Of a DNA stretch of 64,000 bases, positions 1 through 64,000 are shown piece by piece (position 1 is the first letter of the stretch; the number at the start of each line of letters is the position of its first letter). A program made the translations under genes and the position numbers. The notes under the pieces were generated by a model, which was not told the DNA's origin, searched no databases, and was given only the letters and a program-made list of their open reading frames with translations. Source of the DNA: Desulfofarcimen acetoxidans DSM 771 (GTDB lineage Bacteria > Bacillota > Desulfotomaculia > Desulfotomaculales > Desulfofarciminaceae); assembly GCF_000024205.1 (NCBI RefSeq), contig NC_013216.1:3348001-3412000 (forward strand), read 5' to 3'.

Positions 1-82
1 GTTGTAGTCCAGTTCCTTCCGACACTTGAGTGCCGTCTGTGCCGCCAGCGGTTGGGGTTGTGTAAACGTGAATGCAAGCCAT
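1..82 (-). CDS. 5' end of an unrecognised protein, cut by the window edge
   Basis: The minus strand has an ATG at 82-80 preceded by a good Shine-Dalgarno (AGGGAGGA, about 10 nt upstream) and an open frame to the window edge. The visible N-terminus reads MACIHVYTTPTAGGTDGTQV and continues for 27 codons. The short Thr/Gly-rich start resembles, from memory, small structural proteins of phages and phage-like elements, but this is not a firm assignment. It lies beside a serine recombinase locus, so it could belong to the same integrated element. Only a start site and an open frame are supported. Confidence 0.45.
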   Translation of the reverse strand, partial: MACIHVYTTPTAGGTDGTQVSEGTGLQ

Positions 83-182
83 AATTAATAAATCCTCCCT
101 AAAATTATAATAAGGACAGATAAACTGTCCCTACTCTAAAGGTTAGGTGTTCAGTGTATTTATAAGTTATTTTGAAACGTAA

Positions 183-209
183 AAAACCGAGGGTTAATCG
201 CCCCCGGCT
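183..209 (-). terminator. Rho-independent terminator, minus strand
   Basis: Read on the minus strand, CCGGGGG and CCCTCGG pair (one G-T pair) around a 7-nt loop and are followed by six T residues. It would end minus-strand transcription coming from the 556-1551 gene before the partial gene at the window edge. Confidence 0.7.
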
Positions 210-555
210 TGGCTTTTTCTTTATGTATTCGTAGCTTCACAAGTTCCTGTAGATAAGCCGCATGACTCGGCTCAACAAGTATCTTCGGGTGTTTCGGTTA
301 TAAAGCCATCGAATCTAGTCTTAGTTAAAATTGTTATCGGAGCCAATACTGTAAATACAAGGCATCACCCTTTCTATCCTCCCCGGATAAATATCGTCCA
401 TAGGTAGGCTCCAGAAGTTCAGTTTCCATCCCTCCTGCAAATCTAGCCACAAGGCTCTGGTTTTACTCTGGCAAGTCTGTCTCCTGCTGAACACCCCAGC
501 CTCTTCGCTGGACATACAACCATCCCCTGACATTCGGGGATATGTTGAGGAAGTT
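210..555. other. Intergenic stretch without a supportable gene
   Basis: A 70-codon open frame (321-533, minus) starts at an ATG without a ribosome-binding site, and its product matches nothing I recognise. A second short minus-strand open frame at about 190-300 also lacks a start codon. These may be debris of a lost gene. I see no RNA gene. Confidence 0.4.
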
Positions 556-1551
556 TTAATTAATGTTCATGAGAATGTTTTCAATAAATATATCTCCAGT
601 CTTGTAATCAAAACAGTAACAATATTTTTTACCGTCTTGCTCTGCTATCACAAACCAATCTATATGATTTATGCTATAAGGAGCAATGTAAATTTTTTGA
701 ACATTTTCATGATTAATGCCTTTTTCCGCTAGTTTAGAATATACCATTTCTTTAGAGACTCCATCATCTGTGAGAACATAGCCAGTAAGAGATATTCTTC
801 CACCATACGGACTCTTTGTCAACCATACGGCTTTTTCCCGGCCCGAATCATCATTTCCAACAACCATCGTGTCAGTGGGTCCATATTCAACAAAACGAGT
901 AGGTGTAAATTGCACATCTTTTATAGTCTTTAAAAGGTTCTGCTTTAAAACATATGTTTTTGCTTCCTCTGGAGGGCATATTCCTTGTTCCCCAGCCACT
1001 TCATGATAAAATTTATAGTAGTTGTTGTTATCCGTATTCCCTGATTGATTTTGCTCATTATCTGTCTCTACAGGTTGATCTAATTTCATAAAATCCCCTT
1101 CAGAAATATAAACGGTCCGGCTCTTTTCATCCCAAGAAACTTGTGTGCCCAGGCCTTCTGCGAGAAAACGTAAGGATACCATCGTTCGACCATTGACAAG
1201 GATAGGTGGTTGTTCCAGAGTAAATATTATGTCGGGTTCTTTGAAACCCACATCTGAATCAATATTTAAACCAATTACTATATTTCCTTTTTGCACTGTC
1301 ACCATTTGAATTCCCTGATCCCATTTAACGATAGCGCCAAGCGATTCGGTTATTTTACGCAAAGGAACTAAAATTCTGTCTTTAACTAAAAGTGGTTCTT
1401 GATCGAAGGTCAATTGCTTACCATTTATAAGAACTCTAACATCCGTAGGGCTACAATTCAGGTTATCTGTAGAGTCCGTATAGGCTGAAACCATCGTTGA
1501 GGATAATACAATAATTGATAACAAAGAAACAGTAATCAAGAACCTTTTCAC
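556..1551 (-). CDS. Secreted protein with copper-amine-oxidase-N (stalk) domain
   Basis: 331 aa. A typical Sec signal peptide is seen (MKRF start, hydrophobic stretch to about residue 22, cleavage near VSA-YT). Residues about 37-150 carry the repeated pattern VLINGKQLTF...VPLRKITESLGA..WD and VNGRTMVSLRFLAEGLGTQVSWD, which is the hallmark of the copper amine oxidase N-terminal-like domain (PF07833). This domain is common in surface proteins of Peptococcaceae and does not imply oxidase activity. The remaining 170 residues form an unrecognised extracellular domain after an Asn/Gln-rich linker at about 160-180. It is expected to be exported or wall-associated; the substrate is unknown. A bidirectional terminator lies on its upstream side at 1627-1671, so it is a single-gene unit. 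Confidence 0.8.
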   Translation of the reverse strand: MKRFLITVSLLSIIVLSSTMVSAYTDSTDNLNCSPTDVRVLINGKQLTFDQEPLLVKDRILVPLRKITESLGAIVKWDQGIQMVTVQKGNIVIGLNIDSDVGFKEPDIIFTLEQPPILVNGRTMVSLRFLAEGLGTQVSWDEKSRTVYISEGDFMKLDQPVETDNEQNQSGNTDNNNYYKFYHEVAGEQGICPPEEAKTYVLKQNLLKTIKDVQFTPTRFVEYGPTDTMVVGNDDSGREKAVWLTKSPYGGRISLTGYVLTDDGVSKEMVYSKLAEKGINHENVQKIYIAPYSINHIDWFVIAEQDGKKYCYCFDYKTGDIFIENILMNIN

Positions 1552-1626
1552 GTCATAACTTCCTTTCTTTTTTGTTATGTAAAGCTGAGTGGTTATTCAT
1601 TTCGTGATATCCTTATCCTATATTTG

Positions 1627-1671
1627 AAAAACTCCTTAGAGATTTGAGAAAGAATATCTAAGGAGTTTTTT
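1627..1671. terminator. Bidirectional hairpin terminator
   Basis: AAAACTCCTTAGA and TCTAAGGAGTTTT form a perfect stem around a 16-nt loop, with A/T runs on both sides, so it can work in either direction. It separates the stalk-domain gene from the peptidase remnant at 1979-2356. Confidence 0.75.
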
Positions 1672-1978
1672 CTTACAGGTACAGGATTTTTTACTATTTT
1701 CTTTGTTTTCAAGCTGTACTTGTTACCTGACAAACCTATGGTTTTGTTAGTACATCAATAATGGTATTTGGTAAATTAAAATTAGAAACCAAATATCTAA
1801 AAAATCCAACTATTGAAAAACTATTGTCTTGACAAAGAGGTCCACCGTGGAGCTTGTCCTAATTGGGAGGACTATATATAGTAACTAAATTACCAAGTTA
1901 ATAGCCCACCCAATTAAGAATCACCGCAGACCTAAGACATATCCAAATAAATCTATTATTTTACATATTTTAGATGGG
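1672..1978. other. AT-rich intergenic stretch, nothing seen
   Basis: No open frame with a ribosome-binding site, no tRNA-like fold and no convincing promoter was found here. Confidence 0.5.
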
Positions 1979-2356
1979 TTACCTTGGCGAAAATTGTGCA
2001 AACAGTATATAATCATAATTGCGTCCATAGGCTACGTACACGGTCATTGCCGTATTCCACCACTTATCATGAATCTCCATATACTGGTGACCAACAGATG
2101 AACCGTTGTAGGAAAACTCTCTCCAACCTACACCTGTAACAACGTGAGCTTTATTTGGATCCCCATCACAATAATACGTTTGTCCTCTTAAATAAATAAT
2201 ATTGGGGCCGTAATTATTTATTCCTGTTTTGTATCCACTCCATGAAGAATCGAGTGTAAAACCCCCTGCGGTGCTAACACCACGTGAAAGGGCAAAGGAT
2301 TGCATACCAGCTGCGATATTGAAAGTATTTGTGCCACCGGTATTACTATCACCTCC
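1979..2356 (-). pseudogene. C-terminal remnant of a C39-like (YvpB-type) peptidase
   Basis: The frame is open from about 2356 but its first ATG is only at 2305. Codons upstream of that ATG (DSNTGGTNTFNIAAG) read like protein interior rather than leader. The product contains AHVVTGVGW, the His-containing segment of C39-like papain-fold peptidases, and YMEIHDKWWNT, the Asn/Asp-containing segment. The N-terminal part that would carry the signal peptide and catalytic Cys is missing; a stop and AT-rich sequence lie immediately upstream. I therefore call it a truncated secreted peptidase. Family assignment is from motif memory. Confidence 0.6.
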
Positions 2357-2924
2357 TTAACTTAATATAATAGGATATAAACCATGTAAAATTTCTAAAA
2401 TAACCCTATTCAACCAATATATTAATTAAAAGACTATTAACAGAATACATCCACGTTAACATATGATAAGATGAATCATTATATTAAAATTATGCCTTAT
2501 CACTTATACAAGAAATAATTTCCCGAAACTTTTCTGGACAGTAACACTTAATACCTTTCTTGTAACTGCAAGTGCGTTTGGCACAGCATCACAAACAAAG
2601 CATTAAACTAACTAACCACTATTTATATATATTTATAAGCCGTTAGTTTAATTATTTAATATTTATTTTGAGTTGTAAATATTTGGACGTTGACCCAAGT
2701 AAAAATTTATCATAATTTGTTTCATTTTGCAATAGGAGATACTAGGAGATATTGTCTACAAAACCTATTTATTTGTCATAAAATAGATGTCTCTAATACA
2801 TATAGTAAAAGCCGAGGAAAATATCTCCTCCGACTTTTCTCATACTTAATTATATTATATGCTTTGCTGGCAAATCATATAGACAGTGATATTGTGCTCC
2901 TCAGTAGTCTATGTTGACCTTATA
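2357..2924. other. AT-rich intergenic stretch, no gene supported
   Basis: A 75-codon plus-strand open frame (2690-2917) has no ribosome-binding site and no recognisable product, so I do not call it. Nothing else is visible in this roughly 570-bp stretch. Confidence 0.5.
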
Positions 2925-3845
2925 CTATGCTGTGTTATCGGATTGCTTCTTAACAGTATTTTGCTGCCGCTGAGACTTAGACTTGGCTGATATATTTTTA
3001 GCTTTGCTTAATTCCACTTCCAGTACGGCCCTTTCTTCCCTAGCCAAAGCCAGTGCCTCACGAAGCCGACCTATCTCATCCATCGCCTCACGCTGTGCCG
3101 CCAAAACTGCCTTCTCCTTATCTATCTCGGCCCTCTCAGCAGCCCGGCTTAAAGCCTCCGGCATCTGTGAATCCTTGCGTTCTATTTCGGCCTGTAGTTG
3201 GTTAACATGTTGCTGTAAAGCGTTTACCTCAAGCTGGTGTTGGGCAATCAACTGCTCACGCTGTTGAACGGCCTGCTCAAGCTCGCGCTTATATTCGGTG
3301 GCATGCTCAGCCGAGTCTTTTAACTCACTTGCCTTAGCTTCGGCGTCAGCAGCGGTTTTTTCAGCCAGTGATGCCAGCCGGTTAGCTTGGTCGCGATCAT
3401 CTATAGCTTTTAATACGGCCTGCTTTAACTCGTGCATTTCATCCGATATTTGCGTTTTATAGGCTGCCGACTCGTTGACAGCAGCTTCTGCTCTGGCGTT
3501 GGCCTCCTCTATCGCCCTGGCCGCCCGTTCCTGAGCTTCGTGAACCGCTGCTTTGGCCTGTGTAGCTTCATCTTGAGCCTGAGTAATTTTTAGGGTATCA
3601 ATTTCCTGGCGGTCTTGACCAGCCCTGTACATAGCTATATACATTTCCTCAATACGGCTAAGGAAATGTCGGAGTTGCTTCAGCTCTCTAACCTGTACGG
3701 TACTCTCGTGCATCTTAGCCGCTTCATATGTCGATATTAAGCGACCTACAAATTCCTTTGCAGTAGTATTGGACTGCTCTATTAGAGCGGTCAGTTTATC
3801 CTTAACCTCAGTTTCTAATCTAACAGAAAAAGGCTGGTCAGCCAT
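2925..3845 (-). CDS. RHH-like DNA-binding protein with long coiled coil
   Basis: 306 aa from the ATG at 3845 (MADQPFSVRL). An upstream GTG at 3857 would overlap the Shine-Dalgarno AAGGGG and is less likely. Residues about 5-45 (FSVRLETEVKDKLTAL...TTAKEFVGRLI) have the strand-helix-helix pattern of ribbon-helix-helix repressors. Residues about 60-285 are an almost unbroken Ala/Glu/Lys/Gln-rich coiled coil, and the tail is basic. The architecture recalls KfrA-type DNA-binding/coiled-coil proteins of mobile elements. A 34-bp palindrome lies 25 bp upstream of the start (3870-3903), so autoregulation is likely. It neighbours the serine recombinase and may be that element's regulator or partition-like protein. 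The function is inferred. Confidence 0.65.
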   Translation of the reverse strand: MADQPFSVRLETEVKDKLTALIEQSNTTAKEFVGRLISTYEAAKMHESTVQVRELKQLRHFLSRIEEMYIAMYRAGQDRQEIDTLKITQAQDEATQAKAAVHEAQERAARAIEEANARAEAAVNESAAYKTQISDEMHELKQAVLKAIDDRDQANRLASLAEKTAADAEAKASELKDSAEHATEYKRELEQAVQQREQLIAQHQLEVNALQQHVNQLQAEIERKDSQMPEALSRAAERAEIDKEKAVLAAQREAMDEIGRLREALALAREERAVLEVELSKAKNISAKSKSQRQQNTVKKQSDNTA

Positions 3846-3869
3846 GTAAACAAACACCCCTTGATTTTA

Positions 3870-3903
3870 TTGATGTATACATATGTAATTATGTATACAT
3901 CAA
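3870..3903. promoter_or_regulatory. Operator-like perfect palindrome upstream of RHH gene
   Basis: Two 14-bp arms, TTGATGTATACATA and its exact reverse complement, are separated by 6 bp. The site lies just upstream of the RHH-domain gene. RHH repressors bind such symmetric operators as paired dimers, so this is the obvious candidate site for autoregulation. Confidence 0.7.
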
Positions 3904-4033
3904 GTATGCAGTAAAGACATATTACCTAATTTAACCATAATATCATTATAGCCGATACTAATATCTAATATTCAAAAAACCAAAGCCCCAAATTACCTAT
4001 GGCCTTCGCTAACGTTAAATCTATATCAATAAA

Positions 4034-5632
4034 TTATCCACTTATGGTGGCTCCATAATCAGGTGATTGGACTAACATTCCAAAATCTTTTTGTACTTTA
4101 TACTTAATTTGCAATCCTCCGCTTGAAGTTAGCAGAATTTTATCTAATACACTTAAGGCCAAATACCGCTTCTCCTCGTTAGTCACATTAGGATTAGCCA
4201 TAATTCCTCTCCATCCTTGCATAAACTTATATACCTGCACGACATCATCTTTTTCTAGGTCTGTCTTTGGCGGGTTATTGTGTAATTGTTTTAATTGCTG
4301 CTCACTCTGAATCAATTCCTGTTCATATTCCTCTACCCTTTTCTCTAAGCGTCGTCTGATTACCTCACTCTTTGTTGCCTGATAGTCATCCACGTTTTGC
4401 TCTATTTTATCGGATAATTCTTTTATACGATTTTCTAAATTTTTTATTTCAACCAAATAATCCCTAGCAGCTTCCTTCGCTGATTTTAACGCCTCCAGAT
4501 AAAGCTCCTCAACATTCATTCCATTTATATCATCTGCCACATGCCATATTATAGCTTTCTCCACATATTTCCTATTGTGTTTTTTCTGCTTACAGCTATT
4601 ATGCTTTTCCCATCGTCCTTCACATTTATAGTGATAGTATTCATAAATACTCTCCGAACCGTCTTCTTTAATATATCTAGATGTCTTATATGTAGGAATC
4701 ATTCTCTCGCCACAGTGCGCACAAAAAAGAATATCCTTAAATAAAAATGTTGTATTAAAATATTTATGAGGCAATTTGCGATTTAACTTATTTTGATATA
4801 TATTGTTAGCCTCGTCCCATTCTTCCTTCGTAAATATAGCATCTATAGACGGGCACTCGTACCACTGACCACCCCAATCCTGAATTCCCATATAAACGGG
4901 TTTAGTAACTATGGAAGTTACCACACCTTCATACCAAAAATCCCTTGGCTTCTTTTTCGTAGTACTTTTGTGCCATACTGCCGGACTAACATAAGGAATT
5001 TTCAATTCGTTATTTAATATATGTGATATTTTACCGGCACCTAAACCGCTGATATACATTTCCCGAATCTTTCGACACACCTCTGCTTGCTCCGGTATCT
5101 GCTCAACTCTCTTAGTGTTAGGGTTATACATATATCCATATGGTGGTCTGCCACATCGCCATTCACCTTTTTTAACAGATTCTAAAACGTTAGCCCTCAC
5201 CCGTTGAGCAGTTGTCATACTCTCAAACTTCGCCAGCAACGGCATCAAGCCGTTCATTAGCTCTTCAGAAGGTGAGGCATGCTCCCAAGGCAACTCCCCT
5301 TGACAAGTAAAATATACCTTTACACCAGCTTTATCAAATATTTTCCTAATAAAATAGTAATCTTCAGGATCACGTATAATTCGGTCACGTTTAAAGGCTA
5401 CAATATTTTTAACCTTTCCTTTCGCGACATCTTCTAATAATTCCACCATAACCGGACGTTGCACTATCCGTTTTTTGTATGCTGACACACCGTCTTCCAA
5501 GTATTCTTTATAGAGTTTGCCTTCATTCTTTTCAATTAATTCAAGGTTAAGACTACGTTGTGTTTCGTAACTTTCACCTTCTTCAAACTGCTCATCAGTA
5601 GACACCCTGCTCAGGCTCGCCCAATCTCTCAT
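4034..5632 (-). CDS. Large serine recombinase (integrase)
   Basis: 532 aa from the ATG at 5632, which has GAGGGG 9 nt upstream; the longer frame to 5686 lacks a ribosome-binding site. The N-terminal resolvase domain shows SRVSTDEQ, with S11 as the predicted nucleophile, and AFKRDRIIRDPEDY with the active-site Arg/Asp region. A recombinase domain follows (CGRPPYGY, then KISHILNN). A zinc ribbon is seen at about residues 315-370 (LFCAHCGERM and a later Cys pair) and a coiled coil at about 390-460. This is the full architecture of large serine integrases, which catalyse unidirectional attP x attB recombination. It reads away from the truncated tepA at 5709-6011, which is probably the integration site. 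It appears intact. Confidence 0.92.
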   Translation of the reverse strand: MRDWASLSRVSTDEQFEEGESYETQRSLNLELIEKNEGKLYKEYLEDGVSAYKKRIVQRPVMVELLEDVAKGKVKNIVAFKRDRIIRDPEDYYFIRKIFDKAGVKVYFTCQGELPWEHASPSEELMNGLMPLLAKFESMTTAQRVRANVLESVKKGEWRCGRPPYGYMYNPNTKRVEQIPEQAEVCRKIREMYISGLGAGKISHILNNELKIPYVSPAVWHKSTTKKKPRDFWYEGVVTSIVTKPVYMGIQDWGGQWYECPSIDAIFTKEEWDEANNIYQNKLNRKLPHKYFNTTFLFKDILFCAHCGERMIPTYKTSRYIKEDGSESIYEYYHYKCEGRWEKHNSCKQKKHNRKYVEKAIIWHVADDINGMNVEELYLEALKSAKEAARDYLVEIKNLENRIKELSDKIEQNVDDYQATKSEVIRRRLEKRVEEYEQELIQSEQQLKQLHNNPPKTDLEKDDVVQVYKFMQGWRGIMANPNVTNEEKRYLALSVLDKILLTSSGGLQIKYKVQKDFGMLVQSPDYGATISG

Positions 5633-5708
5633 AATACAATTCCCCTCTTTCTGTCTGCGAAAAATCTGTCTGGGAACCCTTTTCACATCTACATCTTATT
5701 TATTTTGG

Positions 5709-6011
5709 TCAATAAAAGCAAACTGGGGTTTTTCTTATTTTACCCAAAGATAGTTGGCCTTCTACCTGACCGACAATTGTCAAACAGTGAATATTGGACT
5801 TAACTTCCGGCACATCAGTAGCGCCTAATTCTTTGACATTATTGACTGTATCCTTGGATCTGCCCTGCACCCTCTTACCCTTTTTACCCGGTTCCTGCTC
5901 TCCCGGGTTTTGATCCGGGTCTTCCCCCGGAGGAACTGGTTCAATCCCTGGTTGACCAGGAGTATAAGGAAACAGTCCTGGATTTTGGGCTATAATTTTT
6001 TTATAAGACAT
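5709..6011 (-). pseudogene. tepA: 5' stump of tepA (ClpP-like translocation-enhancing protease)
   Basis: 100 codons from a good start (AAGGAGCGGATGAA then ATG). A Pro/Glu-rich N-terminus is followed by ELGATDVPEVKSNIHCLTIV and GQVEG, which matches the conserved opening of TepA/YmfB ClpP-fold proteases (IHCLTIIGQIEG). After GQVEGQ the frame changes to an unrelated 14-residue tail (LSLGKIRKTPVCFY) and stops, so the catalytic Ser/His/Asp region is gone. The break is at about 5750-5757, about 120 bp from the serine recombinase start. This fits insertion of the recombinase-bearing element into tepA. In related genomes tepA follows RNase J/dapA, as it does here once the insertions are removed. The 3' half is not in the window. 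Confidence 0.8.
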
Positions 6012-6155
6012 TTCATCCGCTCCTTAAATGAAATAAGCAACTATGTTAATTACAAATATATTTTCCTAAACGAAATAAAAAATACACAGGATGAAATCTG
6101 CTCGACAAAGGATAATCAGACTAGTGCACCGTGGCTGAATTATGCAACCAGTAAT

Positions 6156-6731
6156 TTAAGCTTTAAGTAACTTTCCTTCGTATGTCCAACGAAAAGGTTT
6201 GGCTAAATAATGCGCCCCGAAGATGCTTTTTGCCAAGCTACCGGTTTTGAACAAAGTGAAACACAAAAGCACCGTGTACCCGATGTAACTCCAAATTGCA
6301 CCAATGGGGTCGCCGCCTATGGCGATATTCTGGACAAGCACGGCATAAATCGCCACGCACACCAGCATGAGAATTCCCTGAAAAGCCACAGCCAACAGGG
6401 ATTTGAAATAGTTGTGTCCCATGTGGCCGATCTCCCGGTTTACCACTGTGGCAAAGGGGATGGGAGCCAAACTGGTGAGCAAATATATCTCAATCATCCT
6501 TCCGAAAACCGCGATATTCAGGGCCAGCACGATTACTTGTATCAGGAAAGATTGGAGCCATAAGCCGAGCAGTGGGCCTATGTCCATTGCCGCCAGGGTG
6601 GTTCCCACTTGAGTTGCAATCTCTCCGACCTGGTTGTTTACGTTGGCAAAAAGGCCGTTCAGGTTTCCCAGGATGCCGTCGATCAGCACGCCTTTTATCC
6701 AATCGTTTATCCAGTCGGTGAAAAAATCCAT
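6156..6731 (-). CDS. VirB6/TrbL-like conjugation membrane protein with internal deletion
   Basis: 191 aa. The N-terminus (MDFFTDWINDWI, then VGEIATQVGTT) and C-terminus (GRMIEIYLLTSLAPIPFAT through KTGSLAKSIF) match both ends of the TrbL/VirB6-type protein of Tn1549/CTn-like elements, which is about 290 aa. About 100 residues of the middle, with several membrane segments, are missing where VGTT joins directly to LAAMDIGPLLGLW. The frame is kept, so a shortened polytopic protein could be made but probably does not form a mating pore. It follows Maff2 by 11 bp, as in intact elements. The expected VirB4-like ATPase is absent. Confidence 0.75.
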   Translation of the reverse strand: MDFFTDWINDWIKGVLIDGILGNLNGLFANVNNQVGEIATQVGTTLAAMDIGPLLGLWLQSFLIQVIVLALNIAVFGRMIEIYLLTSLAPIPFATVVNREIGHMGHNYFKSLLAVAFQGILMLVCVAIYAVLVQNIAIGGDPIGAIWSYIGYTVLLCFTLFKTGSLAKSIFGAHYLAKPFRWTYEGKLLKA

Positions 6732-6742
6732 ATCGTCTTACC

Positions 6743-6943
6743 TTAAAACAGGCCCGAAAGCAGGGGAACAAGCGTTGTTCCCAAGAGGATAACGCCGCCC
6801 CCGGCCATAAGCTGCTTGATCCCCTGACTTTTGGCCGCGGGGTTGTCGGAACCGTACCCTTCCAGCAGGTTAATCACGCCCCACACGGCAAGGGCCACGA
6901 CAAGGGTTTGCAGAGTGTCAACAACAGAAGAAAAGAATTGCAT
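6743..6943 (-). CDS. Maff2-family small membrane protein of conjugative elements
   Basis: 66 aa from the ATG at 6943 (GGGAGGTAAATCGT just upstream); the longer frame to 7000 has no ribosome-binding site. It has two hydrophobic segments, VVALAVWGVINLLEGYG and GGGVILLGTTLVPLLSGLF. The phrase NPAAKSQGIKQLMAGGG is typical of the Maff2/VirB2-like family found between the coupling protein and VirB6 in Tn1549-type elements. Here the usual neighbour, the coupling protein, has been pushed 3.2 kb away by the ABC-3C cassette. Confidence 0.8.
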   Translation of the reverse strand: MQFFSSVVDTLQTLVVALAVWGVINLLEGYGSDNPAAKSQGIKQLMAGGGVILLGTTLVPLLSGLF

Positions 6944-7071
6944 ACGATTTACCTCCCATATAGTTTTGTTTTGAAATGAAAAAGCCGCCTGTTTCGGCAA
7001 TAGGGTATTTTGTGGTTAATTCCATTTACTAGTGTGGGCATAAACCATAAGAATTAGCTCCTTTTTCGTTG

Positions 7072-7099
7072 TTGGATTATGGTAAAAATATGATATAAT
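7072..7099 (+). promoter_or_regulatory. Promoter of the ABC-3C operon
   Basis: TTGGAT (7072-7077), a 16-bp spacer, then an extended -10 TGATATAAT ending at 7099. It is placed 65 bp before the SMEK-protein start. Confidence 0.6.
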
Positions 7100-7163
7100 C
7101 AAATTACAATTGGATACGATGCTCGTTTGGGCTTGTGACAAAAGCCGACCGGAGGAATCAACT

Positions 7164-8135
7164 ATGAATCGAAGCACTTATTTTAATTATATTGAAGAAA
7201 AGATTGAATTGTTGTCGCTTCGCATTAATAAGCGAGGCAAAATAAACTTATTAGATTTAAATATATATTCCGAAACCTTTTTTGCTGATATGATTAGTAT
7301 TCTTTTTAAGTGGAAGCTAAAAAACATTAATGCGTTTCAGCAAAATATGGAAGGAATTGATTTGATTGATGAGAGTAACGGATTAATTGCACAAGTTTCT
7401 TCAACCTGCACAAAGCAAAAGATAGAGGATTCACTCAAGAAGGAAATATTTAAAAAATATCCTGACTTTCGGTATAAGTTTGTAGCAATTGCAGGTAATG
7501 CCAACAAACTTAGAAGTTTGGCTTTTTCGAATCCACACAAAGTTGTTTTTTCTCCGCAGAATGACATTTTTGATATTAAGTCAATTTTGAATACTGTTCT
7601 AAATATGAATATTGATGAGCAACGCGATTTTTATGTTTTTATTAAAAAAGAGTTAGGGAATGAATTTGATGCAGTGAAATTTGACAGTAATTTGACCACA
7701 ATAATTCATATTCTATCAAAGGAAGATTTAACTAGAGTAAATGAATACCCTGAAATTAATATATATGAAATAGATAGGAAAATTGAGTTTAACGATCTAA
7801 CTTCTGTACGTTTGACAATCGATGAGTACAAAATATATTATGGAAAGTTAGATGAGAAATATAAAGAATTTGATAGACAAGGTGTAAACAAGAGCTTGTC
7901 TGTTTTTTTGATAATTAAGCAACAGTATGTTAAGCTGTCAAAAAATGCCTCGAGTTCTCATGATTTGTTTTTTTCAATCATTGATAGTGTAATAAAGATA
8001 ATAATGGAAAGTAAAAATTATACAGCGATTCCATATGAAGAACTAGAAATGTGTGCATCCATTCTCACTGTAGACGCATTTGTTCGATGCAAAATATTTA
8101 AGAATCCGGAGGGATATAATCATGTTGCTTCCTGA
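7164..8135 (+). CDS. SMEK-domain protein of an ABC-3C conflict system
   Basis: 323 aa from the ATG at 7164 (GGAGGAATCAACT before it); the longer frame from 7110 lacks a ribosome-binding site. Residues 1-110 (STYFNYIEEKIELL, ETFFADMISILF, NMEGIDLIDESNGLIAQVSS) match the SMEK domain, a restriction-endonuclease-like effector or sensor domain. The GIDL..D...AQVSS pattern recalls a nuclease-type core with acidic residues and Gln. The C-terminal part is the expected ABC-3C interacting region. The gene overlaps the next by 14 nt, so the three genes form one operon. The role, predicted anti-phage or anti-mobile-element defence, comes from published family analyses by Burroughs, Aravind and colleagues, recalled from memory. 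AT-rich compared with the surrounding conjugative genes. Confidence 0.75.
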   Translation: MNRSTYFNYIEEKIELLSLRINKRGKINLLDLNIYSETFFADMISILFKWKLKNINAFQQNMEGIDLIDESNGLIAQVSSTCTKQKIEDSLKKEIFKKYPDFRYKFVAIAGNANKLRSLAFSNPHKVVFSPQNDIFDIKSILNTVLNMNIDEQRDFYVFIKKELGNEFDAVKFDSNLTTIIHILSKEDLTRVNEYPEINIYEIDRKIEFNDLTSVRLTIDEYKIYYGKLDEKYKEFDRQGVNKSLSVFLIIKQQYVKLSKNASSSHDLFFSIIDSVIKIIMESKNYTAIPYEELEMCASILTVDAFVRCKIFKNPEGYNHVAS

Positions 8136-8349
8136 TAATATCCATCCGGAATTAAGTATTTATTACAATGGGGCATTAGTAATTAAAAAACTTAAAGAAC
8201 AGAATGGTCAATACATTCTTAGTCTGTACGAAAATATTAAAACCACAACGGATATGTCCTTTCCAACATTTATCTTATGCCTTGACTGGCTGTTTTTGAT
8301 TAATGTAGCTGAGGTGAATGAAAGCGGGCGTGTTGAGTTATGTATCTAA
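8122..8349 (+). CDS. ABC-3C middle component
   Basis: 75 aa from the ATG at 8122, preceded by GGAGGGATATAATC. It overlaps the SMEK gene by 14 nt and the ATPase gene by 10 nt. The compact sequence (LLPDNIHPELSIYYNGALVI, then FPTFILCLDWLFLINVAEV) fits the small winged-helix-like middle component that links effector and ATPase in ABC three-component systems. Assigned mainly by size, position and this pattern. Confidence 0.7.
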   Translation: MLLPDNIHPELSIYYNGALVIKKLKEQNGQYILSLYENIKTTTDMSFPTFILCLDWLFLINVAEVNESGRVELCI

Positions 8350-10067
8350 AGAGATTAGTGATATCAAGCCCAACAAAACTAATTCGTAATATTGAATTCA
8401 AGTTGGGTATGAATTTGATTGTTGATGACACACCGGTTGATGATATTAAATCAACCGGCAACAATGTTGGTAAAACCACTGTTCTAAAACTTGTGGACTT
8501 CTGTTTAGGGGCAAAACCAAACATTATTTATACCGACACTGAAAACAGGAAAGAAGTTTATGACGTTGTAAAGAATTTTGTAATTGATGAAAAAATTGAA
8601 ATAACACTTACTTTGACAGATAGTTTAAGTACATCATGTGGAAGAGAAGTAGAGATTAGAAGAAATTTCTTGTCAAGAAAAAATGCTGTCAGAGAAATTA
8701 ATGGTGGGCCTGTATTAGACAAGGATTTTGAAGATGAATTAGAAAGACATATTATGCCTGATAAAGAAGTGGAAAAACCCACTTTTAGACAAGTTATCTC
8801 GCATAATATTAGGTATAAAGATGATAATATAAACAATACTTTAAAAACTCTTGACAAATATACGACAGATGTCGAATATGAAACTTTATATTTATACTTA
8901 TTGGGTTGTTCGTTTGGAGATGGTGCTTGGAAACAGGCTCTTATAACAATGATTAACCAAGAAAATGCTTTTAGAGAAAGATTAGAACAAAATCGAGACA
9001 AAACGACTTATGAAATAGCCCTGTCAATGATTGATGATGATATTGCTATGTTGAATGAGAAAAAGGCTTTGTTCAATCTCAATGAAAACTTTGAACAAGA
9101 TATGGAGCAGTTAAACTCAATCAAGTATAAAATAAATAAAAACAGTTCCTTGATCAGCAAGATAGAAATCAGGAAAAATTTAATTGAGGAATCTGTTCAA
9201 GAATTGAAGCAAAGCCAGTCATCTATTGACCTATTACAACTAAAAATTCTGTATAACGAAGTTAATATGAATATTTCAGGTATTCAAAAGACTTTTGAAG
9301 ATTTAGTAACGTACCACAACAAAATGCTGGTTGAAAAGTCACGGTTTATTTCAAAAGAACTACCAGAATTAACTGACAATCTAAAGCATGCCCAACAAGA
9401 ATTGGCATTGTTGTTACAGCAAGAAAAAGAACTTTCGAGCAAAATTTCCAAAAGCGATTCATTTGAGGAATTAGAGGAAATAATTATATCCTTAAATGAA
9501 AAGTATCGGACAAAAGGGGAATATGAAAGTATTATCTCACAGGTAAATGAAGTCGAAAATAATATTGCAAAACTAAATGAAAAAATAGAAAAAATTGACA
9601 AATACTTGTTTTCAAATGACTTTGAAGACCTCTTAAAAGAGCAAATTAAGAAGTTCAATAAATTTTTTTCAAAAATATCCCAAGAATTATATGGCGAGAA
9701 ATACGCGTTAACTTATAAAAAAGATATTAACAAAAAAGGACAGCAGGTATACAAGTTTAACGCATTTAATGCAAACATGAGTTCCGGAAAGAAACAGGGT
9801 GAAATATTGTGTTTTGATTTGGCATACACTATGTTTGCTGACGAAGAAAACATTCCCTGTCTCCATTTTTTACTTAATGATAAGAAAGAATTAATGCACG
9901 ACAACCAATTAATAAAGGTTGCAGAGTTCGTTCGAGATAATAATACCCAGTTGGTATTATCGATTCTAAAGGATAAACTCCCTGAACAAGCGTTAAATAC
10001 GGCTCATATTGCCGTAGAATTGTCCCAAAAAGATAAGTTGTTTAGAATCGAAACAATGGATAATTAG
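8340..10067 (+). CDS. SMC-like ABC ATPase, DUF2326 type (ABC-3C system)
   Basis: 575 aa. The Walker A motif GNNVGKTT lies at about residues 40-47, after MYLKRLVISS and a short strand region. A long coiled coil spans about 215-470 (Glu/Lys/Asn-rich heptads). The C-terminal ATPase half has MSSGKKQGEILCFDLAYTMF (signature-like) and PCLHFLLNDKK (Walker B region), then LIKVAEFV. Order and length match DUF2326-containing SMC/RecN-like ATPases of ABC-3C systems. It is cotranslated with the middle component (10-nt overlap). All catalytic landmarks are present and there is no frameshift, so it is probably functional. Confidence 0.82.
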   Translation: MYLKRLVISSPTKLIRNIEFKLGMNLIVDDTPVDDIKSTGNNVGKTTVLKLVDFCLGAKPNIIYTDTENRKEVYDVVKNFVIDEKIEITLTLTDSLSTSCGREVEIRRNFLSRKNAVREINGGPVLDKDFEDELERHIMPDKEVEKPTFRQVISHNIRYKDDNINNTLKTLDKYTTDVEYETLYLYLLGCSFGDGAWKQALITMINQENAFRERLEQNRDKTTYEIALSMIDDDIAMLNEKKALFNLNENFEQDMEQLNSIKYKINKNSSLISKIEIRKNLIEESVQELKQSQSSIDLLQLKILYNEVNMNISGIQKTFEDLVTYHNKMLVEKSRFISKELPELTDNLKHAQQELALLLQQEKELSSKISKSDSFEELEEIIISLNEKYRTKGEYESIISQVNEVENNIAKLNEKIEKIDKYLFSNDFEDLLKEQIKKFNKFFSKISQELYGEKYALTYKKDINKKGQQVYKFNAFNANMSSGKKQGEILCFDLAYTMFADEENIPCLHFLLNDKKELMHDNQLIKVAEFVRDNNTQLVLSILKDKLPEQALNTAHIAVELSQKDKLFRIETMDN

Positions 10068-10103
10068 GAACAGTTGGTTTGTATAAAATTTCATTGTACA
10101 TAC

Positions 10104-10140
10104 ATTCTCCCTCCAACCTAGATAGAGTTGTAGGGAGAAT
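10104..10140. terminator. Hairpin after the ABC-3C operon
   Basis: ATTCTCCCT and AGGGAGAAT pair perfectly, with a further AAC/GTT pairing inside. There is no clear T tract on either side, so termination strength is uncertain. Confidence 0.5.
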
Positions 10141-10143
10141 TCC

Positions 10144-10168
10144 ACTTCGGGCCAAGTTGGCCCGAAGT
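10144..10168. repeat. 25-bp palindrome, copy A
   Basis: Arms ACTTCGGGCCAA and TTGGCCCGAAGT around a single central G. It directly follows the stop codon of the coupling-protein remnant on the minus strand. Copies B (11635) and C (12445) are nearly identical. Confidence 0.8.
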
Positions 10169-11210
10169 TATGCAAACGCTTCCAGATCGTCCAAATCGTC
10201 ATAGTTGAGAATCTCCTCATCTGTGGCGGTGTCCTCTCCGAGCGCGTCTACCTCATAGACAGTGTACTGTTCGTCCGGCTTTACCTCCATGCGCCGGTTG
10301 ATAAGGGAAGAAATGTCGAAGCTGTTGCGTTTGTCAGCTTCGACGGTGTACTTGTAGTTGGGATGCTTTTTCAGGTCATACTTGGGTGACATGAAGGGAC
10401 GGAGGCCGCGAAGTTGCAAAATGCACTTTGAACCGTCCATTGTGATCAGTTCATCGATGGTCATAAGTTCTTTGCCGAGCTGTTGCAGGTTTTGACCGTG
10501 GCTTTGTTGCATCCCCCGCGTGATGCTTTCGGTATACATGGAAATGGTTTCTTTCCCCAAAGCCTCCGAAAGCTCCTTGATGGTAGTATGCTCCCGACCT
10601 CCTAAGAAAATGACCGAATCCATGTTGCCCATGATGGTTTCAGCATGGTCTTTGTAAAGGGCCTTCAACTGGCTCTGTGCCTGCAAAAACAGGCATATAC
10701 TGCACTCACGCGAACGAATGACTGCACAGATTCTTTCCAACTGCAACACTTGTCCCGTATTGGCGGCCTCATCCCACAGGACGCGCACATGATGGGGCAA
10801 GCGCCCGCCGCACTTGTTGTCAGCCCTCTCACACAAAAGATTGAACATCTGAGAAAAAGCCAACGCGACAATAAAGTTGTAGGTGTTATATGTGTCAGAA
10901 ATGACAAAAAACGTCCCTGTTTTCCGGTCACCCATGCGGACAAGCTCCAGCTCGTCGTAGCTCATGATTTCCCGAAGCTGCGGAATGTCGAAGGGAGCCA
11001 GCCGCACTCTGCAGGAAATCAAAATGCTTTTCGCCGTTTTTCCGCTTGCCAGCTTATACTTTTTATATTGTCTGACCGCAAAATGATTCTGTTTCCGTTT
11101 TTCTAGCCCGGCAAACATATAGTCCACAGCATTGCGGAAATTTTCATCATCTTCCCGGACTTCCATGCTGTTATCATGTCCATCAGGGTATTCATGTTGC
11201 GTTCTTCCTC
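10168..11210 (-). pseudogene. VirD4/TcpA-type coupling protein, 5' half deleted and frameshifted
   Basis: The 332-aa open part (from 11166) matches the C-terminal half of the type IV coupling protein of Tn1549-like elements: LDIPQ-like PFDIPQLREIMSY, VRVLWDEAANTGQ (Walker B region), SRECSICLFLQAQSQLKALY, GGREHTTIKELSEALGKETI. The N-terminal membrane segments and Walker A are absent. Upstream in another frame, EEERNMNTLMDMITA (11210-11166) is also coupling-protein interior. One base is missing at the ITA/MEV junction (GCATGG for GCAATGG). The 5' edge is fused directly into the end of pcfB, so a deletion removed the last part of pcfB and the first half of this gene. Non-functional. Confidence 0.85.
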
Positions 11211-11569
11211 CGGCCCATCACCAGCTTGGTATATTCGGAGAAAGCCGTCGTAATCGCGTTGGCCTGTCCCGCTTTGAAGAACAGCAGGTATTTCCTTGGC
11301 CCAGTTTTATGAAAAGCGTAATCTATATTCCATTTCCGGGCCACGCGGTCAAAGAACTTCGTTTCTCCATCCAGCGGCAGGGCGCTGGTGGAAACGCGGT
11401 GGTTCATCAGCTTTTTCACGCTCTGTTTGCCCTGTGGGGTCTGCGCTTTGTGATACTCCTTTTGGATTTTCTGCAAAGCCGCCTCCAGCGCATTTGCCAG
11501 CGTCTTTACGGAGAGTTTGGCCACATTTACTGAAACGGCAACTATCCGGCGTTCTATATCTTCCTGCAT
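11192..11569 (-). CDS. PcfB-family (DUF3801) protein, C-terminus replaced by deletion
   Basis: 125 aa. The DUF3801 features are seen: VAKLSVKTLANALEAAL near the N-terminus, GKQSVKKLMNH in the middle, and FDRVARKWNIDYAFHK with KYLLFFKAGQANAITTAF. PcfB-like proteins assist the coupling protein in conjugation. The last residues (MGRRKNAT) come from reading coupling-protein DNA in a different frame, so the natural C-terminus has been lost through the same deletion that truncated the downstream gene. RBS AGGAGGTTTTTATGC lies before the start. Confidence 0.75.
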   Translation of the reverse strand: MQEDIERRIVAVSVNVAKLSVKTLANALEAALQKIQKEYHKAQTPQGKQSVKKLMNHRVSTSALPLDGETKFFDRVARKWNIDYAFHKTGPRKYLLFFKAGQANAITTAFSEYTKLVMGRRKNAT

Positions 11570-11634
11570 AAAAACCTCCTTTCAAACCGCTATTTTCCAT
11601 ACTGCGGCGGCATACGCAGGGGCGCATGGGGAGT

Positions 11635-11659
11635 ACTTCAGACCAAGTTGGCCCGAAGT
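11635..11659. repeat. 25-bp palindrome, copy B
   Basis: Same palindrome as at 10144 with two G-to-A changes in the left arm (ACTTCAGACCAA), so pairing is slightly imperfect. It lies between the DUF6674-like pseudogene and pcfB. Confidence 0.75.
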
Positions 11660-11662
11660 GAT

Positions 11663-12356
11663 CTACCGTTCGACGTGAGAAGGGCGGGGCCGCTCTGCTG
11701 TAGGCGCATCCTTTTTCCCTTGCGCGATCTGCTCATTGAGCGTTTGCATGGTTTTCTGAATAGAGGGCTTTCGTTCCACAGCCTGTTCCAAGGTGTCCAG
11801 TTGGGAAAGGGCGGTTTCCAAACTCTTTTTCATAGCGGAAAGACAAGCGCGGTTGGTATGAAACGGAGCCTGCAACGCTTTTGCCAATTTTCCCACAGAT
11901 TTAGCGTTCTATATAGCTTCTTTTCCCACCATAGCACGAACCATATTTTTAATATGCCGCCCGGCCTCGTGATACTCGATACTCACAAGTTCAATATTTA
12001 AAATTGTCTCTTCGTTAAACCGGATGCTTTTGCCCAAATCATCACGCATAGCTTCCAACACGGGCCTGATTTTGAAAAAACGGGCGGTATTGTCAAACGC
12101 AACAATTCCCTTTTCCTTAAAAGCGGCAACGGCATTTTTACAGCCGTCTATGATGTTCTGCTTTGCCTTGTCCAGCCGTTCCCGCAAAACAGTCATGGGC
12201 TAGTGTTGCCGCTTCCTCAGCGGTCATTTCCGGGGCCGGAGCATCACCGGCAATCTCTGTCGGCTCAATAGCGGGAGCACTTGATTCCTCTGCCGGTGCT
12301 TCATTTTATGGCATGGTTTTCACATCATCCGGCTTGTTTGGCTCATTTTTTGCCAT
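11663..12356 (-). pseudogene. Decayed accessory gene of the conjugative element (DUF6674-like)
   Basis: The gene starts well (AAGGAGGTAAAGTGC then ATG at 12356, MAKNEPNKPDDVKTMP) but meets an in-frame TAA after 16 codons. The frame resumes (NEAPAEESSAPAIEP), shifts near 12196, continues as LRERLDKAKQNIIDGCKNAV through HIKNMVRAMVGKEAI, and hits an in-frame TAG at about 11909. It then continues in the same frame as VGKLAKALQAPFHTNRACLS to 11663. The middle and end resemble the DUF6674-type cytoplasmic protein found upstream of pcfB in Tn1549-like elements (family name from memory). Two nonsense codons and one frameshift make it clearly dead. Confidence 0.75.
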
Positions 12357-12444
12357 GCACTTTACCTCCTTCTGTTTTATGGCATGAAAAAAGGGCCTGA
12401 TTTTTCAATCAGACCCTACGGGATATGCTCAATCCCCCCTTTCT

Positions 12445-12469
12445 ACTTCGGGCCAAATTAGCCCGAAGC
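12445..12469. repeat. 25-bp palindrome, copy C
   Basis: ACTTCGGGCCAA, central A, then TTAGCCCGAAGC. Two to three changes from copy A, still a strong hairpin. It sits upstream of the DUF6674-like pseudogene. Confidence 0.75.
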
Positions 12470-12633
12470 AACGGCCCCACAAACAAAGCGCCGCCCCTTG
12501 TCCAGTGGGCGGAGCTTATGTTAGTTGGTAGTCCGTTCCGGTTTTTTTATCGTTTGTACCCTTGTAAAGAAAAGATAATTATGCTGCAACACGACACGTT
12601 GCAACATAATTATAGGGAGTGCAGATCATGCAA

Positions 12634-12670
12634 AATAAACGACTACCGGTTTAGCCGATAGTCGTTTATT
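12634..12670. terminator. Long perfect hairpin at the inner edge of the conjugative remnant
   Basis: AATAAACGACTA and TAGTCGTTTATT pair over 12 bp, with CGG/CCG pairing inside. It may be a terminator or a boundary hairpin. It lies between the element remnant and the fragment at 12666-12850. Confidence 0.5.
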
Positions 12671-12850
12671 GATGGCTGAAAGTCACAACCTCGTGCACAA
12701 AGATGCTGTCCCCAATATCTTTTTTCAGCTCAGGAAATTCTTCATGAAGCAATTTTGATGATCTTCCCTTTAGATACTGAGCAGTATATTCTGTATCTCT
12801 ATAATCAGGTGCATTAACCCTTATTAAAACCACTCTTGCGTTTATCTTCT
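12666..12850 (-). pseudogene. Possible remnant of an IS200/IS605-type TnpA C-terminus
   Basis: An open frame without a start codon reads RVVLIRVNAPDYRDTEY, then QYLKGRSSKLLHEFPELKK and a short tail. The LKGRSSKLL-EFP-LKK segment resembles the region of small Y1 transposases around their late helix (KGRSSRxLRxEFP). No HUH motif or catalytic Tyr is present. It overlaps the end of the DUF1992 gene. Weak call. Confidence 0.3.
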
Positions 12851-13165
12851 CGTTCTTTTTTCCATTATAATACTATACCTGATGCTGGTTTCGTCTAATT
12901 TCTTTTTGAGCGAATTTTTCTTTTCTATGTTCTGACATTCATCCATTAATTTCCCCAAAGATTCTATTTCTTTCAAGAGTGCGACCTCATTGGGAACTAA
13001 TCCTGAATTTTTCATTATGATATAGGCTAACCGCTCTTCTTTTGGAACAAAGGCCATGTTTTCAATAACAATTGGCTTACCGGCCCCCGGTAAATCTTTT
13101 AACTCCCCTTTTTTAATAGCCTCCCGAATTTTAAATTCCGCAACTCTGGCAAAAGTATCATGCAT
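12842..13165 (-). CDS. DUF1992 (DnaJ-homologue subfamily C member 28-like) protein
   Basis: 107 aa from the ATG at 13165 (GGGTGAG upstream); a TTG at 13171 is the alternative. The conserved opening is present: VAEFKIREAIKKGELKDLPGAGKPI, written here in part as IREAIKKGE and LPGAGKPI. It is followed by PKEERLAYIIMKNSGLVP and a C-terminal helical part. This matches DUF1992 proteins, small soluble proteins of unknown function widespread in bacteria. It is the first chromosomal gene to the right of the mobile remnants. Confidence 0.85.
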   Translation of the reverse strand: MHDTFARVAEFKIREAIKKGELKDLPGAGKPIVIENMAFVPKEERLAYIIMKNSGLVPNEVALLKEIESLGKLMDECQNIEKKNSLKKKLDETSIRYSIIMEKRTRR

Positions 13166-13445
13166 ATCCAACTCACCCGGCCTTTAAAAGTTTTGGTCTA
13201 CGAGTAACCTTTCAGATCCATTGGTATACTTCCTCATGATGAATATGCAATATCAAAGAATAAATTATATTATTATACATTTGATATCAGTATACAGTGT
13301 GTAATATTTTATTGTTATTTTGCCTCAAAGTTGCTCGTATGTCAATACCCATAATTTACTTTTCAATAAACTTAAAATTACAAGAAAGTTACTTAAACGA
13401 TTTATTGTTACACTATAAATAAGCATAATTTTATGGAATATAAGT

Positions 13446-13486
13446 AAAAAACCCCTGAAACTGTTGAAACAACAATTTCAAGGGTC
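13446..13486 (-). terminator. Terminator of the nucleoside kinase gene
   Basis: On the minus strand CCCTTGAAA and TTTCAGGGG pair around a 14-nt loop and are followed by TTTTTT. Confidence 0.75.
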
Positions 13487-13515
13487 AAAAATGATATCTC
13501 TATAAACATATCCCA

Positions 13516-15174
13516 TCACACTATCCTGCTTCCCCCAATAAACTCTTTAAGTATAGATGTCGGAGGGATATCCACTTCTTCCTCAATATCTTGAAAATAC
13601 CTGATAAATTTCAAAAGCCTGGTGGCCTCAATGTAGCCTTCCTCAGTCTTGCCAATTTTCTCCAATAGGGGAACCACATACTTTTTCAATACCGCCAGTT
13701 CATACATTAAGGTTGAATTAAACATGGCATCGGCTTTTTCCTGATAGGGGAAGATGTATCTTTCCTCGCCCCTGCGTACTGAATTCCACATCTTAATTGT
13801 AGACTGAGCATCATGCCCCCTGAACTGGTTATCCCTGACAATCCTTCTGATCAGCCTGGCATCAGTAATGGATATTCTGTTATGATAATCCAAGTTAGGT
13901 TGAGTAAGCGGGCAAATATAAATTTTAAACTTTTGATCTTCCGGAATTGAAGAAGTCAATAAACTATTTAAGCCATGAATGCCTTCTATAATCAGAGGCT
14001 GGTTGGCATCGATTTTAAGCCTATTTCCATTATATTCTCTTTTACCCAATTTAAAATTAAAACTGGGCAGATCAACTGCTTTCCCTTCTAAAAGTTTCTT
14101 CAAATGATAATTAAAGAGTTCCAGGTCCAAAGCGTAAATAGATTCAAAATCGTATTGCCCGTTTTCATCCAGAGGGGTCATTTCTCGGGAAACAAAATAA
14201 TCATCCAGTGAAATAGAAACCGGTTTAAATCCATTCACTTTCAATTGAATAGCTAATCTTTTAGAAAAACTTGTTTTCCCTGAAGAAGACGGACCGGCTA
14301 TCAAAATAATCCTTCCCTTGGACGGATTCGATACTATGGCATCCGCAATTTTAATTATCTTATTCTCATGCAATGCTTCCACTGTTCTAATCAACTCAGG
14401 GTATTCTTTATTAGCAATGATCTGATTAAGTTCCCCCACATAATTAACACCCATGACCATGGCCCATTCTTTAGTCTCCCTAAAAATTTTTAACAATTTG
14501 GGCTGTGGTACGTGTTGTGTCAACTTATTAGGATTATCTTTTCTGGGACATAATATAACCACTCCCTGGTCTTCCAAAACCAAATCAAAGAGACGCAGAT
14601 ATCCTGTTGACGGCACTAAAAAGCCATGAAAATAATCTTTATAATCATCCAATGAATAAAGACTTATATTTCTTTTATTAATATTTTTAAACAAAGTTAT
14701 CTTTTCCTGGCGATTAGTCTCTTCTTGAAATAACTTAATCGCGTACTCAAGCGGTAATTTTTCCTTAACAAAAGGAATATCTTGTTGAACAAGCTCATGC
14801 ATTCTGGCTTTGATTTTTGCAACGAATTGTTCATTTATAGCAGGGTAGTTGATAATTTTGCAATACTGGCCCCTGCTTAAAGTATGGCACAGCTCTACAC
14901 GGGCTTCTTCAAAAATATCATTGGTAGCTTTGATAAAAAGAAAGGATAGTGAACGTTTGTATGCCTTTTGACCGTTAGTGGTAGTTAAATCCAAAAAGCT
15001 TATCTCAGCGTCCTCTTCAACTTTATAAGTTAAATCTTTCAATTCACTGTTTACCGTTCCCAAAACAATTGTCCCAATGGGCGAGTTTCCGAAATTTCTG
15101 CTAATTTCCTCAAGTGAAGTGCCGCTATTGTATTCATAATGATTACCGCTTATTTTTACACTAATTTTCTTCAA
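13516..15174 (-). CDS. Uridine-kinase-like nucleoside kinase with TGS/SAD-like N-terminus
   Basis: 552 aa starting at TTG 15174, which has GAGGAG 8 nt upstream; the upstream ATG frame to 15255 lacks one. Residues 1-65 resemble a TGS domain (GTSLEEISRNF). The next 150 residues resemble the second additional domain of threonyl-tRNA synthetase. A P-loop kinase domain follows with GPSSSGKTSFSKRL at about 293 and SLDDYFVSREMTP, then the uridine kinase-like IIEGIHGLN and RIVRDNQFRGHDAQSTIKMW. This fusion is a recognised Firmicutes/Bacteroidetes nucleoside (uridine) kinase type. It would phosphorylate uridine or cytidine in salvage; the exact substrate is inferred. Its own terminator follows. Confidence 0.85.
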   Translation of the reverse strand: MKKISVKISGNHYEYNSGTSLEEISRNFGNSPIGTIVLGTVNSELKDLTYKVEEDAEISFLDLTTTNGQKAYKRSLSFLFIKATNDIFEEARVELCHTLSRGQYCKIINYPAINEQFVAKIKARMHELVQQDIPFVKEKLPLEYAIKLFQEETNRQEKITLFKNINKRNISLYSLDDYKDYFHGFLVPSTGYLRLFDLVLEDQGVVILCPRKDNPNKLTQHVPQPKLLKIFRETKEWAMVMGVNYVGELNQIIANKEYPELIRTVEALHENKIIKIADAIVSNPSKGRIILIAGPSSSGKTSFSKRLAIQLKVNGFKPVSISLDDYFVSREMTPLDENGQYDFESIYALDLELFNYHLKKLLEGKAVDLPSFNFKLGKREYNGNRLKIDANQPLIIEGIHGLNSLLTSSIPEDQKFKIYICPLTQPNLDYHNRISITDARLIRRIVRDNQFRGHDAQSTIKMWNSVRRGEERYIFPYQEKADAMFNSTLMYELAVLKKYVVPLLEKIGKTEEGYIEATRLLKFIRYFQDIEEEVDIPPTSILKEFIGGSRIV

Positions 15175-15304
15175 CTCTATCTCTCCTCGGTTAATAATGA
15201 GTCTCAAAGACAGAAATTTATCTATATATACATATATATTATAATAGTTCTCCAAAGGTATATAAAGAGTTAATTAATTGAATAAAAATATAGTCAGATA
15301 TTTG

Positions 15305-15365
15305 TACTTCATGAAACAATGATTTATCAACAAATCCATCAAAACATAATTTCTTAGACTAAAAT
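15305..15365 (+). repeat. Dispersed intergenic repeat, right-half fragment
   Basis: AAACAATGATTTATCAACAA, then CATCA and CATAATTTCTTAGA match the right half of the 155-bp repeat at 17318-17472. Confidence 0.6.
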
Positions 15366-15396
15366 TAAACAAGCCGCATCACAGCGGCTTGTTTCA
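15366..15396 (-). terminator. Terminator of rnj
   Basis: AAACAAGCCGC and GCGGCTTGTTT form an 11-bp perfect stem with a 6-nt loop and flanking A/T, 6 bp after the RNase J stop codon. Confidence 0.8.
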
Positions 15397-15401
15397 ACTG
15401 G

Positions 15402-17066
15402 CTAAACTTCCATAATAATAGGTAAAATCATTGGCCTTCTCCTAGTTCTCTCATACAAAAACTTGACTAGAGCATCACGAACATGAGATTTAATGGCAGC
15501 CCATTCTGTTATATTTCGCTCAAAACATTTATCCAAAGCACACTTAACCCGGTACTTGGCGTCATCCATTAAAGCTTCAGACTCTCTTACATACACAAAA
15601 CCCCTGGAAACAATATCCGGACCGGCTACCACCAACCCGTTTTCCCGGTTGATCGTAACAACAACAATAAGTATCCCGTCTTGCGACAACTGCTTGCGGT
15701 CACGCAAAACAATATTACCCACATCACCGACACCCAAACCGTCAACCAGTACTTTTCCCGCAGTTACACGCCCTGCCACTCTACCGCTCTTTCTGGTAAA
15801 GTCCAGTACCTGCCCGTTTTCGGCCACAAAAATCCTATCAGACGGTATACCCATATCACGAGCCAGTTCAGCATGCTTAATCAGCATACGGTACTCACCG
15901 TGTACCGGTACAAAAAACTTCGGTCTGATTAGATTAATCATCAATTTCAATTCTTCTTGGCTGGGATGCCCGGAAGCATGAATACCGGAAAATGTCTCAT
16001 AAATTACATGAGCACCCTTTTTGAAAAGCTGGTCAATTATGCGGGACACTAATTTTTCGTTGCCCGGAATAGGCGTGGCAGAAATAACAATCGTATCCCC
16101 CGGCAAAATTTCTACCTGCCTGTGATCAGAAGAAGCCATTCTGGTTAAAGCTGACATAGGCTCACCCTGGCTGCCCGTAGTCAAAATTGCTACCTGTTCA
16201 GGGGCCAGGGTTTTAGCCTCATCAAGCTCAATGAGGGTTCCCTCGGGTATATGCAAATAACCCAGCTCACTGGCTACATTAACAACATTTACCATACTCC
16301 TGCCAACCACGGCTACTTTTCTACCATACTTATAGGCATTACTTATTACTTGTTGAAGTCTGTGTACGTTTGAAGCAAAACTCGCTACTATGATTCTACC
16401 GGTTACCGTTCTAAATGTCTCATCAAAAGCAAATCCTACCCTGCGCTCGGATTCAGTATAGCCCGGACGTTCTACATTAGTACTATCCGATAATAGCACC
16501 AGCACTCCTTTTTCACCTAGTTGAGCAAAACGGTAAAAGTCTGTTATCTCACCGTCAACCGGAGTCTGGTCAATCTTAAAATCACCTGTATGCACAACTG
16601 TGCCGATAGGTGTATGAATAGCAATGGCCACAGCATCAGGAATACTGTGAGAAACACGAATAAACTCAACTTTAAACGGGCCAATACTTATAGTTTCACG
16701 AACTTTCACCATATTCAGCACAACATCATTAATCAAGTTCTGTTCTCTTAATTTACCCTGCAGTAAACCAAGAGTCAACTTTGTGCCGTATACAGGAACA
16801 TTTAACTGGCGCAGGACATAAGGCAATGCTCCGATATGATCTTCATGACCGTGCGTTAGAACAATGCCACGTACCATATCTTTGTTTTCAAGCAAATAGG
16901 TAATATCAGGAATAACAATATCAATGCCCAACATTTCCTCTTCAGGAAACATCAACCCGGAATCAATTATTAACAGGTTTTCCCCGTATCTCACCACCAT
17001 CATGTTTTTACCGATCTCCCCTAATCCACCAAGAGGAATAAGAGATAACTTGGGATCACGTGCCAA
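15402..17066 (-). CDS. rnj: Ribonuclease J
   Basis: 554 aa from TTG 17066, with AGGAGGTGTGGAT immediately upstream; the open frame extends to 17093 but that start would include the Shine-Dalgarno. The metallo-beta-lactamase motif HGHEDHIGALP lies at about residue 70. VHTGDFKIDQTPVDG, the beta-CASP signatures (LLSDSTNVERPG, SGIHASGHPSQEEL) and VPVHGEYRMLIKHA follow. RNase J is a 5'-to-3' exo- and endoribonuclease of the Gram-positive RNA decay machinery. Length equals B. subtilis RNase J1/J2 (about 555 aa). In relatives this gene precedes tepA, consistent with the tepA stump further downstream. Confidence 0.95.
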   Translation of the reverse strand: MARDPKLSLIPLGGLGEIGKNMMVVRYGENLLIIDSGLMFPEEEMLGIDIVIPDITYLLENKDMVRGIVLTHGHEDHIGALPYVLRQLNVPVYGTKLTLGLLQGKLREQNLINDVVLNMVKVRETISIGPFKVEFIRVSHSIPDAVAIAIHTPIGTVVHTGDFKIDQTPVDGEITDFYRFAQLGEKGVLVLLSDSTNVERPGYTESERRVGFAFDETFRTVTGRIIVASFASNVHRLQQVISNAYKYGRKVAVVGRSMVNVVNVASELGYLHIPEGTLIELDEAKTLAPEQVAILTTGSQGEPMSALTRMASSDHRQVEILPGDTIVISATPIPGNEKLVSRIIDQLFKKGAHVIYETFSGIHASGHPSQEELKLMINLIRPKFFVPVHGEYRMLIKHAELARDMGIPSDRIFVAENGQVLDFTRKSGRVAGRVTAGKVLVDGLGVGDVGNIVLRDRKQLSQDGILIVVVTINRENGLVVAGPDIVSRGFVYVRESEALMDDAKYRVKCALDKCFERNITEWAAIKSHVRDALVKFLYERTRRRPMILPIIMEV

Positions 17067-17317
17067 ATCCACACCTCCTAAAATATTATGCAATAAATAG
17101 TACTTAAAAGATTAAACAAAAAATAGGTGAGTATTTAGGAGAAGGTGGGAAAACCCGGTATTTAATTAACCCAGATCAGGAAAGCCGCCCCTTAAAACCT
17201 TAAAGCCTATTATACTTGATCTTATTATGATAAACAAGAGTCATAGATCTATAAGCAAAGATATTTAAATCACATAGGAAATCGCTAATATTATTCCAGA
17301 AGAAACAGGGTATCATG

Positions 17318-17472
17318 CAAGAAAGTCGCTTTAAGCGACTTTCGAGAAGCCATAGGCACTCGTACTCGTCGGAAATTATGCAGTACTAACCTTGCTTATC
17401 CAATATAAATATGCGCTTACATTAAACAATGATTTATCCGCAGATTCATCATGAGCATAATTTCCTAGAGTA
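17318..17472 (+). repeat. Dispersed intergenic repeat, full copy 1
   Basis: A 155-bp unit. It begins with a hairpin (AAAGTCGCTT/AAGCGACTTT), then CGAGAAGCCATAGGCACTCG, then GGAAATTATGC (17371-17381), about 73 bp of AT-rich spacer, and GCATAATTTCC (17455-17465). The two 11-bp ends of the inner part are exact inverted repeats. It is followed head-to-tail by copy 2. Confidence 0.9.
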
Positions 17473-17628
17473 CAAGAAAGTCGCTTTAAGCGACTTTCGA
17501 GAAGTCACAGGTACTCGTACTCGTCGGAAATTATGCAGTACTAACCTTGCTTATCCAATATAAATATGCGCTTACATTATACAATAACTTATCCATAGAT
17601 CTATCATAAGCACAATTTTCTGAAGTAC
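17473..17628 (+). repeat. Dispersed intergenic repeat, full copy 2 (tandem)
   Basis: Direct tandem neighbour of copy 1 with few differences over the first 110 bp; the right arm is more diverged (GCACAATTTTC). Confidence 0.9.
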
Positions 17629-17630
17629 AA

Positions 17631-17673
17631 AAAATAGGGGTGACTTACGGTTATATTTAAACCTAAGTCACCC
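17631..17673 (-). terminator. Terminator of the dapA operon
   Basis: On the minus strand GGGTGACTTA and TAAGTCACCC pair, followed by TATTTTTTG. Confidence 0.75.
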
Positions 17674-17867
17674 TCTTTGTTTCTGCTTAACTAATCTTAA
17701 TTATTTAAATATCTCAACCACAAATGCTAACAAATAAGTGTAGACAGATTTCAAACTATTTTCTTACTAACTCTCATGGCTTCAGGATCTCTACCCAAAA
17801 ATGAATACAGACAGCTACTGGCCAAAAGAAATTACTTTCTGATTAATCCTTAACCAGTGTCTTTATC

Positions 17868-18761
17868 TTATATCAATCCATGCTCTTTCAATAATTTCTT
17901 GATAGTTTCTTTTTCCTGCTCAGTAGCATCTACCAGAGGCAAGCGTACACCGCCCACTTTTACACCCATCATATTCAAAGCAGTCTTAACCGGAGTCGGG
18001 TTGCTGGTAATAAACATACCCTTAAAAATGGGGAAAAGCTTAATATGCAATTGAGCAGCCAGGGTAATATTGCCGGATACATAAGCATTAACCATTTCTT
18101 TAATCTTGTCTGCGATAATATGGCCGGCCACACTGACAATACCTTTGCATCCCACACTCAACATGGGCAAAGTCATGGAATCATCACCACTGTAAACAGC
18201 AAAATCAGCAGGTAAGATTTTCTTTAATTCCGCAACCTGATCCATACTTCCCGCAGCTTCTTTGATAGCTACAATATTTTCAACTTCCGCCAACCTGGCT
18301 ACTGTCTCAGGAGTCATATTAATGGCTGAACGTCCCGGAATATTATAGAGCATAACAGGCAGGCTGGTACTTTCCGCGATAACCTTAAAATGCCTGTACA
18401 AGCCTTCCTGGGAAGGCTTATTATAATAAGGTACAACCAGCATTACACCGTCAACACCAGATTTCTCGGCTTCTCTGGTGAGAATTATGCTTTCAGCGGT
18501 GTTGTAACTCCCTGTGCCTGCTATGACAGTAGCTTGACCGCCTACTTCTTCAACCACTGCCTTAAATAAATCCAGTTTCTCCTGCTTGCCGATAGTCGGC
18601 GATTCGCCTGTAGTTCCGGATACGACTAACCCGTCGTTACCCAGATTAACCAAATGCCTGGCTAATTTTTTTGACAATCCCAGATCCACATTTAAATTCT
18701 GATCAAAAGGAGTAACCATTGCTGTCAAAATACGCCCGAAGTCAACAGCCAAAACATTCAC
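17868..18761 (-). CDS. dapA: 4-hydroxy-tetrahydrodipicolinate synthase
   Basis: 297 aa. Condenses pyruvate with aspartate semialdehyde in the diaminopimelate/lysine and dipicolinate pathway. Seen: GTTGESPT near residue 45 (pyruvate-binding Thr-Thr), the Tyr motif [10 protein letters not shown], and the Schiff-base Lys in [13 protein letters not shown]; the length is normal for the family. The start is GTG 18761 or TTG 18752; the Shine-Dalgarno GAGGAAGG favours the latter slightly. It follows dapG by 39 bp and is terminated at 17631-17673. Confidence 0.96.
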
Positions 18762-18800
18762 CTTCCTCTCTCTTTTCCCGGGTAAATTGTTTTACCCGCC

Positions 18801-20018
18801 CTAATCTAAAAACTGCTGATGCAGGGCACTGATTGCTTTTACCATATCTTCCTGCTGCACTAAGACCCAAATTGTAGTATAAGAATCTGCCGACTGTAAA
18901 ACCGCAACGTTTTCTCGTGTCAAAGCATCAACAATACCTGCCATAACTCCAGGCACACCTGTCATACCCGCACCTATCGCAGCTACCTTAACACAACCGG
19001 GACGCTTAACGGGCTGCATACCGAGATTTTCCAGTATTTCCACAGCTTTTTGCGCCATTTCATCTTTCACGGTAAAAACAACCGCTTCCGGGCTGGCATT
19101 GATAAAATCAACACTAATACCGGCCAGAGCCAAACCCTTAAATATTCGCACCTGCCAGGCAGAGGCATTGGTTTCCGGCATGTTGATCTTCAATTGGGTG
19201 ATGCCGGTTTTTTGTGTTATCCCGGTAACAATTCTGTCACGTGTTATATCAATAGCACCTTTATAGACCTGACTGTCATTAGTAACCAGAGTACCCGGAG
19301 CATCACTTGAGGTAGATCTAACCCGCAGGGGTATATTTTTCTGCATAGCAATCTCCACAGACCTGGGATGTATTACTTTGACACCCTCATGGGCTAATTG
19401 ACAAATTTCATTATAGGTAATTGTCTCTAAAAGCCTGGCATTATTGACAATTCCCGGATCAGCCGTCATAATGCCTTCAACATCTGTGTATATATCCACA
19501 CATACTGCCTCAAGTGCCACGCCCAGTGCAGCAGCGGTAGTATCACTGCCGCCCCTGCCTAATGTTGTAATCTCACCTTTCTCAGTAACTCCCTGAAAAC
19601 CGGCAACAACAACTATTTTCCCCAACCGGGAATGCTCCAATATTATTTGTGGATCTACCCTGCGTATTCTGGCATCATTAAAATTATCGTCCGTAATAAT
19701 ACCCGCCTGAGATCCTGTTAGAAATACCGCAGGAAAACCCTTTCCCCTGATTGTAGCAGCCAAAACTACCCCGGATATAACTTCACCACAAGACATCAAT
19801 AAATCAGATTCCCGTCCAGGTATCTCTCTGCTAACCTCATAGGCCAGAGAAAGCAAGCTGTCCGTTGAATATGACTCCCCACCGCGTCCCATTGCAGATA
19901 CCACAACTACAGGATGATAGCCTTCCTTAACAGCATGAATAATCTTTGCTGCAACCTGTTCCCGCAATTCTGCAGTATTTAACGATGTTCCGCCAAACTT
20001 TTGGACAATATATTTCAA
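18801..20018 (-). CDS. dapG: Aspartate kinase with C-terminal ACT domains
   Basis: 405 aa from TTG 20018. The opening YIVQKFGGTSL contains the KFGGTS nucleotide/aspartate motif, followed by VVVVSAMG, LGRGGSDTTA and VDIYTDVEGIMTADP. From about residue 260 two ACT regulatory domains follow. It phosphorylates aspartate, the first committed step. Its position between asd and dapA matches the B. subtilis dpaA-dpaB-asd-dapG-dapA operon, where this is the diaminopimelate-sensitive isozyme dapG; the regulation here is inferred. Confidence 0.93.
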   Translation of the reverse strand: MKYIVQKFGGTSLNTAELREQVAAKIIHAVKEGYHPVVVVSAMGRGGESYSTDSLLSLAYEVSREIPGRESDLLMSCGEVISGVVLAATIRGKGFPAVFLTGSQAGIITDDNFNDARIRRVDPQIILEHSRLGKIVVVAGFQGVTEKGEITTLGRGGSDTTAAALGVALEAVCVDIYTDVEGIMTADPGIVNNARLLETITYNEICQLAHEGVKVIHPRSVEIAMQKNIPLRVRSTSSDAPGTLVTNDSQVYKGAIDITRDRIVTGITQKTGITQLKINMPETNASAWQVRIFKGLALAGISVDFINASPEAVVFTVKDEMAQKAVEILENLGMQPVKRPGCVKVAAIGAGMTGVPGVMAGIVDALTRENVAVLQSADSYTTIWVLVQQEDMVKAISALHQQFLD

Positions 20019-20116
20019 TTTTTGCCTACCTCATTTTGTCATATTGGCCAGATTAAGCTGGGATTATTTTAAACAAATCTTTAAAGATAAACTAAATATA
20101 TTTTATTATTAACTTG

Positions 20117-21139
20117 TTATTGCTTTTTCATCAAACAACCGTATTCAACTACCAATTCGGCAATCTGCACAGCATTGGTTGCGGCACCTTTACGCAGTTG
20201 ATCGGCAACCACCCAGAGATTCAAACCGTTGTCAATAGTATTATCCTCACGAATACGTCCTACAAAAACATCATCTTTATCTGAAGCAAAAAGAGGCATC
20301 GGGTAAACTTTTTCAGCCGGATTATCCATAATTATTATACCAGGAGCTGCGGCCAGTATTTCTTTGGCCCTAACAGCCGTGAGTTTCTTCTCAGTCTCAA
20401 TATTCAAAGCCTCGGAATGACTGCGGTACACCGGCACTCGCACAGTTGTGGCCGTAATAGCTATAGACTGGTCATGCAAGATTTTTTGTGTCTCCTTAAC
20501 CATTTTCCATTCCTCTTTGGTATAATCCATATCCATAAATACATCAATATGAGGAATCAGGTTAAAAGCTATCTGGTAAGGAAAGACACCGGCAACTGCA
20601 TCGCTTCCCTGCAGTACTGCGGCAGTCTGCGCCGACAATTCCTCAATAGCTTCCATACCCGCACCGGAGACAGCCTGGTAAGTAGAAACTACCACACGTT
20701 TAATCTTAGCCTCGTCATGTATCGGTTTTAAAGCTACCACCATTTGAATGGTAGAACAGTTGGGATTAGCAATTATACCTTTATGCTCCCGTACGTCCTC
20801 CGGGTTAACTTCCGGCACCACCAAAGGTACCTGAGGGTCCATGCGAAAATTGCTGCTGTTGTCAATAACCACTACACCCTTTTCCGCTGCCGCCGGTCCA
20901 TACTGCTTGCTGGCGGCTCCGCCCGCAAAAAGCGCGATGTCCATTCCATCAAAAGAAGCCAGAGTTGTTTCTTCCACAGTGTAATCATTACCGCGAAAAT
21001 TTATTTGTTTACCGGCAGACCTGGAGGTAGCACACAGCTTCAACCTGTCAACCGGAAAATTTCTTTCATCCAGAACTTTCAAAATCTCCTGCCCCACCGC
21101 GCCGGTTGCTCCGACAATTACAAGATTAATCTTCTCCAA
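20117..21139 (-). CDS. asd: Aspartate-semialdehyde dehydrogenase
   Basis: 340 aa from TTG 21139 (AGGAGGGATAGTA upstream); the ATG at 21160 lies before the Shine-Dalgarno. The NADP-binding VIVGATGAVGQEILKVL starts the protein. The nucleophile Cys is in IIANPNCSTIQM and the conserved TYQAVSGAG follows. YRSHSEALNIE carries the substrate-site His. It reduces aspartyl phosphate to the semialdehyde. Downstream of dpaB, upstream of dapG. Confidence 0.95.
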   Translation of the reverse strand: MEKINLVIVGATGAVGQEILKVLDERNFPVDRLKLCATSRSAGKQINFRGNDYTVEETTLASFDGMDIALFAGGAASKQYGPAAAEKGVVVIDNSSNFRMDPQVPLVVPEVNPEDVREHKGIIANPNCSTIQMVVALKPIHDEAKIKRVVVSTYQAVSGAGMEAIEELSAQTAAVLQGSDAVAGVFPYQIAFNLIPHIDVFMDMDYTKEEWKMVKETQKILHDQSIAITATTVRVPVYRSHSEALNIETEKKLTAVRAKEILAAAPGIIIMDNPAEKVYPMPLFASDKDDVFVGRIREDNTIDNGLNLWVVADQLRKGAATNAVQIAELVVEYGCLMKKQ

Positions 21140-21217
21140 TACTATCCCTCCTAAATACATACTCCATCTATTTTACCAAAAAAATATCGCGGTTGGGGGG
21201 ATTACACTATAAATTTT

Positions 21218-21805
21218 TTACCCGTACACCACCAGCATGGGCTGTATTTGTTTTCCGTTTAGAGCCATGGCTACAGTATCAACAATCAACTCCCACCTGG
21301 CTTTCAAGGAATTCGGCTTATTAACCGGATCATCCTGGCCAAAAGGAATCACATAAATATTCTTAGTATTTAACAGTAAACCCCAGTTCTTGGCATTCAT
21401 ACTTAAACCATCATTAGTAGATATACCTAGCACTACCGGCCTTTGATTGCGCAGGTGAGCCTTAACCGCCATCAAAACCGGCCCGTCAGTGATAGCGTTG
21501 GCCAGTTTAGCCAGAGTATTGCCAGTACAGGGCGCCACCACTAAAATATCCAAGAGCTTCTGCGGGCCAACAGGCTCTGCAGCGGTAATCGTTTGAATAA
21601 TGCCGGAACCGGTAATTTCCGTTAATTGTTTTTTCCAACTCTCAGCCAAACCAAACCTGCTGTCTGTTTCGGCCACAACACTGCTGATAATCGGTATAAC
21701 TTGCGCTCCTTCGTTCACCAAAGCCTTAATATAAGGCATTACCTCTGACAGGCAACAGTGAGAACCGGTCAGAGCAACCCCCACTTTAATATCTTTTAGC
21801 CTCAT
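21218..21805 (-). CDS. dpaB: Dipicolinate synthase subunit B
   Basis: 195 aa flavoprotein-like subunit: GVALTGSHCCLSEVMPYIKA at the N-terminus and VAPCTGNTLAKLANAITDGP, typical of the SpoVFB/Dfp-like fold. It forms dipicolinate synthase with DpaA in the mother cell during sporulation. It starts 3 bp after the dpaA stop, with GGAGGTGC inside the end of dpaA. Confidence 0.95.
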   Translation of the reverse strand: MRLKDIKVGVALTGSHCCLSEVMPYIKALVNEGAQVIPIISSVVAETDSRFGLAESWKKQLTEITGSGIIQTITAAEPVGPQKLLDILVVAPCTGNTLAKLANAITDGPVLMAVKAHLRNQRPVVLGISTNDGLSMNAKNWGLLLNTKNIYVIPFGQDDPVNKPNSLKARWELIVDTVAMALNGKQIQPMLVVYG

Positions 21806-21808
21806 TAC

Positions 21809-22720
21809 TCAATAAGCACCTCCGATACTCGACTCTAAGGACAGTTCCTGAGCCAGCAGACGGGGCAAAACGCGGGCCAATATCTCACCCGCTGTCTGCG
21901 GGGCTACTTTTCCCGGCAGACCAGGGGCCAGCATCGCTTCAATACCCCTTATTTTAGCCGCTGCAAAATCAGTTCCTCCAGGAGCAGAGGCGAGGTCAAT
22001 AATGAGTGCCGACTTTTTGACAATTCCAAGTATATAATTATCCAGAACAAGAGAAGGAACAGTGTTAAATACTACATCCGCTTCATTGATTAAGTCACTC
22101 AGACCGCTGAAGGGCAAAGGTCTAAGGCCCATTTCATAAACCCTGGCCAGCTGCGCCGGGCTTCTTGCCACAACAGTAGTTCTGGCGCCCAAAGCACCCA
22201 GCATACGGGCTAAAGTAACTCCCACGCGACCAAAGCCTATGACAAAAGCTGATGAACCATGCAGAGTAATAGGCATTTTCTCCATAGCTATTTGCAAAGC
22301 CCCTTCCGCAGAAGGAATAGCATTTAAAATTGCTACTTCATCGATTTCCATAACCTCTATCAGTTTTAAACCAACACTGGCAGTCATAGCTTTCAACCTG
22401 GGTTTGGCCACTCCAACAAATACCGGAACGTCTTTAGCAACCATGGACAAGTGTTGTTCTGTGAGTTCCGGCGCCTCCTGTGCCAGCGGGCAGTACAGGC
22501 AGCCTTCATTGTTGATGCCCTGCACGGACAAAACTATGGCATCTACATCTTTTAAAGCCTCTTCAATATGCTGAAAAAGCTTTACACCGGCGTTTTCCGC
22601 CACAGGCAGGCCCACAATTTGCAATTGTGCTCCAAGTGCGGCCAGGCGTTCCACAACAAATCTCTCCCTGGCATCTCCACCCAAAACCGCTATTTTAATC
22701 CCTTTTAGATCAGGTTGCAT
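21809..22720 (-). CDS. dpaA: Dipicolinate synthase subunit A
   Basis: 303 aa. The N-terminal GIKIAVLGGDARERFVVERL and the NAD(P)-binding segment SAFVIGFGRVGVTLARMLGA are characteristic of SpoVFA. It oxidises the DapA product to dipicolinic acid, the spore-core Ca chelator. AGGAGGGTGTCGAC precedes the ATG. A sigma-K-like promoter lies 42-71 bp upstream. Its presence marks a true endospore former. Confidence 0.95.
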   Translation of the reverse strand: MQPDLKGIKIAVLGGDARERFVVERLAALGAQLQIVGLPVAENAGVKLFQHIEEALKDVDAIVLSVQGINNEGCLYCPLAQEAPELTEQHLSMVAKDVPVFVGVAKPRLKAMTASVGLKLIEVMEIDEVAILNAIPSAEGALQIAMEKMPITLHGSSAFVIGFGRVGVTLARMLGALGARTTVVARSPAQLARVYEMGLRPLPFSGLSDLINEADVVFNTVPSLVLDNYILGIVKKSALIIDLASAPGGTDFAAAKIRGIEAMLAPGLPGKVAPQTAGEILARVLPRLLAQELSLESSIGGAY

Positions 22721-22761
22721 GTCGACACCCTCCTAATTAAACCATCGTCTCATACTTACAT

Positions 22762-22791
22762 CATAGTATGAGCAGCGTAATTGAGAGGTGC
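22762..22791 (-). promoter_or_regulatory. Candidate sigma-K promoter of the dpaAB operon
   Basis: On the minus strand GCACC, a 16-bp spacer, then CATACTATG. The sigma-K consensus is mACm and CATAnnnTA with similar spacing, so there is one mismatch in the -10. dpaAB (spoVF) is sigma-K controlled in B. subtilis. Confidence 0.5.
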
Positions 22792-22818
22792 TTGTATACA
22801 AATATTAAGTTAAGGCTG

Positions 22819-23619
22819 TTATTCAAAAAGAATATTTTCCAAACCATAAACCAGACTGTTGATATGCATAACTTTTTGCACAGCTAAAACCACGCCAGGC
22901 ATAAAAGATTCTCTGGAGATTGAATCGTGGCGAATAGTCAAAGTCTGGCCAACACCACCGAAAATTACTTCCTGGTGAGCCACATAACCAGGCAACCTGA
23001 TACTGTGAATACGTATCCCGCCGTCAAACTCACCGCCCCTGGCACCGGGTATCTTTTCAATCTCAGCAGCCAGTCCCTGCTGAAAATCACCGCGAACCTG
23101 TGAAATCAGCTCAGCTGTCTTGATCGCAGTGCCGGAAGGGGCATCAAGCTTTTTGTCATGGTGCAGCTCGATAATTTCCACATGAGGCATGTATTTAACA
23201 GCTTCCGCAGCAAATTTTATCATCAATAAAGCTCCAATAGCAAAGTTAGGCGCCACTATACAACCGACACCTGCTTTGACGCACAGCTCTTTTATCTCGG
23301 CCAACTCGGCGCTGCCCATGCCGGTAGTGCCTACCACAGGACGAACTCCACATTTAAGAGCTATTTTCACATCATTAAATACAATTTCCGGTGTTGTGAA
23401 ATCAACCAGCACATCCGGTTTCAGAGTAACCAGAGTTTCTTCCAAATTAGTTGTTATGAGCACCTTTAATTCACCGGTACCTATTAAAGTACCAACATCC
23501 ACACCTTCCTGAAACTTATCCACTGCACCTACCAGTTCCATCCCTTCAGACTTATGCACGGCCCGCAAAACCTCTTGCCCCATTCTACCCGCCGCACCGG
23601 CTACAACAACCTTTATCAT
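22819..23619 (-). CDS. dapB: 4-hydroxy-tetrahydrodipicolinate reductase
   Basis: 266 aa from the ATG at 23619 (GGGAGGTGCGGAG). NAD(P) motif VVVAGAAGRMGQEV, DVLVDFTTPE, VVGTTGM, the catalytic EIIELHHDKKLDAPSGTA, and the C-terminal RHDSISRESFMPGV. It reduces the DapA product towards diaminopimelate, competing with DpaAB for the same metabolite. It lies directly upstream of dpaA but the intervening sigma-K-like site suggests separate sporulation control. Confidence 0.96.
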   Translation of the reverse strand: MIKVVVAGAAGRMGQEVLRAVHKSEGMELVGAVDKFQEGVDVGTLIGTGELKVLITTNLEETLVTLKPDVLVDFTTPEIVFNDVKIALKCGVRPVVGTTGMGSAELAEIKELCVKAGVGCIVAPNFAIGALLMIKFAAEAVKYMPHVEIIELHHDKKLDAPSGTAIKTAELISQVRGDFQQGLAAEIEKIPGARGGEFDGGIRIHSIRLPGYVAHQEVIFGGVGQTLTIRHDSISRESFMPGVVLAVQKVMHINSLVYGLENILFE

Positions 23620-23783
23620 CTCCGCACCTCCCAAAATAGCCTTTACCACAAGCATCTCATTTTGTCAAATGAATATTAAACTTAATTTTCTTACATCTCA
23701 GCTTATATGTCAAGTAAAGTAAAAATCGAATAAAACACATGAGCACCTTTCTTGCATATTATTTCTATTCTCAGCCATAATAA

Positions 23784-23898
23784 CAGGAAAGTCACCTTAA
23801 GCGGCTTTCGAGCAGCCACAGGCACTCGTGTTCGTTGGAAATTATGCAATACTAACCTTAATTTATTTACAAATCTATCATAAGCATGATCTCCTGGA
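23784..23898 (+). repeat. Dispersed intergenic repeat, shortened copy
   Basis: Begins AGGAAAGTCACCTTAAGCGG, contains GGCACTCGTGTTCGTTGGAA and ends TAAGCATGATCTCC. About 40 bp of the inner spacer is missing. Confidence 0.75.
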
Positions 23899-23928
23899 TT
23901 AAAAAAAATGCATAAGGAAGTGGTGTAA

Positions 23929-24396
23929 GTGAAAGAACAGCAAAATCATGTGCAACAAGGCTACCCGCCACAGCTCTTCCCTTTAGCGGGCAATCAACAG
24001 AGCAGCAGCGGGCAGCCTAACCAACAATACATGCCAGGCATATCAACTGAAAACATCGTACCACGTGTTGATATACTGGAAACAGAAACAGACATTATTT
24101 ATGTAGTTGAACTGCCAGGTGCTGACCCGGATAACATAGAAGTTGACATAGAACATAAACAGCTCTTTATTAACAGTCAAGTCACTCCAGTTAGAGATCA
24201 GGGCAATTTCGCTTACTTGCACCGGGAAACCTTCCCGGGCAAATACGTCAGGGTGGTAAACCTACCAATAAATATCAACACAGATCAGGCCAGTACAATT
24301 TACAAAAACGGTATTCTGGAAATTTCCTTTGCCAAAGATAATACCAGGCATTCCTATAACTGCACTATAAAAAAGAACAGAGTACATAAACAATAA
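23929..24396 (+). CDS. Hsp20/alpha-crystallin family small heat-shock protein
   Basis: 155 aa from GTG 23929 (AAGGAAGTGGTG upstream). A Gln/Pro/Ser-rich N-terminal arm of about 40 residues is followed by the alpha-crystallin domain: DIIYVVELPGADPDNIEVDI, then TFPGKYVRVVNLP and YKNGILEISFAK. The last motif is the A-x-x-x-G-x-L diagnostic region with Asn-Gly. It is an ATP-independent holdase chaperone. It stands alone on the plus strand, between two repeat copies. Confidence 0.88.
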   Translation: MKEQQNHVQQGYPPQLFPLAGNQQSSSGQPNQQYMPGISTENIVPRVDILETETDIIYVVELPGADPDNIEVDIEHKQLFINSQVTPVRDQGNFAYLHRETFPGKYVRVVNLPININTDQASTIYKNGILEISFAKDNTRHSYNCTIKKNRVHKQ

Positions 24397-24406
24397 AAGT
24401 AAATAA

Positions 24407-24561
24407 CAAAAAAGTCGCCTAAGGCGACTTTCGAGCAGTTATAGGCACTCGTGCTCGTCGGAAATTATGCAGTACTAACATTGCTTGTGCAATATAAATT
24501 TGCACTTCACTATACAATTACTTATCCACAGATCCATCATAAGCATAATTTCTTAGAATAT
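24407..24561 (+). repeat. Dispersed intergenic repeat, full copy
   Basis: AAAGTCGCCTAAGGCGACTTT hairpin start, GGAAATTATGC in the middle, and AAGCATAATTTCTTAG at the end. The compensating changes in the hairpin (GCC/GGC instead of GCTTT/AAGC) keep pairing. Confidence 0.9.
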
Positions 24562-24596
24562 AAAAAAACCCGTATCACCATGTATACGGGTTTTTT
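24562..24596. terminator. Bidirectional terminator between hsp20 and 24726 gene
   Basis: AAAAAACCCGTATACATGG-type hairpin: AAACCCGTAT pairs with ATACGGGTTT, with A and T runs on either side. Confidence 0.8.
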
Positions 24597-24725
24597 AATT
24601 GCGTTTAGCAGGATGTTATTTATTATTCTTAACAAATTCTCATCATCTTCCGGTTGTTGCCTTATAAAATTCTTCTTAGTAATAAAATGTATACTTAGTA
24701 TAAACACTTTTTACCTGCCAGGCAT

Positions 24726-24935
24726 CTACTCGACATTCTTTCCCGACTTGGCGCTATCCAATCTGTTTTCCGGCACCACTAAGCCGCTGCTGTCTTTTGG
24801 CACATAAAAAAACCGGTAGTCTGCAGACGGGTAACCGGAGCTGTCTGTTAAATAGTAGTACTTGGTAGCCTGTGCCGGGTAATTAAACTGAACTTTTTCA
24901 TCTGCATATTGCTCATACTCCATAACTCTATCCAT
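24726..24935 (-). CDS. Small hypothetical protein, Tyr-rich
   Basis: 69 aa. AAGAGGTGGTGTATTAA precedes the ATG, so translation is plausible. Tyr/Asp/Ser-rich with no membrane segment or signal peptide (for example KYYYLTDSSGYPSADYRFFY). It follows the SDH-type protease by about 20 bp on the same strand and may be cotranscribed. I recognise no family. Confidence 0.5.
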   Translation of the reverse strand: MDRVMEYEQYADEKVQFNYPAQATKYYYLTDSSGYPSADYRFFYVPKDSSGLVVPENRLDSAKSGKNVE

Positions 24936-24954
24936 TTAATACACCACCTCTTAT

Positions 24955-25941
24955 TTAAGCTAAAGATCTCCATCCTTGCTTTACAATATTTACATTAACC
25001 TGCCCTTTATCAGGAAACTCTTTTCTTTCTACCACACCGCTAAATACGAACGCGTCCTGCCCCATAGAAGACTCTACAAGACCACTGACAACCTCGAATT
25101 CAATACGAGGCCCATTTAACATATCGGCAGGATTAAACGGCTCGTTTAAAGCCATCTCCTGAGCAAAATCAGCATATAGCTTCCAAATCAAGTCTTCCAA
25201 ATAAGGGTCAGGATAGAGTACCGGCAATTGTATTTCCTTATCCGCTTCACGCCTTGAAATCATATGATTATGAGCGTATAATTTTTCAGTCAAATTATCA
25301 ACAATACTTATTATCTTATCATCCGAAGGCGGGTTCATCTGCAGGCGCAATAATTTGGTAGCCAGTGACCTTATCAACATATAGTTCCGGTGCACATTGC
25401 CCAGGGCCAAAGGATGAATTTTTTCAGCTAAAAGCAAAAAGGACTTGTCCATCAGTTCGTCCAGGTGGCTTCCTGACTTTTCACGGGCCAAAGCCAGGTA
25501 AGAATAAACATCCTCAATGCTCACCGGCACTCTGGCCTGTGGGTTGTTCGGATCCTGTGGATTAAAAGCATTTACCACACTGGGATCAATAGGCCCCAGC
25601 TCACCCATTTTTCCCATAATTATTTCATCAGAACCCAGACAAATCAAAGTACCGGCGCTATAAGAGCGAAAAGGCACGATTACCGAAAAATGCTCTGTAT
25701 ATTCCCTAATCAAATTTACCAGCCGCCAGGGAGTTAGAACATCCCCGCCTCTTGTATAAAGGAAAAGATCTATTTTAGGCTGGTTTTTCAACATTTCCAG
25801 GTGACGGTATAAAATAGTAGTTACATCAGGAGCTATGCGGGTATTGACGTTTTCCCTGTCACCGGTAATATAGCAAATTAATTTGGAACACCTCTTGTTT
25901 TCTATAGCGTTTATTAAGCTCAATCTTTCTGACCTGGACAT
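24955..25941 (-). CDS. SDH-type ClpP-fold serine protease family protein
   Basis: 328 aa from the ATG at 25941, with GGGGAGG 6 nt upstream; an ATG at 25956 precedes the Shine-Dalgarno. Features of the PF01972 (serine dehydrogenase proteinase) family are present. IDLFLYTRGGDVLTPWRLVN corresponds to the ClpP-fold oxyanion strand. VPFRSYSAGTLICLGSDEI contains the putative nucleophile Ser (about 93). MGELGPIDPSV, NVHRNYMLIRSLA and the C-terminal HNHMISRREA follow. The family is related to SppA/ClpP, cytosolic or membrane-associated, with poorly known substrates. Flanked by two Hsp20-type genes, suggesting a protein quality-control cluster. Confidence 0.8.
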   Translation of the reverse strand: MSRSERLSLINAIENKRCSKLICYITGDRENVNTRIAPDVTTILYRHLEMLKNQPKIDLFLYTRGGDVLTPWRLVNLIREYTEHFSVIVPFRSYSAGTLICLGSDEIIMGKMGELGPIDPSVVNAFNPQDPNNPQARVPVSIEDVYSYLALAREKSGSHLDELMDKSFLLLAEKIHPLALGNVHRNYMLIRSLATKLLRLQMNPPSDDKIISIVDNLTEKLYAHNHMISRREADKEIQLPVLYPDPYLEDLIWKLYADFAQEMALNEPFNPADMLNGPRIEFEVVSGLVESSMGQDAFVFSGVVERKEFPDKGQVNVNIVKQGWRSLA

Positions 25942-26129
25942 CTTAGGCCTCCCCATATTACATTAATCATTGCTTTGACCCTTATTATAGCCAACATAAT
26001 ATGTCATAATTTAAGCTGGATAAAATATTTAATATGTTTATTTTTCCAGTATACAGAACGAATATATTTTTTTTAACTGCACAATATATGTCATGGGTAC
26101 CCAACCAAAACACTTTAGGAGGTCGTTGA

Positions 26130-26813
26130 ATGTATATCTCTTCCATGAACCCTAATCAGGTTTTTGCAACAAACTCAAACTTATGCCAGTCAGGTGTTAC
26201 AGCTTTCCCTGTTTCAGCAAGAAACACCTTATCGGGCAACTGTGTAAGTTATTCCTTTAATCCCATGCTCAACCAGGCTTCAGCTTGGGGCTTAATCAAT
26301 CCTGTTGTGGGACAGCAGGCCTGGGCTCAAGGCTTTATTCCTAACAGCGGTGTAAGCAGCTTCAACAATCCGGCTATCTGGAACAGCATGGCTTACAACC
26401 CTTACATTGCGCAGCAGCAAGCCATTGCTCAACAAGCCTTTGCAAGCTCATTCGGTAATCAAATCGGCGGGCAAGTCTTTGCTACCGGTTTAAATACCAT
26501 TCAATCTTCACAAGGCATGGCCCAAATGAGATTAGATCTTCATGAAACTAACAGTGACGTTGTTGTAGCAGCTGAGCTGCCCAATGTTAGCCTGAACGAT
26601 CTTAACCTTACAGTTACCGACGACTCAATGTCAATCTCAGCCACTGCCCTGGCAGGCGGTCAAGTTACAAGCCTATTCCGCACTGTAGCGCTGCCTACCG
26701 ACATTAAGGCTGAGTTAGTAGAAGCAACCTACTCCAACGGCATTCTGGAAATCCGCGCTCCCAAGTCAGACATCACCTCACGCAGGAGACTTAAAATAAA
26801 CGTGGCTCAGTAA
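26130..26813 (+). CDS. Hsp20-like protein with long Asn/Gln/Ala-rich N-terminal arm
   Basis: 227 aa, start after TAGGAGGTCGTTGA. The first 130 residues are low-complexity and rich in Asn, Gln, Ser, Ala and aromatic residues (AQQQAIAQQAFASSFGNQ). Residues 133-225 form an alpha-crystallin domain: DVVVAAELPNVSLNDLNLTV, FRTVALPTDIKAELVEATY, SNGILEIRAPK. The N-terminal arm is far longer than in classical Hsp20. It resembles spore-coat/CotM-like Hsp20 relatives of spore formers; a coat role is possible but unproven. Terminated at 26833-26870. Confidence 0.8.
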   Translation: MYISSMNPNQVFATNSNLCQSGVTAFPVSARNTLSGNCVSYSFNPMLNQASAWGLINPVVGQQAWAQGFIPNSGVSSFNNPAIWNSMAYNPYIAQQQAIAQQAFASSFGNQIGGQVFATGLNTIQSSQGMAQMRLDLHETNSDVVVAAELPNVSLNDLNLTVTDDSMSISATALAGGQVTSLFRTVALPTDIKAELVEATYSNGILEIRAPKSDITSRRRLKINVAQ

Positions 26814-26832
26814 CAGCTGCAACTGTCCATAG

Positions 26833-26870
26833 AAGATAAAGCCCCACCGGACGGCGGGGTTTTATCTTTT
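26833..26870. terminator. Bidirectional terminator after the Hsp20-like gene
   Basis: AAGATAAAGCCCC ... GGGGTTTTATCTT, with a GC-rich core (CCGCC/GGCGG-like) and A/T runs on both sides. It serves both the plus-strand Hsp20-like gene and the minus-strand ylmC gene. Confidence 0.85.
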
Positions 26871-26877
26871 AATTCTT

Positions 26878-27147
26878 TCATACAGAATATTTATTGAAAT
26901 TTAGATTAGTCTGATCTAAATCAACTATAATTATTTCCGCTCCTATTTTTTTTATGGATTCCCATGGTACTACTAAATGCTGTTTTTCCACCCAAAAGTT
27001 CATGAGATTATTGCGGCGCGGCAATATAATAGATTGAATCTGACCGGTCTTTGGATCTATGGTCACATCTGACTCACCGATTACCCCTAAACGAGCCCCG
27101 TCATAATAATTGACTATTTCTTTGCCTACCAGATCAGCCATTCTCAA
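26878..27147 (-). CDS. YlmC/YmxH-family PRC-barrel sporulation protein
   Basis: 89 aa from TTG 27147 (AGGAGTGATTTAC upstream), giving fM-RMADLVGKEIVNYYDGARLG, which aligns with YlmC/YmxH starts (MRLSDLxGKEIVNxxDG). The PRC-barrel fold continues as GESDVTIDPKTGQIQSIILP and FWVEKQHLVVPWESIKKIG. A conserved small protein of spore formers; ymxH lies next to the M16 peptidase gene in B. subtilis, as it nearly does here. The molecular role is unknown. Confidence 0.85.
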   Translation of the reverse strand: MRMADLVGKEIVNYYDGARLGVIGESDVTIDPKTGQIQSIILPRRNNLMNFWVEKQHLVVPWESIKKIGAEIIIVDLDQTNLNFNKYSV

Positions 27148-27163
27148 GTAAATCACTCCTATA

Positions 27164-27499
27164 TTAAACCCGTTTATGATACTTTATTGCGCGTAAAACA
27201 AAAGGTTGTATTAATGCCAGAGCAAAGGACACAGCCGCTACCGGTTCAAAACTCATGCCAACCATGTTGACTTTAGACGGCATTTCAAGCTCCAGGAAGG
27301 AACACAAAACTACAACTGACAGATAGATGCCACCCGCCGTACCTACCAGAGCGGCTATGGATTGTGAAAGCACAGAGGTCTTGCTCTCGCCAACAGCATC
27401 CCAATTCTTATTCCTCATTTGCCGCAGCCTGACCCGTTCCCGCAGTGAAAAAACCGCCAGAATAATTATGAGCACAGTTATTATTAGACCGCTTAACAA
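27164..27499 (-). CDS. Small integral membrane protein, unknown function
   Basis: 111 aa with three predicted membrane helices: residues 3-20 (LSGLIITVLIIILAVFSL), about 49-70 (IAALVGTAGGIYLSVVVL) and about 83-102 (FEPVAAVSFALALIQPFVL). A basic loop (RERVRLRQMRNK) follows helix 1. It lies 16 bp upstream of ylmC and is probably cotranscribed. No family recognised. Confidence 0.7.
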   Translation of the reverse strand: MLSGLIITVLIIILAVFSLRERVRLRQMRNKNWDAVGESKTSVLSQSIAALVGTAGGIYLSVVVLCSFLELEMPSKVNMVGMSFEPVAAVSFALALIQPFVLRAIKYHKRV

Positions 27500-27576
27500 T
27501 TAATACCACCTCCCAATAGATTATATTGAGCAGGGACGAGACGTATGACAGTTTTTCCACCAAAGACTTCCTAAAC

Positions 27577-27716
27577 GCAAGAAAGTCGCTTAAGCGACTT
27601 TCTTGCAGCTCCAGGCACCCATGCTACCTTGAAAATAAACTCAGAAGTATCATTTTTCATTCTCCGTGGCGCTGCGCCGCAGCATGGGAATCTCATAAGA
27701 ATAATTTCCCGGAACA
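27577..27716 (+). repeat. Diverged copy of the dispersed repeat
   Basis: GCAAGAAAGTCGCTTAAGCG hairpin, then CAGGCACCCATG and, at the far end, AAGAATAATTTCCCGG. The inner part has been replaced by unrelated sequence with its own hairpin (GCTGCGCCGCAGC). Confidence 0.55.
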
Positions 27717-27727
27717 AGAAAAAAGCT

Positions 27728-28174
27728 TTAGCCTGTATGGCCAAAGCCTCCTGCCCCTCTTTCTGTTTCATCCAGTGAATCAACCACTTCCCACTGGGCC
27801 ATACATACTGCCTGAAATACCATCTGAGCAATCCTATCGCCACGGTTGACCGTAAACGTGGACTGGCCTGTGTTAGCCAGAATAACCTTGATTTCTCCCC
27901 TGTAGTCCGCATCAATTGTGCCGGGTGAATTAACCACAGTTATTCCGTGTTTTAGTGCCAACCCACTGCGAGGACGTATTTGAGCTTCCCAACCTTCCGG
28001 CACTGCAATTGCCAGGCCGGTGGGAATTAATTTTATTTCACCTGGTAAAAAAACAACCGGTTCATTTACGGCAGCGTAAATATCCATGCCGGAAGCGCCT
28101 TTACTCATATACTCGGGTAAAGACAGACCCTGTGCATTCCGCAGCCTGGTTACCCTTACTTTTAACTTTTGCAT
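27728..28174 (-). CDS. dut: Deoxyuridine 5'-triphosphate nucleotidohydrolase
   Basis: 148 aa, trimeric dUTPase type. All five motifs are seen: [32 protein letters not shown] with the catalytic Asp, [10 protein letters not shown] and the C-terminal [13 protein letters not shown]. Hydrolyses dUTP to dUMP, preventing uracil incorporation. It follows the M16 peptidase gene by 11 bp. Confidence 0.96.
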
Positions 28175-28185
28175 ATTATTTTCCT

Positions 28186-29454
28186 TTAAAGATTATCAGA
28201 TTTATCAAAGAGTGTCCGCAAGTATCCGGCCTCTTGCCACGGGCCTATAGTGGCCAGAGAAAAGTTTTTTGGCTCTAAAATATCTCTGGCTATTCTTTGA
28301 ATATCTTCATTGGTCACCAAATTAACTTTTTCCACTATTTCTTCCGGTGTGGTTAACCTGCCCAGGTAAAACTCAGATTTGCCCAACCGGCTCATTCTGA
28401 CATTAATACTTTCCAGGCTCAGCAACAAATTGCCCTTTAATTGATCCTTTGTACGCCTTAACTCATCCTCAGTTAAACCGCTCTTCTGAATATCCCTCAA
28501 TTCCTTGACAACTAATTCCAGCACCTGTTCCACATTTAATTTACTCAGCCCCGCATAGATGCAAAATATGCCTGAGTCATGGTAAGAACTGTGGTACGAA
28601 TATATAGAGTAAACCAGGCCTCTTTGCTCCCTAACCTCCTGAAATAAACGCGAGCTTATGCCTCCACCCAGAACAGTATTAAGTACCTGCATAATATAGA
28701 TATCATCATGAGTTAATTTCAGACCCTGGGTACCAAAACAAAGGTGAACCTGCTCGGTATCTTTTTCACGGCAAATTATCTCTTGAAAAGGCTTGGGCAA
28801 AGACAGCACTTTATCCGGTCGTTCTCCTGTGAGTCCCGCCATTAGTCCGTTTAAGGCATTGACAACCTGATCATGCTTAATATTGCCTACTACAGAAATA
28901 ACCAAGTTCCCCGGCACATAGTACTTCTTATAAAAATCCATTATTTGATCCGATGTCATATTTTGAATAATATCGGCATCACCGATAATAGGCCTGCCTA
29001 ACACGTGATCCTGCCATAAACTGCGCACAAAAACATCATGCACCTGTTCATCCGGCGCATCTTCATACATCTTAATCTCTTCCAGAATAACATTTCTCTC
29101 TCTGTCAATATCAGCAGCAGCAAAATTAGAATTAAACACCATATCTGTTAACAAATCAATGGCTAATCCCAGATGTTCGTCAATAACTTTAGCGTAATAG
29201 CAGGTATATTCTTTAGTTGTGAAAGCGTTTAACTGTCCTCCCACCGCGTCCAGTGTCTCAGCAATCTGTTTGGCCGTTCTGCGTTTTGTGCCTTTAAACA
29301 TCAGATGCTCTATAAAATGAGATATACCATTATTTTCTTTTAATTCGTCTCTGGATCCCACGTCAACAAAAATACCTATAGCCACAGATCGCACATAAGG
29401 CACTTCCTCAGTTAGAATCTTTGCCCCGTTATCCAGAATAACCTTTTGGTACAT
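28186..29454 (-). CDS. M16-family zinc peptidase (YmxG/MlpA type)
   Basis: 422 aa. The inverted zinc motif is in [14 protein letters not shown] (HxxEH) near residue 47, with the distal Glu in [18 protein letters not shown]. The C-terminal non-catalytic half is present ([34 protein letters not shown]). Length is normal for a single-chain M16B peptidase. In B. subtilis the homologue mlpA/ymxG lies between ylxY and ymxH, matching this layout. Confidence 0.92.
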
Positions 29455-29538
29455 ATATACACCTCTCTGACTTCAACCTTATTACATGTTATTCGCTAAA
29501 AATTTTATAATTCCTTTTAAAAAATAACTTTTTGGTCT

Positions 29539-30660
29539 CTACCCGATATTTTGGTAAAATTTACGCCAAAGAATCCGGTAGGCAGGAAGCCTTTCAATAC
29601 TCCCCGAGGCAATTAAATCAGTACTGGCTATATATACCTTATCCATATACAAATCTACCCGGCCGATTTTTTGCTCCTTTTTAACCGGCGCGGTTAAACC
29701 GTCAACCAGGTAAATCTTTTTTTCAATTAAATCAGTGCGGCCATTGGGAATAACAACTGTCAAATCTCCTTTTGACACTGCTTGAACCGCCGGGGAAAAC
29801 CCGTCACAGACAGGTATGTCGCCGATAACTTGTCCTGCGGTTAAAACTTTATTATTGGAAAAATTATTAAAACCGTACTCCAGAAGAGATTTACTGTCAC
29901 CATACCGGTTAGCACTGTGTAAAACCACACTGACCAATCTCCGGTTATCCCGCGTAGCCGAGGCTACCAAACAGGGACCGGCAGCATTGGTTGTACCGGT
30001 TTTAACCCCGTCCGCAAAGGTATAAGTATCCAATAGCTGATTAGTATTCTGCAAGTGCCTCTGCCAGCCGGGACCTCTGATTACCTTCTCCCTGGTACTG
30101 ACAACAGTATTAAACACAGGATTTTGCAGAGCATAACAAGTCAATTTAGCCAGGTCGTAGGCAGTTGAATAATGCCCCTCAGCCGGCAAGCCGTTACAAT
30201 TGACAAAATGAGAATCCATTGCACCCATTTGCTTAGCCTTTTCGTTCATGAGTTGTACGAAATTTGCCTCGGTTCCGGCTATTTGTTCGGCGATAGCCAC
30301 GCAAGAATCATTGCCGGACTTCAACAGCGCGCCGTATATAAGTTCCTCTAAAGTTAAATTTTCTCCCGCCTGCAGGTATATGCTGGATTCACCCGTAGAG
30401 GCAGCCGTTTTACTAATCGTTACAACTTGACCCAAATCTCCCCCCTCTAAGGCCAGAAGAGCGGTTAAAATCTTAGTTGTACTGGCCGGAGGACGTCTTT
30501 GAAAAGCATTTTTCTGGTATAATACCTGGCCGCTGCCAACATCCATTAAAACAGCAGACTCTGCGGCAACTGGCGGACTATAAGCCGCCTGTACCGGTAG
30601 ACAATAAACATTCAATAATAACAAAAAAAACGGCAGCACTCTCAGCATATTTATCTTCAT
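29539..30660 (-). CDS. dacF: D-alanyl-D-alanine carboxypeptidase (DacF-like PBP)
   Basis: 373 aa. Signal peptide (hydrophobic stretch to VQAAYS near residue 26). S11 peptidase motifs: STTK (in RPPASTTKILTALLAL), SGN (LLKSGNDSCVAIAE) and KTG (FADGVKTGTTNAAG). A C-terminal beta-rich domain follows (VCDGFSPAVQAVSKG...). It trims the terminal D-Ala of peptidoglycan stem peptides; DacF-type enzymes act in spore cortex formation. The exact isozyme name is inferred. Confidence 0.88.
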   Translation of the reverse strand: MKINMLRVLPFFLLLLNVYCLPVQAAYSPPVAAESAVLMDVGSGQVLYQKNAFQRRPPASTTKILTALLALEGGDLGQVVTISKTAASTGESSIYLQAGENLTLEELIYGALLKSGNDSCVAIAEQIAGTEANFVQLMNEKAKQMGAMDSHFVNCNGLPAEGHYSTAYDLAKLTCYALQNPVFNTVVSTREKVIRGPGWQRHLQNTNQLLDTYTFADGVKTGTTNAAGPCLVASATRDNRRLVSVVLHSANRYGDSKSLLEYGFNNFSNNKVLTAGQVIGDIPVCDGFSPAVQAVSKGDLTVVIPNGRTDLIEKKIYLVDGLTAPVKKEQKIGRVDLYMDKVYIASTDLIASGSIERLPAYRILWRKFYQNIG

Positions 30661-30737
30661 AGCTAAAAATCTTCTCCCCCACTCGAAAAAATCATGCTAC
30701 TACATTTTACCATATTTTATATAATCATCAATACCTC

Positions 30738-30796
30738 AAAAAAGCCGCTTAAAGAGGCCTTCGAATTTATCATAAGCATAATTTCCTATAGTAAAA
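30738..30796 (+). repeat. Minimal remnant of the dispersed repeat
   Basis: AAAAAAGCCGCTTAAAGAGG, then CTTCGA joined directly to TTATCATAAGCATAATTTCC: both ends without the middle, as if excised internally. Confidence 0.6.
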
Positions 30797-30883
30797 TAAT
30801 TTTATATTGCCGTATAAGCTTGCCCTGAATTAAAAATTTTTATTACAGCAATAAAGAGGGGAGAAACTTGCGCTCAACTAATC

Positions 30884-31771
30884 TTAGTTATCCTGCTCTT
30901 TATCCTCAGCATCACCTGCCCCACCGGAATCTTCCGCATCCTCAGCTTTTTTGGCACCCTCAGCATCTTTACTTTCTTTACCCGCTTTTATTTCTTTATT
31001 TTTTCCACTGTCTTTAGTCTCTTCACCGGTCTTATTTTCTTTGTCACCGGCAATACCGCCCTTGAGCAGCTGAGAAACAGTGACAAGCTCATAACCGCGA
31101 TCTTTTAAATCTTTAATTATATTAGGTAAAGCTTTTATTGTCGGTTCAGTCGGGTGCATCAAAACAATAGCCCCGTTATGCGCCTTCGCAAGAACCCTGT
31201 CTTCGATAGTTTTAGCAGCAGGACGCTGCCAATCAACAGTATCGATACTCCATAAAATTGTCTTGTAACCGGATTCAGAAGCTGCCGCCAGCACATTTTG
31301 ACCCCTTTCCCCATAAGGAGGGGCAAAAAAAACAGTTTTCTTTCCGGTAACCTTAAAAACCTCTTCCTCAGCTTTCTTTATCTCAGTTATATTATTTTGC
31401 TTGGATATCTGATCCACATGAGGATGAGAATAACCATGATTGCCCAACTCATGCCCGCCGGCAGCTATTTTTTTCGTTAAGTCAGGAAATTTTTCCACCC
31501 ATTGGCCACCCATAAAAAAGCTGGCCTTAACCTTGTTCTCGTCCATTATCTCCAGCATCTTAGGCAGGTATTCCTCACCCCAGAAAACATTAACTGTTAG
31601 GGCTATTTTTTTCTCACTGTCACTGCCCTGGTATATAGGCTCAGCCACCACAGGCAGCAAAACAGCCTTGTTAAAATTAGCCCAAAAATAACCTGTCGTA
31701 AAAACCGCAGCAAAAATTACCACGATTAATAGCTGGCTGACATAACGCCTTTTTAAATAAAGAACACGCAT
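30884..31771 (-). CDS. Polysaccharide deacetylase, YlxY/PdaB-like
   Basis: 295 aa. An N-terminal membrane anchor (residues about 12-32) is followed by a NodB domain: KKIALTVNVFWGEEYL, GHELGNHGYSHPHVDQ (metal HxxxH), APPYGERGQNVLAAA and the late IVLMHPTEPTIKALP. Asp of the TFDD motif is replaced by Asn (LTVNVFWGEE), which makes a canonical deacetylase mechanism doubtful. The last 55 residues are a Lys/Glu/Asp/Gly-rich tail. In B. subtilis ylxY sits between pnp and the M16 gene, as here. Probably acts on cell-wall or spore-cortex glycans, or is a catalytically changed paralogue. Confidence 0.85.
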   Translation of the reverse strand: MRVLYLKRRYVSQLLIVVIFAAVFTTGYFWANFNKAVLLPVVAEPIYQGSDSEKKIALTVNVFWGEEYLPKMLEIMDENKVKASFFMGGQWVEKFPDLTKKIAAGGHELGNHGYSHPHVDQISKQNNITEIKKAEEEVFKVTGKKTVFFAPPYGERGQNVLAAASESGYKTILWSIDTVDWQRPAAKTIEDRVLAKAHNGAIVLMHPTEPTIKALPNIIKDLKDRGYELVTVSQLLKGGIAGDKENKTGEETKDSGKNKEIKAGKESKDAEGAKKAEDAEDSGGAGDAEDKEQDN

Positions 31772-31831
31772 GGCACAACTCCTTTCCTTTTATTTTATTA
31801 ACCAACCTTATGCAAGAATCCAAGCAAAAAG

Positions 31832-31885
31832 AACAAGAAAGTCGCGTTAAGCGACTTTCGAGACAGCCATGGGCACTTGTACTAG
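31832..31885 (+). repeat. Left-end fragment of the dispersed repeat
   Basis: CAAGAAAGTCGCGTTAAGCG, then CTTTCGAGACAGCCATGGGC and ACTTGTACT; the remainder is not recognisable beyond a CCGGAAATTA near 31915. Confidence 0.6.
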
Positions 31886-31924
31886 TGCCGCGCTGTGGCG
31901 ATTTTCATTTTATTACCGGAAATT

Positions 31925-31956
31925 AAAAAAGCGTGGCCAAGTACTGGACACACGCT
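31925..31956 (-). terminator. Terminator of pnp
   Basis: On the minus strand AGCGTG ... CACGCT pair with a further GTCC/GGCC-like inner pairing, followed by TTTTTTA, just after the pnp stop. Confidence 0.65.
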
Positions 31957-31962
31957 GACTTT

Positions 31963-34203
31963 TTATACTGTTTTACGAGGAGGACGGGCTCCGCCTCTCC
32001 TGTGACGGCTTTCCCTGCTGCCGTTTTCCTCTTTACTGCCGTTCTCACTGCTCTGGGCTTCCGCTTCCTTGCCTTCCTGGGGCATCGCTTCTTTTTTAGA
32101 AAGCTTGAGACGTCCCATATTATCATTGCCAATAGCCTTAACCAGAATCATATCACCTTCAGCTACTACATCCTCAACTTTATTTACCCTCTGGTGCGCC
32201 AGTTGAGATATATGCACCAGACCTTCCTTACCCGGCAGGCCCAGCACTCCAGGAATAATTTCCACAAAACAGCCGAAATCCATTATTTTGACTACCCGGC
32301 CCAGATAAATCTGACCGATGACAACTTCCTGTGTCAACTTTTCAATAATACTCAGAGCTTTCTGCCCTGCTTCACGATCTACAGCTGCTACAAATACCCT
32401 GCCGTCATCTTCTATATCTATATTGGCACCGGTTTCCTCAACAATTTTCTTTATTGTCTTGCCGCCGGGACCAATTACATCCCTGATCTTGTCAGGATTA
32501 ATCGTAGTATGAATAATCATGGGCGCGTATTTGGACAATTCCTGGCGCGGGGCAGAGATAACTTCCATCATTTTACCCATGATGTGCATCCTGCCGGTAT
32601 AAGCCTGCTGCAAAGCCTTTTCCAGAATTTCCTGGGTAACCCCTGCCACTTTAATATCCATCTGCAGCGCATTGATGCCTTTCGCCGTACCGGCAACTTT
32701 AAAGTCCATATCGCCCAGAGCGTCTTCCAGGCCTTGAATGTCAGTGAGCACGACAATCTCATCGTCCTCTTTGATTAAACCCATGGCTACACCGGACACG
32801 GGAGCTTTAATCGGAACACCTGCATCCATTAAAGCAAGCGTGCTGCCGCAGACACTGCCCATGGAAGTCGAACCGTTAGATTCCAGAGCTTCAGAAACCA
32901 CGCGAATAGTATAAGGAAACTCTTCCTCACCGGGAATCATAGGTTCCAGAGCACGTCCGGCCAGAGCACCATGACCGATTTCCCTGCGGCCCGGCGAACG
33001 CATCATCTTGGTTTCACCGGTACTAAAAGGAGGAAAATTGTAGTGGTGCATGTAGCGCTTAGATTCTTCTGTTCCCAAACCGTCCAGAATCTGCTCCTCA
33101 GATATGGCACCCAGCGTAACCACAGACAAAATCTGTGTCTGACCCCTGGTAAATAAACCTGAACCATGCGTACGAGGCAAAACACCGGCCTCCACAGAAA
33201 TAGGCCTAACCTCATCCAGCGCCCGACCATCCATTCTGATGCGATCCTTAACGATTAACTGCCGCACCAGCTTTTTCTCAATTTTCCTAAACAAGTCTTT
33301 TATATCTGACACCTGCTCAGGATACTGCTCAGCAAATTCCAGAACCAGCCTGTCCTTCAACTCATCAAAAAAAGCTTCCCGTGTTTTCTTATCCATACGT
33401 TCTTCAACACATTTGCGCACAGCCATTTTTATTTCCGCTTCCATAGTTTCGCCGATAGCCTCGATAAGTTCCTGATTCTCTTCGGGAGCTGCAAATTCCA
33501 GCTTGGGCTTGGCCAACTGCTGCTCAATCGCTTCCTGCCTGAACTCATCTATAAAATCAACGATTTGACGAATGACATCGTGACCGTAGGCGATAGCATC
33601 CAGCATTACTTCCTCAGTTACTTCATTAGCCCCTGCTTCCACCATCATCACCGCGTCCTTGGTACCTGCCACCACCAGGTGCAGATCACTCTTTGCCGAC
33701 TGGGCTGCATTGGGGTTGATAATTAATTCACCGTCTACCCTGCCGACAATAACCCCGCCAATAGGACCGTTAAAAGGAGCATCAGATATGGTCAAGGCTG
33801 CCGAGGTTCCGATCATTGCCGCCATTTCCGGCGCGTGGTCCTGATCGACCGACATAATGGTATTGATAATCTGCGTCTCATTGCGAAAACCCTTGGGGAA
33901 TAAAGGTCGTATAGATCTGTCGATCAAACGGCAAGACAATATGGCATTTTCGCTGGGACGGGCTTCCCTCTTAATAAAACCCCCGGGGATTCTTCCTACG
34001 GCATAAAGTCTTTCCTCATACTCCACCGTCAAGGGGAAAAAATCAATACCCTCTCTCAGAGTCCTGGACATGGTAGCCGTAGATAATACTACTGTATCAC
34101 CATAGGCAACCAGAACCGCGCCACCCGCCTGCTTGGCTACTCTACCGGTTTCAATAGTTAACACCCGGCCGCCTATGTTTAATTCTTTCTTTAAAATTGA
34201 CAT
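31963..34203 (-). CDS. pnp: Polyribonucleotide nucleotidyltransferase (PNPase)
   Basis: 746 aa, GGGAGGTACAT before ATG. Two RNase PH cores ([40 protein letters not shown] with the active-site [14 protein letters not shown]), a linker helical domain, KH domain ([20 protein letters not shown]) and S1 domain ([18 protein letters not shown]). A 35-residue charged C-terminal tail rich in Glu, Ser and Arg extends past the S1 domain. It catalyses phosphorolytic 3'-to-5' RNA decay. Downstream of rpsO, the classic rpsO-pnp arrangement. Confidence 0.97.
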
Positions 34204-34320
34204 ATGTACCTCCCAAAAACTAAAAATCCTACGAGTAATTATCTATAGTATTACCTGTATTATTTAAAATAATAACCTTCAATACAATCCTTGCTTGTCC
34301 CTTCACACCATAGATATGGC

Positions 34321-34347
34321 AAGAAGCGGGTAGCACCCCGCTTCTTT
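34321..34347. terminator. Hairpin after rpsO
   Basis: AGAAGCGGG and CCCGCTTCT pair over 9 bp with a 7-nt loop. T-richness is slight on both sides; it may attenuate readthrough into pnp or act as a processing site. Confidence 0.6.
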
Positions 34348-34354
34348 CATGCTC

Positions 34355-34507
34355 TAGAAAATTATGCTTATGATGAATCTGTTGATAAATCATTGTTTAA
34401 TATAAGCACATATTTATATTGGATAAGCAAGATTAGTACTGCATAATTTCCGACGAGTACAAGTGCCTGTGGCTGCTCGAAAGCCGCTTAAAGCTACTTT
34501 CTTGTAA
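34355..34507 (-). repeat. Dispersed intergenic repeat, full copy, inverted
   Basis: Same 150-bp unit on the minus strand: starts TAGAAAATTATGCTTATGAT, contains GCATAATTTCCGACGAGTAC and ends AAGCCGCTTAAAGCTACTTT. It lies between rpsO and pnp. Confidence 0.88.
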
Positions 34508-34515
34508 CATAAATA

Positions 34516-34785
34516 CTACTTACGCAAACCAAGCTTACCGATTATAGCACGATACCTTTCAAAGTTACGATCCCGCAGATAATTGAGCAGGGCTCTTCTT
34601 TGTCCTACCATCATTAAAAGACCACGGCGGGAATGGTGATCCTTCTTGTGGATCTTAAGATGCTCAGTTAAATAATTGATCTTTTCAGTCAGAATTGCAA
34701 TTTGCACTTCCGGTGAACCGGTATCATTTTCATGCACCTTAAATTTGTCTATGATATTGCGTTTTTGTTCTACGTTTAGTGCCAT
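34516..34785 (-). CDS. rpsO: 30S ribosomal protein S15
   Basis: 89 aa, start ATG 34785 after AGGAGGTGAACATT ([15 protein letters not shown]). [20 protein letters not shown] and [20 protein letters not shown] are the S15 16S-rRNA binding signatures. Length exactly standard. Confidence 0.97.
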
Positions 34786-34876
34786 AATGTTCACCTCCTC
34801 CTAATTTCTTAAATCGCTGTTAGCCAAGATAATCGCCGGAGATAACGCATTCCCTAGCTAGCAGTTCATATAATTA

Positions 34877-35098
34877 TTATTTCCCGATTATTGTAATCAC
34901 TAGTCGCCCATCAGGAATATCTTTAGCAACAATATCAAAAATACGGCCGGATTTAGCAATAAAACCTCTGAATCTGGTAGCTGTAGGTACTTTTCCCGGA
35001 ATTCCCACAGCGGCGTCAAATATATCACCAGCTGTAATTTTCTCCTGCCTCATATCTTTAAGACGCTTACGGGCATGCTCGGTTATAATAACCTTCAT
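34877..35098 (-). CDS. DUF4258-like small protein, possible RNase toxin
   Basis: 73 aa from the ATG at 35098 (MKVIITEHARKRLKDMRQEK); the longer frame to 35167 overlaps the upstream gene. The T-H-A-x-x-R-x-x opening and late strand pair (GRIFDIVAKDIPDGRLVITI) resemble DUF4258/BrnT-like RelE-fold toxins. It starts 4 bp after the end of the 75-aa gene upstream, the usual antitoxin-then-toxin layout. Function is a suggestion only. Confidence 0.5.
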   Translation of the reverse strand: MKVIITEHARKRLKDMRQEKITAGDIFDAAVGIPGKVPTATRFRGFIAKSGRIFDIVAKDIPDGRLVITIIGK

Positions 35099-35102
35099 TC
35101 GA

Positions 35103-35330
35103 CTAAGCCCTGGATCTGTACGCTTTATCATCATCTTCTTCCTGTGCCAAAAAAGCATATAAAGCATCTTGAAAAGCGACTAGACGCACATTATCCATAT
35201 CAGATTTAAGGTATATACTTTCCAGCTCTTTCTTTAAGTTTTGAAATTCTTCGCTAAGGCAAATCACAGCTATATGATTAAGCCATTTTTTGATTTCTTC
35301 TTCGGGCGAATCAAGGTTTGGAACTCCCAT
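35103..35330 (-). CDS. Small acidic protein, possible antitoxin partner
   Basis: 75 aa from the ATG at 35330 (GGAAAGGAGACGTTTATCA upstream). Mostly helical and acidic (SPEEEIKKWLNHIAVICL, then AFLAQEEDDDKAYRSRA). No DNA-binding motif is obvious. Immediate neighbour of the DUF4258-like gene; the pair sits between ribF and rpsO, which are adjacent in many relatives. Confidence 0.45.
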   Translation of the reverse strand: MGVPNLDSPEEEIKKWLNHIAVICLSEEFQNLKKELESIYLKSDMDNVRLVAFQDALYAFLAQEEDDDKAYRSRA

Positions 35331-35457
35331 TGATAAACGTCTCCTTTCCAATAACCGGGACGCTTAACGCGTTTATTTTAGCACATTTTGCTACCGAAGT
35401 AAACGCCTTGTTATATCAAAATTATATTTGATACTTTTATATATTATGCTATTCTTT

Positions 35458-36399
35458 TTAATCCACAACACAAATTCTCGCTTCACCAATATCTGTTTTA
35501 ATCTGCGCCACCAGTTCCCCCACAGAATTAAATCTCTTCTCGCCTCTCAAGCGGCGAATAAAGGAAACCTTAATAGTTTGTCCATACAAATCCGCTGAAA
35601 AGTCCAGCAGGTGAACTTCCAAACAGCGAGCACCGGCAAACCCGTGAAAGGTCGGCTTGGTGCCAATGTTGGCCACTGCCGGGTACTTGCAGCCGCCCAA
35701 CTCAACATGAACAGCATAAACACCGTTGTCAGGCACCACCAGATCGCTGTCAAGTTCCAGGTTAGCTGTGGGAAAGCCCAGAGTATTGCCGCGCCTCTCT
35801 CCATAAACAACTTCACCCTGAATAAAAGGGACGTAACCCAAGAACTTTGCGGCATTTCCTACTTCACCTTTTTCTATTAGACCCCGGATAAGTGTACTGT
35901 TGACCACCTGCTCACCCACACAAACCGGCGGAACTACATGAACATCAAAGCCGTAAGTACCGCCATAAGACTTCAGCAAATCAGGAGTTCCTAAACCACG
36001 GCAACCAAAAGTATAATTATAACCAACAAAAACGCCCTTCACACCCAGCTCACCATATAAAATATCCTTGATAAAGGTATCAGGTGCCAAACAGGCAAAA
36101 TCACGATCAAAAGGCATTACCAACAAAACCTCAACGCCCAATCCTTCCATAAATTCCTGTTTGTTTGTCTGACTTAAAAGCATTAACGGAGCTTCTGCCG
36201 GCTGCAAAACAGCCAGAGGATGCGGGTAAAAAGTCATCACTGCCGGTACCCCGCCTCTTTGCCTGGCCACATCAACCAAGTCACTGATTAATTTCTGGTG
36301 ACCGATATGAATACCATCAAAATTACCCAGGCCAAGATATATCTGATTGTATTTCTCTTTCAATAGCCCCTGCCGGCTATAATACACATCCACTGTCAA
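35458..36399 (-). CDS. ribF: Bifunctional riboflavin kinase/FAD synthetase
   Basis: 313 aa from TTG 36399 (GGGAGGGTTA upstream). FAD synthetase domain: LGLGNFDGIHIGHQKLI, TFYPHPLAV, LIRGLIEKG. Riboflavin kinase domain: GEVVYGERRGNTLGFPTANL, then VANIGTKPTFHG and VHLLDFSADLYGQ. Converts riboflavin to FMN and FAD. 19 bp after truB. Confidence 0.96.
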   Translation of the reverse strand: MTVDVYYSRQGLLKEKYNQIYLGLGNFDGIHIGHQKLISDLVDVARQRGGVPAVMTFYPHPLAVLQPAEAPLMLLSQTNKQEFMEGLGVEVLLVMPFDRDFACLAPDTFIKDILYGELGVKGVFVGYNYTFGCRGLGTPDLLKSYGGTYGFDVHVVPPVCVGEQVVNSTLIRGLIEKGEVGNAAKFLGYVPFIQGEVVYGERRGNTLGFPTANLELDSDLVVPDNGVYAVHVELGGCKYPAVANIGTKPTFHGFAGARCLEVHLLDFSADLYGQTIKVSFIRRLRGEKRFNSVGELVAQIKTDIGEARICVVD

Positions 36400-36418
36400 T
36401 AACCCTCCCGCGCAGTAA

Positions 36419-37348
36419 TTAAACTAATACCTTAAACGGTTGAAATATGTATTTGGTGATACCTTCTTTTTCTTCTGACATTACTCTGGCTAAAGCCAAT
36501 AACTTATCTCCCGAGCGCAAACGCACAATTTGATCTTCTGCCAGGCAGCCGGGCATTTCCTTTATTCCGGGAAGGTATAACCTGTTTCCCGCCTTCACTG
36601 CTGCAACCGCGCTTTCCCGGACCTGCACTGCCACCATATCACTCAAAACCAGGTCAATAGGCAGCATTGCCCGGTTAAGCAGGCCCTTGTCCGCGTATTC
36701 CTTTAATTCCTCCAGCGTCACGGATTTCGAAAGGTCAAATACTCCTACCCTGGTTCTGATCAAAAAAGACATGTACCCGCCATAACCAAGCCTTTGCCCC
36801 AGATCATGGCAAATGGTTCTGACATAAGTGCCTTTTGAGCAGGTTACTTCAAATAAAACCCTGGGGGCAGGTGTTCCCAGGTCCTCGTAGTCAAGCAATT
36901 TAATTGAATATACATTTATCCTGCGCGCTTCACGTTCCAGCCGCTGCCCGGCTCGGGCCAGCTCATAAAGTTTTTTCCCCTGAACTTTAACAGCCGAAAA
37001 CATAGGTACGATTTGCTCCTGACTGCCGACAAAAGTCATTAGCATGGCTTCAATATCACCGACGGCAAGACAGGAAGCATCCCGTACCTCCAGAACCCGG
37101 CCAAAACTGTCCTGTGTATCGGTACTGGCTCCCAAAGTGCATTCGGCACGGTAACACTTATCATAAGAAATCAGGTATTCGGCAACCCGCGTGGCCTTAC
37201 CCACACACACCGGCAGTACCCCTGCCGCACCCGGATCCAGGGTTCCCGTATGCCCGACTTTCTTAATCCCTGTTAAACGACGAATATAATTAACTATATC
37301 ATGCGAAGTCATTCCGGGTGGTTTTAAAACATTAATTATCCCGTTCAT
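36419..37348 (-). CDS. truB: tRNA pseudouridine(55) synthase
   Basis: 309 aa. INVLKPPGMTSHDIV, then KKVGHTGTLDPGAAGVLPVC with the catalytic Asp, and CSKGTYVRTICHDLGQRLGY. A C-terminal PUA-like domain is present. Makes the T-loop pseudouridine of tRNA. Start overlaps the nrnA stop (ATGA). Confidence 0.96.
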   Translation of the reverse strand: MNGIINVLKPPGMTSHDIVNYIRRLTGIKKVGHTGTLDPGAAGVLPVCVGKATRVAEYLISYDKCYRAECTLGASTDTQDSFGRVLEVRDASCLAVGDIEAMLMTFVGSQEQIVPMFSAVKVQGKKLYELARAGQRLEREARRINVYSIKLLDYEDLGTPAPRVLFEVTCSKGTYVRTICHDLGQRLGYGGYMSFLIRTRVGVFDLSKSVTLEELKEYADKGLLNRAMLPIDLVLSDMVAVQVRESAVAAVKAGNRLYLPGIKEMPGCLAEDQIVRLRSGDKLLALARVMSEEKEGITKYIFQPFKVLV

Positions 37349-38325
37349 TCAACCACATTCCTTAAAAGCGCCTGCTTGACCATAAATATTACCGTTTCCT
37401 CTACCTCGGAAAGTTTTCCTGAAAGCCTGCACCCGGAAGCCAGAACATGCCCCCCGCCGCCAAAGGCACCGGCAATCTTATTGACATCAATACTTCCTTT
37501 AGAACGAAAACTTATTTTAAAAAGTTCCTCATCTATTTCCTGAAAGAACAGAGCTACTTCCACACCCTTAATCATCCGCGGGTAGTTGATTAAGTTCTCA
37601 CAATCCTCATCCGCCGCAGATATTTCATCCAGCATCTCTCTGGTCAGAATAATCCAGGCCAGCCTGCCTCCGGCATCCATCCTAAGATTATTCAGCGCAG
37701 CGCCCAGCGTCTTCAAATGAGTCAGAGATCTCTCCCCGTACAAACTAATACCGACAGCCGGGACATCAACACCCGATGCCAGCAGGCGCGCTGCCCGGAG
37801 ATGAGTATCCGCAGTTGTGTTGCTGTACTGAAAGGAACCCGTATCAGTGATAATAGCCGTGTATAGACAAACAGCAATTTCAGGGTCAAAATATATCTCC
37901 ATTAATTCCAGCAAATCGTAGACAATTTCACCCGTTGCTGCCGCAGCCGGATCAATATAATAATAATCCGCCGCACACCGGACAAAAGGATGATGATCAA
38001 GTACAATAATCTGATCTGCTGTTTTTGACAATTCCCCCATGGCCGGTCCCAGACGCTCCTGCTCTGAACAATCCAACATAATAAAAATCTCAGTCTCAGG
38101 CATAGAGCTGCCGACAGTAATAATCCTGTCTGCAGCAGGCAGGAAAAACAGGTTTTCCGGTACCGGATTAGGACTGGCCATAATTACATCCTTGCCCAGC
38201 CTTTGCAAACCCAGCCCTAAGGCCAGTACCGAACCGATAGAATCTCCGTCAGGATTGACGTGACCGCAGAGGAAAAACCGCCGGGTACGGTGAATTACCT
38301 CGGCAATCTCCGCTAAACTATTCAT
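37345..38325 (-). CDS. nrnA: DHH-family nanoRNase/pAp phosphatase
   Basis: 326 aa from the ATG at 38325, overlapping the rbfA stop by 8 bp (Shine-Dalgarno GGGGAAGGG lies in rbfA). DHH motifs: CGHVNPDGDSIGSVLALG, FIMLDCSEQERLG, IVLDHHPFV; DHHA1 motif AFGGGGHVLASGCRL. Degrades 2-5-mer RNAs and pAp. Position between rbfA and truB is common in clostridia. Confidence 0.93.
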   Translation of the reverse strand: MNSLAEIAEVIHRTRRFFLCGHVNPDGDSIGSVLALGLGLQRLGKDVIMASPNPVPENLFFLPAADRIITVGSSMPETEIFIMLDCSEQERLGPAMGELSKTADQIIVLDHHPFVRCAADYYYIDPAAAATGEIVYDLLELMEIYFDPEIAVCLYTAIITDTGSFQYSNTTADTHLRAARLLASGVDVPAVGISLYGERSLTHLKTLGAALNNLRMDAGGRLAWIILTREMLDEISAADEDCENLINYPRMIKGVEVALFFQEIDEELFKISFRSKGSIDVNKIAGAFGGGGHVLASGCRLSGKLSEVEETVIFMVKQALLRNVVE

Positions 38326-38677
38326 GCATCCCTTCCCCTTGAACCTGCACATCTTGCAGCAATTTCATGATCTTCGTCCCATGCGCGATAGATTGGTCAG
38401 AGATAAAAGCTAACTCCGGCACATGACGCAGTCTAATTCTACGTCCTATTTCAGCCCGGATAAAACCGTTAGCCCGAGACAGCGCCTCCACAGTAGCTTT
38501 CTGTTCCTCCTCCGTACCCAGCACACTGACAAAAATCTTTGCAAAACTTAAGTCTCGCGATACCTCCACAGAAGTTATGGAGGTAAAACCTATACGGGGA
38601 TCCTTTAATTCATTGATAATCATATCCGATACTTCTTTTTTTATTGACTCAGCCAAGCGTTCCGGTCGATGTGCCAT
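38318..38677 (-). CDS. rbfA: Ribosome-binding factor A
   Basis: 119 aa: MAHRPERLAESIKKEVSDMI, PRIGFTSITSVEVSRDLSFA, then KIFVSVLGTEEE and RLRHVPELAFISDQSI. KH-like 16S-maturation factor. 13 bp after infB. Confidence 0.95.
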   Translation of the reverse strand: MAHRPERLAESIKKEVSDMIINELKDPRIGFTSITSVEVSRDLSFAKIFVSVLGTEEEQKATVEALSRANGFIRAEIGRRIRLRHVPELAFISDQSIAHGTKIMKLLQDVQVQGEGMHE

Positions 38678-38690
38678 ATTTAAAATCCTC

Positions 38691-41600
38691 CTAAGCCAGT
38701 TCCCTTTTAACAGCCTCTGAAGTAAACGCTTCGATAAAGTCGTGCTCTCTCAAGTCATTAAATTTTTCCAGCATAATACCGCACTCATAGCCTTGACTCA
38801 CTTCTTTTACATCATCCTTAAACCGTTTTAAGGAATCCATTTTACCTTCATGAATAACAATGCCGTCCCTAATTACCCTGATGCCCGCATCACGGGTGAT
38901 CTTACCCTCAGTAACATAACAACCGGCAATAGTACCGACTTTAGATACCTTAAACAGCTGCCGCACTTCCACACGGCCCAGTACAACCTCTTTAAACTCG
39001 GGATCTAAGAGGCCGCTCATAGCAGCCTTAATATCATCAATGGCATCATAAATAACCCGATACAACCTGATATCCACCTGTTCAGCTTCCGCGGCCTTGC
39101 GAACGTTGCTATCAGGGCGCACGTTAAAACCAATAACAATAGCGTTAGACGCCGAAGCCAGCATAATATCTGTTTCCGTTACGGCACCTACCCCACCGTG
39201 TATCAAATTAATCTTAACCTCGTCAGTACTAAGGCGATCCAGGGACTGCTTTAATGCCTCAACCGAGCCCTGAACGTCCGCCTTAACAATAATTGTTAAT
39301 TCTTTAACGTTACCGGCCTGAATTTGCTTAAACAGGTCATCGAGAGATACTCTAGGCGCTACTTTCAGTTCTTCCTCACGCTTCTTGCTCAAGCGTTTCT
39401 CGGCCACATACCTGGCCAATTTTTCATCATCCAGAGCCTGGAAAATATCCCCGGCTTGCGGTACATCATGAAAACCCAGAACCACTACCGGTTGAGACGG
39501 CTCAGCTTTTTCCACCTTACGGCCTCTCTCATCCATCATAGCCCGTACCTTACCAAAGGCAGCACCGGAAACAATGGAATCTCCTACACGCAGAGTCCCG
39601 TTTTGCACCAGCAGGGTAGCCACCGGACCACGTGCCTTATCCAGCTCAGCCTCAATAATAGTACCCTTAGCCGGGCGGTTCGGATTGGCCTTGAGCTCCG
39701 CCATTTCAGAAACCAGCAGAATCATTTCCAAAAGCTCATCAATGCCTTCTCTTTTCAAAGCGGAAACGTTAACACTGATAGTATCCCCGCCCCACTCTTC
39801 AACCACCAGTTCGTGCTTGGTTAATTCCTGCTTGACTTTTTCCGGCACAGCATTGTCTTTATCGATTTTGTTGACTGCCACTATAATTGGGACACCTGCT
39901 GCTTTAGCGTGGTTAATCGCTTCTATAGTCTGAGGCATAACACCGTCGTCAGCCGCCACTACCAAAATGGCAATATCGGTAACCTTGGCTCCACGCGCCC
40001 GCATGGCCGTAAAAGCTTCATGGCCCGGTGTATCCACAAAAGTAATCTTCTTGTTATTGCGCTCCACCTGATAAGCACCGATATGCTGGGTAATACCGCC
40101 TGCTTCGGTAGAGGTTACATTAGTCTCCCGGATGGCATCCAGCAAGGAGGTTTTACCGTGATCTACGTGTCCCATAACTGTAACAACACAGGGCCTGGGC
40201 AACAAATCTTCCGGTTTATCCTCAGTCTCGGCTGCCAAAAGCATGGTTTCTTCATTTTCTTCCGGCTTGATATTAATCTCAAAACCGAAATCATCAGCTA
40301 TAATCTGAACCGTCTCCGCGTCAATTTCCTGGTTAATAGTGGCCATTATACCAAGGCCCATTAATTTCTTAATCACTTCCGCAGCAGTTTTGCCTATCCT
40401 GGAAGCAAAGTCTTGCACAGAAACCACTTCCGGTATACTAATGGGCTTTTTCTGCTGTATAGTAGATATGACTTTATCCTGTTTAGGCCCGCCATATTTA
40501 TTTTTCTTGGTAGTTCTTCTCCGATCACTGGGAGAAACAATTTTCCGCTCGCTGAACTTACTCTTATCCCGCTGATCTTTACCGGCAAATTTCTCCTGAG
40601 CTTTCTGACGCTCAAAACTTTTGGCCTTTTCCTCGGCCTTATTGCGGCTATCGATCAAAGCAGCCGGATCCGGTTTAGGCATGCGCACAGCGGCATTTTT
40701 ATCCGCTTGGGCTGACTTGCCCTTATATCCCCCTTGAGGCCTGCCCCCGGCCTGTTGCCCGCTCTTATACCCGCCGGCCGGCCGGCCTCCGGCTGACTGC
40801 CCGCTCTTATTATACCCACCACCGGGCGGCCTGCCTGAACCCTGTTGACCTCCGCTATAACCACCGCTGGGTCTGCCCGAACCCTGCTGGCCGCTGTTAT
40901 AACCGCCGCTGGGCCTGCCTGCGGCACCCTGCTGACCGCTGTTATAGCCACCGCCGGGCCTCGCGGCACCCTGCTGGCCGCTGTTATAGCCACCGCCGGA
41001 CCTGCCCGCGGTACCCTGTTGGCCGCTGTTATAACCGCCGGCAGGTCTGCCTGCTCCTTGCTGACTACCGGACCTGCTCGCGCCCTGCTGGCCGCTGCTG
41101 TAACCGCCGGAAGTTCTTCCTCCGCCCTGCTGATTGTTATGAGCATTGTAGGGTCTGCCTGAAGCAGGTTTACCCGCACCTTGCTGACCGCTGTTGTAAC
41201 TGCCGCCGGAAGCCCTGCCTGCGGAACCGGCGCTAGCTCTACCTTGAGAGCTGCCCCCGTCAGTATTGGCGTTATCTCTGGGTTGCCCCTGCCCTTGAGC
41301 AGGCCTGTTACCCTGGTAAGGCCGACCGCCCTGGTTAGAACGGTTAGACTGGCCCGAGCGATTAGCTCCCGAAGCTGCTCCCGCACCCTGACTTTTTCCG
41401 GTCTGCCCGGCACCGGCTTCCTGCTTGGGCCGGTCTAAAAATCTCTTGTCAGGAGGGCGCTGGGGCACACGATCAACCAAACCGGGACCCTGATCCTGGA
41501 ATGTTTTACGGGTTTCCTGGCTTGAATTCTGACGTCCTTCCTGCCCCGCATCCGTTCTCTTTTTAGTTTCAACCTCAGTTCTGGTGTTATTAGTAGACTG

Positions 41601-41780
41601 GTTTATCGTTTCTACCCCTCCCTTATTATCAAATTTTTGACGCAATTTCTCCACCTGGTCGGTTTCCAGCATACTCATGTGCGATTTACCCGATACACCC
41701 ATGGCATCTAAAAACTCAATTACTTTTTTGCTTTCTATATTAAGCTCTTTAGCTACTTCATGAATTCGTTTTTTTACCAT
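38691..41780 (-). CDS. infB: Translation initiation factor IF-2 with long repetitive linker
   Basis: 1029 aa, unusually long. N-terminal IF2_N domain ([20 protein letters not shown]). Residues about 130-365 are a Gly/Gln/Ser/Arg/Tyr-rich linker built of a repeated [17 protein letters not shown] unit. After a second IF2_N region come the G domain ([20 protein letters not shown] near 535, [13 protein letters not shown]), domain II, domain III and the C-terminal fMet-tRNA-binding domain. Catalytic motifs are intact. It places initiator tRNA on the 30S subunit. GGAGGTGATTCT precedes the ATG. Confidence 0.97.
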
Positions 41781-41798
41781 AGAATCACCTCCGAAAAA

Positions 41799-42125
41799 TT
41801 ATAACTTTACAACTGACACCCCTCCATTCTCAGCCGCTTTCAGCACGCCTTGAGCAAAATCATCACCTATAACAACCGCTACTGAACGAGGTGTTTTGCC
41901 TATTGAGCCACCCAAATCTGCTTTTGTCGAACATTCGAGCAGCGGTATCTTATATTTTAGGGCAAGTTGTTTAAAGTTGTTGCTTGTTCTTTCTGAGCAG
42001 TCACCGGCTATTAATAATAACTTGCCTTTCCCACCGGCAACAGCATCTTTGACGGCTAAATCTCCGGACACAAGCTTACCTGCCCGACAGGCCAGCCCAA
42101 GCAACTGGTACATTGGCTGCAGCAT
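41799..42125 (-). CDS. ylxQ: L7Ae/L30e-family ribosomal protein YlxQ
   Basis: 108 aa: LGLACRAGKLVSGDLAVKDA, KLLLIAGDCSERTSNNFKQL, then IPLLECSTKADLG and the SVAVVIGDDFAQGVLKA segment. K-turn RNA-binding fold. Overlaps the ylxR stop by one base. Confidence 0.92.
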   Translation of the reverse strand: MLQPMYQLLGLACRAGKLVSGDLAVKDAVAGGKGKLLLIAGDCSERTSNNFKQLALKYKIPLLECSTKADLGGSIGKTPRSVAVVIGDDFAQGVLKAAENGGVSVVKL

Positions 42126-42394
42126 TATTTCACCAACCCCTGCTTCAAAACATCAATTATCTCAGGAGAAACTGAATGATGCAAGGCTTTTTCCAAACGC
42201 CTTGCTTTAATAGCTTTTTGCAGGCATTCCAGACTGGGACAAACGTAAGCACCCCTGCCGGCACGTTTACCCGTCGGATCTATTTCTATAGAATTTTCGG
42301 GAGTTTTCACTACCCTGATCATTTCCTTTTTCGGCTTCATCTCCTGACAACCAACACACATACGCTGAGGTATTTTTCTTACTTTAGGCACCAT
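42125..42394 (-). CDS. ylxR: YlxR family RNA-binding protein (RnpM)
   Basis: 89 aa with the family hallmark RMCVGCQEMKPKKEMIRVVK and GKRAGRGAYVCPSLECLQKA (GRGAY/C..C). YlxR homologues bind RNase P RNA and modulate it. Located in the nusA-infB operon as usual. Confidence 0.93.
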   Translation of the reverse strand: MVPKVRKIPQRMCVGCQEMKPKKEMIRVVKTPENSIEIDPTGKRAGRGAYVCPSLECLQKAIKARRLEKALHHSVSPEIIDVLKQGLVK

Positions 42395-42406
42395 AAAACA
42401 CCTCGC

Positions 42407-43552
42407 TTAAAAGTCTTCTGCCTGATACAGGTCAAGTTCTGACATACCTGAATCTTCCAAATCATTGTGCGCATGGGATTCCTCATCATAAGCCTCTCCG
42501 TATCCCTCGGGATAAAGAGCCGCCATCTGGGATTCACTTTTAATATCTATTTTGCATCCAGTCAACTTGGCTGCCAGACGGGCATTCTGGCCTTCCTTGC
42601 CGATAGCCAGAGACAACTGGTAGTCAGGCACCACTACCCTGGCAACTTTCTCATCCTCCCAGATTTCCACGGCTACCACTTTAGCGGGGCTAAGCGAGCT
42701 GGCCACATATTTGGATGCGTCAGGATCCCATTTTATTATATCAATCTTTTCCCCATTAAGTTCATTGACAATATTTTGCACCCTGGCACCCTTGGGACCT
42801 ACACAGGCGCCTACCGGGTCAACATTTTCATCCTTGGAGTAAACAGCAATTTTGGATCTGGCTCCGGCCTCTCTGGCCACTGATTTAAGTTCCACAATAC
42901 CTTCCTCAAGTTCAGGAACTTCCAATTCAAAAAGTCTCTTTAAAAGACCGGGATGGGTTCGGGACACATAAATCTGCGGTCCCTTGGTAGTTTTGCGAAC
43001 TTCCACAATATATGCCTTAATACGGTCTCCATGCTTATATGTTTCATTCGGCATCTGCTCGGAAGGAGTCAATATAGCCTCTGTTTTGCCTAGTTCAATA
43101 TATATGTTCTTTTGCTCAATACGCTGCACAACACCGGTAATTATATCCGACTCGCGACTGGAAAAGGTTTCATAAATAATATTTCGTTCTGCCTCGCGTA
43201 TACGCTGCACCACTACCTGTTTGGCAGTCTGGGCGGCAATACGGCCAAAATTCCTGGGCGTAACTTCATTCTCCACCACATCTCCCAGTTCAAATCTGGG
43301 ATCAATTTTTTGGGCATCCGCTAAAGTAATTTCCAGCCGATCATCCTGAACTTCTTCAGTAACGGTTCTCTGGGAATAAACCTTAAAATCACCCGTTTCC
43401 CGGTCTATATGTACTCTGGCGTTTTGTAAGGAACCGAAATTCCTTTTATAGGCAGACAACAGGGCTGCTTCGATAGCATCAATCAGCACATCAACAGCAA
43501 TCCCTTTCTCCCTTTCCAATTCCCTCAAAGCATCCAAAAACTCCGTGTTCAT
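42407..43552 (-). CDS. nusA: Transcription termination/antitermination factor NusA
   Basis: 381 aa. N-terminal RNAP-binding domain ([20 protein letters not shown]), S1 domain ([20 protein letters not shown]), KH1 and KH2 ([40 protein letters not shown]). It ends with an acidic tail and lacks the AR repeats of E. coli NusA, as is normal for Firmicutes. Confidence 0.96.
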
Positions 43553-43577
43553 GCTTATTACTTCCCTCCTGAAAACA

Positions 43578-44039
43578 TCAAATGTCCACCGCCAGCCGGG
43601 CCGAAGCTACCTGATCAACCGGTATTACGTATTCCGTACCGTCAACGTTTATAATGACGCCTTGTTCCGACAGGCCATCCAATCGGCCTGAAAAACTTTT
43701 CTTCCCATTAAAAGGAGCATAGGTAGTCACAACAACCTCATACCCACAAAAACGCTCATAATCAGCGGCCTTTTTTAACGGTCTGTCTAAACCAGGGGAA
43801 GATACTTCTAAAATATAAGCATGAGGAATCGGGTCCTTCTCATCCATCAACCGGCTAACTTTCTGAGACACTGCCTGGCAATCATCCACAAAAATACCAC
43901 CCGTCTTATCGATAAATATGCGCAGGTACCATTGGCTCCCTTCCTTGACATATTCAACATCGACAAGTTCCATAGCCATTTCTTCAACAACCGGCGCAAC
44001 TAAACCTTCGACAATATCAGCCAGTTTGTTTTTAGCCAA
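43578..44039 (-). CDS. rimP: Ribosome maturation factor RimP
   Basis: 153 aa from TTG 44039 with GGAGGGCCCGAG just upstream; the longer open frame to 44168 is not preceded by a ribosome-binding site. LELVDVEYV-like MELVDVEYVKEG, IDDCQAVSQ-like VDDCQAVSQKVSRLMDEKD and LEVSSPGLDRPLKKAADYER are diagnostic. 30S assembly factor and first gene of the nusA operon. Confidence 0.94.
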   Translation of the reverse strand: MAKNKLADIVEGLVAPVVEEMAMELVDVEYVKEGSQWYLRIFIDKTGGIFVDDCQAVSQKVSRLMDEKDPIPHAYILEVSSPGLDRPLKKAADYERFCGYEVVVTTYAPFNGKKSFSGRLDGLSEQGVIINVDGTEYVIPVDQVASARLAVDI

Positions 44040-44088
44040 CTCGGGCCCTCCTTTGTTACTACTAAAAATACCGGCAAAATAATACGAA

Positions 44089-44110
44089 AGAGTGGGCATT
44101 GACCCACTCT
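44089..44110. terminator. Hairpin in the rimP leader
   Basis: AGAGTGGG and CCCACTCT pair around a 6-nt loop, about 50 bp upstream of rimP. On the minus strand it is followed by TTCGTATTATTTT. It could be an attenuator of the nusA operon, which NusA is known to regulate in other bacteria. Confidence 0.5.
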
Positions 44111-44334
44111 CCTCTAACCGAATCAGAGATTGACCTTGAAACCACACCAATAATAGTATAACATACAAAACTTACTGTGACAAGTAACAGCTGCATTTTG
44201 CAGACTTATCTTCTTAGTATAAGTAGTATCTCCTTAAAATAACTTTTTATTTACCATAATAACTTTGAAATCTTATAGAAATTAATTAATAATACCCATT
44301 CATACACAATTATAGCCCTATTAAACATAACAGG

Positions 44335-44363
44335 TAGACACTTACATATTATTATGATAATAT
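44335..44363 (+). promoter_or_regulatory. Promoter of the 16-codon peptide gene
   Basis: TAGACA (44335-44340), a 17-bp spacer, TAATAT (44358-44363). It is followed by an inverted repeat and the peptide gene. Confidence 0.55.
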
Positions 44364-44368
44364 TTCAG

Positions 44369-44393
44369 AAACTTAGTCATTGTTACTAAGTTT
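44369..44393 (+). promoter_or_regulatory. Inverted repeat between promoter and peptide gene
   Basis: AAACTTAGT and ACTAAGTTT are exact complements around a 7-nt loop. It starts within 6 bp of the -10, so it could be an operator or a 5'-UTR stem that stabilises a short abundant mRNA. Confidence 0.6.
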
Positions 44394-44419
44394 AATAGTT
44401 GAGAAAGGTGGTGATCTTG

Positions 44420-44470
44420 ATGGAAGAGATTCGCAATGAAAATGCTCTGCCCGTTGGAGTAGGTTACTAA
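44420..44470 (+). CDS. 16-residue peptide, candidate RiPP precursor
   Basis: ATG-to-TAA frame encoding MEEIRNENALPVGVGY. An AAAGGTGGTGA Shine-Dalgarno ends 5 nt before the ATG. A promoter-like element lies at 44335-44363, an inverted repeat at 44369-44393 and a hairpin at 44485-44517, so this is a complete short transcription unit with nothing else in it. The acidic front half (MEEIRNEN) looks like a leader and the rear (ALPVGVGY) like a core ending in Tyr. The island it opens continues on the same strand with a radical SAM enzyme that carries a PqqD-like recognition domain; an insertion sequence now lies between them. Precursor status is inferred. I recognise no family. Confidence 0.6.
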   Translation: MEEIRNENALPVGVGY

Positions 44471-44484
44471 TTTTCTCTTAGAGT

Positions 44485-44517
44485 ATGAGAGTTCGGGGAA
44501 TTCCTCCGAACTCTCAT
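44485..44517 (+). terminator. Strong hairpin after the peptide gene
   Basis: ATGAGAGTTCGG and CCGAACTCTCAT pair over 12 bp, with extra GG/CC pairing inside, starting 15 nt after the TAA. There is little T tract on the plus strand, so it may act as an RNA stabiliser and partial terminator, giving more peptide than enzyme mRNA. Confidence 0.65.
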
Positions 44518-44767
44518 TAGTAAGTCTACAAAATTTGCGATATACAAACCATAACATGATTCCATATAAAAAACCATATTTACGAGTATATTCAATAAAC
44601 ATTAATTGCCATATGCAAGTTACAAGATAGACTACAAGAATATGTAAGTGCAATGATCAAGAAAAATTAGATAGATACAAAAAGTGCATATCAAAGAAAC
44701 CTTTATTACGGCATTTTTAAAAAGGTCCAAAGGAACTGAATATGTAAATTAACCCATAAAATATCAT

Positions 44768-46303
44768 TTATGCGGCAAATCTTGCAAGAGCGGGAAAAAT
44801 GTCAGTGATAGACAAGGCTTTTTCCTTAGCCCATGCATCAATAAAAGAACAGAATGAACCAAGAAACACCCTAACTATTCTGCGTTCTTTTGAATAGACG
44901 ACAGCAGATTCAGAGTTAAAATCAATATTAATTCTGTCCCAGACTCTTTCAGTGGTAGAGCGCCTTTTGTAAATCTGTTTCCACTCATCCGAACCTCTTA
45001 CGATAGGAGTAAAGAATCTGGGGTTGTCCATTGTTTTAGTATAAAATGTTTTATTGCTGTGTGCAGGACACTTGATACAGGCGTCACACTGCACAGGGAA
45101 AAGCCACTTTCTTCTGTAGGATTTAGACATAAGGCCCCAGTTGCGTAGTTGGTGTCCTAAACATTTACAGTGGGGGACCCCGTTCTTATCAAGTTCCACA
45201 AGTTCATTGACCACTTCGGGCTTAGAAGAACGGGAATTAAGGTCAATAACAGGTTTGATACCATAATGCATATTCAAAAGATAAAACGCGTTGGCATCAT
45301 AAGCAGAATCAAAAGCAGCAGAATAAAAATTTATTTTCGGATACAAGTCAACAAGCTCTTTAAGTGCATAAACACCGGTTACAGAATCATGACGCTCACC
45401 AGTAACACATTTAATATGGATAGGTAAGCTGTAGAACGAGTCACAAGCCGTAAAGCCATGGAATGTATGGCCATAATAGTATTGCTCATTATAGCTGTCC
45501 CACCCCCATGAGGCAGTGGGGTCAGAGAATAAGCGAGGGCAGTCGCAATGTTCACCTGGTTTTAGCTTGCAGTTGCAAACTTTTTTACCATAGGGGGAAG
45601 CATTAGTAGGCATACAGGTGCCATCACCGGCGGTATTAAATTTATTGATGTCTCCAAGGATACCCATAGACAAGGAGGGCATAACAAAAACCTCCTTTAG
45701 GATATGATTTAAAGTAGTTTCCAGATTATCAGGAAGTTTGGAGTTATTTATACTTTAAGACTCTATCCACCAAGCGATTAACCACGCCGGGCTTTGAAGA
45801 ATCCATTTTCTTATTTTTCTTTTGCTTCTCTTTAGGCTTGCGCTTAGACTTACGCAGTTTGGATTTGTAAAGAATGCGGTCTTTACGGATCAGCCTATCC
45901 ATAAAATCATAAAAAGTACCAACACCCGGAATAGGATCCGCCGGAATATCGCTAACTTTGCCGGAAGAAAAGCAAGCAGGCAAAAAACCAGACAAAATAG
46001 CATAAACGGGATCGGACTTTAAAGTATCCACCCACTTGGCAATGCTGGTTTCACCCGTAAGTGTCATAAGGATAAGCGAGCGAAACATGGCAACCGGATC
46101 TTTGGGGGGAGCTCCCCGATTAGAGCTTGAATACTGGCTTTTAATAAGCATAACAATGCCGGTAAGATCAGCAGTCCACAGTTTAGTAATTAGAGAAGAC
46201 CTGGTTAAGAGAGTAATATACTGACCGGTCGAAATATAATAACGGGTTAGAAAGTCTGAACAAAATCTTGATACTGCTCATGAACATACTTGACAACTAA
46301 CAT
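44768..46303 (-). pseudogene. Insertion-sequence DDE transposase, two frameshifts
   Basis: Three consecutive pieces of one protein in shifting frames. An ATG at 46303 opens MLVVKYVHEQYQDFVQTF and is shifted near 46258. It continues as LTRYYISTGQYITLLTRSSL through GAPPKDPVAMFRSLILMTLT and GVGTFYDFMDRLIRKDR to a stop at 45744. In the next frame NNSKLPDNLETTLNHILKEV leads into the C-terminal part (FYSAAFDSAYDANAFYLLNM, YKRRSTTERVWDRINIDFNS) to 44768. The FDSAYDA and RRSTTERVWDR segments look like DDE catalytic regions of IS4/IS1182-like transposases; the exact family is uncertain. I could not find terminal inverted repeats by eye. No longer mobile by itself. Confidence 0.75.
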
Positions 46304-46581
46304 AAAACTACTCCCAAAGGACTATTTATAGGAAATATCTTCTAATGTCCATTATGGGGCGATTTCGAATTTGTCAAGTGACAAAAAACACGTATAAGCC
46401 GTTATATGGCTAAAATAGGATGATAAATATCGCCTATAATAGCTAATATATAATATTTAGCCACAATCCAAAACTTATGGTTTTTTGAGGTGAAGCTAAA
46501 AAGGCAAAAAATAAAGCCTTTAGTTTTAAGGCTTCAAGACTTTTCGAATGTACACTAATTTACCAAACAGAGGTGATTATT

Positions 46582-48240
46582 TTGAGCTTGGATGTTCTTT
46601 TGATAAACCCTCCCTTTAGACTATTGCCACCTTTCAAATATAAATTAATTGATCCTCCTCGAAATCTAGCTTTACTAGCTGCCGTTCTCAGAGAAAATAA
46701 CTACAGTGTTAGAATACTAGATATGCCTATTGAAGAACTTGATTTCGAATCAATAGCCCCCACCTTACAGAAACTAGAACCGAGAATAGTTGGTATATTA
46801 AACAGATCCAGCTATAGTTTTCCCATAGTCTGTAAAGTTGCTAAAATAGTAAAGGAGTTTTCCAATAACATTATAGTAACAGTTGGAGGCACATATGTAT
46901 CATATATGCCTGAAGAAGCTCTTAACACCTGTCACGATATTGATATAGTAGTTATGGGTGAAGGGGAAGTTCCTTTATTAAAATTAGTGAGTAACGTTTT
47001 ATTAAATCAAGAGTACGAAAACATAGAAGGATTAGCTTACCGTAAGAATAACGATGTAATTAAAATTGGGGGTCCTATTCCGGTAGACCTAAGTACAGTA
47101 CCATTACCAGCTATAGACTTAATCCCTACTCCTCTTTATGTTGCCAGAAGAGAAAGATATATACTTGAACTAAGCCGTGGCTGCACAAACGCCTGTCCTT
47201 ATTGCACTTCTTCTTTCATAAAAAAGCATGTTCGCTATCGTGATTGTGTTCAGATAATTAGTGAGATTGAACAAGCATATAAAGCAGGTTTCAGAAAATT
47301 TTATTTTGTTGATGATGTTTTTCTTAACAATAAACCTTTAGTTATAGAGGTCTGTCGGGAAATTGTTAATAATAAATTTGATATAACTTGGCCTTGCATG
47401 TCTCGAATTGATCATATAGACGAAGAGACTCTTTACTGGATGAAACTTGCGGGGTGTGAGATTATCGCCTTTGGAATAGAGACTGTTTCTCAAAATACCT
47501 TAGAGCAAATTGGAAAATCAGACTTATCCGATAAAATTCAAAATACTTTTGCTACAGTTAAAAAACATGGAATAAGGGCACTTGCTTTTGTAATGTTTGG
47601 AATGCCCTTAAGCACGTTAAGGGATGAATTGCTCACAATAAACTTCCTTTCGAGATTACAACCTGATGCAATAGGTGTTTTTAGCTTTAAACCATATCCC
47701 GGAACAGTATACTACTTTGATCCAGAAAAATACGGTTTAAATATTACCGACAGAAATCTGAGTCGCTGGTCACAGCTTGACGAACCTACACATGAAACGA
47801 AACATTTAACAAGAGAAGAAATTATTGAGTGTATGGTAGTATGCAATTATATATTCAGAACAGGTGGTACCTTTTCTATAGGAGATAAATACAGGCGACG
47901 TCGTGGTGTACAAGTTTTTAAAACTGGGGAAGGGGGCATTTTATATAATCCTTACCTACCACCTGAGAAAAGAAAAACAGACATGTATCTAAACTGCATA
48001 AAATTAACACCAGTTAATTATCAAATCTTGTATCATCTTGATGGCTACCATACTGTAGACGAGATTTCAAGCCTTATTCAGAAATTGGAGAATATCTCTC
48101 AGGCGCAAGCTAAAAACCACATAGAGGAATGTTTATCCAAAGCAATGGAACTGGAACTAATCGAATTAATACCTGATATTATGGCCGGAAATGATACTTT
48201 TAACAGGGGGGCTTTAATCTATGGTGGCGGATTAGTATAA
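46582..48240 (+). CDS. B12-binding radical SAM enzyme with C-terminal PqqD-like domain
   Basis: 552 aa from TTG 46582 (AGAGGTGA upstream; GTG 46573 is an alternative). Residues 1-150 are a cobalamin-binding Rossmann-like domain (LINPPFRLLPP, NLALLAAVLRENNYSVRILD, VGGTYVSYMPEEAL, VMGEGEVPLLKL). The radical SAM core has CTNACPYC with Cys201, Cys205 and Cys208 binding the 4Fe-4S cluster, then FYFVDDVFL and GCEIIAFGIETVSQNTLEQI. Residues about 475-540 (LTPVNYQILYHLDGYHTVDE, then ISQAQAKNHIEECLSKAMEL) have the winged-helix pattern of PqqD/RiPP recognition elements. Such fusions usually modify ribosomal peptides (methylation or C-C bond chemistry). The substrate is not proven. Confidence 0.85.
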   Translation: MSLDVLLINPPFRLLPPFKYKLIDPPRNLALLAAVLRENNYSVRILDMPIEELDFESIAPTLQKLEPRIVGILNRSSYSFPIVCKVAKIVKEFSNNIIVTVGGTYVSYMPEEALNTCHDIDIVVMGEGEVPLLKLVSNVLLNQEYENIEGLAYRKNNDVIKIGGPIPVDLSTVPLPAIDLIPTPLYVARRERYILELSRGCTNACPYCTSSFIKKHVRYRDCVQIISEIEQAYKAGFRKFYFVDDVFLNNKPLVIEVCREIVNNKFDITWPCMSRIDHIDEETLYWMKLAGCEIIAFGIETVSQNTLEQIGKSDLSDKIQNTFATVKKHGIRALAFVMFGMPLSTLRDELLTINFLSRLQPDAIGVFSFKPYPGTVYYFDPEKYGLNITDRNLSRWSQLDEPTHETKHLTREEIIECMVVCNYIFRTGGTFSIGDKYRRRRGVQVFKTGEGGILYNPYLPPEKRKTDMYLNCIKLTPVNYQILYHLDGYHTVDEISSLIQKLENISQAQAKNHIEECLSKAMELELIELIPDIMAGNDTFNRGALIYGGGLV

Positions 48241-48284
48241 TCCACGGCTATAATTAGTTTCTTATAACAAAGGAGGTTTTATCT

Positions 48285-48716
48285 TTGTCACGTATCGGTA
48301 TTATAAATTGCTCAAATATAGCTGGAGAGTTGGATTGTGCAGCTGTAGTTTGCTTGGGAGACATGAGAAAGAGAAAAGGTTTTTTTAATAGCTATAGTAA
48401 AGAAGAATCCCTGGAACTGATAGGTATTATTTCTTGTGCCGGTTGCCCAACTGCAATCTTTCCCGAAAAAATATTACGAAAAGTCGATGCCATTGCAAGT
48501 TTTCGTGTTGACGCTATTCACTTTAGCTATTGCATGGTAAACTTATGTCCGTTTATAAATAAATATGTTGATGTTATATCAGCAGTTTACCCTGACATCA
48601 AACTGGTTATGGGTACTCATACCCCGCATGATAAAGATAAATTTCATAGCAGTGTTAAGAAATGTCTAACTCGTGTAGGCAAGAATGCTACGGATATCAT
48701 TAAAGGTAATGTTTAA
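48285..48716 (+). CDS. CGGC-domain Cys-rich putative metal-binding protein
   Basis: 143 aa from TTG 48285 (AAAGGAGGTTTTATC). IGIINCSNIAGELDCAAVVC opens the protein, and ISCAGCPTAIFPEKILRKVD contains the CxxC of the CGGC domain (PF08821). VDAIHFSYCMVNLCPF and GTHTPHDKDKF follow; seven or more Cys are conserved-looking. CGGC proteins are predicted metal-binding, with no established role. It lies 45 bp after the radical SAM gene, probably the same operon, so an accessory role (Fe-S or metal supply, or peptide handling) is possible. Confidence 0.75.
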   Translation: MSRIGIINCSNIAGELDCAAVVCLGDMRKRKGFFNSYSKEESLELIGIISCAGCPTAIFPEKILRKVDAIASFRVDAIHFSYCMVNLCPFINKYVDVISAVYPDIKLVMGTHTPHDKDKFHSSVKKCLTRVGKNATDIIKGNV

Positions 48717-48749
48717 ACTACTAAATTTGGAAGTGGTGGAAAGCATACT

Positions 48750-50057
48750 ATGTTAAATCTACAAGAACAGTGCCCTAATACTTTACGTAAAACGTTAAAT
48801 GTCGGAAAATCCGTGGGACTGGTTGTTGGTTCCGTACTTGGTTCAGGACTTATGATACTTCCCGGAATTACTTATTATCAAGTAGGTGTACATTCATTTT
48901 ATTGCTGGTTGGGAATGGGATTACTCATAATCCCATTCCTTTTCGTATTCTCAAGAATAATGATTAAATATCCTTCTGCGGGTGGACTGGTTAATTTAGT
49001 TTATCTTATACTAGGTGATAAAATTGGTTTAGCTATTACTTACGCAATAATCTTGTCCTTAATTATGTTGGTACCTATTGTTGCCGTAATCGGTGCGAAT
49101 TATGTTTGTTATATTGGCAACTTCAATGCTAATTATAATATTTTTATAGCGTGGATTCTTCTTTTTATTTTTACAGTAATAAATACTTTTGACACAAAAA
49201 TATCATTAAAAATTCAAGGTGTAACTTCTATACTTTTATTATTTCTGCTTTTTATAATAATTTTAGCAACACTATCTGGTTCTAGTGAAAAATTTTTTCA
49301 AAAAGTAATAATAAATTTCTCAGAGGATGATATTAAAAAGATATGGTCTGGAATGACACTTGTATTTTGGGCTTTTCTTGGTTGGGAAAATTTATCTTTT
49401 ACTACTGAAGAGTACAAAAATATAAAATGCGATTTTAATTATGTAATTATTTTCAGTTATCTTATTATGATGTTTCTTTACCTGGGTTTGAGCGCAGGTG
49501 TAATTATATCTTTAGATACAAATAATCCTACAACAATTAGCGCGCCTTTGGCTGAAGCAGCTCATGTTGCAATGGGTTCTTATTCTGGTATTGCTGTAGC
49601 AATTATTGCTGTTCTTATAATGCTTATAAATATTAACGCCTGGGTATGGGGACCTTCAAGATTAGTTTTTGATGCGGGACGAAAAAATATTCTCCCCAGT
49701 ATTTTTGCCAAGTTAAACAATAATTTTACGCCTTATTATGCACTTCATGGGTTATTATTTTTATATACTCTTGCACTTGTGTTAATTTTTTTTATTGGAC
49801 AGGAATTTATAACCCTATCAATTAAACAGGTAAACTGCGTATTTCTAATTTTGTATTTATTAACAGTCGTAGCTTATATTAAAGAAAGCGATACAATATA
49901 TTCCAAAATTATTGGATTGTTTACTGCTGTTTCAATATTATTTTTTTTACAAAAGTTTGGAATTTATTTAATACTACCGTCTATTTTTTTTATTATCTAT
50001 GTTATCGTGATTCCATTTTTCAGAAAATCAGCTTCGCAGTGCAAAGAAGCTAAATGA
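48750..50057 (+). CDS. APC-superfamily amino-acid permease
   Basis: 435 aa with about 12 membrane helices. TM1 motif VGLVVGSVLGSGLMILPG is the APC helix-break substrate site. FWAFLGWENLSFTTEEYKN and INAWVWGPSRLVFDAGRKNI are conserved APC regions. It could export or import the peptide product or its amino-acid parts. 33 bp after the CGGC gene, RBS GTGGTGG. Substrate unknown. Confidence 0.85.
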   Translation: MLNLQEQCPNTLRKTLNVGKSVGLVVGSVLGSGLMILPGITYYQVGVHSFYCWLGMGLLIIPFLFVFSRIMIKYPSAGGLVNLVYLILGDKIGLAITYAIILSLIMLVPIVAVIGANYVCYIGNFNANYNIFIAWILLFIFTVINTFDTKISLKIQGVTSILLLFLLFIIILATLSGSSEKFFQKVIINFSEDDIKKIWSGMTLVFWAFLGWENLSFTTEEYKNIKCDFNYVIIFSYLIMMFLYLGLSAGVIISLDTNNPTTISAPLAEAAHVAMGSYSGIAVAIIAVLIMLININAWVWGPSRLVFDAGRKNILPSIFAKLNNNFTPYYALHGLLFLYTLALVLIFFIGQEFITLSIKQVNCVFLILYLLTVVAYIKESDTIYSKIIGLFTAVSILFFLQKFGIYLILPSIFFIIYVIVIPFFRKSASQCKEAK

Positions 50058-50375
50058 AATACAAACCCTTAGGAGGAGCAGGGAGGAAATCCCTACTGTC
50101 TATTATTTATAAGCATCTTCAAGAAATAATTCAATAATCCGACCATATATGGAAGGATTTATTTTATTATTGTAGAAAATATGTATGAAGAATAGTAGAT
50201 GAATACAAATGCGGTTTCCGTTCTCCTAAAGAGACTATTCTTATTACGCAATAAACAAGGTTATATTCATTAGACTAGTGTAGGATGGCAAACATGACCT
50301 TTTTAGACTCCCAATGACCCTATTGGACATAATAAGCAGGTATTTTATTTAAAAAACGTAAGGAGAATAATATTT
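50058..50375. other. Leader region before the agr-type operon
   Basis: 318 bp, AT-rich, no convincing gene. It holds a weak hairpin (CAGGGA/TCCCTACTG-like near 50085) and a possible promoter (TTGGAC near 50332, TAATAA near 50340, short spacing). LytTR-type binding sites would be expected here but I could not recognise a clean pair. Confidence 0.4.
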
Positions 50376-51746
50376 ATGCTGGATCATATGAGCATTTTGC
50401 AACTCTTACTTGTCTCCCTGCCGGAAGCCGTTTTATTGGCGGCGTTAGGCTTTACCTTAATAAACTTCCAGCCACACCTGCGGCAATTATTACTAATAGG
50501 CATATTCCAGACATTTGCTTCCTATATTGTAAGGGCATCTAAATTATCTTTCGGCCTGCACACTATATTACTACTTTTAGTCTTTATTCTAATAATTCAT
50601 TTAGTGACCCATTTGAAAGTTTTTGTTTCATCGCTGGTAGGCTTACTAGGGTTTACTACTATAGCTCTAATAGAGGCATTATATGTTCCGCAGTTATTAA
50701 AGATAACCGGTTACACGATTGCAGAAATTCTCAATCACCCCATTATGAGAATTTATTTTTTTATCCCAGAAACAGGATTACTTTTAATGATTATATTATT
50801 GTGTCGACACTTTAACATCAATATTATGTCATACTTGGAGAGAAAAAAGACACAGGTATCAGTTGCATTAATGAAGAAAAATAATTTCGGTAATAATAAT
50901 TTTAATAAGGAATACTTCTTACCGATTACTTTAATTCTTTTATCAATTTGCTTATTAGCGATGTTAAGTAATACTTTTGTTTTTTTTCGATCAGTTTTAC
51001 TCAAGGACTCATTTATAAATATATTCTCAACTTTCATTGTTCTTGGAATTACTGTATTAATATGCTTATTGGTAATAATATTGAAAAATATTGCAGGAAT
51101 GATCGATATACAGCATAAAGCAAAAAAAACAAAAAAAACACTATCCCTTATAGAAGAATTGGTCTACACCATCCGCAAAAAACGCCATGACTTCAATCAC
51201 CATCTTCAGGCGGTATACGGTCTCCTCGAAACTGGTTTTCAACTGGAGGCCAGGGATTACATCAGAAAAATATTTTCCCATATAAGTACACATGAAGAAC
51301 TTATTAAGACAGATACCCCTGAGGTAAGTGCTATGCTATATACAAAAATCGGCTTGGCAAAGAAAAATAACATTAATCTCGAAATAATAATTGAGAATAG
51401 TTTAAAGGATTTACCACTTAGTTTCGAGGAAACTAACTCCATACTTGGTAACCTTATCGATAACGCTATGGAGGCAACCAATATTATCAATGTTGAGAAA
51501 CGCAATATAACTATTGAGCTAACCCGTAACTCTGAGGGATTCTGTTTTGAAGTAACTAACCAAGGTAAATTAATTAAACCAGAAATTATCAATGAAATAT
51601 TCAAACCTCAATTTTCAACAAAGGAGGGGCGACCCGGTTTAGGGTTGTCTATCGTTGAGGAAATAGTAAAACAATACAATGGAACTATAACAGCGTTTTC
51701 AAATAACAAAAATACAACCTTATCCATTTTTATACCAAAGAGGTGA
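50376..51746 (+). CDS. AgrC-like sensor histidine kinase
   Basis: 456 aa, GTAAGGAGAATAATATTT before ATG. Residues 1-245 hold six or seven membrane helices. The dimerisation/phospho-acceptor region KKRHDFNHHLQAVYGLLETG contains His271. A GHKL ATPase follows with FEETNSILGNLIDNAMEATN (N box) and GRPGLGLSIVEEIVKQYNGT (G box). This is the HPK10/AgrC layout for cyclic peptide sensing at the membrane. Cotranscribed with agrB, agrD and the LytTR regulator. Confidence 0.88.
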   Translation: MLDHMSILQLLLVSLPEAVLLAALGFTLINFQPHLRQLLLIGIFQTFASYIVRASKLSFGLHTILLLLVFILIIHLVTHLKVFVSSLVGLLGFTTIALIEALYVPQLLKITGYTIAEILNHPIMRIYFFIPETGLLLMIILLCRHFNINIMSYLERKKTQVSVALMKKNNFGNNNFNKEYFLPITLILLSICLLAMLSNTFVFFRSVLLKDSFINIFSTFIVLGITVLICLLVIILKNIAGMIDIQHKAKKTKKTLSLIEELVYTIRKKRHDFNHHLQAVYGLLETGFQLEARDYIRKIFSHISTHEELIKTDTPEVSAMLYTKIGLAKKNNINLEIIIENSLKDLPLSFEETNSILGNLIDNAMEATNIINVEKRNITIELTRNSEGFCFEVTNQGKLIKPEIINEIFKPQFSTKEGRPGLGLSIVEEIVKQYNGTITAFSNNKNTTLSIFIPKR

Positions 51747-51751
51747 TATAT

Positions 51752-52399
51752 TTGCTGAGTCTCTATAACCTGTCAGATAAAATAGCCAGATATTTAACCG
51801 AAATTACAGCATGTAATCCAAATGAGACTGATACCGTACGGTATGGTTTGGAAATTATTCTGGGCGCAATGATAAAAGGAATAACCCTTTTTTCGATAGC
51901 TTACTATTGGGGTATACTTCATGAGGTTTCTGCAGTTCTCATTTGCAGCATTTCGTTGCGACTGGTGAGCGGCGGTGCACACTGTAACACTTATTTAAGA
52001 TGCCTGTTTTGTAGTACAATTATCTACCTTTCTGCTGGCAAGGTAGCTATATTTTTGGATAAGGCTTTAGACGAACTTCAATTTATATTAATATTATTGC
52101 CCTGTTTTTTTCTGATGCTTACCAGTGCTTTTCTATGGGCACCTGGAAAAGTGCCATTCAGAATAATCAATTCTAACGAATCACTTATTTTTAAAATACT
52201 TACCGTTTTATTGCTGATTAGCTGGTTGGCTATTGTATTTTGTTATAGCTTGCACTTACAACTATCCATAATAATTGCAGGTTTGCTGGGATTACTAATT
52301 CAGACTTTCAGCTATACTCCTCTTGGCTACAAAGCAATTCAAAAAATTGACGCAATGCTATCAAAAGTAAAAATTACTGTTATGAAAGGAGGTGTCTAA
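51752..52399 (+). CDS. agrB: AgrB-like autoinducer-processing membrane peptidase
   Basis: 215 aa from TTG 51752 (AGAGGTGATATA upstream). In this numbering the catalytic pair is His77 and Cys84 in RLVSGGAHCNTYLRCLFCST, the same spacing and positions as S. aureus AgrB. Five or six membrane helices. Cleaves the C-terminal part of AgrD and forms the thiolactone or lactone. Directly followed by agrD. Confidence 0.9.
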   Translation: MLSLYNLSDKIARYLTEITACNPNETDTVRYGLEIILGAMIKGITLFSIAYYWGILHEVSAVLICSISLRLVSGGAHCNTYLRCLFCSTIIYLSAGKVAIFLDKALDELQFILILLPCFFLMLTSAFLWAPGKVPFRIINSNESLIFKILTVLLLISWLAIVFCYSLHLQLSIIIAGLLGLLIQTFSYTPLGYKAIQKIDAMLSKVKITVMKGGV

Positions 52400-52402
52400 G
52401 AG

Positions 52403-52528
52403 ATGCTCAAATTTAAAAATATACTTTTATCCCCAATCGTTTTTAGTGCTTTGTTTGTAGCTGGTATTGGTATTAAACCAGCTAGCTCAGTATTCTGGTA
52501 TCAGCCAAAACCACCCCAAAACTCGTAG
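52403..52528 (+). CDS. agrD: AgrD-like cyclic-peptide autoinducer precursor with Ser
   Basis: 41 aa, ATG 52403 after GAAAGGAGGTGTCTAAG, whose Shine-Dalgarno lies in agrB. An amphipathic leader (MLKFKNILLSPIVFSALFVA) is followed by GIGIKPASSVFWYQPKPPQN. YQPK-P is the signature just after the ring in clostridial AgrD peptides. No Cys is present; Ser28 or Ser29 occupies the ring position, so the product would be a lactone such as S-V-F-W-Y rather than a thiolactone. The C-terminal tail is short and neutral (PPQNS instead of PEEL). Ring boundaries are inferred from AgrD families. Confidence 0.85.
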   Translation: MLKFKNILLSPIVFSALFVAGIGIKPASSVFWYQPKPPQNS

Positions 52529-52546
52529 ATATAAGGAAGCTAGTTA

Positions 52547-53317
52547 ATGGAAATTACGGTTTTATTGGCAGATGATGATCCGGTTATGTGCAAAATTCTT
52601 AGATCTATCCTGTTAGAATTACCTGATGTAAAAGTTGTTGGCGAAGCACATAACGGTCTAGAAACACTCCGTTTAGTAAAAAAACTGGAACCCCAGATCG
52701 TTTTTCTGGATATTGCTATGCCTCAAAAGGATGGCCTGGAGATAGCTCAGGAAATTCGTATTATTATGCCCATGACTATTATCATATTTGCAACCGCATA
52801 TGAAAACTACACTCACGAAGCATTTGAAGTATATGCTTTTGATTACTTAATAAAACCTTATAGAATTAATCGAATATACAAAACCATTGAGCGCATTAAA
52901 TTTTGGTTTGGTACAGAAAATAAGCCTAATGATATATTCAGCGATAAAGCAAGGTCTGAAATCCGTGAATCAATAATAGTGGTAAAGGAATACGGAAAGA
53001 ATATATTTATAAATTTAAAGGACATTATATTTATAACAAGAGATGCACGTTTTACAACCATACACTTCATAGGCGGTATTATTAAAACCTCAGAAACATT
53101 AGAATTGCTGAATAACAAATTAAATGGAGATTCCTTTTTCCGTTGCCATAGAGGTTATATTATAAATTTAAATATGATAAAAGAGATTCAGCCCTGTGGT
53201 AAAAAAACATTCAAGGTATTTATGAGAAACACTACGGAAACGGTTTTGATGACAAAATCCAAGGCCAGCGCAATAAAAGATTTACTGTTTATTAATAAAA
53301 CAAGGTCACCAAATTGA
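52547..53317 (+). CDS. LytTR-family response regulator (AgrA-like)
   Basis: 256 aa. REC domain: LLADDDPVMCKILRSILLEL with the acidic pocket, phospho-acceptor Asp55 in IVFLDIAMPQKDG, and FDYLIKPYRINRIYKTIERI. LytTR DNA-binding domain at about 145-250 (IFITRDARFTTIHFIGGIIK, FFRCHRGYIINLNMIKEIQP). Partner of the AgrC-like kinase, expected to activate its own operon and possibly the upstream RiPP-like genes. Ends at a perfect terminator. Confidence 0.9.
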   Translation: MEITVLLADDDPVMCKILRSILLELPDVKVVGEAHNGLETLRLVKKLEPQIVFLDIAMPQKDGLEIAQEIRIIMPMTIIIFATAYENYTHEAFEVYAFDYLIKPYRINRIYKTIERIKFWFGTENKPNDIFSDKARSEIRESIIVVKEYGKNIFINLKDIIFITRDARFTTIHFIGGIIKTSETLELLNNKLNGDSFFRCHRGYIINLNMIKEIQPCGKKTFKVFMRNTTETVLMTKSKASAIKDLLFINKTRSPN

Positions 53318-53362
53318 ATTATCCTTTCAATACCATTTTCACTAACCCAAGTTTTGATTGAA

Positions 53363-53405
53363 AACACGAAGAATCCAGCTATAGCTGGATTCTTCGTGTT
53401 TTTTA
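53363..53405. terminator. Terminator of the agr-type operon
   Basis: AACACGAAGAATCCAGCT followed by its exact complement, then TTTTTT. A perfect 38-bp palindrome, the strongest terminator in the window. Confidence 0.9.
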
Positions 53406-53662
53406 GGTTACTACTTTTGCATTTTAGTCTATTTTTAAACCTTTGAGAATGGTAAATACAGGCATCGTTTTGTCTTTTTGTATTTTTGAGCTAGAAAAGC
53501 AAAACTTCGGCTAAGACTATTCAGATACTCACAACCTTTATAGCACTTGATAAAAAGAGCCAATACCGTTTCTGATAGATATAGTATAAGTTCTATAAAA
53601 ACTATAATTGTGATAATAATTTAATGGCTTTTATTTCTTAGAAAAACTTATAATTACAATCA

Positions 53663-55381
53663 CTATAAAGCCATTCCACTTTTAATGAAATCCTTGATGA
53701 AAGACAGAATCTCTTCTTCTTTCAGAAAATGAGTTTTGCCTGACCTTCTCTCCCGAAGCTCCAACAAACCTTCTTCTAAAAACTTTTTGCCTACAGTCAG
53801 GCGCAGCGGGTAGCCTACCAAATCGGCGTCTTTGAACTTTACACCAGGACGCTCGGGGCGGTCATCCAGAACGACCTCCACACCGGACTCAAGGAAGCTG
53901 CGGTACAATACTTCCGATATATCCATCAGTGCCTGATCCTTTACGTTTACCGGCACTATGACCAGATGGAAGGGGGCAATGGCTGCCGGCCAGGTAATAC
54001 CGTTTAGGTCGTTATGCTGCTCGATAGCGGCAGCCATTGTGCGGCTCACACCGATACCGTAACAACCCATAACATAGTGGCGCGTTTTGCCGTTTTCGTC
54101 CTGGAAAGTAGCCTCCAGGGACTTGCTGTATTTATCGCCCAATTTAAATACTTGTCCCACTTCAATACCTTTCGCCTCAGCCAGCACACCGCCGCAGACG
54201 GGACAAGGCTCCCCGGCTTTGACAAAACGAATATCAGCGATTTTGCCGGCTTTAAAATCCCTGCCCGGACATACATTCTTATAATGGTAGTCAGCCTTAT
54301 TGGCACCTGTTACGGCATTAACCATAACCGATACTTCATAATCGGCAATCACCAGCACATTTTTCAGACCAATAGGACCGGCAAAACCCAACGGCGCCCC
54401 GGTTAGTTTAGTCACAATAGCTTCCGAGGCCAGTTCCAGCCTGGCGCAATCTATTACCCGCTGCAATTTAATCTCATTTACATCATGGTCACCGCGCACC
54501 AGCGCCGCAACTACCTCACTTTCAGTTTCGTAAAAGAGAGTTTTAATCAGGCCGGATTCCGGCAGGCCAAGATATTTCGAAATCTGGGCAATAGTTTTTT
54601 GCCCGGGTGTATGCGCTTCTTCCAGGGGCAGCAGCTCAGCAACGGGTTTTGGCAGTTCTGAGGACTGGGCCTTTTCCACATTGGCTGCGTAACTGCAGTT
54701 TTCGTTCTGGCAAAAAACTACCAGAGCCTCTCCCGACTCGGCCAAAACCATGAACTCATGCGTATCGCTGCCGCCGATAGCCCCGGAATCGGCTTCCACC
54801 GGCCGGAATCTGAGACCACAGCGCTGAAAAATACGTACATAGGCATCATACATCTTGCGGTAAGTTATATCCAGGCCCGCCTCATCAGCATCAAAAGAAT
54901 ACAGATCCTTCATAATAAATTCCCGGCCCCTAAGCAATCCAAAACGGGGACGGCGCTCATCCCGGTATTTGTTCTGTATTTGGTAAAGCAATAAAGGCAG
55001 TTGCTTGTAAGAGGACAGCTCACTTTTCACCAGAGCAGTGATAATTTCCTCATGGGTAGGTCCCAGGGCAAAGTCCCGGCCATGCCTATCCTTCAAGCGA
55101 AACAATTCCGGCCCGTAGACATCCCAGCGGCCCGATTCCTGCCATAACTCGGCCGGCTGCATAATAGGCATCAGTATCTCCTGCCCGCCCTGCCTGTCCA
55201 TTTCCTCTCGCACAATCCTTTTTATTTTACTCAATACTCTTTGCGCCAGCGGCAGGTAAGTATAGACACCTGCCGCCGATCTCCTGATATAACCGGCCCG
55301 CAAAAGCAGCTTATGGCTGATTACTTCCGCTTCCGCCGGCGTCTCCCGCAAAGTCGGGATAAGCAGTTGAGATGCTCTCAT
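53663..55381 (-). CDS. proS: Prolyl-tRNA synthetase (bacterial type)
   Basis: 572 aa from ATG 55381 (GGGGAG 6 nt upstream). [20 protein letters not shown], class II motif 2 ([20 protein letters not shown]), the inserted editing domain (about 225-405) and motif 3 ([20 protein letters not shown]), then the anticodon-binding domain. Charges tRNA-Pro. In many Firmicutes polC comes next; here the accessory island does. Confidence 0.96.
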
Positions 55382-55403
55382 AATTTTCTCCCCTAACAAA
55401 GCT

Positions 55404-56465
55404 TTAATAATTTTCCAACATATTTTCTACTTCTTTAATAAGCTCTTCCACCAAATCCGCTTCCTCAATCTTTCGCACAGTCCGGCCTTTTTTAAACAAT
55501 AACCCGGCCCCCCTGCCACCGGCAATCCCAATATCGGCCTCCCGCGCCTCACCGGGACCGTTGACCGAACAGCCCATCACCGCCACCTTGAGCGGCTTAT
55601 CTACAAACTGCAGCCTGTCCTCCACCTCATTGGCAATACGAATTAAATCAATCTGAGTCCGCCCGCAGGTGGGACAGGAAATAAATTCAATGCCTCTCTG
55701 GCGCAGGCCCAAAGCCTTTAGAATCTCATAGCCAGTCTTTACCTCGTGCAGTGGGTCCCCTGTCAGTGAAACCCTGAGCGTATCACCGATACCTTCAGCC
55801 AGCAGTGCCCCGATGCCCACAGCTGACTTGACAATACCGGAGCGCAAAGTACCCGCCTCGGTTACACCTATATGAAAAGGATAGTCCACCCGGTCGGCCA
55901 AAAGGCGATAGGCCTCCAGCATTAAAGGAATGTCTGAGGCCTTTAAAGAGATCTTTATATCACTGAAATTTAAATCTTCTAAAATGCCGATATGACCGAG
56001 AGCGCTTTCCACCATAGCCTGAGCTGTTATATTTCCATACTTATCCAACAGCTCTTTTTCCAATGAACCGGCATTGACCCCGATTCTGATAGGAACCTGA
56101 GCGTCCCCGGCAGCCCTGACCACCTCGGCCACTTTAGACCTGCTGCCAATATTGCCCGGATTGATGCGCAGTCCGTCTACACCTGCCCGGATAGCCTGCA
56201 GGGCCAGCTTATAATCAAAATGAATATCCGCAATCAAGGGCACGTTAATACCGTTCTTGATTTCCTTTAAAGCGACCGCCGCCTGCTCATCCGGCACTGC
56301 CACCCGCACAATTTCACACCCGGCCAGAGCCAGCTCCCTGATCTGCCTGGCAGTTGCCGCAGCGTCTCTGGTATCCGTGTTGGTCATGGACTGCACACTG
56401 ACCGGCGCGTCACCGCCGACTGCCACCTGACCAACCCGGATAACCCTGGTTTTCCTTCGCCTCAT
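55404..56465 (-). CDS. ispG: 4-hydroxy-3-methylbut-2-enyl-diphosphate synthase
   Basis: 353 aa Gcp[21 protein letters not shown] and NPGNIG start the TIM barrel; the 4Fe-4S ligands are in [13 protein letters not shown] and [20 protein letters not shown]. Non-mevalonate isoprenoid pathway, two steps below dxr, in the same cluster. Confidence 0.96.
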
Positions 56466-56480
56466 CTTTATTCCCTTCCG

Positions 56481-57506
56481 TTACAATAAATTCAACAAAT
56501 CATTATAAGTAATGACCACCATCAAAACCAGCAGCAGGACAAAACCAACCAGGTGAATAAAGCTCTCCCTGGAGGGATCCACCGGTTTGCCGCGCAGCGC
56601 TTCCCAGAACAAGAAAACCACCCTGCTGCCGTCTAAGGCAGGAATAGGAAACAAGTTAAAAAGACCCAGGTTAATACTCAGGAAAGCAGCAAGCTGCAGC
56701 AGGTGGTAAAAGCCAGTATTAGCCGCCTGACCGATTTCCCAAACAACCCTGACCGGCCCGCCTAAATCAACAGGAGCTTCATGCACAAACATCTTGCCAA
56801 TAAAACTAATTATAAACCAGGTTGCCTTAACTGTATACTCAGCACCGGAATAGAGAGCGGTAAAAAAACCCATCTTCTTCATTTCCTGTGCGGGATAAAT
56901 GCCGATCTTGCCATGACCGCTTTCATCTTTAACCGGAACTATATCAAAGCTGCGCTTGGCCGCATCTCTTTCTACCGTAATAACAATTTGCTTATCCGGG
57001 CGCTGGTTAATATATTCAGCCACCTGCTCCCAGCTATCCATGCTGCGGCCATCAATAGCCACAATTTTATCGCCCGATACCAGGCCAATCTTTTCCGCCG
57101 GATAACCGGGCAGCACCTTATCCACACCGGTGGTGGTACCGGCGGGATAACCCTGAGCCATAAATATAAAGGCCAAAAGCAGAGCTGCCAGAAAAAAATT
57201 CATCAGCGGCCCGGCAAAGATTACCGCCATACGCTGGAGGATGGATTTCTTGTTAAAAGCCCTCTCATCAGCATAATCCGCTTCATCCGCAGGATCCATG
57301 CCGGCCATACGGACAAAACCTCCCAGCGGCAAAAGTCTCAGGTTATAAGTAGTTTCACCGTGTAGTTTGCCAAAAAGCTTGGGGCCGAAGCCCACACTGA
57401 ATTCATGAACCTTAATACCTGCTAATTTTGCTACAGCAAAGTGCCCCAGCTCATGAAAAAATATCAACATAGCAAAGACAAATACGGACGCAAAAAATGT
57501 GGACAT
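56481..57506 (-). CDS. rseP: Site-2 metalloprotease RseP (M50)
   Basis: 341 aa. HExxH in IFFHELGHFAVAKLAG near residue 17, a PDZ domain at about 125-205 (PAEKIGLVSGDKIVAIDGRS) and the distal LDG motif in LFPIPALDGSRVVFLFWEAL. Four membrane segments. Intramembrane cleavage of anti-sigma or signal-peptide substrates. Confidence 0.95.
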   Translation of the reverse strand: MSTFFASVFVFAMLIFFHELGHFAVAKLAGIKVHEFSVGFGPKLFGKLHGETTYNLRLLPLGGFVRMAGMDPADEADYADERAFNKKSILQRMAVIFAGPLMNFFLAALLLAFIFMAQGYPAGTTTGVDKVLPGYPAEKIGLVSGDKIVAIDGRSMDSWEQVAEYINQRPDKQIVITVERDAAKRSFDIVPVKDESGHGKIGIYPAQEMKKMGFFTALYSGAEYTVKATWFIISFIGKMFVHEAPVDLGGPVRVVWEIGQAANTGFYHLLQLAAFLSINLGLFNLFPIPALDGSRVVFLFWEALRGKPVDPSRESFIHLVGFVLLLVLMVVITYNDLLNLL

Positions 57507-57530
57507 TTCATCACCTCACAAAGGTAATAA

Positions 57531-58691
57531 CTAAAGTTTTCCAATCAGTCGTGCTGCCTGACGACGCGCCCAGATATCTACCTGCAATACAGTTTCAAGA
57601 TCAGGATGTTTGATTACCCGGTGTAAATTCATAACTTCATCTACCAGGGAAGCAATGCCTTGATAGGATAAGCGTTTCTCCAAAAATGCGGCAACCGCAG
57701 TCTCATTGGCTGCATTGAGCACGGCCGGCATAGTGCCGCCGGCCCGGCCTGCGGCAAAAGCCAGGCCCAAACAGGGAAAACGCTCAAAATCAGGCTGCTC
57801 AAAGGTCAACCCAAACTGATTCTTGAAGTCCAGGCGCGGCAATTTAGACTCCCACCTGTCAGGATAGGATAAAGCATACTGAATAGGCAACCTCATATCA
57901 GGCAAACCCAACTGGGCTATAACCGAGCCGTCAACAAATTCAACCATAGAGTGTATAATACTCTGAGGGTGAATAACCACCTGAATAGACTCATAGGCAA
58001 CATCATACAGCCAGTGGGCCTCTATCACCTCCAGCCCTTTATTCATCAAAGTCGCCGAATCAACAGTAATTTTCTTACCCATAGACCAGTTAGGATGGGC
58101 TAAAGCCATTTCTACCGTGACTGCCGCCAGCTCTCCGAAGCTCTTTTCCCGAAAAGGGCCGCCCGAGGCAGTTAAAATTATCTTTTGCAAAGCAGCTCGC
58201 TTTTCACCGTTCAAACACTGCCAGATAGCCGAATGTTCACTGTCCACCGGCAAAATACTTATCCCGTGGCTATCAGCCAACTGCATGACCAACTCCCCGG
58301 CCGCCACCAGTGTCTCTTTATTGGCCAAAGCTATATGCTTGCCGGCCTTAATGGCTGCAACAGTCGGGGACAGCCCAACAGTACCTGTTACCGCGGTGAC
58401 CACAGTATCAACCTCAGATAACGAGGCGATAACCTCCAAACCCTCTGCACCTGTATAAATCTCCACCTTATATTCAGCGCCCAGACCGGCTCTCAATTGA
58501 ACCGCTTCTGTTTCTCCCGCCACAGCTACAACTGCCGGCCGAAATTTTTTCACCTGCTCAACCAGAAGCGGCCAGTTTCTACCTGCCGCCAGACCAACCA
58601 CCTCAAGCTGACCGGGACAGCTTTCCGCTATTTGCAAAGTTTGCCTGCCAATAGAACCGGTACTTCCCAAAACAGCAATTTTTTTATTCAT
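57531..58691 (-). CDS. dxr: 1-deoxy-D-xylulose-5-phosphate reductoisomerase
   Basis: 386 aa from ATG 58691 (AGAGGTAAGTG upstream). NADPH motif IAVLGSTGSIGRQTLQIAE, NKETLVAAGELVM, ILPVDSEHSAIWQCLNGEKR with metal ligands, and NWSMGKKITVDSATLMNKGL. Makes MEP. Confidence 0.96.
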   Translation of the reverse strand: MNKKIAVLGSTGSIGRQTLQIAESCPGQLEVVGLAAGRNWPLLVEQVKKFRPAVVAVAGETEAVQLRAGLGAEYKVEIYTGAEGLEVIASLSEVDTVVTAVTGTVGLSPTVAAIKAGKHIALANKETLVAAGELVMQLADSHGISILPVDSEHSAIWQCLNGEKRAALQKIILTASGGPFREKSFGELAAVTVEMALAHPNWSMGKKITVDSATLMNKGLEVIEAHWLYDVAYESIQVVIHPQSIIHSMVEFVDGSVIAQLGLPDMRLPIQYALSYPDRWESKLPRLDFKNQFGLTFEQPDFERFPCLGLAFAAGRAGGTMPAVLNAANETAVAAFLEKRLSYQGIASLVDEVMNLHRVIKHPDLETVLQVDIWARRQAARLIGKL

Positions 58692-58707
58692 CACTTACCT
58701 CTTATAA

Positions 58708-59805
58708 TCAATTAAATTTGCGAACATCCCGTCCCGCCTTATATCCAGCCTGAAGCGCAATCAGCGCCATGGGGCCCAAAATCAAGCCCAGCACGCCGAA
58801 AACTTTTAAGCCTACATAAATAGCCAGCAGGGTGGCCAAAGGGTGCAGACCCAAATTGGCAGAAACTATTTTAGCCTCCAACAGCTGGCGTACCAGCAAA
58901 ATCAGAGCAAACAAAATACTGAGCTTAATTCCCAGGCCGTAATCCCCCGTAAATAAAGACCAGGCAATCCAGGGTATAAAGACTGAGCCAGGACCCAGTA
59001 CCGGAATTAAATCAAAAAAACCCACCGTTAATCCAATTGTTAGAGCATAGTCTATCCCTATTATATAAAGTCCTGCTATACATTGTACCATAGTAATGGT
59101 AACCAGTATAAGCTGAGAACGGATATAGGCCATAAAAGCCCGAGAAACCTCTCTGCTGACATCAATAGACCGCTCGCCCCAGGGAGCCGGAACACACCGT
59201 CTCCACAACCTGAAAATAGTGTCCCTGTCTTTGCTGATAAAAAAAGCAGCCAGCAAACTTACTATTCCCACCAATATTATGCCAGGTATTCCGTAAACCA
59301 TGTGCAAAAACGCGTTAATCAGCTTGGAGGCAAAAAGCTTCAGATTATCAGCCAGTGAAGCAACCGAAGTCTGCAAGTAATTAACCGCAGTGGGAGGCAA
59401 GTTGCCATAGATATTAATACCCCTGTCAACCAAACTCTCCATGATCATTCTGCCGTTTCTCATGTACAAATCCAAAGAAGCAGACAGCTCAATTAATTCA
59501 GCAACCAATTGCAAGACGAGCAAAACCAGCAAGGTACCGGCTCCCCCGATAATTATAACCATGGCGGAAGTCACTGCCATGCCTCGCGAAAATCTCATTC
59601 TTAGCTGAAAAAAACTTACCAGAGGTTCCAGCAAAACACTGACAATCACCGCCAGAATAAAAGGCAATAACATAGTTAATATGTATTTTATAATTAAAAC
59701 CGAACCAGGCAGCACCTTTTCCCCGGCTAAAAAAATAATCCACAGGGCCAGCGCAACCAATGCGGCAAGCATAATCAACTTAACATACCTGGGCACCGTA
59801 TTCAC
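58708..59805 (-). CDS. ytvI: AI-2E/PerM-family membrane protein, YtvI-like
   Basis: 365 aa with about eight membrane helices. PF01594 features: FFISKDRDTIFRLWRRCVPA, DLIPVLGPGSVFIPWI and VGLKVFGVLGLILGPMALIA. YtvI proteins are sporulation membrane proteins of spore formers; the transport function is uncertain. GTG 59805 or GTG 59796 may be the start. Between cdsA and dxr, two bases after cdsA. Confidence 0.8.
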   Translation of the reverse strand: MNTVPRYVKLIMLAALVALALWIIFLAGEKVLPGSVLIIKYILTMLLPFILAVIVSVLLEPLVSFFQLRMRFSRGMAVTSAMVIIIGGAGTLLVLLVLQLVAELIELSASLDLYMRNGRMIMESLVDRGINIYGNLPPTAVNYLQTSVASLADNLKLFASKLINAFLHMVYGIPGIILVGIVSLLAAFFISKDRDTIFRLWRRCVPAPWGERSIDVSREVSRAFMAYIRSQLILVTITMVQCIAGLYIIGIDYALTIGLTVGFFDLIPVLGPGSVFIPWIAWSLFTGDYGLGIKLSILFALILLVRQLLEAKIVSANLGLHPLATLLAIYVGLKVFGVLGLILGPMALIALQAGYKAGRDVRKFN

Positions 59806-59806
59806 C

Positions 59807-60595
59807 TCAACCTAGTATAGTCAGGTTTACATAGTAATATACCAGCGGTGCAATCAACAGAAAGCTGTCAAAGCGATCCAGAACTCCGCCGTGTCCGGGA
59901 ATCAGCTTCCCTGAATCCTTAAGACCGGCCTGTCTCTTCATTACCGACTCGATCAAATCACCAAGCAAACCGGCTAAAGCCACCAATACGCTTAATACCA
60001 AAAGTTTAACCAGCGCGGGCTCGGAAAAATAAAAATGAAAAACAGTACTCACCAGCAAACAGGAAACAATTCCTCCCACGGCACCCTCCATAGTTTTTTT
60101 CGGGCTCAAATTAGGTGCCAGCTTACGCCTGCCCCAGGTCTTGCCGATAAAATAAGCGCCTGTATCAGCGGCCCAAGTATTCAACAAAGCAAAAATCAAC
60201 CAGGCCACACCGTCCGGCAAAACTCTTAAAAGATATAAATAGGTAATCAAGCCCACATAAAACGTGCCGTATAAACTCGCCGCACCATCCGACGGTGAAA
60301 AATCAGGGTACAATAAAACCACAGCCAGCAAATTAAGCAGCAAAACACCTACCAAAACCAAACCCGTAATACTTCCGTGATAAAAAAAAGCATCAGCCAG
60401 AAGCATTAATCCACCCAAAAGCATTAATCCAAAACGCGCAGCCTTACGGTTGCCCGGCAAAATATCATTAATTTCATAATAACCGCAAAACATAATAAAA
60501 GCGGTTAATACCAAAAGCGGAACCTGGCCGTACCAAACAACCAGCAGCATAAAAGGTATGCCGACCAGACCGCTTAAAATCCTCTTCCAGAGCAC
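59807..60595 (-). CDS. cdsA: Phosphatidate cytidylyltransferase
   Basis: 262 aa, GTG start after AGGCAGGTGAAGAT. Eight membrane helices and the CDS signature in LSPKKTMEGAVGGIVSCLLV with SVMKRQAGLKDSGKLIPGHG and GGVLDRFDS. Makes CDP-diacylglycerol. Confidence 0.95.
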   Translation of the reverse strand: MLWKRILSGLVGIPFMLLVVWYGQVPLLVLTAFIMFCGYYEINDILPGNRKAARFGLMLLGGLMLLADAFFYHGSITGLVLVGVLLLNLLAVVLLYPDFSPSDGAASLYGTFYVGLITYLYLLRVLPDGVAWLIFALLNTWAADTGAYFIGKTWGRRKLAPNLSPKKTMEGAVGGIVSCLLVSTVFHFYFSEPALVKLLVLSVLVALAGLLGDLIESVMKRQAGLKDSGKLIPGHGGVLDRFDSFLLIAPLVYYYVNLTILG

Positions 60596-60607
60596 ATCTT
60601 CACCTGC

Positions 60608-61408
60608 CTAAAAATCCTTAATCCCGCCAAATCTTCTTTCGCGGTTCTGGTAATCCACAATTGCATTAAGCAAATGCAGAGGTTTGAAATCCGGCCATAA
60701 AACCGGAGTCAACCAAAACTCAGTATAAGCGAGCTGCCACAAAAGGAAATTACTTATTCTGAAGTCACCGGATGTACGAATCAACAAATCAGGATCAGGC
60801 AGTTCCGATGTATAAAGGTAACGACCTATCGTATTTTCATCAATTGCCTCCGGATCAACCAGCCCCTGCTTAACCTCACGGGCCAGCTGCCGAACTGCTT
60901 CCACCAGCTCGGCTCTTCCTCCGTAATTAAGGGCCAAATTCAAAATCAATCCATTATTATTACTGCTCTTATTTACAGCCATCTGCAAAGCCTTTTGAGC
61001 GGCAGGCGGCAGCTCTTCAGTCCGCCCTATACTGCTAACCCGGACATAATTGGCGCAAAGCTCATCAATCTCTTTCTGCAAAAATTCCACCAGCAAGTTC
61101 ATTAAAGCGGTTACTTCCTTAGGGGGCCGTTTCCAATTTTCCGTAGAAAAAGCATAACAGGTAAGATACTCAATCTCCAACTGGCGACACAGCTTAACAA
61201 TATTCCGCAATGCGTCCACACCGGCACGATGCCCCAGCGCCCTGGGCAACCCTCTTTTCTTAGCCCAGCGTCCATTACCATCCATAATAATAGCTATATG
61301 TTTTGGCAAACGGGCAGGGTCAATAGACGCAATCAAAGCTTCTTCATCGGCAGTCACAGGTAACCCGGATCCCTTACCTCGCCATAGTTTTAAAAAATTA
61401 TTCAGCAT
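60608..61408 (-). CDS. uppS: Isoprenyl (undecaprenyl) diphosphate synthase
   Basis: 266 aa from ATG 61408 (GGAGGTGCAGGGTT). IAIIMDGNGRWAKKRGLPRA with catalytic Asp, GHRAGVDALRNIV, YAFSTENWKRPPKEV and DLLIRTSGDFRISNFLLWQL. Makes the lipid carrier for cell-wall synthesis. Confidence 0.96.
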   Translation of the reverse strand: MLNNFLKLWRGKGSGLPVTADEEALIASIDPARLPKHIAIIMDGNGRWAKKRGLPRALGHRAGVDALRNIVKLCRQLEIEYLTCYAFSTENWKRPPKEVTALMNLLVEFLQKEIDELCANYVRVSSIGRTEELPPAAQKALQMAVNKSSNNNGLILNLALNYGGRAELVEAVRQLAREVKQGLVDPEAIDENTIGRYLYTSELPDPDLLIRTSGDFRISNFLLWQLAYTEFWLTPVLWPDFKPLHLLNAIVDYQNRERRFGGIKDF

Positions 61409-61429
61409 AACCCTGCACCTCCGCAAAAA

Positions 61430-61466
61430 CCTGATCAAAAATCCATTAGAAGCATAATTTCCTAGA
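61430..61466 (+). repeat. Terminal remnant of the dispersed repeat
   Basis: AATCCATTAGAAGCATAATTTCCTAGAGTATA matches the last 30 bp of the repeat (given here in two parts: ATCCATTAGAAG and GCATAATTTCCTAGAGTA). Confidence 0.5.
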
Positions 61467-61480
61467 GTATATAATACTAC

Positions 61481-61511
61481 TAAACCCCCTCCGGGATCGA
61501 GGGGGTTTATA
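61481..61511 (-). terminator. Terminator of the ferredoxin gene
   Basis: AAACCCCCTC and GAGGGGGTTT form a 10-bp stem with a 7-nt loop just after the ferredoxin stop. Confidence 0.75.
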
Positions 61512-61513
61512 CT

Positions 61514-61681
61514 TTACTCTTCAACAATGGCTCCGGTAGGACATTCTTCAACACAGGCACCACATTCAGCACATTTTTCAGCATCTATTTTATATATATC
61601 GCCTTCAATTATTGCATCGTTGGGACAAGCATCCTTACAAGTACCACAAGCCTCACACGCTTCGGTGATTCTATATGACAA
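61514..61681 (-). CDS. 2[4Fe-4S] ferredoxin
   Basis: 55 aa from TTG 61681, with GGGAGGTGACTGAG upstream; easily missed because of the TTG start and small size. Two cluster motifs: CEACGTCKDACP (C9, C12, C15, C19) and CAECGACVEECP (C37, C40, C43, C47). Classic clostridial-type low-potential electron carrier. Between frr and uppS, overlapping no other gene; terminated at 61481-61511. Confidence 0.93.
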   Translation of the reverse strand: MSYRITEACEACGTCKDACPNDAIIEGDIYKIDAEKCAECGACVEECPTGAIVEE

Positions 61682-61683
61682 AC

Positions 61684-61911
61684 TCAGTCACCTCCCTCCC
61701 CTAAAACTTGATGAGCTGCGATAATTGCTGCTTTTTTTTCAGTAATCCTGTTTAGACGAATAATCCTCGCCGGTCCGGCAGGCTTGCCTTTCACCGGGTA
61801 GGAAATACTCACTTCGATTTGCCAACCATTTTCCTTGATTTTCTCTAAAGCCTTATCAAGTTCCCAACCGATATAATCCAAAATATTTTCATTTGCCTGG
61901 CCAACTGTCAT
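61684..61911 (-). CDS. Small hypothetical protein between frr and ferredoxin
   Basis: 75 aa. GWELDKALEKIKENGWQIEV followed by PARIIRLNRITEKKAAIIAA has the alpha/beta pattern of a PASTA-like or DNA-binding fold, but I cannot assign it. It begins 5 bp after frr and ends 2 bp before the ferredoxin start, so it is clearly part of the operon, though no strong ribosome-binding site is visible. Confidence 0.65.
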   Translation of the reverse strand: MTVGQANENILDYIGWELDKALEKIKENGWQIEVSISYPVKGKPAGPARIIRLNRITEKKAAIIAAHQVLGEGGD

Positions 61912-61916
61912 AGCAG

Positions 61917-63204
<1,288 letters not shown>

Positions 63205-63282
63205 TTACCTCCAGTCTTTTAAAGCTTTTATTCTACAAGCAGTCAACAAATTCCTTTTAAGTTTAATTATTTTTTACAAAAA

Positions 63283-63933
63283 CTATTTCTGACTAAACTT
63301 TGCTACCTCAGCGGCGAAATCATCTTCTTTTTTCTGAATCCCTTCGCCCAGTTCATATCTGGTAAAACGGCGAATGCTGATGTTCTCACCTATTTTAGAT
63401 ATTTTCTCATTTAGCAGCTGCTTTACTGTCATATCAGGATTTTTAATAAAAGCCTGTTCTAACAAGCAAACATCCTTAAAGAATTTTTGCACGCGGCCTT
63501 CCACCATTTTGTCAACGATCTTTTCCGGCTTGCCCTCATTCAGTGCCTGGTTTCTCAGGATTTCCTTTTCCTTCTCAATTACCTCGGGTGAAATCTCTTC
63601 CGAAGCCACATATTCAGGACGCGCAGCAGCAATCTGCATAGCAATGTCTTTGGCAAACTCCTTAAACTCATCAGTTTTAGCCACAAAATCAGTCTCACAA
63701 TTTATTTCTACCAGCACGCCGATACGACCGCCACCGTGAATATAAGACTCCACCACACCTTCAGCAGTAATACGGCCGGATTTCTTAGCTGCAGCAGCCA
63801 AACCTTTTTCACGCAGGTAAACGATCGCTTTTTCCATATCCCCGTCTGATTCCGTAAGCGCTTTTTTACAATCCATCATACCAGCGCCTGTTTTTTCACG
63901 TAATTCCTTAACCATCCCGGCAGAAATTGCCAT
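63283..63933 (-). CDS. tsf: Elongation factor Ts
   Basis: 216 aa, start ATG 63933 after [34 protein letters not shown] and [20 protein letters not shown] are the EF-Ts signatures. Short (Thermus-like length) with one core subdomain, as in many clostridia. Nucleotide exchange factor for EF-Tu; rpsB would be expected just to the right. Confidence 0.96.
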
Positions 63934-64000
63934 GGTCAGCCCTCCTCAAAAATCCATGTTTTTCTAGAAGCCTTTATGTTATTATAACCAAAACAACCAT

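Follow-up and report, generated by a model that had tools for sequence, protein, structure and literature searches.

Introduction

Routes from a small peptide to a cofactor through a radical SAM enzyme are known for PQQ and mycofactocin. The PQQ route starts from the tiny PqqA, which carries a functional Tyr, and employs the radical SAM enzyme PqqE and the recognition protein PqqD, while in the mycofactocin route the radical SAM enzyme MftC is of the SPASM type and MftB is PqqD-like. The core of the mycofactocin precursor MftA is Val-Tyr, preceded by Gly (PMC7491314), and the cross-linking of PqqA by PqqE together with PqqD has been described in work cited in PMC5682303. Among B12-radical SAM enzymes, PoyC C-methylates Val in a RiPP (PMC5682303), and PbsB cross-links hydroxylated aromatic residues in a RiPP precursor (PMC12257519). 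RiPP-type products also arise from tiny genes, as in microcin C, whose MccA has only 7 aa, and the biarylitides (PMC6495379, PMC12951456).

Here, we analyzed a 64,000-nucleotide stretch (G000:C1 3348001-3412000, hereafter the window) of the Desulfofarcimen acetoxidans genome (4,545,624 bp, single replicon), in which a 16-codon open reading frame (ORF) lies upstream of a B12-binding radical SAM enzyme. Like mycofactocin, the locus combines a putative small precursor with a C-terminal Tyr and Gly-Val ahead of it, a radical SAM enzyme, and a candidate PqqD-type unit. However, the M. smegmatis MftA is 31 aa long with a GVY end, whereas the peptide here has 16 aa and ends in VGY; the enzyme binds B12 while MftC is of the SPASM type, and MftB is a separate protein. 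MftD, MftE, and MftF are absent from the island's genes and no MftC-type family appears among the best 25 NCBIfam matches, which places the locus outside mycofactocin. The likeness to PQQ lies in the very small precursor with a presumably functional Tyr, the radical SAM enzyme, and the putative PqqD-type recognition, but the peptide lacks the ExxxY Glu-Tyr pair at PQQ spacing, the enzyme belongs to another radical SAM branch, and the island contains no PqqE, PqqB, PqqC, or PqqF and only a weak PqqD-like domain, so that it is not a PQQ locus either. The original prediction had compared the peptide with both systems; the C-terminal Tyr keeps its value as an analogy, but membership fails on the enzyme type, because the enzyme comes from another branch of radical SAM proteins, one that is BchE-like and binds cobalamin.

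With PoyC and the bottromycin C-methyltransferases, the locus would share the use of B12-binding and radical SAM domains on a ribosomally made peptide, Val being a known target (PMC5682303), but the enzyme here stays below the cut-off of TIGR03975, the model of RiPP B12-radical SAM C-methyltransferases (67.9 and 89.1 bits versus 281.85), carries a C-terminal domain resembling a RiPP recognition element (RRE), and has a 16-aa candidate precursor. PbsB is likewise a B12-radical SAM enzyme whose targets are aromatic residues in a RiPP precursor; however, its biphenomycin-like cluster needs an MNIO, an arginase, a hydroxylase, and a protease, all missing here, and its precursor motif is another. 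Microcin C and the biarylitides differ in that their chemistry is adenylation by MccB or P450-based, not radical SAM, and in having no RRE-B12 enzyme.

Results

A 16-residue peptide is kept unchanged beside one B12-binding radical SAM enzyme

The predicted ORF, 16 sense codons followed by TAA, is present at its predicted place (Table 1). Relatives were sought with the downstream enzyme as the query, which first returned a broken, 74%-identical enzyme fragment from a Desulfovirgula MAG (L011), and then with a two-sequence profile including this fragment, which reached two Desulfobacterales/Deltaproteobacteria MAG contigs (L020 and L021) with a full-length enzyme of 58% identity over 552 aa. In both, a 16-codon ORF with a near-perfect Shine-Dalgarno sequence lies 102 nt upstream of the enzyme and encodes exactly MEEIRNENALPVGVGY, so the gene is not the orphan it was taken for. 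Absence of the peptide beside the enzyme in other genomes would have counted against the original prediction, but it is kept in these two loci, which, being 99.7% identical, were counted as one independent lineage; with the window, there are two.

Table 1. Features of the locus, in window coordinates
Feature	Position	Strand	Evidence or remark
Candidate sigma-70 promoter, TAGACA-17-TAATAT	44335..44363	+	9/12 consensus match
Inverted repeat of the 5' leader, AAACTTAGT-N7-ACTAAGTTT, 9-bp perfect	44369..44393	.	Only such repeat in the window
Shine-Dalgarno sequence, AAAGGTGGTGA	44404..44414	+	5 nt before ATG; 10/11 to consensus AAAGGAGGTGA
Putative precursor-peptide gene, MEEIRNENALPVGVGY	44420..44470	+	16/16 residues identical in L020 and L021
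3' hairpin, 12-bp perfect stem, no U-tract	44485..44517	+	Starts ~14 nt past the stop codon
Decayed insertion sequence with a DUF772 / DDE_Tnp_1 transposase split in two	44768..46151	-	Pfam; repeated DNA to ~46555
B12-binding radical SAM enzyme, 552 aa, TTG start	46582..48240	+	PF02310 and PF04055 above cut-off
PqqD-like candidate RRE, enzyme C-terminus	47899..48162	+	PF05402, E 0.003; TIGR03859, E 0.008; TIGR04248, E 0.004
CGGC-domain protein, core cassette	48285..48716	+	PF08821; 50% identical to L021 11063-11497
APC-family amino-acid permease, core cassette	48750..50057	+	PF13520; 47% identical to L021 9659-10948
AgrC-like histidine kinase, accessory	50376..51746	+	38% identical to the kinase beside the broken enzyme in L011
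AgrB, accessory	51743..52399	+	PF04647
AgrD autoinducer precursor, MLKFKNILLSPIVFSALFVAGIGIKPASSVFWYQPKPPQNS	52403..52528	+	TIGR04223, 28.8 bits vs cut-off 19
LytTR response regulator, accessory	52547..53317	+	PF00072 and PF04397

At the DNA level, the peptide ORF of the window differs from that of the MAG loci at 10 of 51 bases, in 9 of 16 codons, and all 10 substitutions are synonymous. Only 24% of the possible single-base changes in this ORF would be so, which gives p ~8e-7 if substitutions fell at random over coding sites, a figure that transition bias would raise somewhat. Identical codons make up 7/16 (44%) of the peptide gene and 46% of the enzyme gene at residues common to both homologues; both genes have thus diverged to the same degree, consistent with joint inheritance. 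The 16-codon ORF is therefore a real, selected gene under strict protein-level selection.

Close relatives of the enzyme are scarce. The profile search found a full-length one in 1 of 395 sampled Desulfobacterota genomes, in 2 of the 389 genomes from the order of the MAG, and, among 398 genomes of the window's phylum, in the window's genome alone; the whole-collection scan relied on two motifs and may have overlooked members. No close relative turned up in viral contigs or plasmids, and phages had distant radical SAM proteins only. A search for small ORFs with a similar ending (PVG[VIM]GY followed by a stop, 113 genomes of the order) recovered the window and otherwise gave one match within a CRISPR-like repeat array, while a looser pattern in the 398 genomes of the phylum gave 8 further matches, none of which is a small gene of this sort running from start to stop. 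The more remote B12-radical SAM enzymes in the order (29-33% identical) are not accompanied by any comparable tiny ORF that has a strong Shine-Dalgarno sequence, and the string PVGVGY was not found in the literature searched. What is expected of a RiPP precursor, namely, being kept beside its modifying enzyme, is seen here with the same 16 residues and the same enzyme in two phyla. The assignment of the peptide as a precursor for the nearby enzyme is thus supported by its presence upstream in every full-length close relative found, by the synonymous-only change, and by the PqqD-like domain of the enzyme.

The leader carries a strong Shine-Dalgarno sequence and a hairpin in both lineages

The ORF had been described as a complete mini transcription unit, and a good part of this description holds: the Shine-Dalgarno sequence scores best among the 559 ATG ORFs of 10-25 codons on both strands of the window, with AAAGGAGGTGA as its counterpart in L020/L021, and the inverted repeat and the 3' hairpin were confirmed as perfect stems. 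The ends of the unit are less secure, and to call it complete claims more than the sequence supports. Local AT-rich DNA contains about twice the chance number of 9/12 promoter matches, so the candidate does not rise above background, and a promoter of the gene's own is plausible but weak by consensus. The hairpin, having no U-tract behind it, is not a canonical terminator. L021 has a hairpin at the same place after the peptide gene (7908-7952), but its sequence is unrelated to that of the window hairpin. An Rfam search of the window gave no match, which lends no support to a known riboswitch or structured RNA. Alternative pairings can also be drawn among the inverted repeat at 44369-44393, the end of the ORF (TTACTAAT), and the flank of the hairpin (ATTAGTAA, 44516-44523), and these might let the leader act as an RNA switch.

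Such an arrangement raises the alternative that the ORF is a regulatory leader peptide, acting by ribosome arrest or attenuation like TnaC, which tunes the enzyme-permease operon to a small molecule and is never modified. We regard this as improbable. The layout would suit it, with a short ORF and then a hairpin ahead of an operon that includes an amino-acid permease, and so would the alternative pairings of the window leader and a leader folding that beats shuffled sequences in both lineages (z of -4.6 in the window, most of it from the 3' hairpin, with the ORF alone at -1.9, and z of -3.0 in L021). However, conservation in arrest peptides is usually limited to some C-terminal residues, whereas all 16 residues are invariant here, the N-terminal half included. 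Furthermore, no U-tract follows the hairpin of either lineage, and the L021 hairpin does not pair with the Shine-Dalgarno sequence of the enzyme, which leaves the hairpins without the marks of a leader-controlled terminator or, in L021, of RBS sequestration. The enzyme, moreover, bears a recognition-like domain typical of peptide substrates.

The enzyme carries a putative PqqD-like domain at its C-terminus

The start of the enzyme was set by alignment with L021, in which the CxxxCxxC motif (C201/C205/C208) is invariant, and with this intact motif, a B12 domain, and a radical SAM domain, the protein belongs to the B12-binding radical SAM superfamily. It is nearest to BchE-like models, although BchE itself reaches only 147 and 158 bits against a cut-off of 481; the best family models (BchE, HpnJ, TIGR04072) are all non-RiPP, and all scores lie far below the curated cut-offs. 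The full-length predicted structure is poor (pLDDT 52), and its N-terminal two thirds match cobalamin radical SAM enzymes such as TsrM (top), MgmA, and OxsB, which indicates only a shared B12-radical SAM architecture.

The last ~110 residues gave weak, sub-threshold PqqD matches independently from both homologues. Compared as a sequence with solved structures, this domain returned nothing significant, but the seven best PDB matches of its low-confidence model (pLDDT 59) all contain an RRE (PqqD, lasso-peptide B1 proteins, SkfB, and CteB), none being individually significant (best E 0.14). It is hard to account for this agreement otherwise, and the domain looks like a PqqD-type RRE. RREs of radical SAM enzymes are generally N-terminal (PMC8326336), and the C-terminal position here is unusual. 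Behind the recognition-like domain, the two homologues close with a nearly invariant tail, NRxxLIxGGGLV (C-terminus of window 46582-48237).

The core cassette lies in an island with accessory agr genes

The unit common to the window and the MAG lineage comprises the peptide, the hairpin, the enzyme, the CGGC protein, and the APC permease, the last two genes standing in opposite order in the two lineages; the same partners thus accompany the 16-residue peptide in two phyla, namely one particular B12-binding radical SAM enzyme, an APC permease, and a CGGC protein. The cassette holds no peptidase and no dedicated peptide exporter, and a link between CGGC domains and radical SAM was not found in the literature searched. 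In the window, an insertion sequence (IS)-related stretch (44518-46555) fits exactly between the hairpin and the enzyme start, partial copies of it occur elsewhere in the genome (G000:C1 3599115-3599930 and 2054761-2054950), and no convincing pair of terminal repeats was found. The 2.1-kb gap between peptide and enzyme is accounted for by this decayed IS of ~2 kb, and because it parts the two genes, the local unit may be decaying.

Apart from the IS, the island (44168-53663) has 30-36% GC versus 46-56% in the flanking translation genes, which we take to be rimP-nusA-infB on one side and proS-ispG on the other; the low GC and the interruption of this neighborhood suggest horizontal acquisition. 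The agr genes do not belong to the core, since the two peptide-bearing MAGs, which may be incomplete, have no AgrB match. The Desulfovirgula contig (L011 1-3623) ends in inverted copies of one sequence, and between them lie an enzyme broken at both its N and C termini and an intact kinase homologous to the window agr kinase; it appears to be the wreck of the same island. The homologous kinase beside the broken enzyme makes quorum control a possible trait of Desulfotomaculia. The AgrD of the window contains no cysteine and ends in ASSVFWYQPKPPQNS, so that the ring residue would have to be serine, giving a lactone instead of a thiolactone.

The nearby agr signaling set, together with the non-RiPP character of the enzyme's best models (none of them close to its cut-off), could be read as pointing to an unmodified extracellular signal or effector, with the enzyme acting on some other substrate, such as a lipid, a porphyrin-like compound, or an amino acid. 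This is highly improbable, because the peptide has no secretion signal and no peptide exporter, the agr set has an AgrD of its own and is missing from the peptide-bearing MAGs, and the RRE-like domain suggests a peptide substrate.

Discussion

The chance that the ORF is fortuitous and its MAG similarity plain DNA conservation is practically nil, even though the MAG loci sit on short metagenomic contigs, because recent transfer or contamination would give near-identical DNA, whereas the codon comparison shows one base in about five of the ORF changed, always synonymously, the flanking DNA has diverged, and the enzymes are little more than half identical. We consider it likely, on the strength of sequence comparison, that the ORF encodes the precursor (substrate), of minimal size, of a RiPP family that is new and very rare, and the peptide is very probably the starting material of a small modified molecule not described before.

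According to this precursor model, the acidic N-terminal half, MEEIRNEN, would be bound by the C-terminal PqqD-like domain of the enzyme, and the C-terminal half, ALPVGVGY, would be the core modified by the cobalamin/radical SAM centre. Our best guesses for this modification are a C-methylated Val or Tyr, or else a Tyr-centred oxidation or cross-link. As the cassette includes no peptidase or peptide exporter, the product would probably be trimmed by housekeeping peptidases, and what is left, a modified amino acid or a peptide of very few residues, would be moved by the amino-acid permease. Owing to the intervening hairpin, precursor transcript is probably made in excess of enzyme transcript, and agr quorum sensing may control production in D. 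acetoxidans. Speculatively, the final product would be very small, given an amino-acid permease but neither a protease nor a peptide exporter, and the complete invariance of the peptide suggests that a single structure is required. A more specific and rather doubtful extension is that the invariant peptide gives a small cofactor- or signal-like molecule of single structure around the C-terminal Val-Gly-Tyr, whose biosynthetic enzyme would be a BchE-like cobalamin radical SAM protein fused to a C-terminal recognition domain and which the permease would handle as a modified amino acid or a di- or tripeptide.

A 16-codon gene is easily missed, and RiPP mining normally depends on annotated precursor genes. 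The precursor is also invariant across phyla, whereas in most antibiotic RiPPs the core varies freely, and because the system is so small (one peptide and one enzyme with its own putative recognition domain), the modification is directly testable. Should the doubtful cofactor-like extension prove true, the locus would represent a further peptide-to-cofactor route beside PQQ and mycofactocin, one that proceeds through B12 chemistry.
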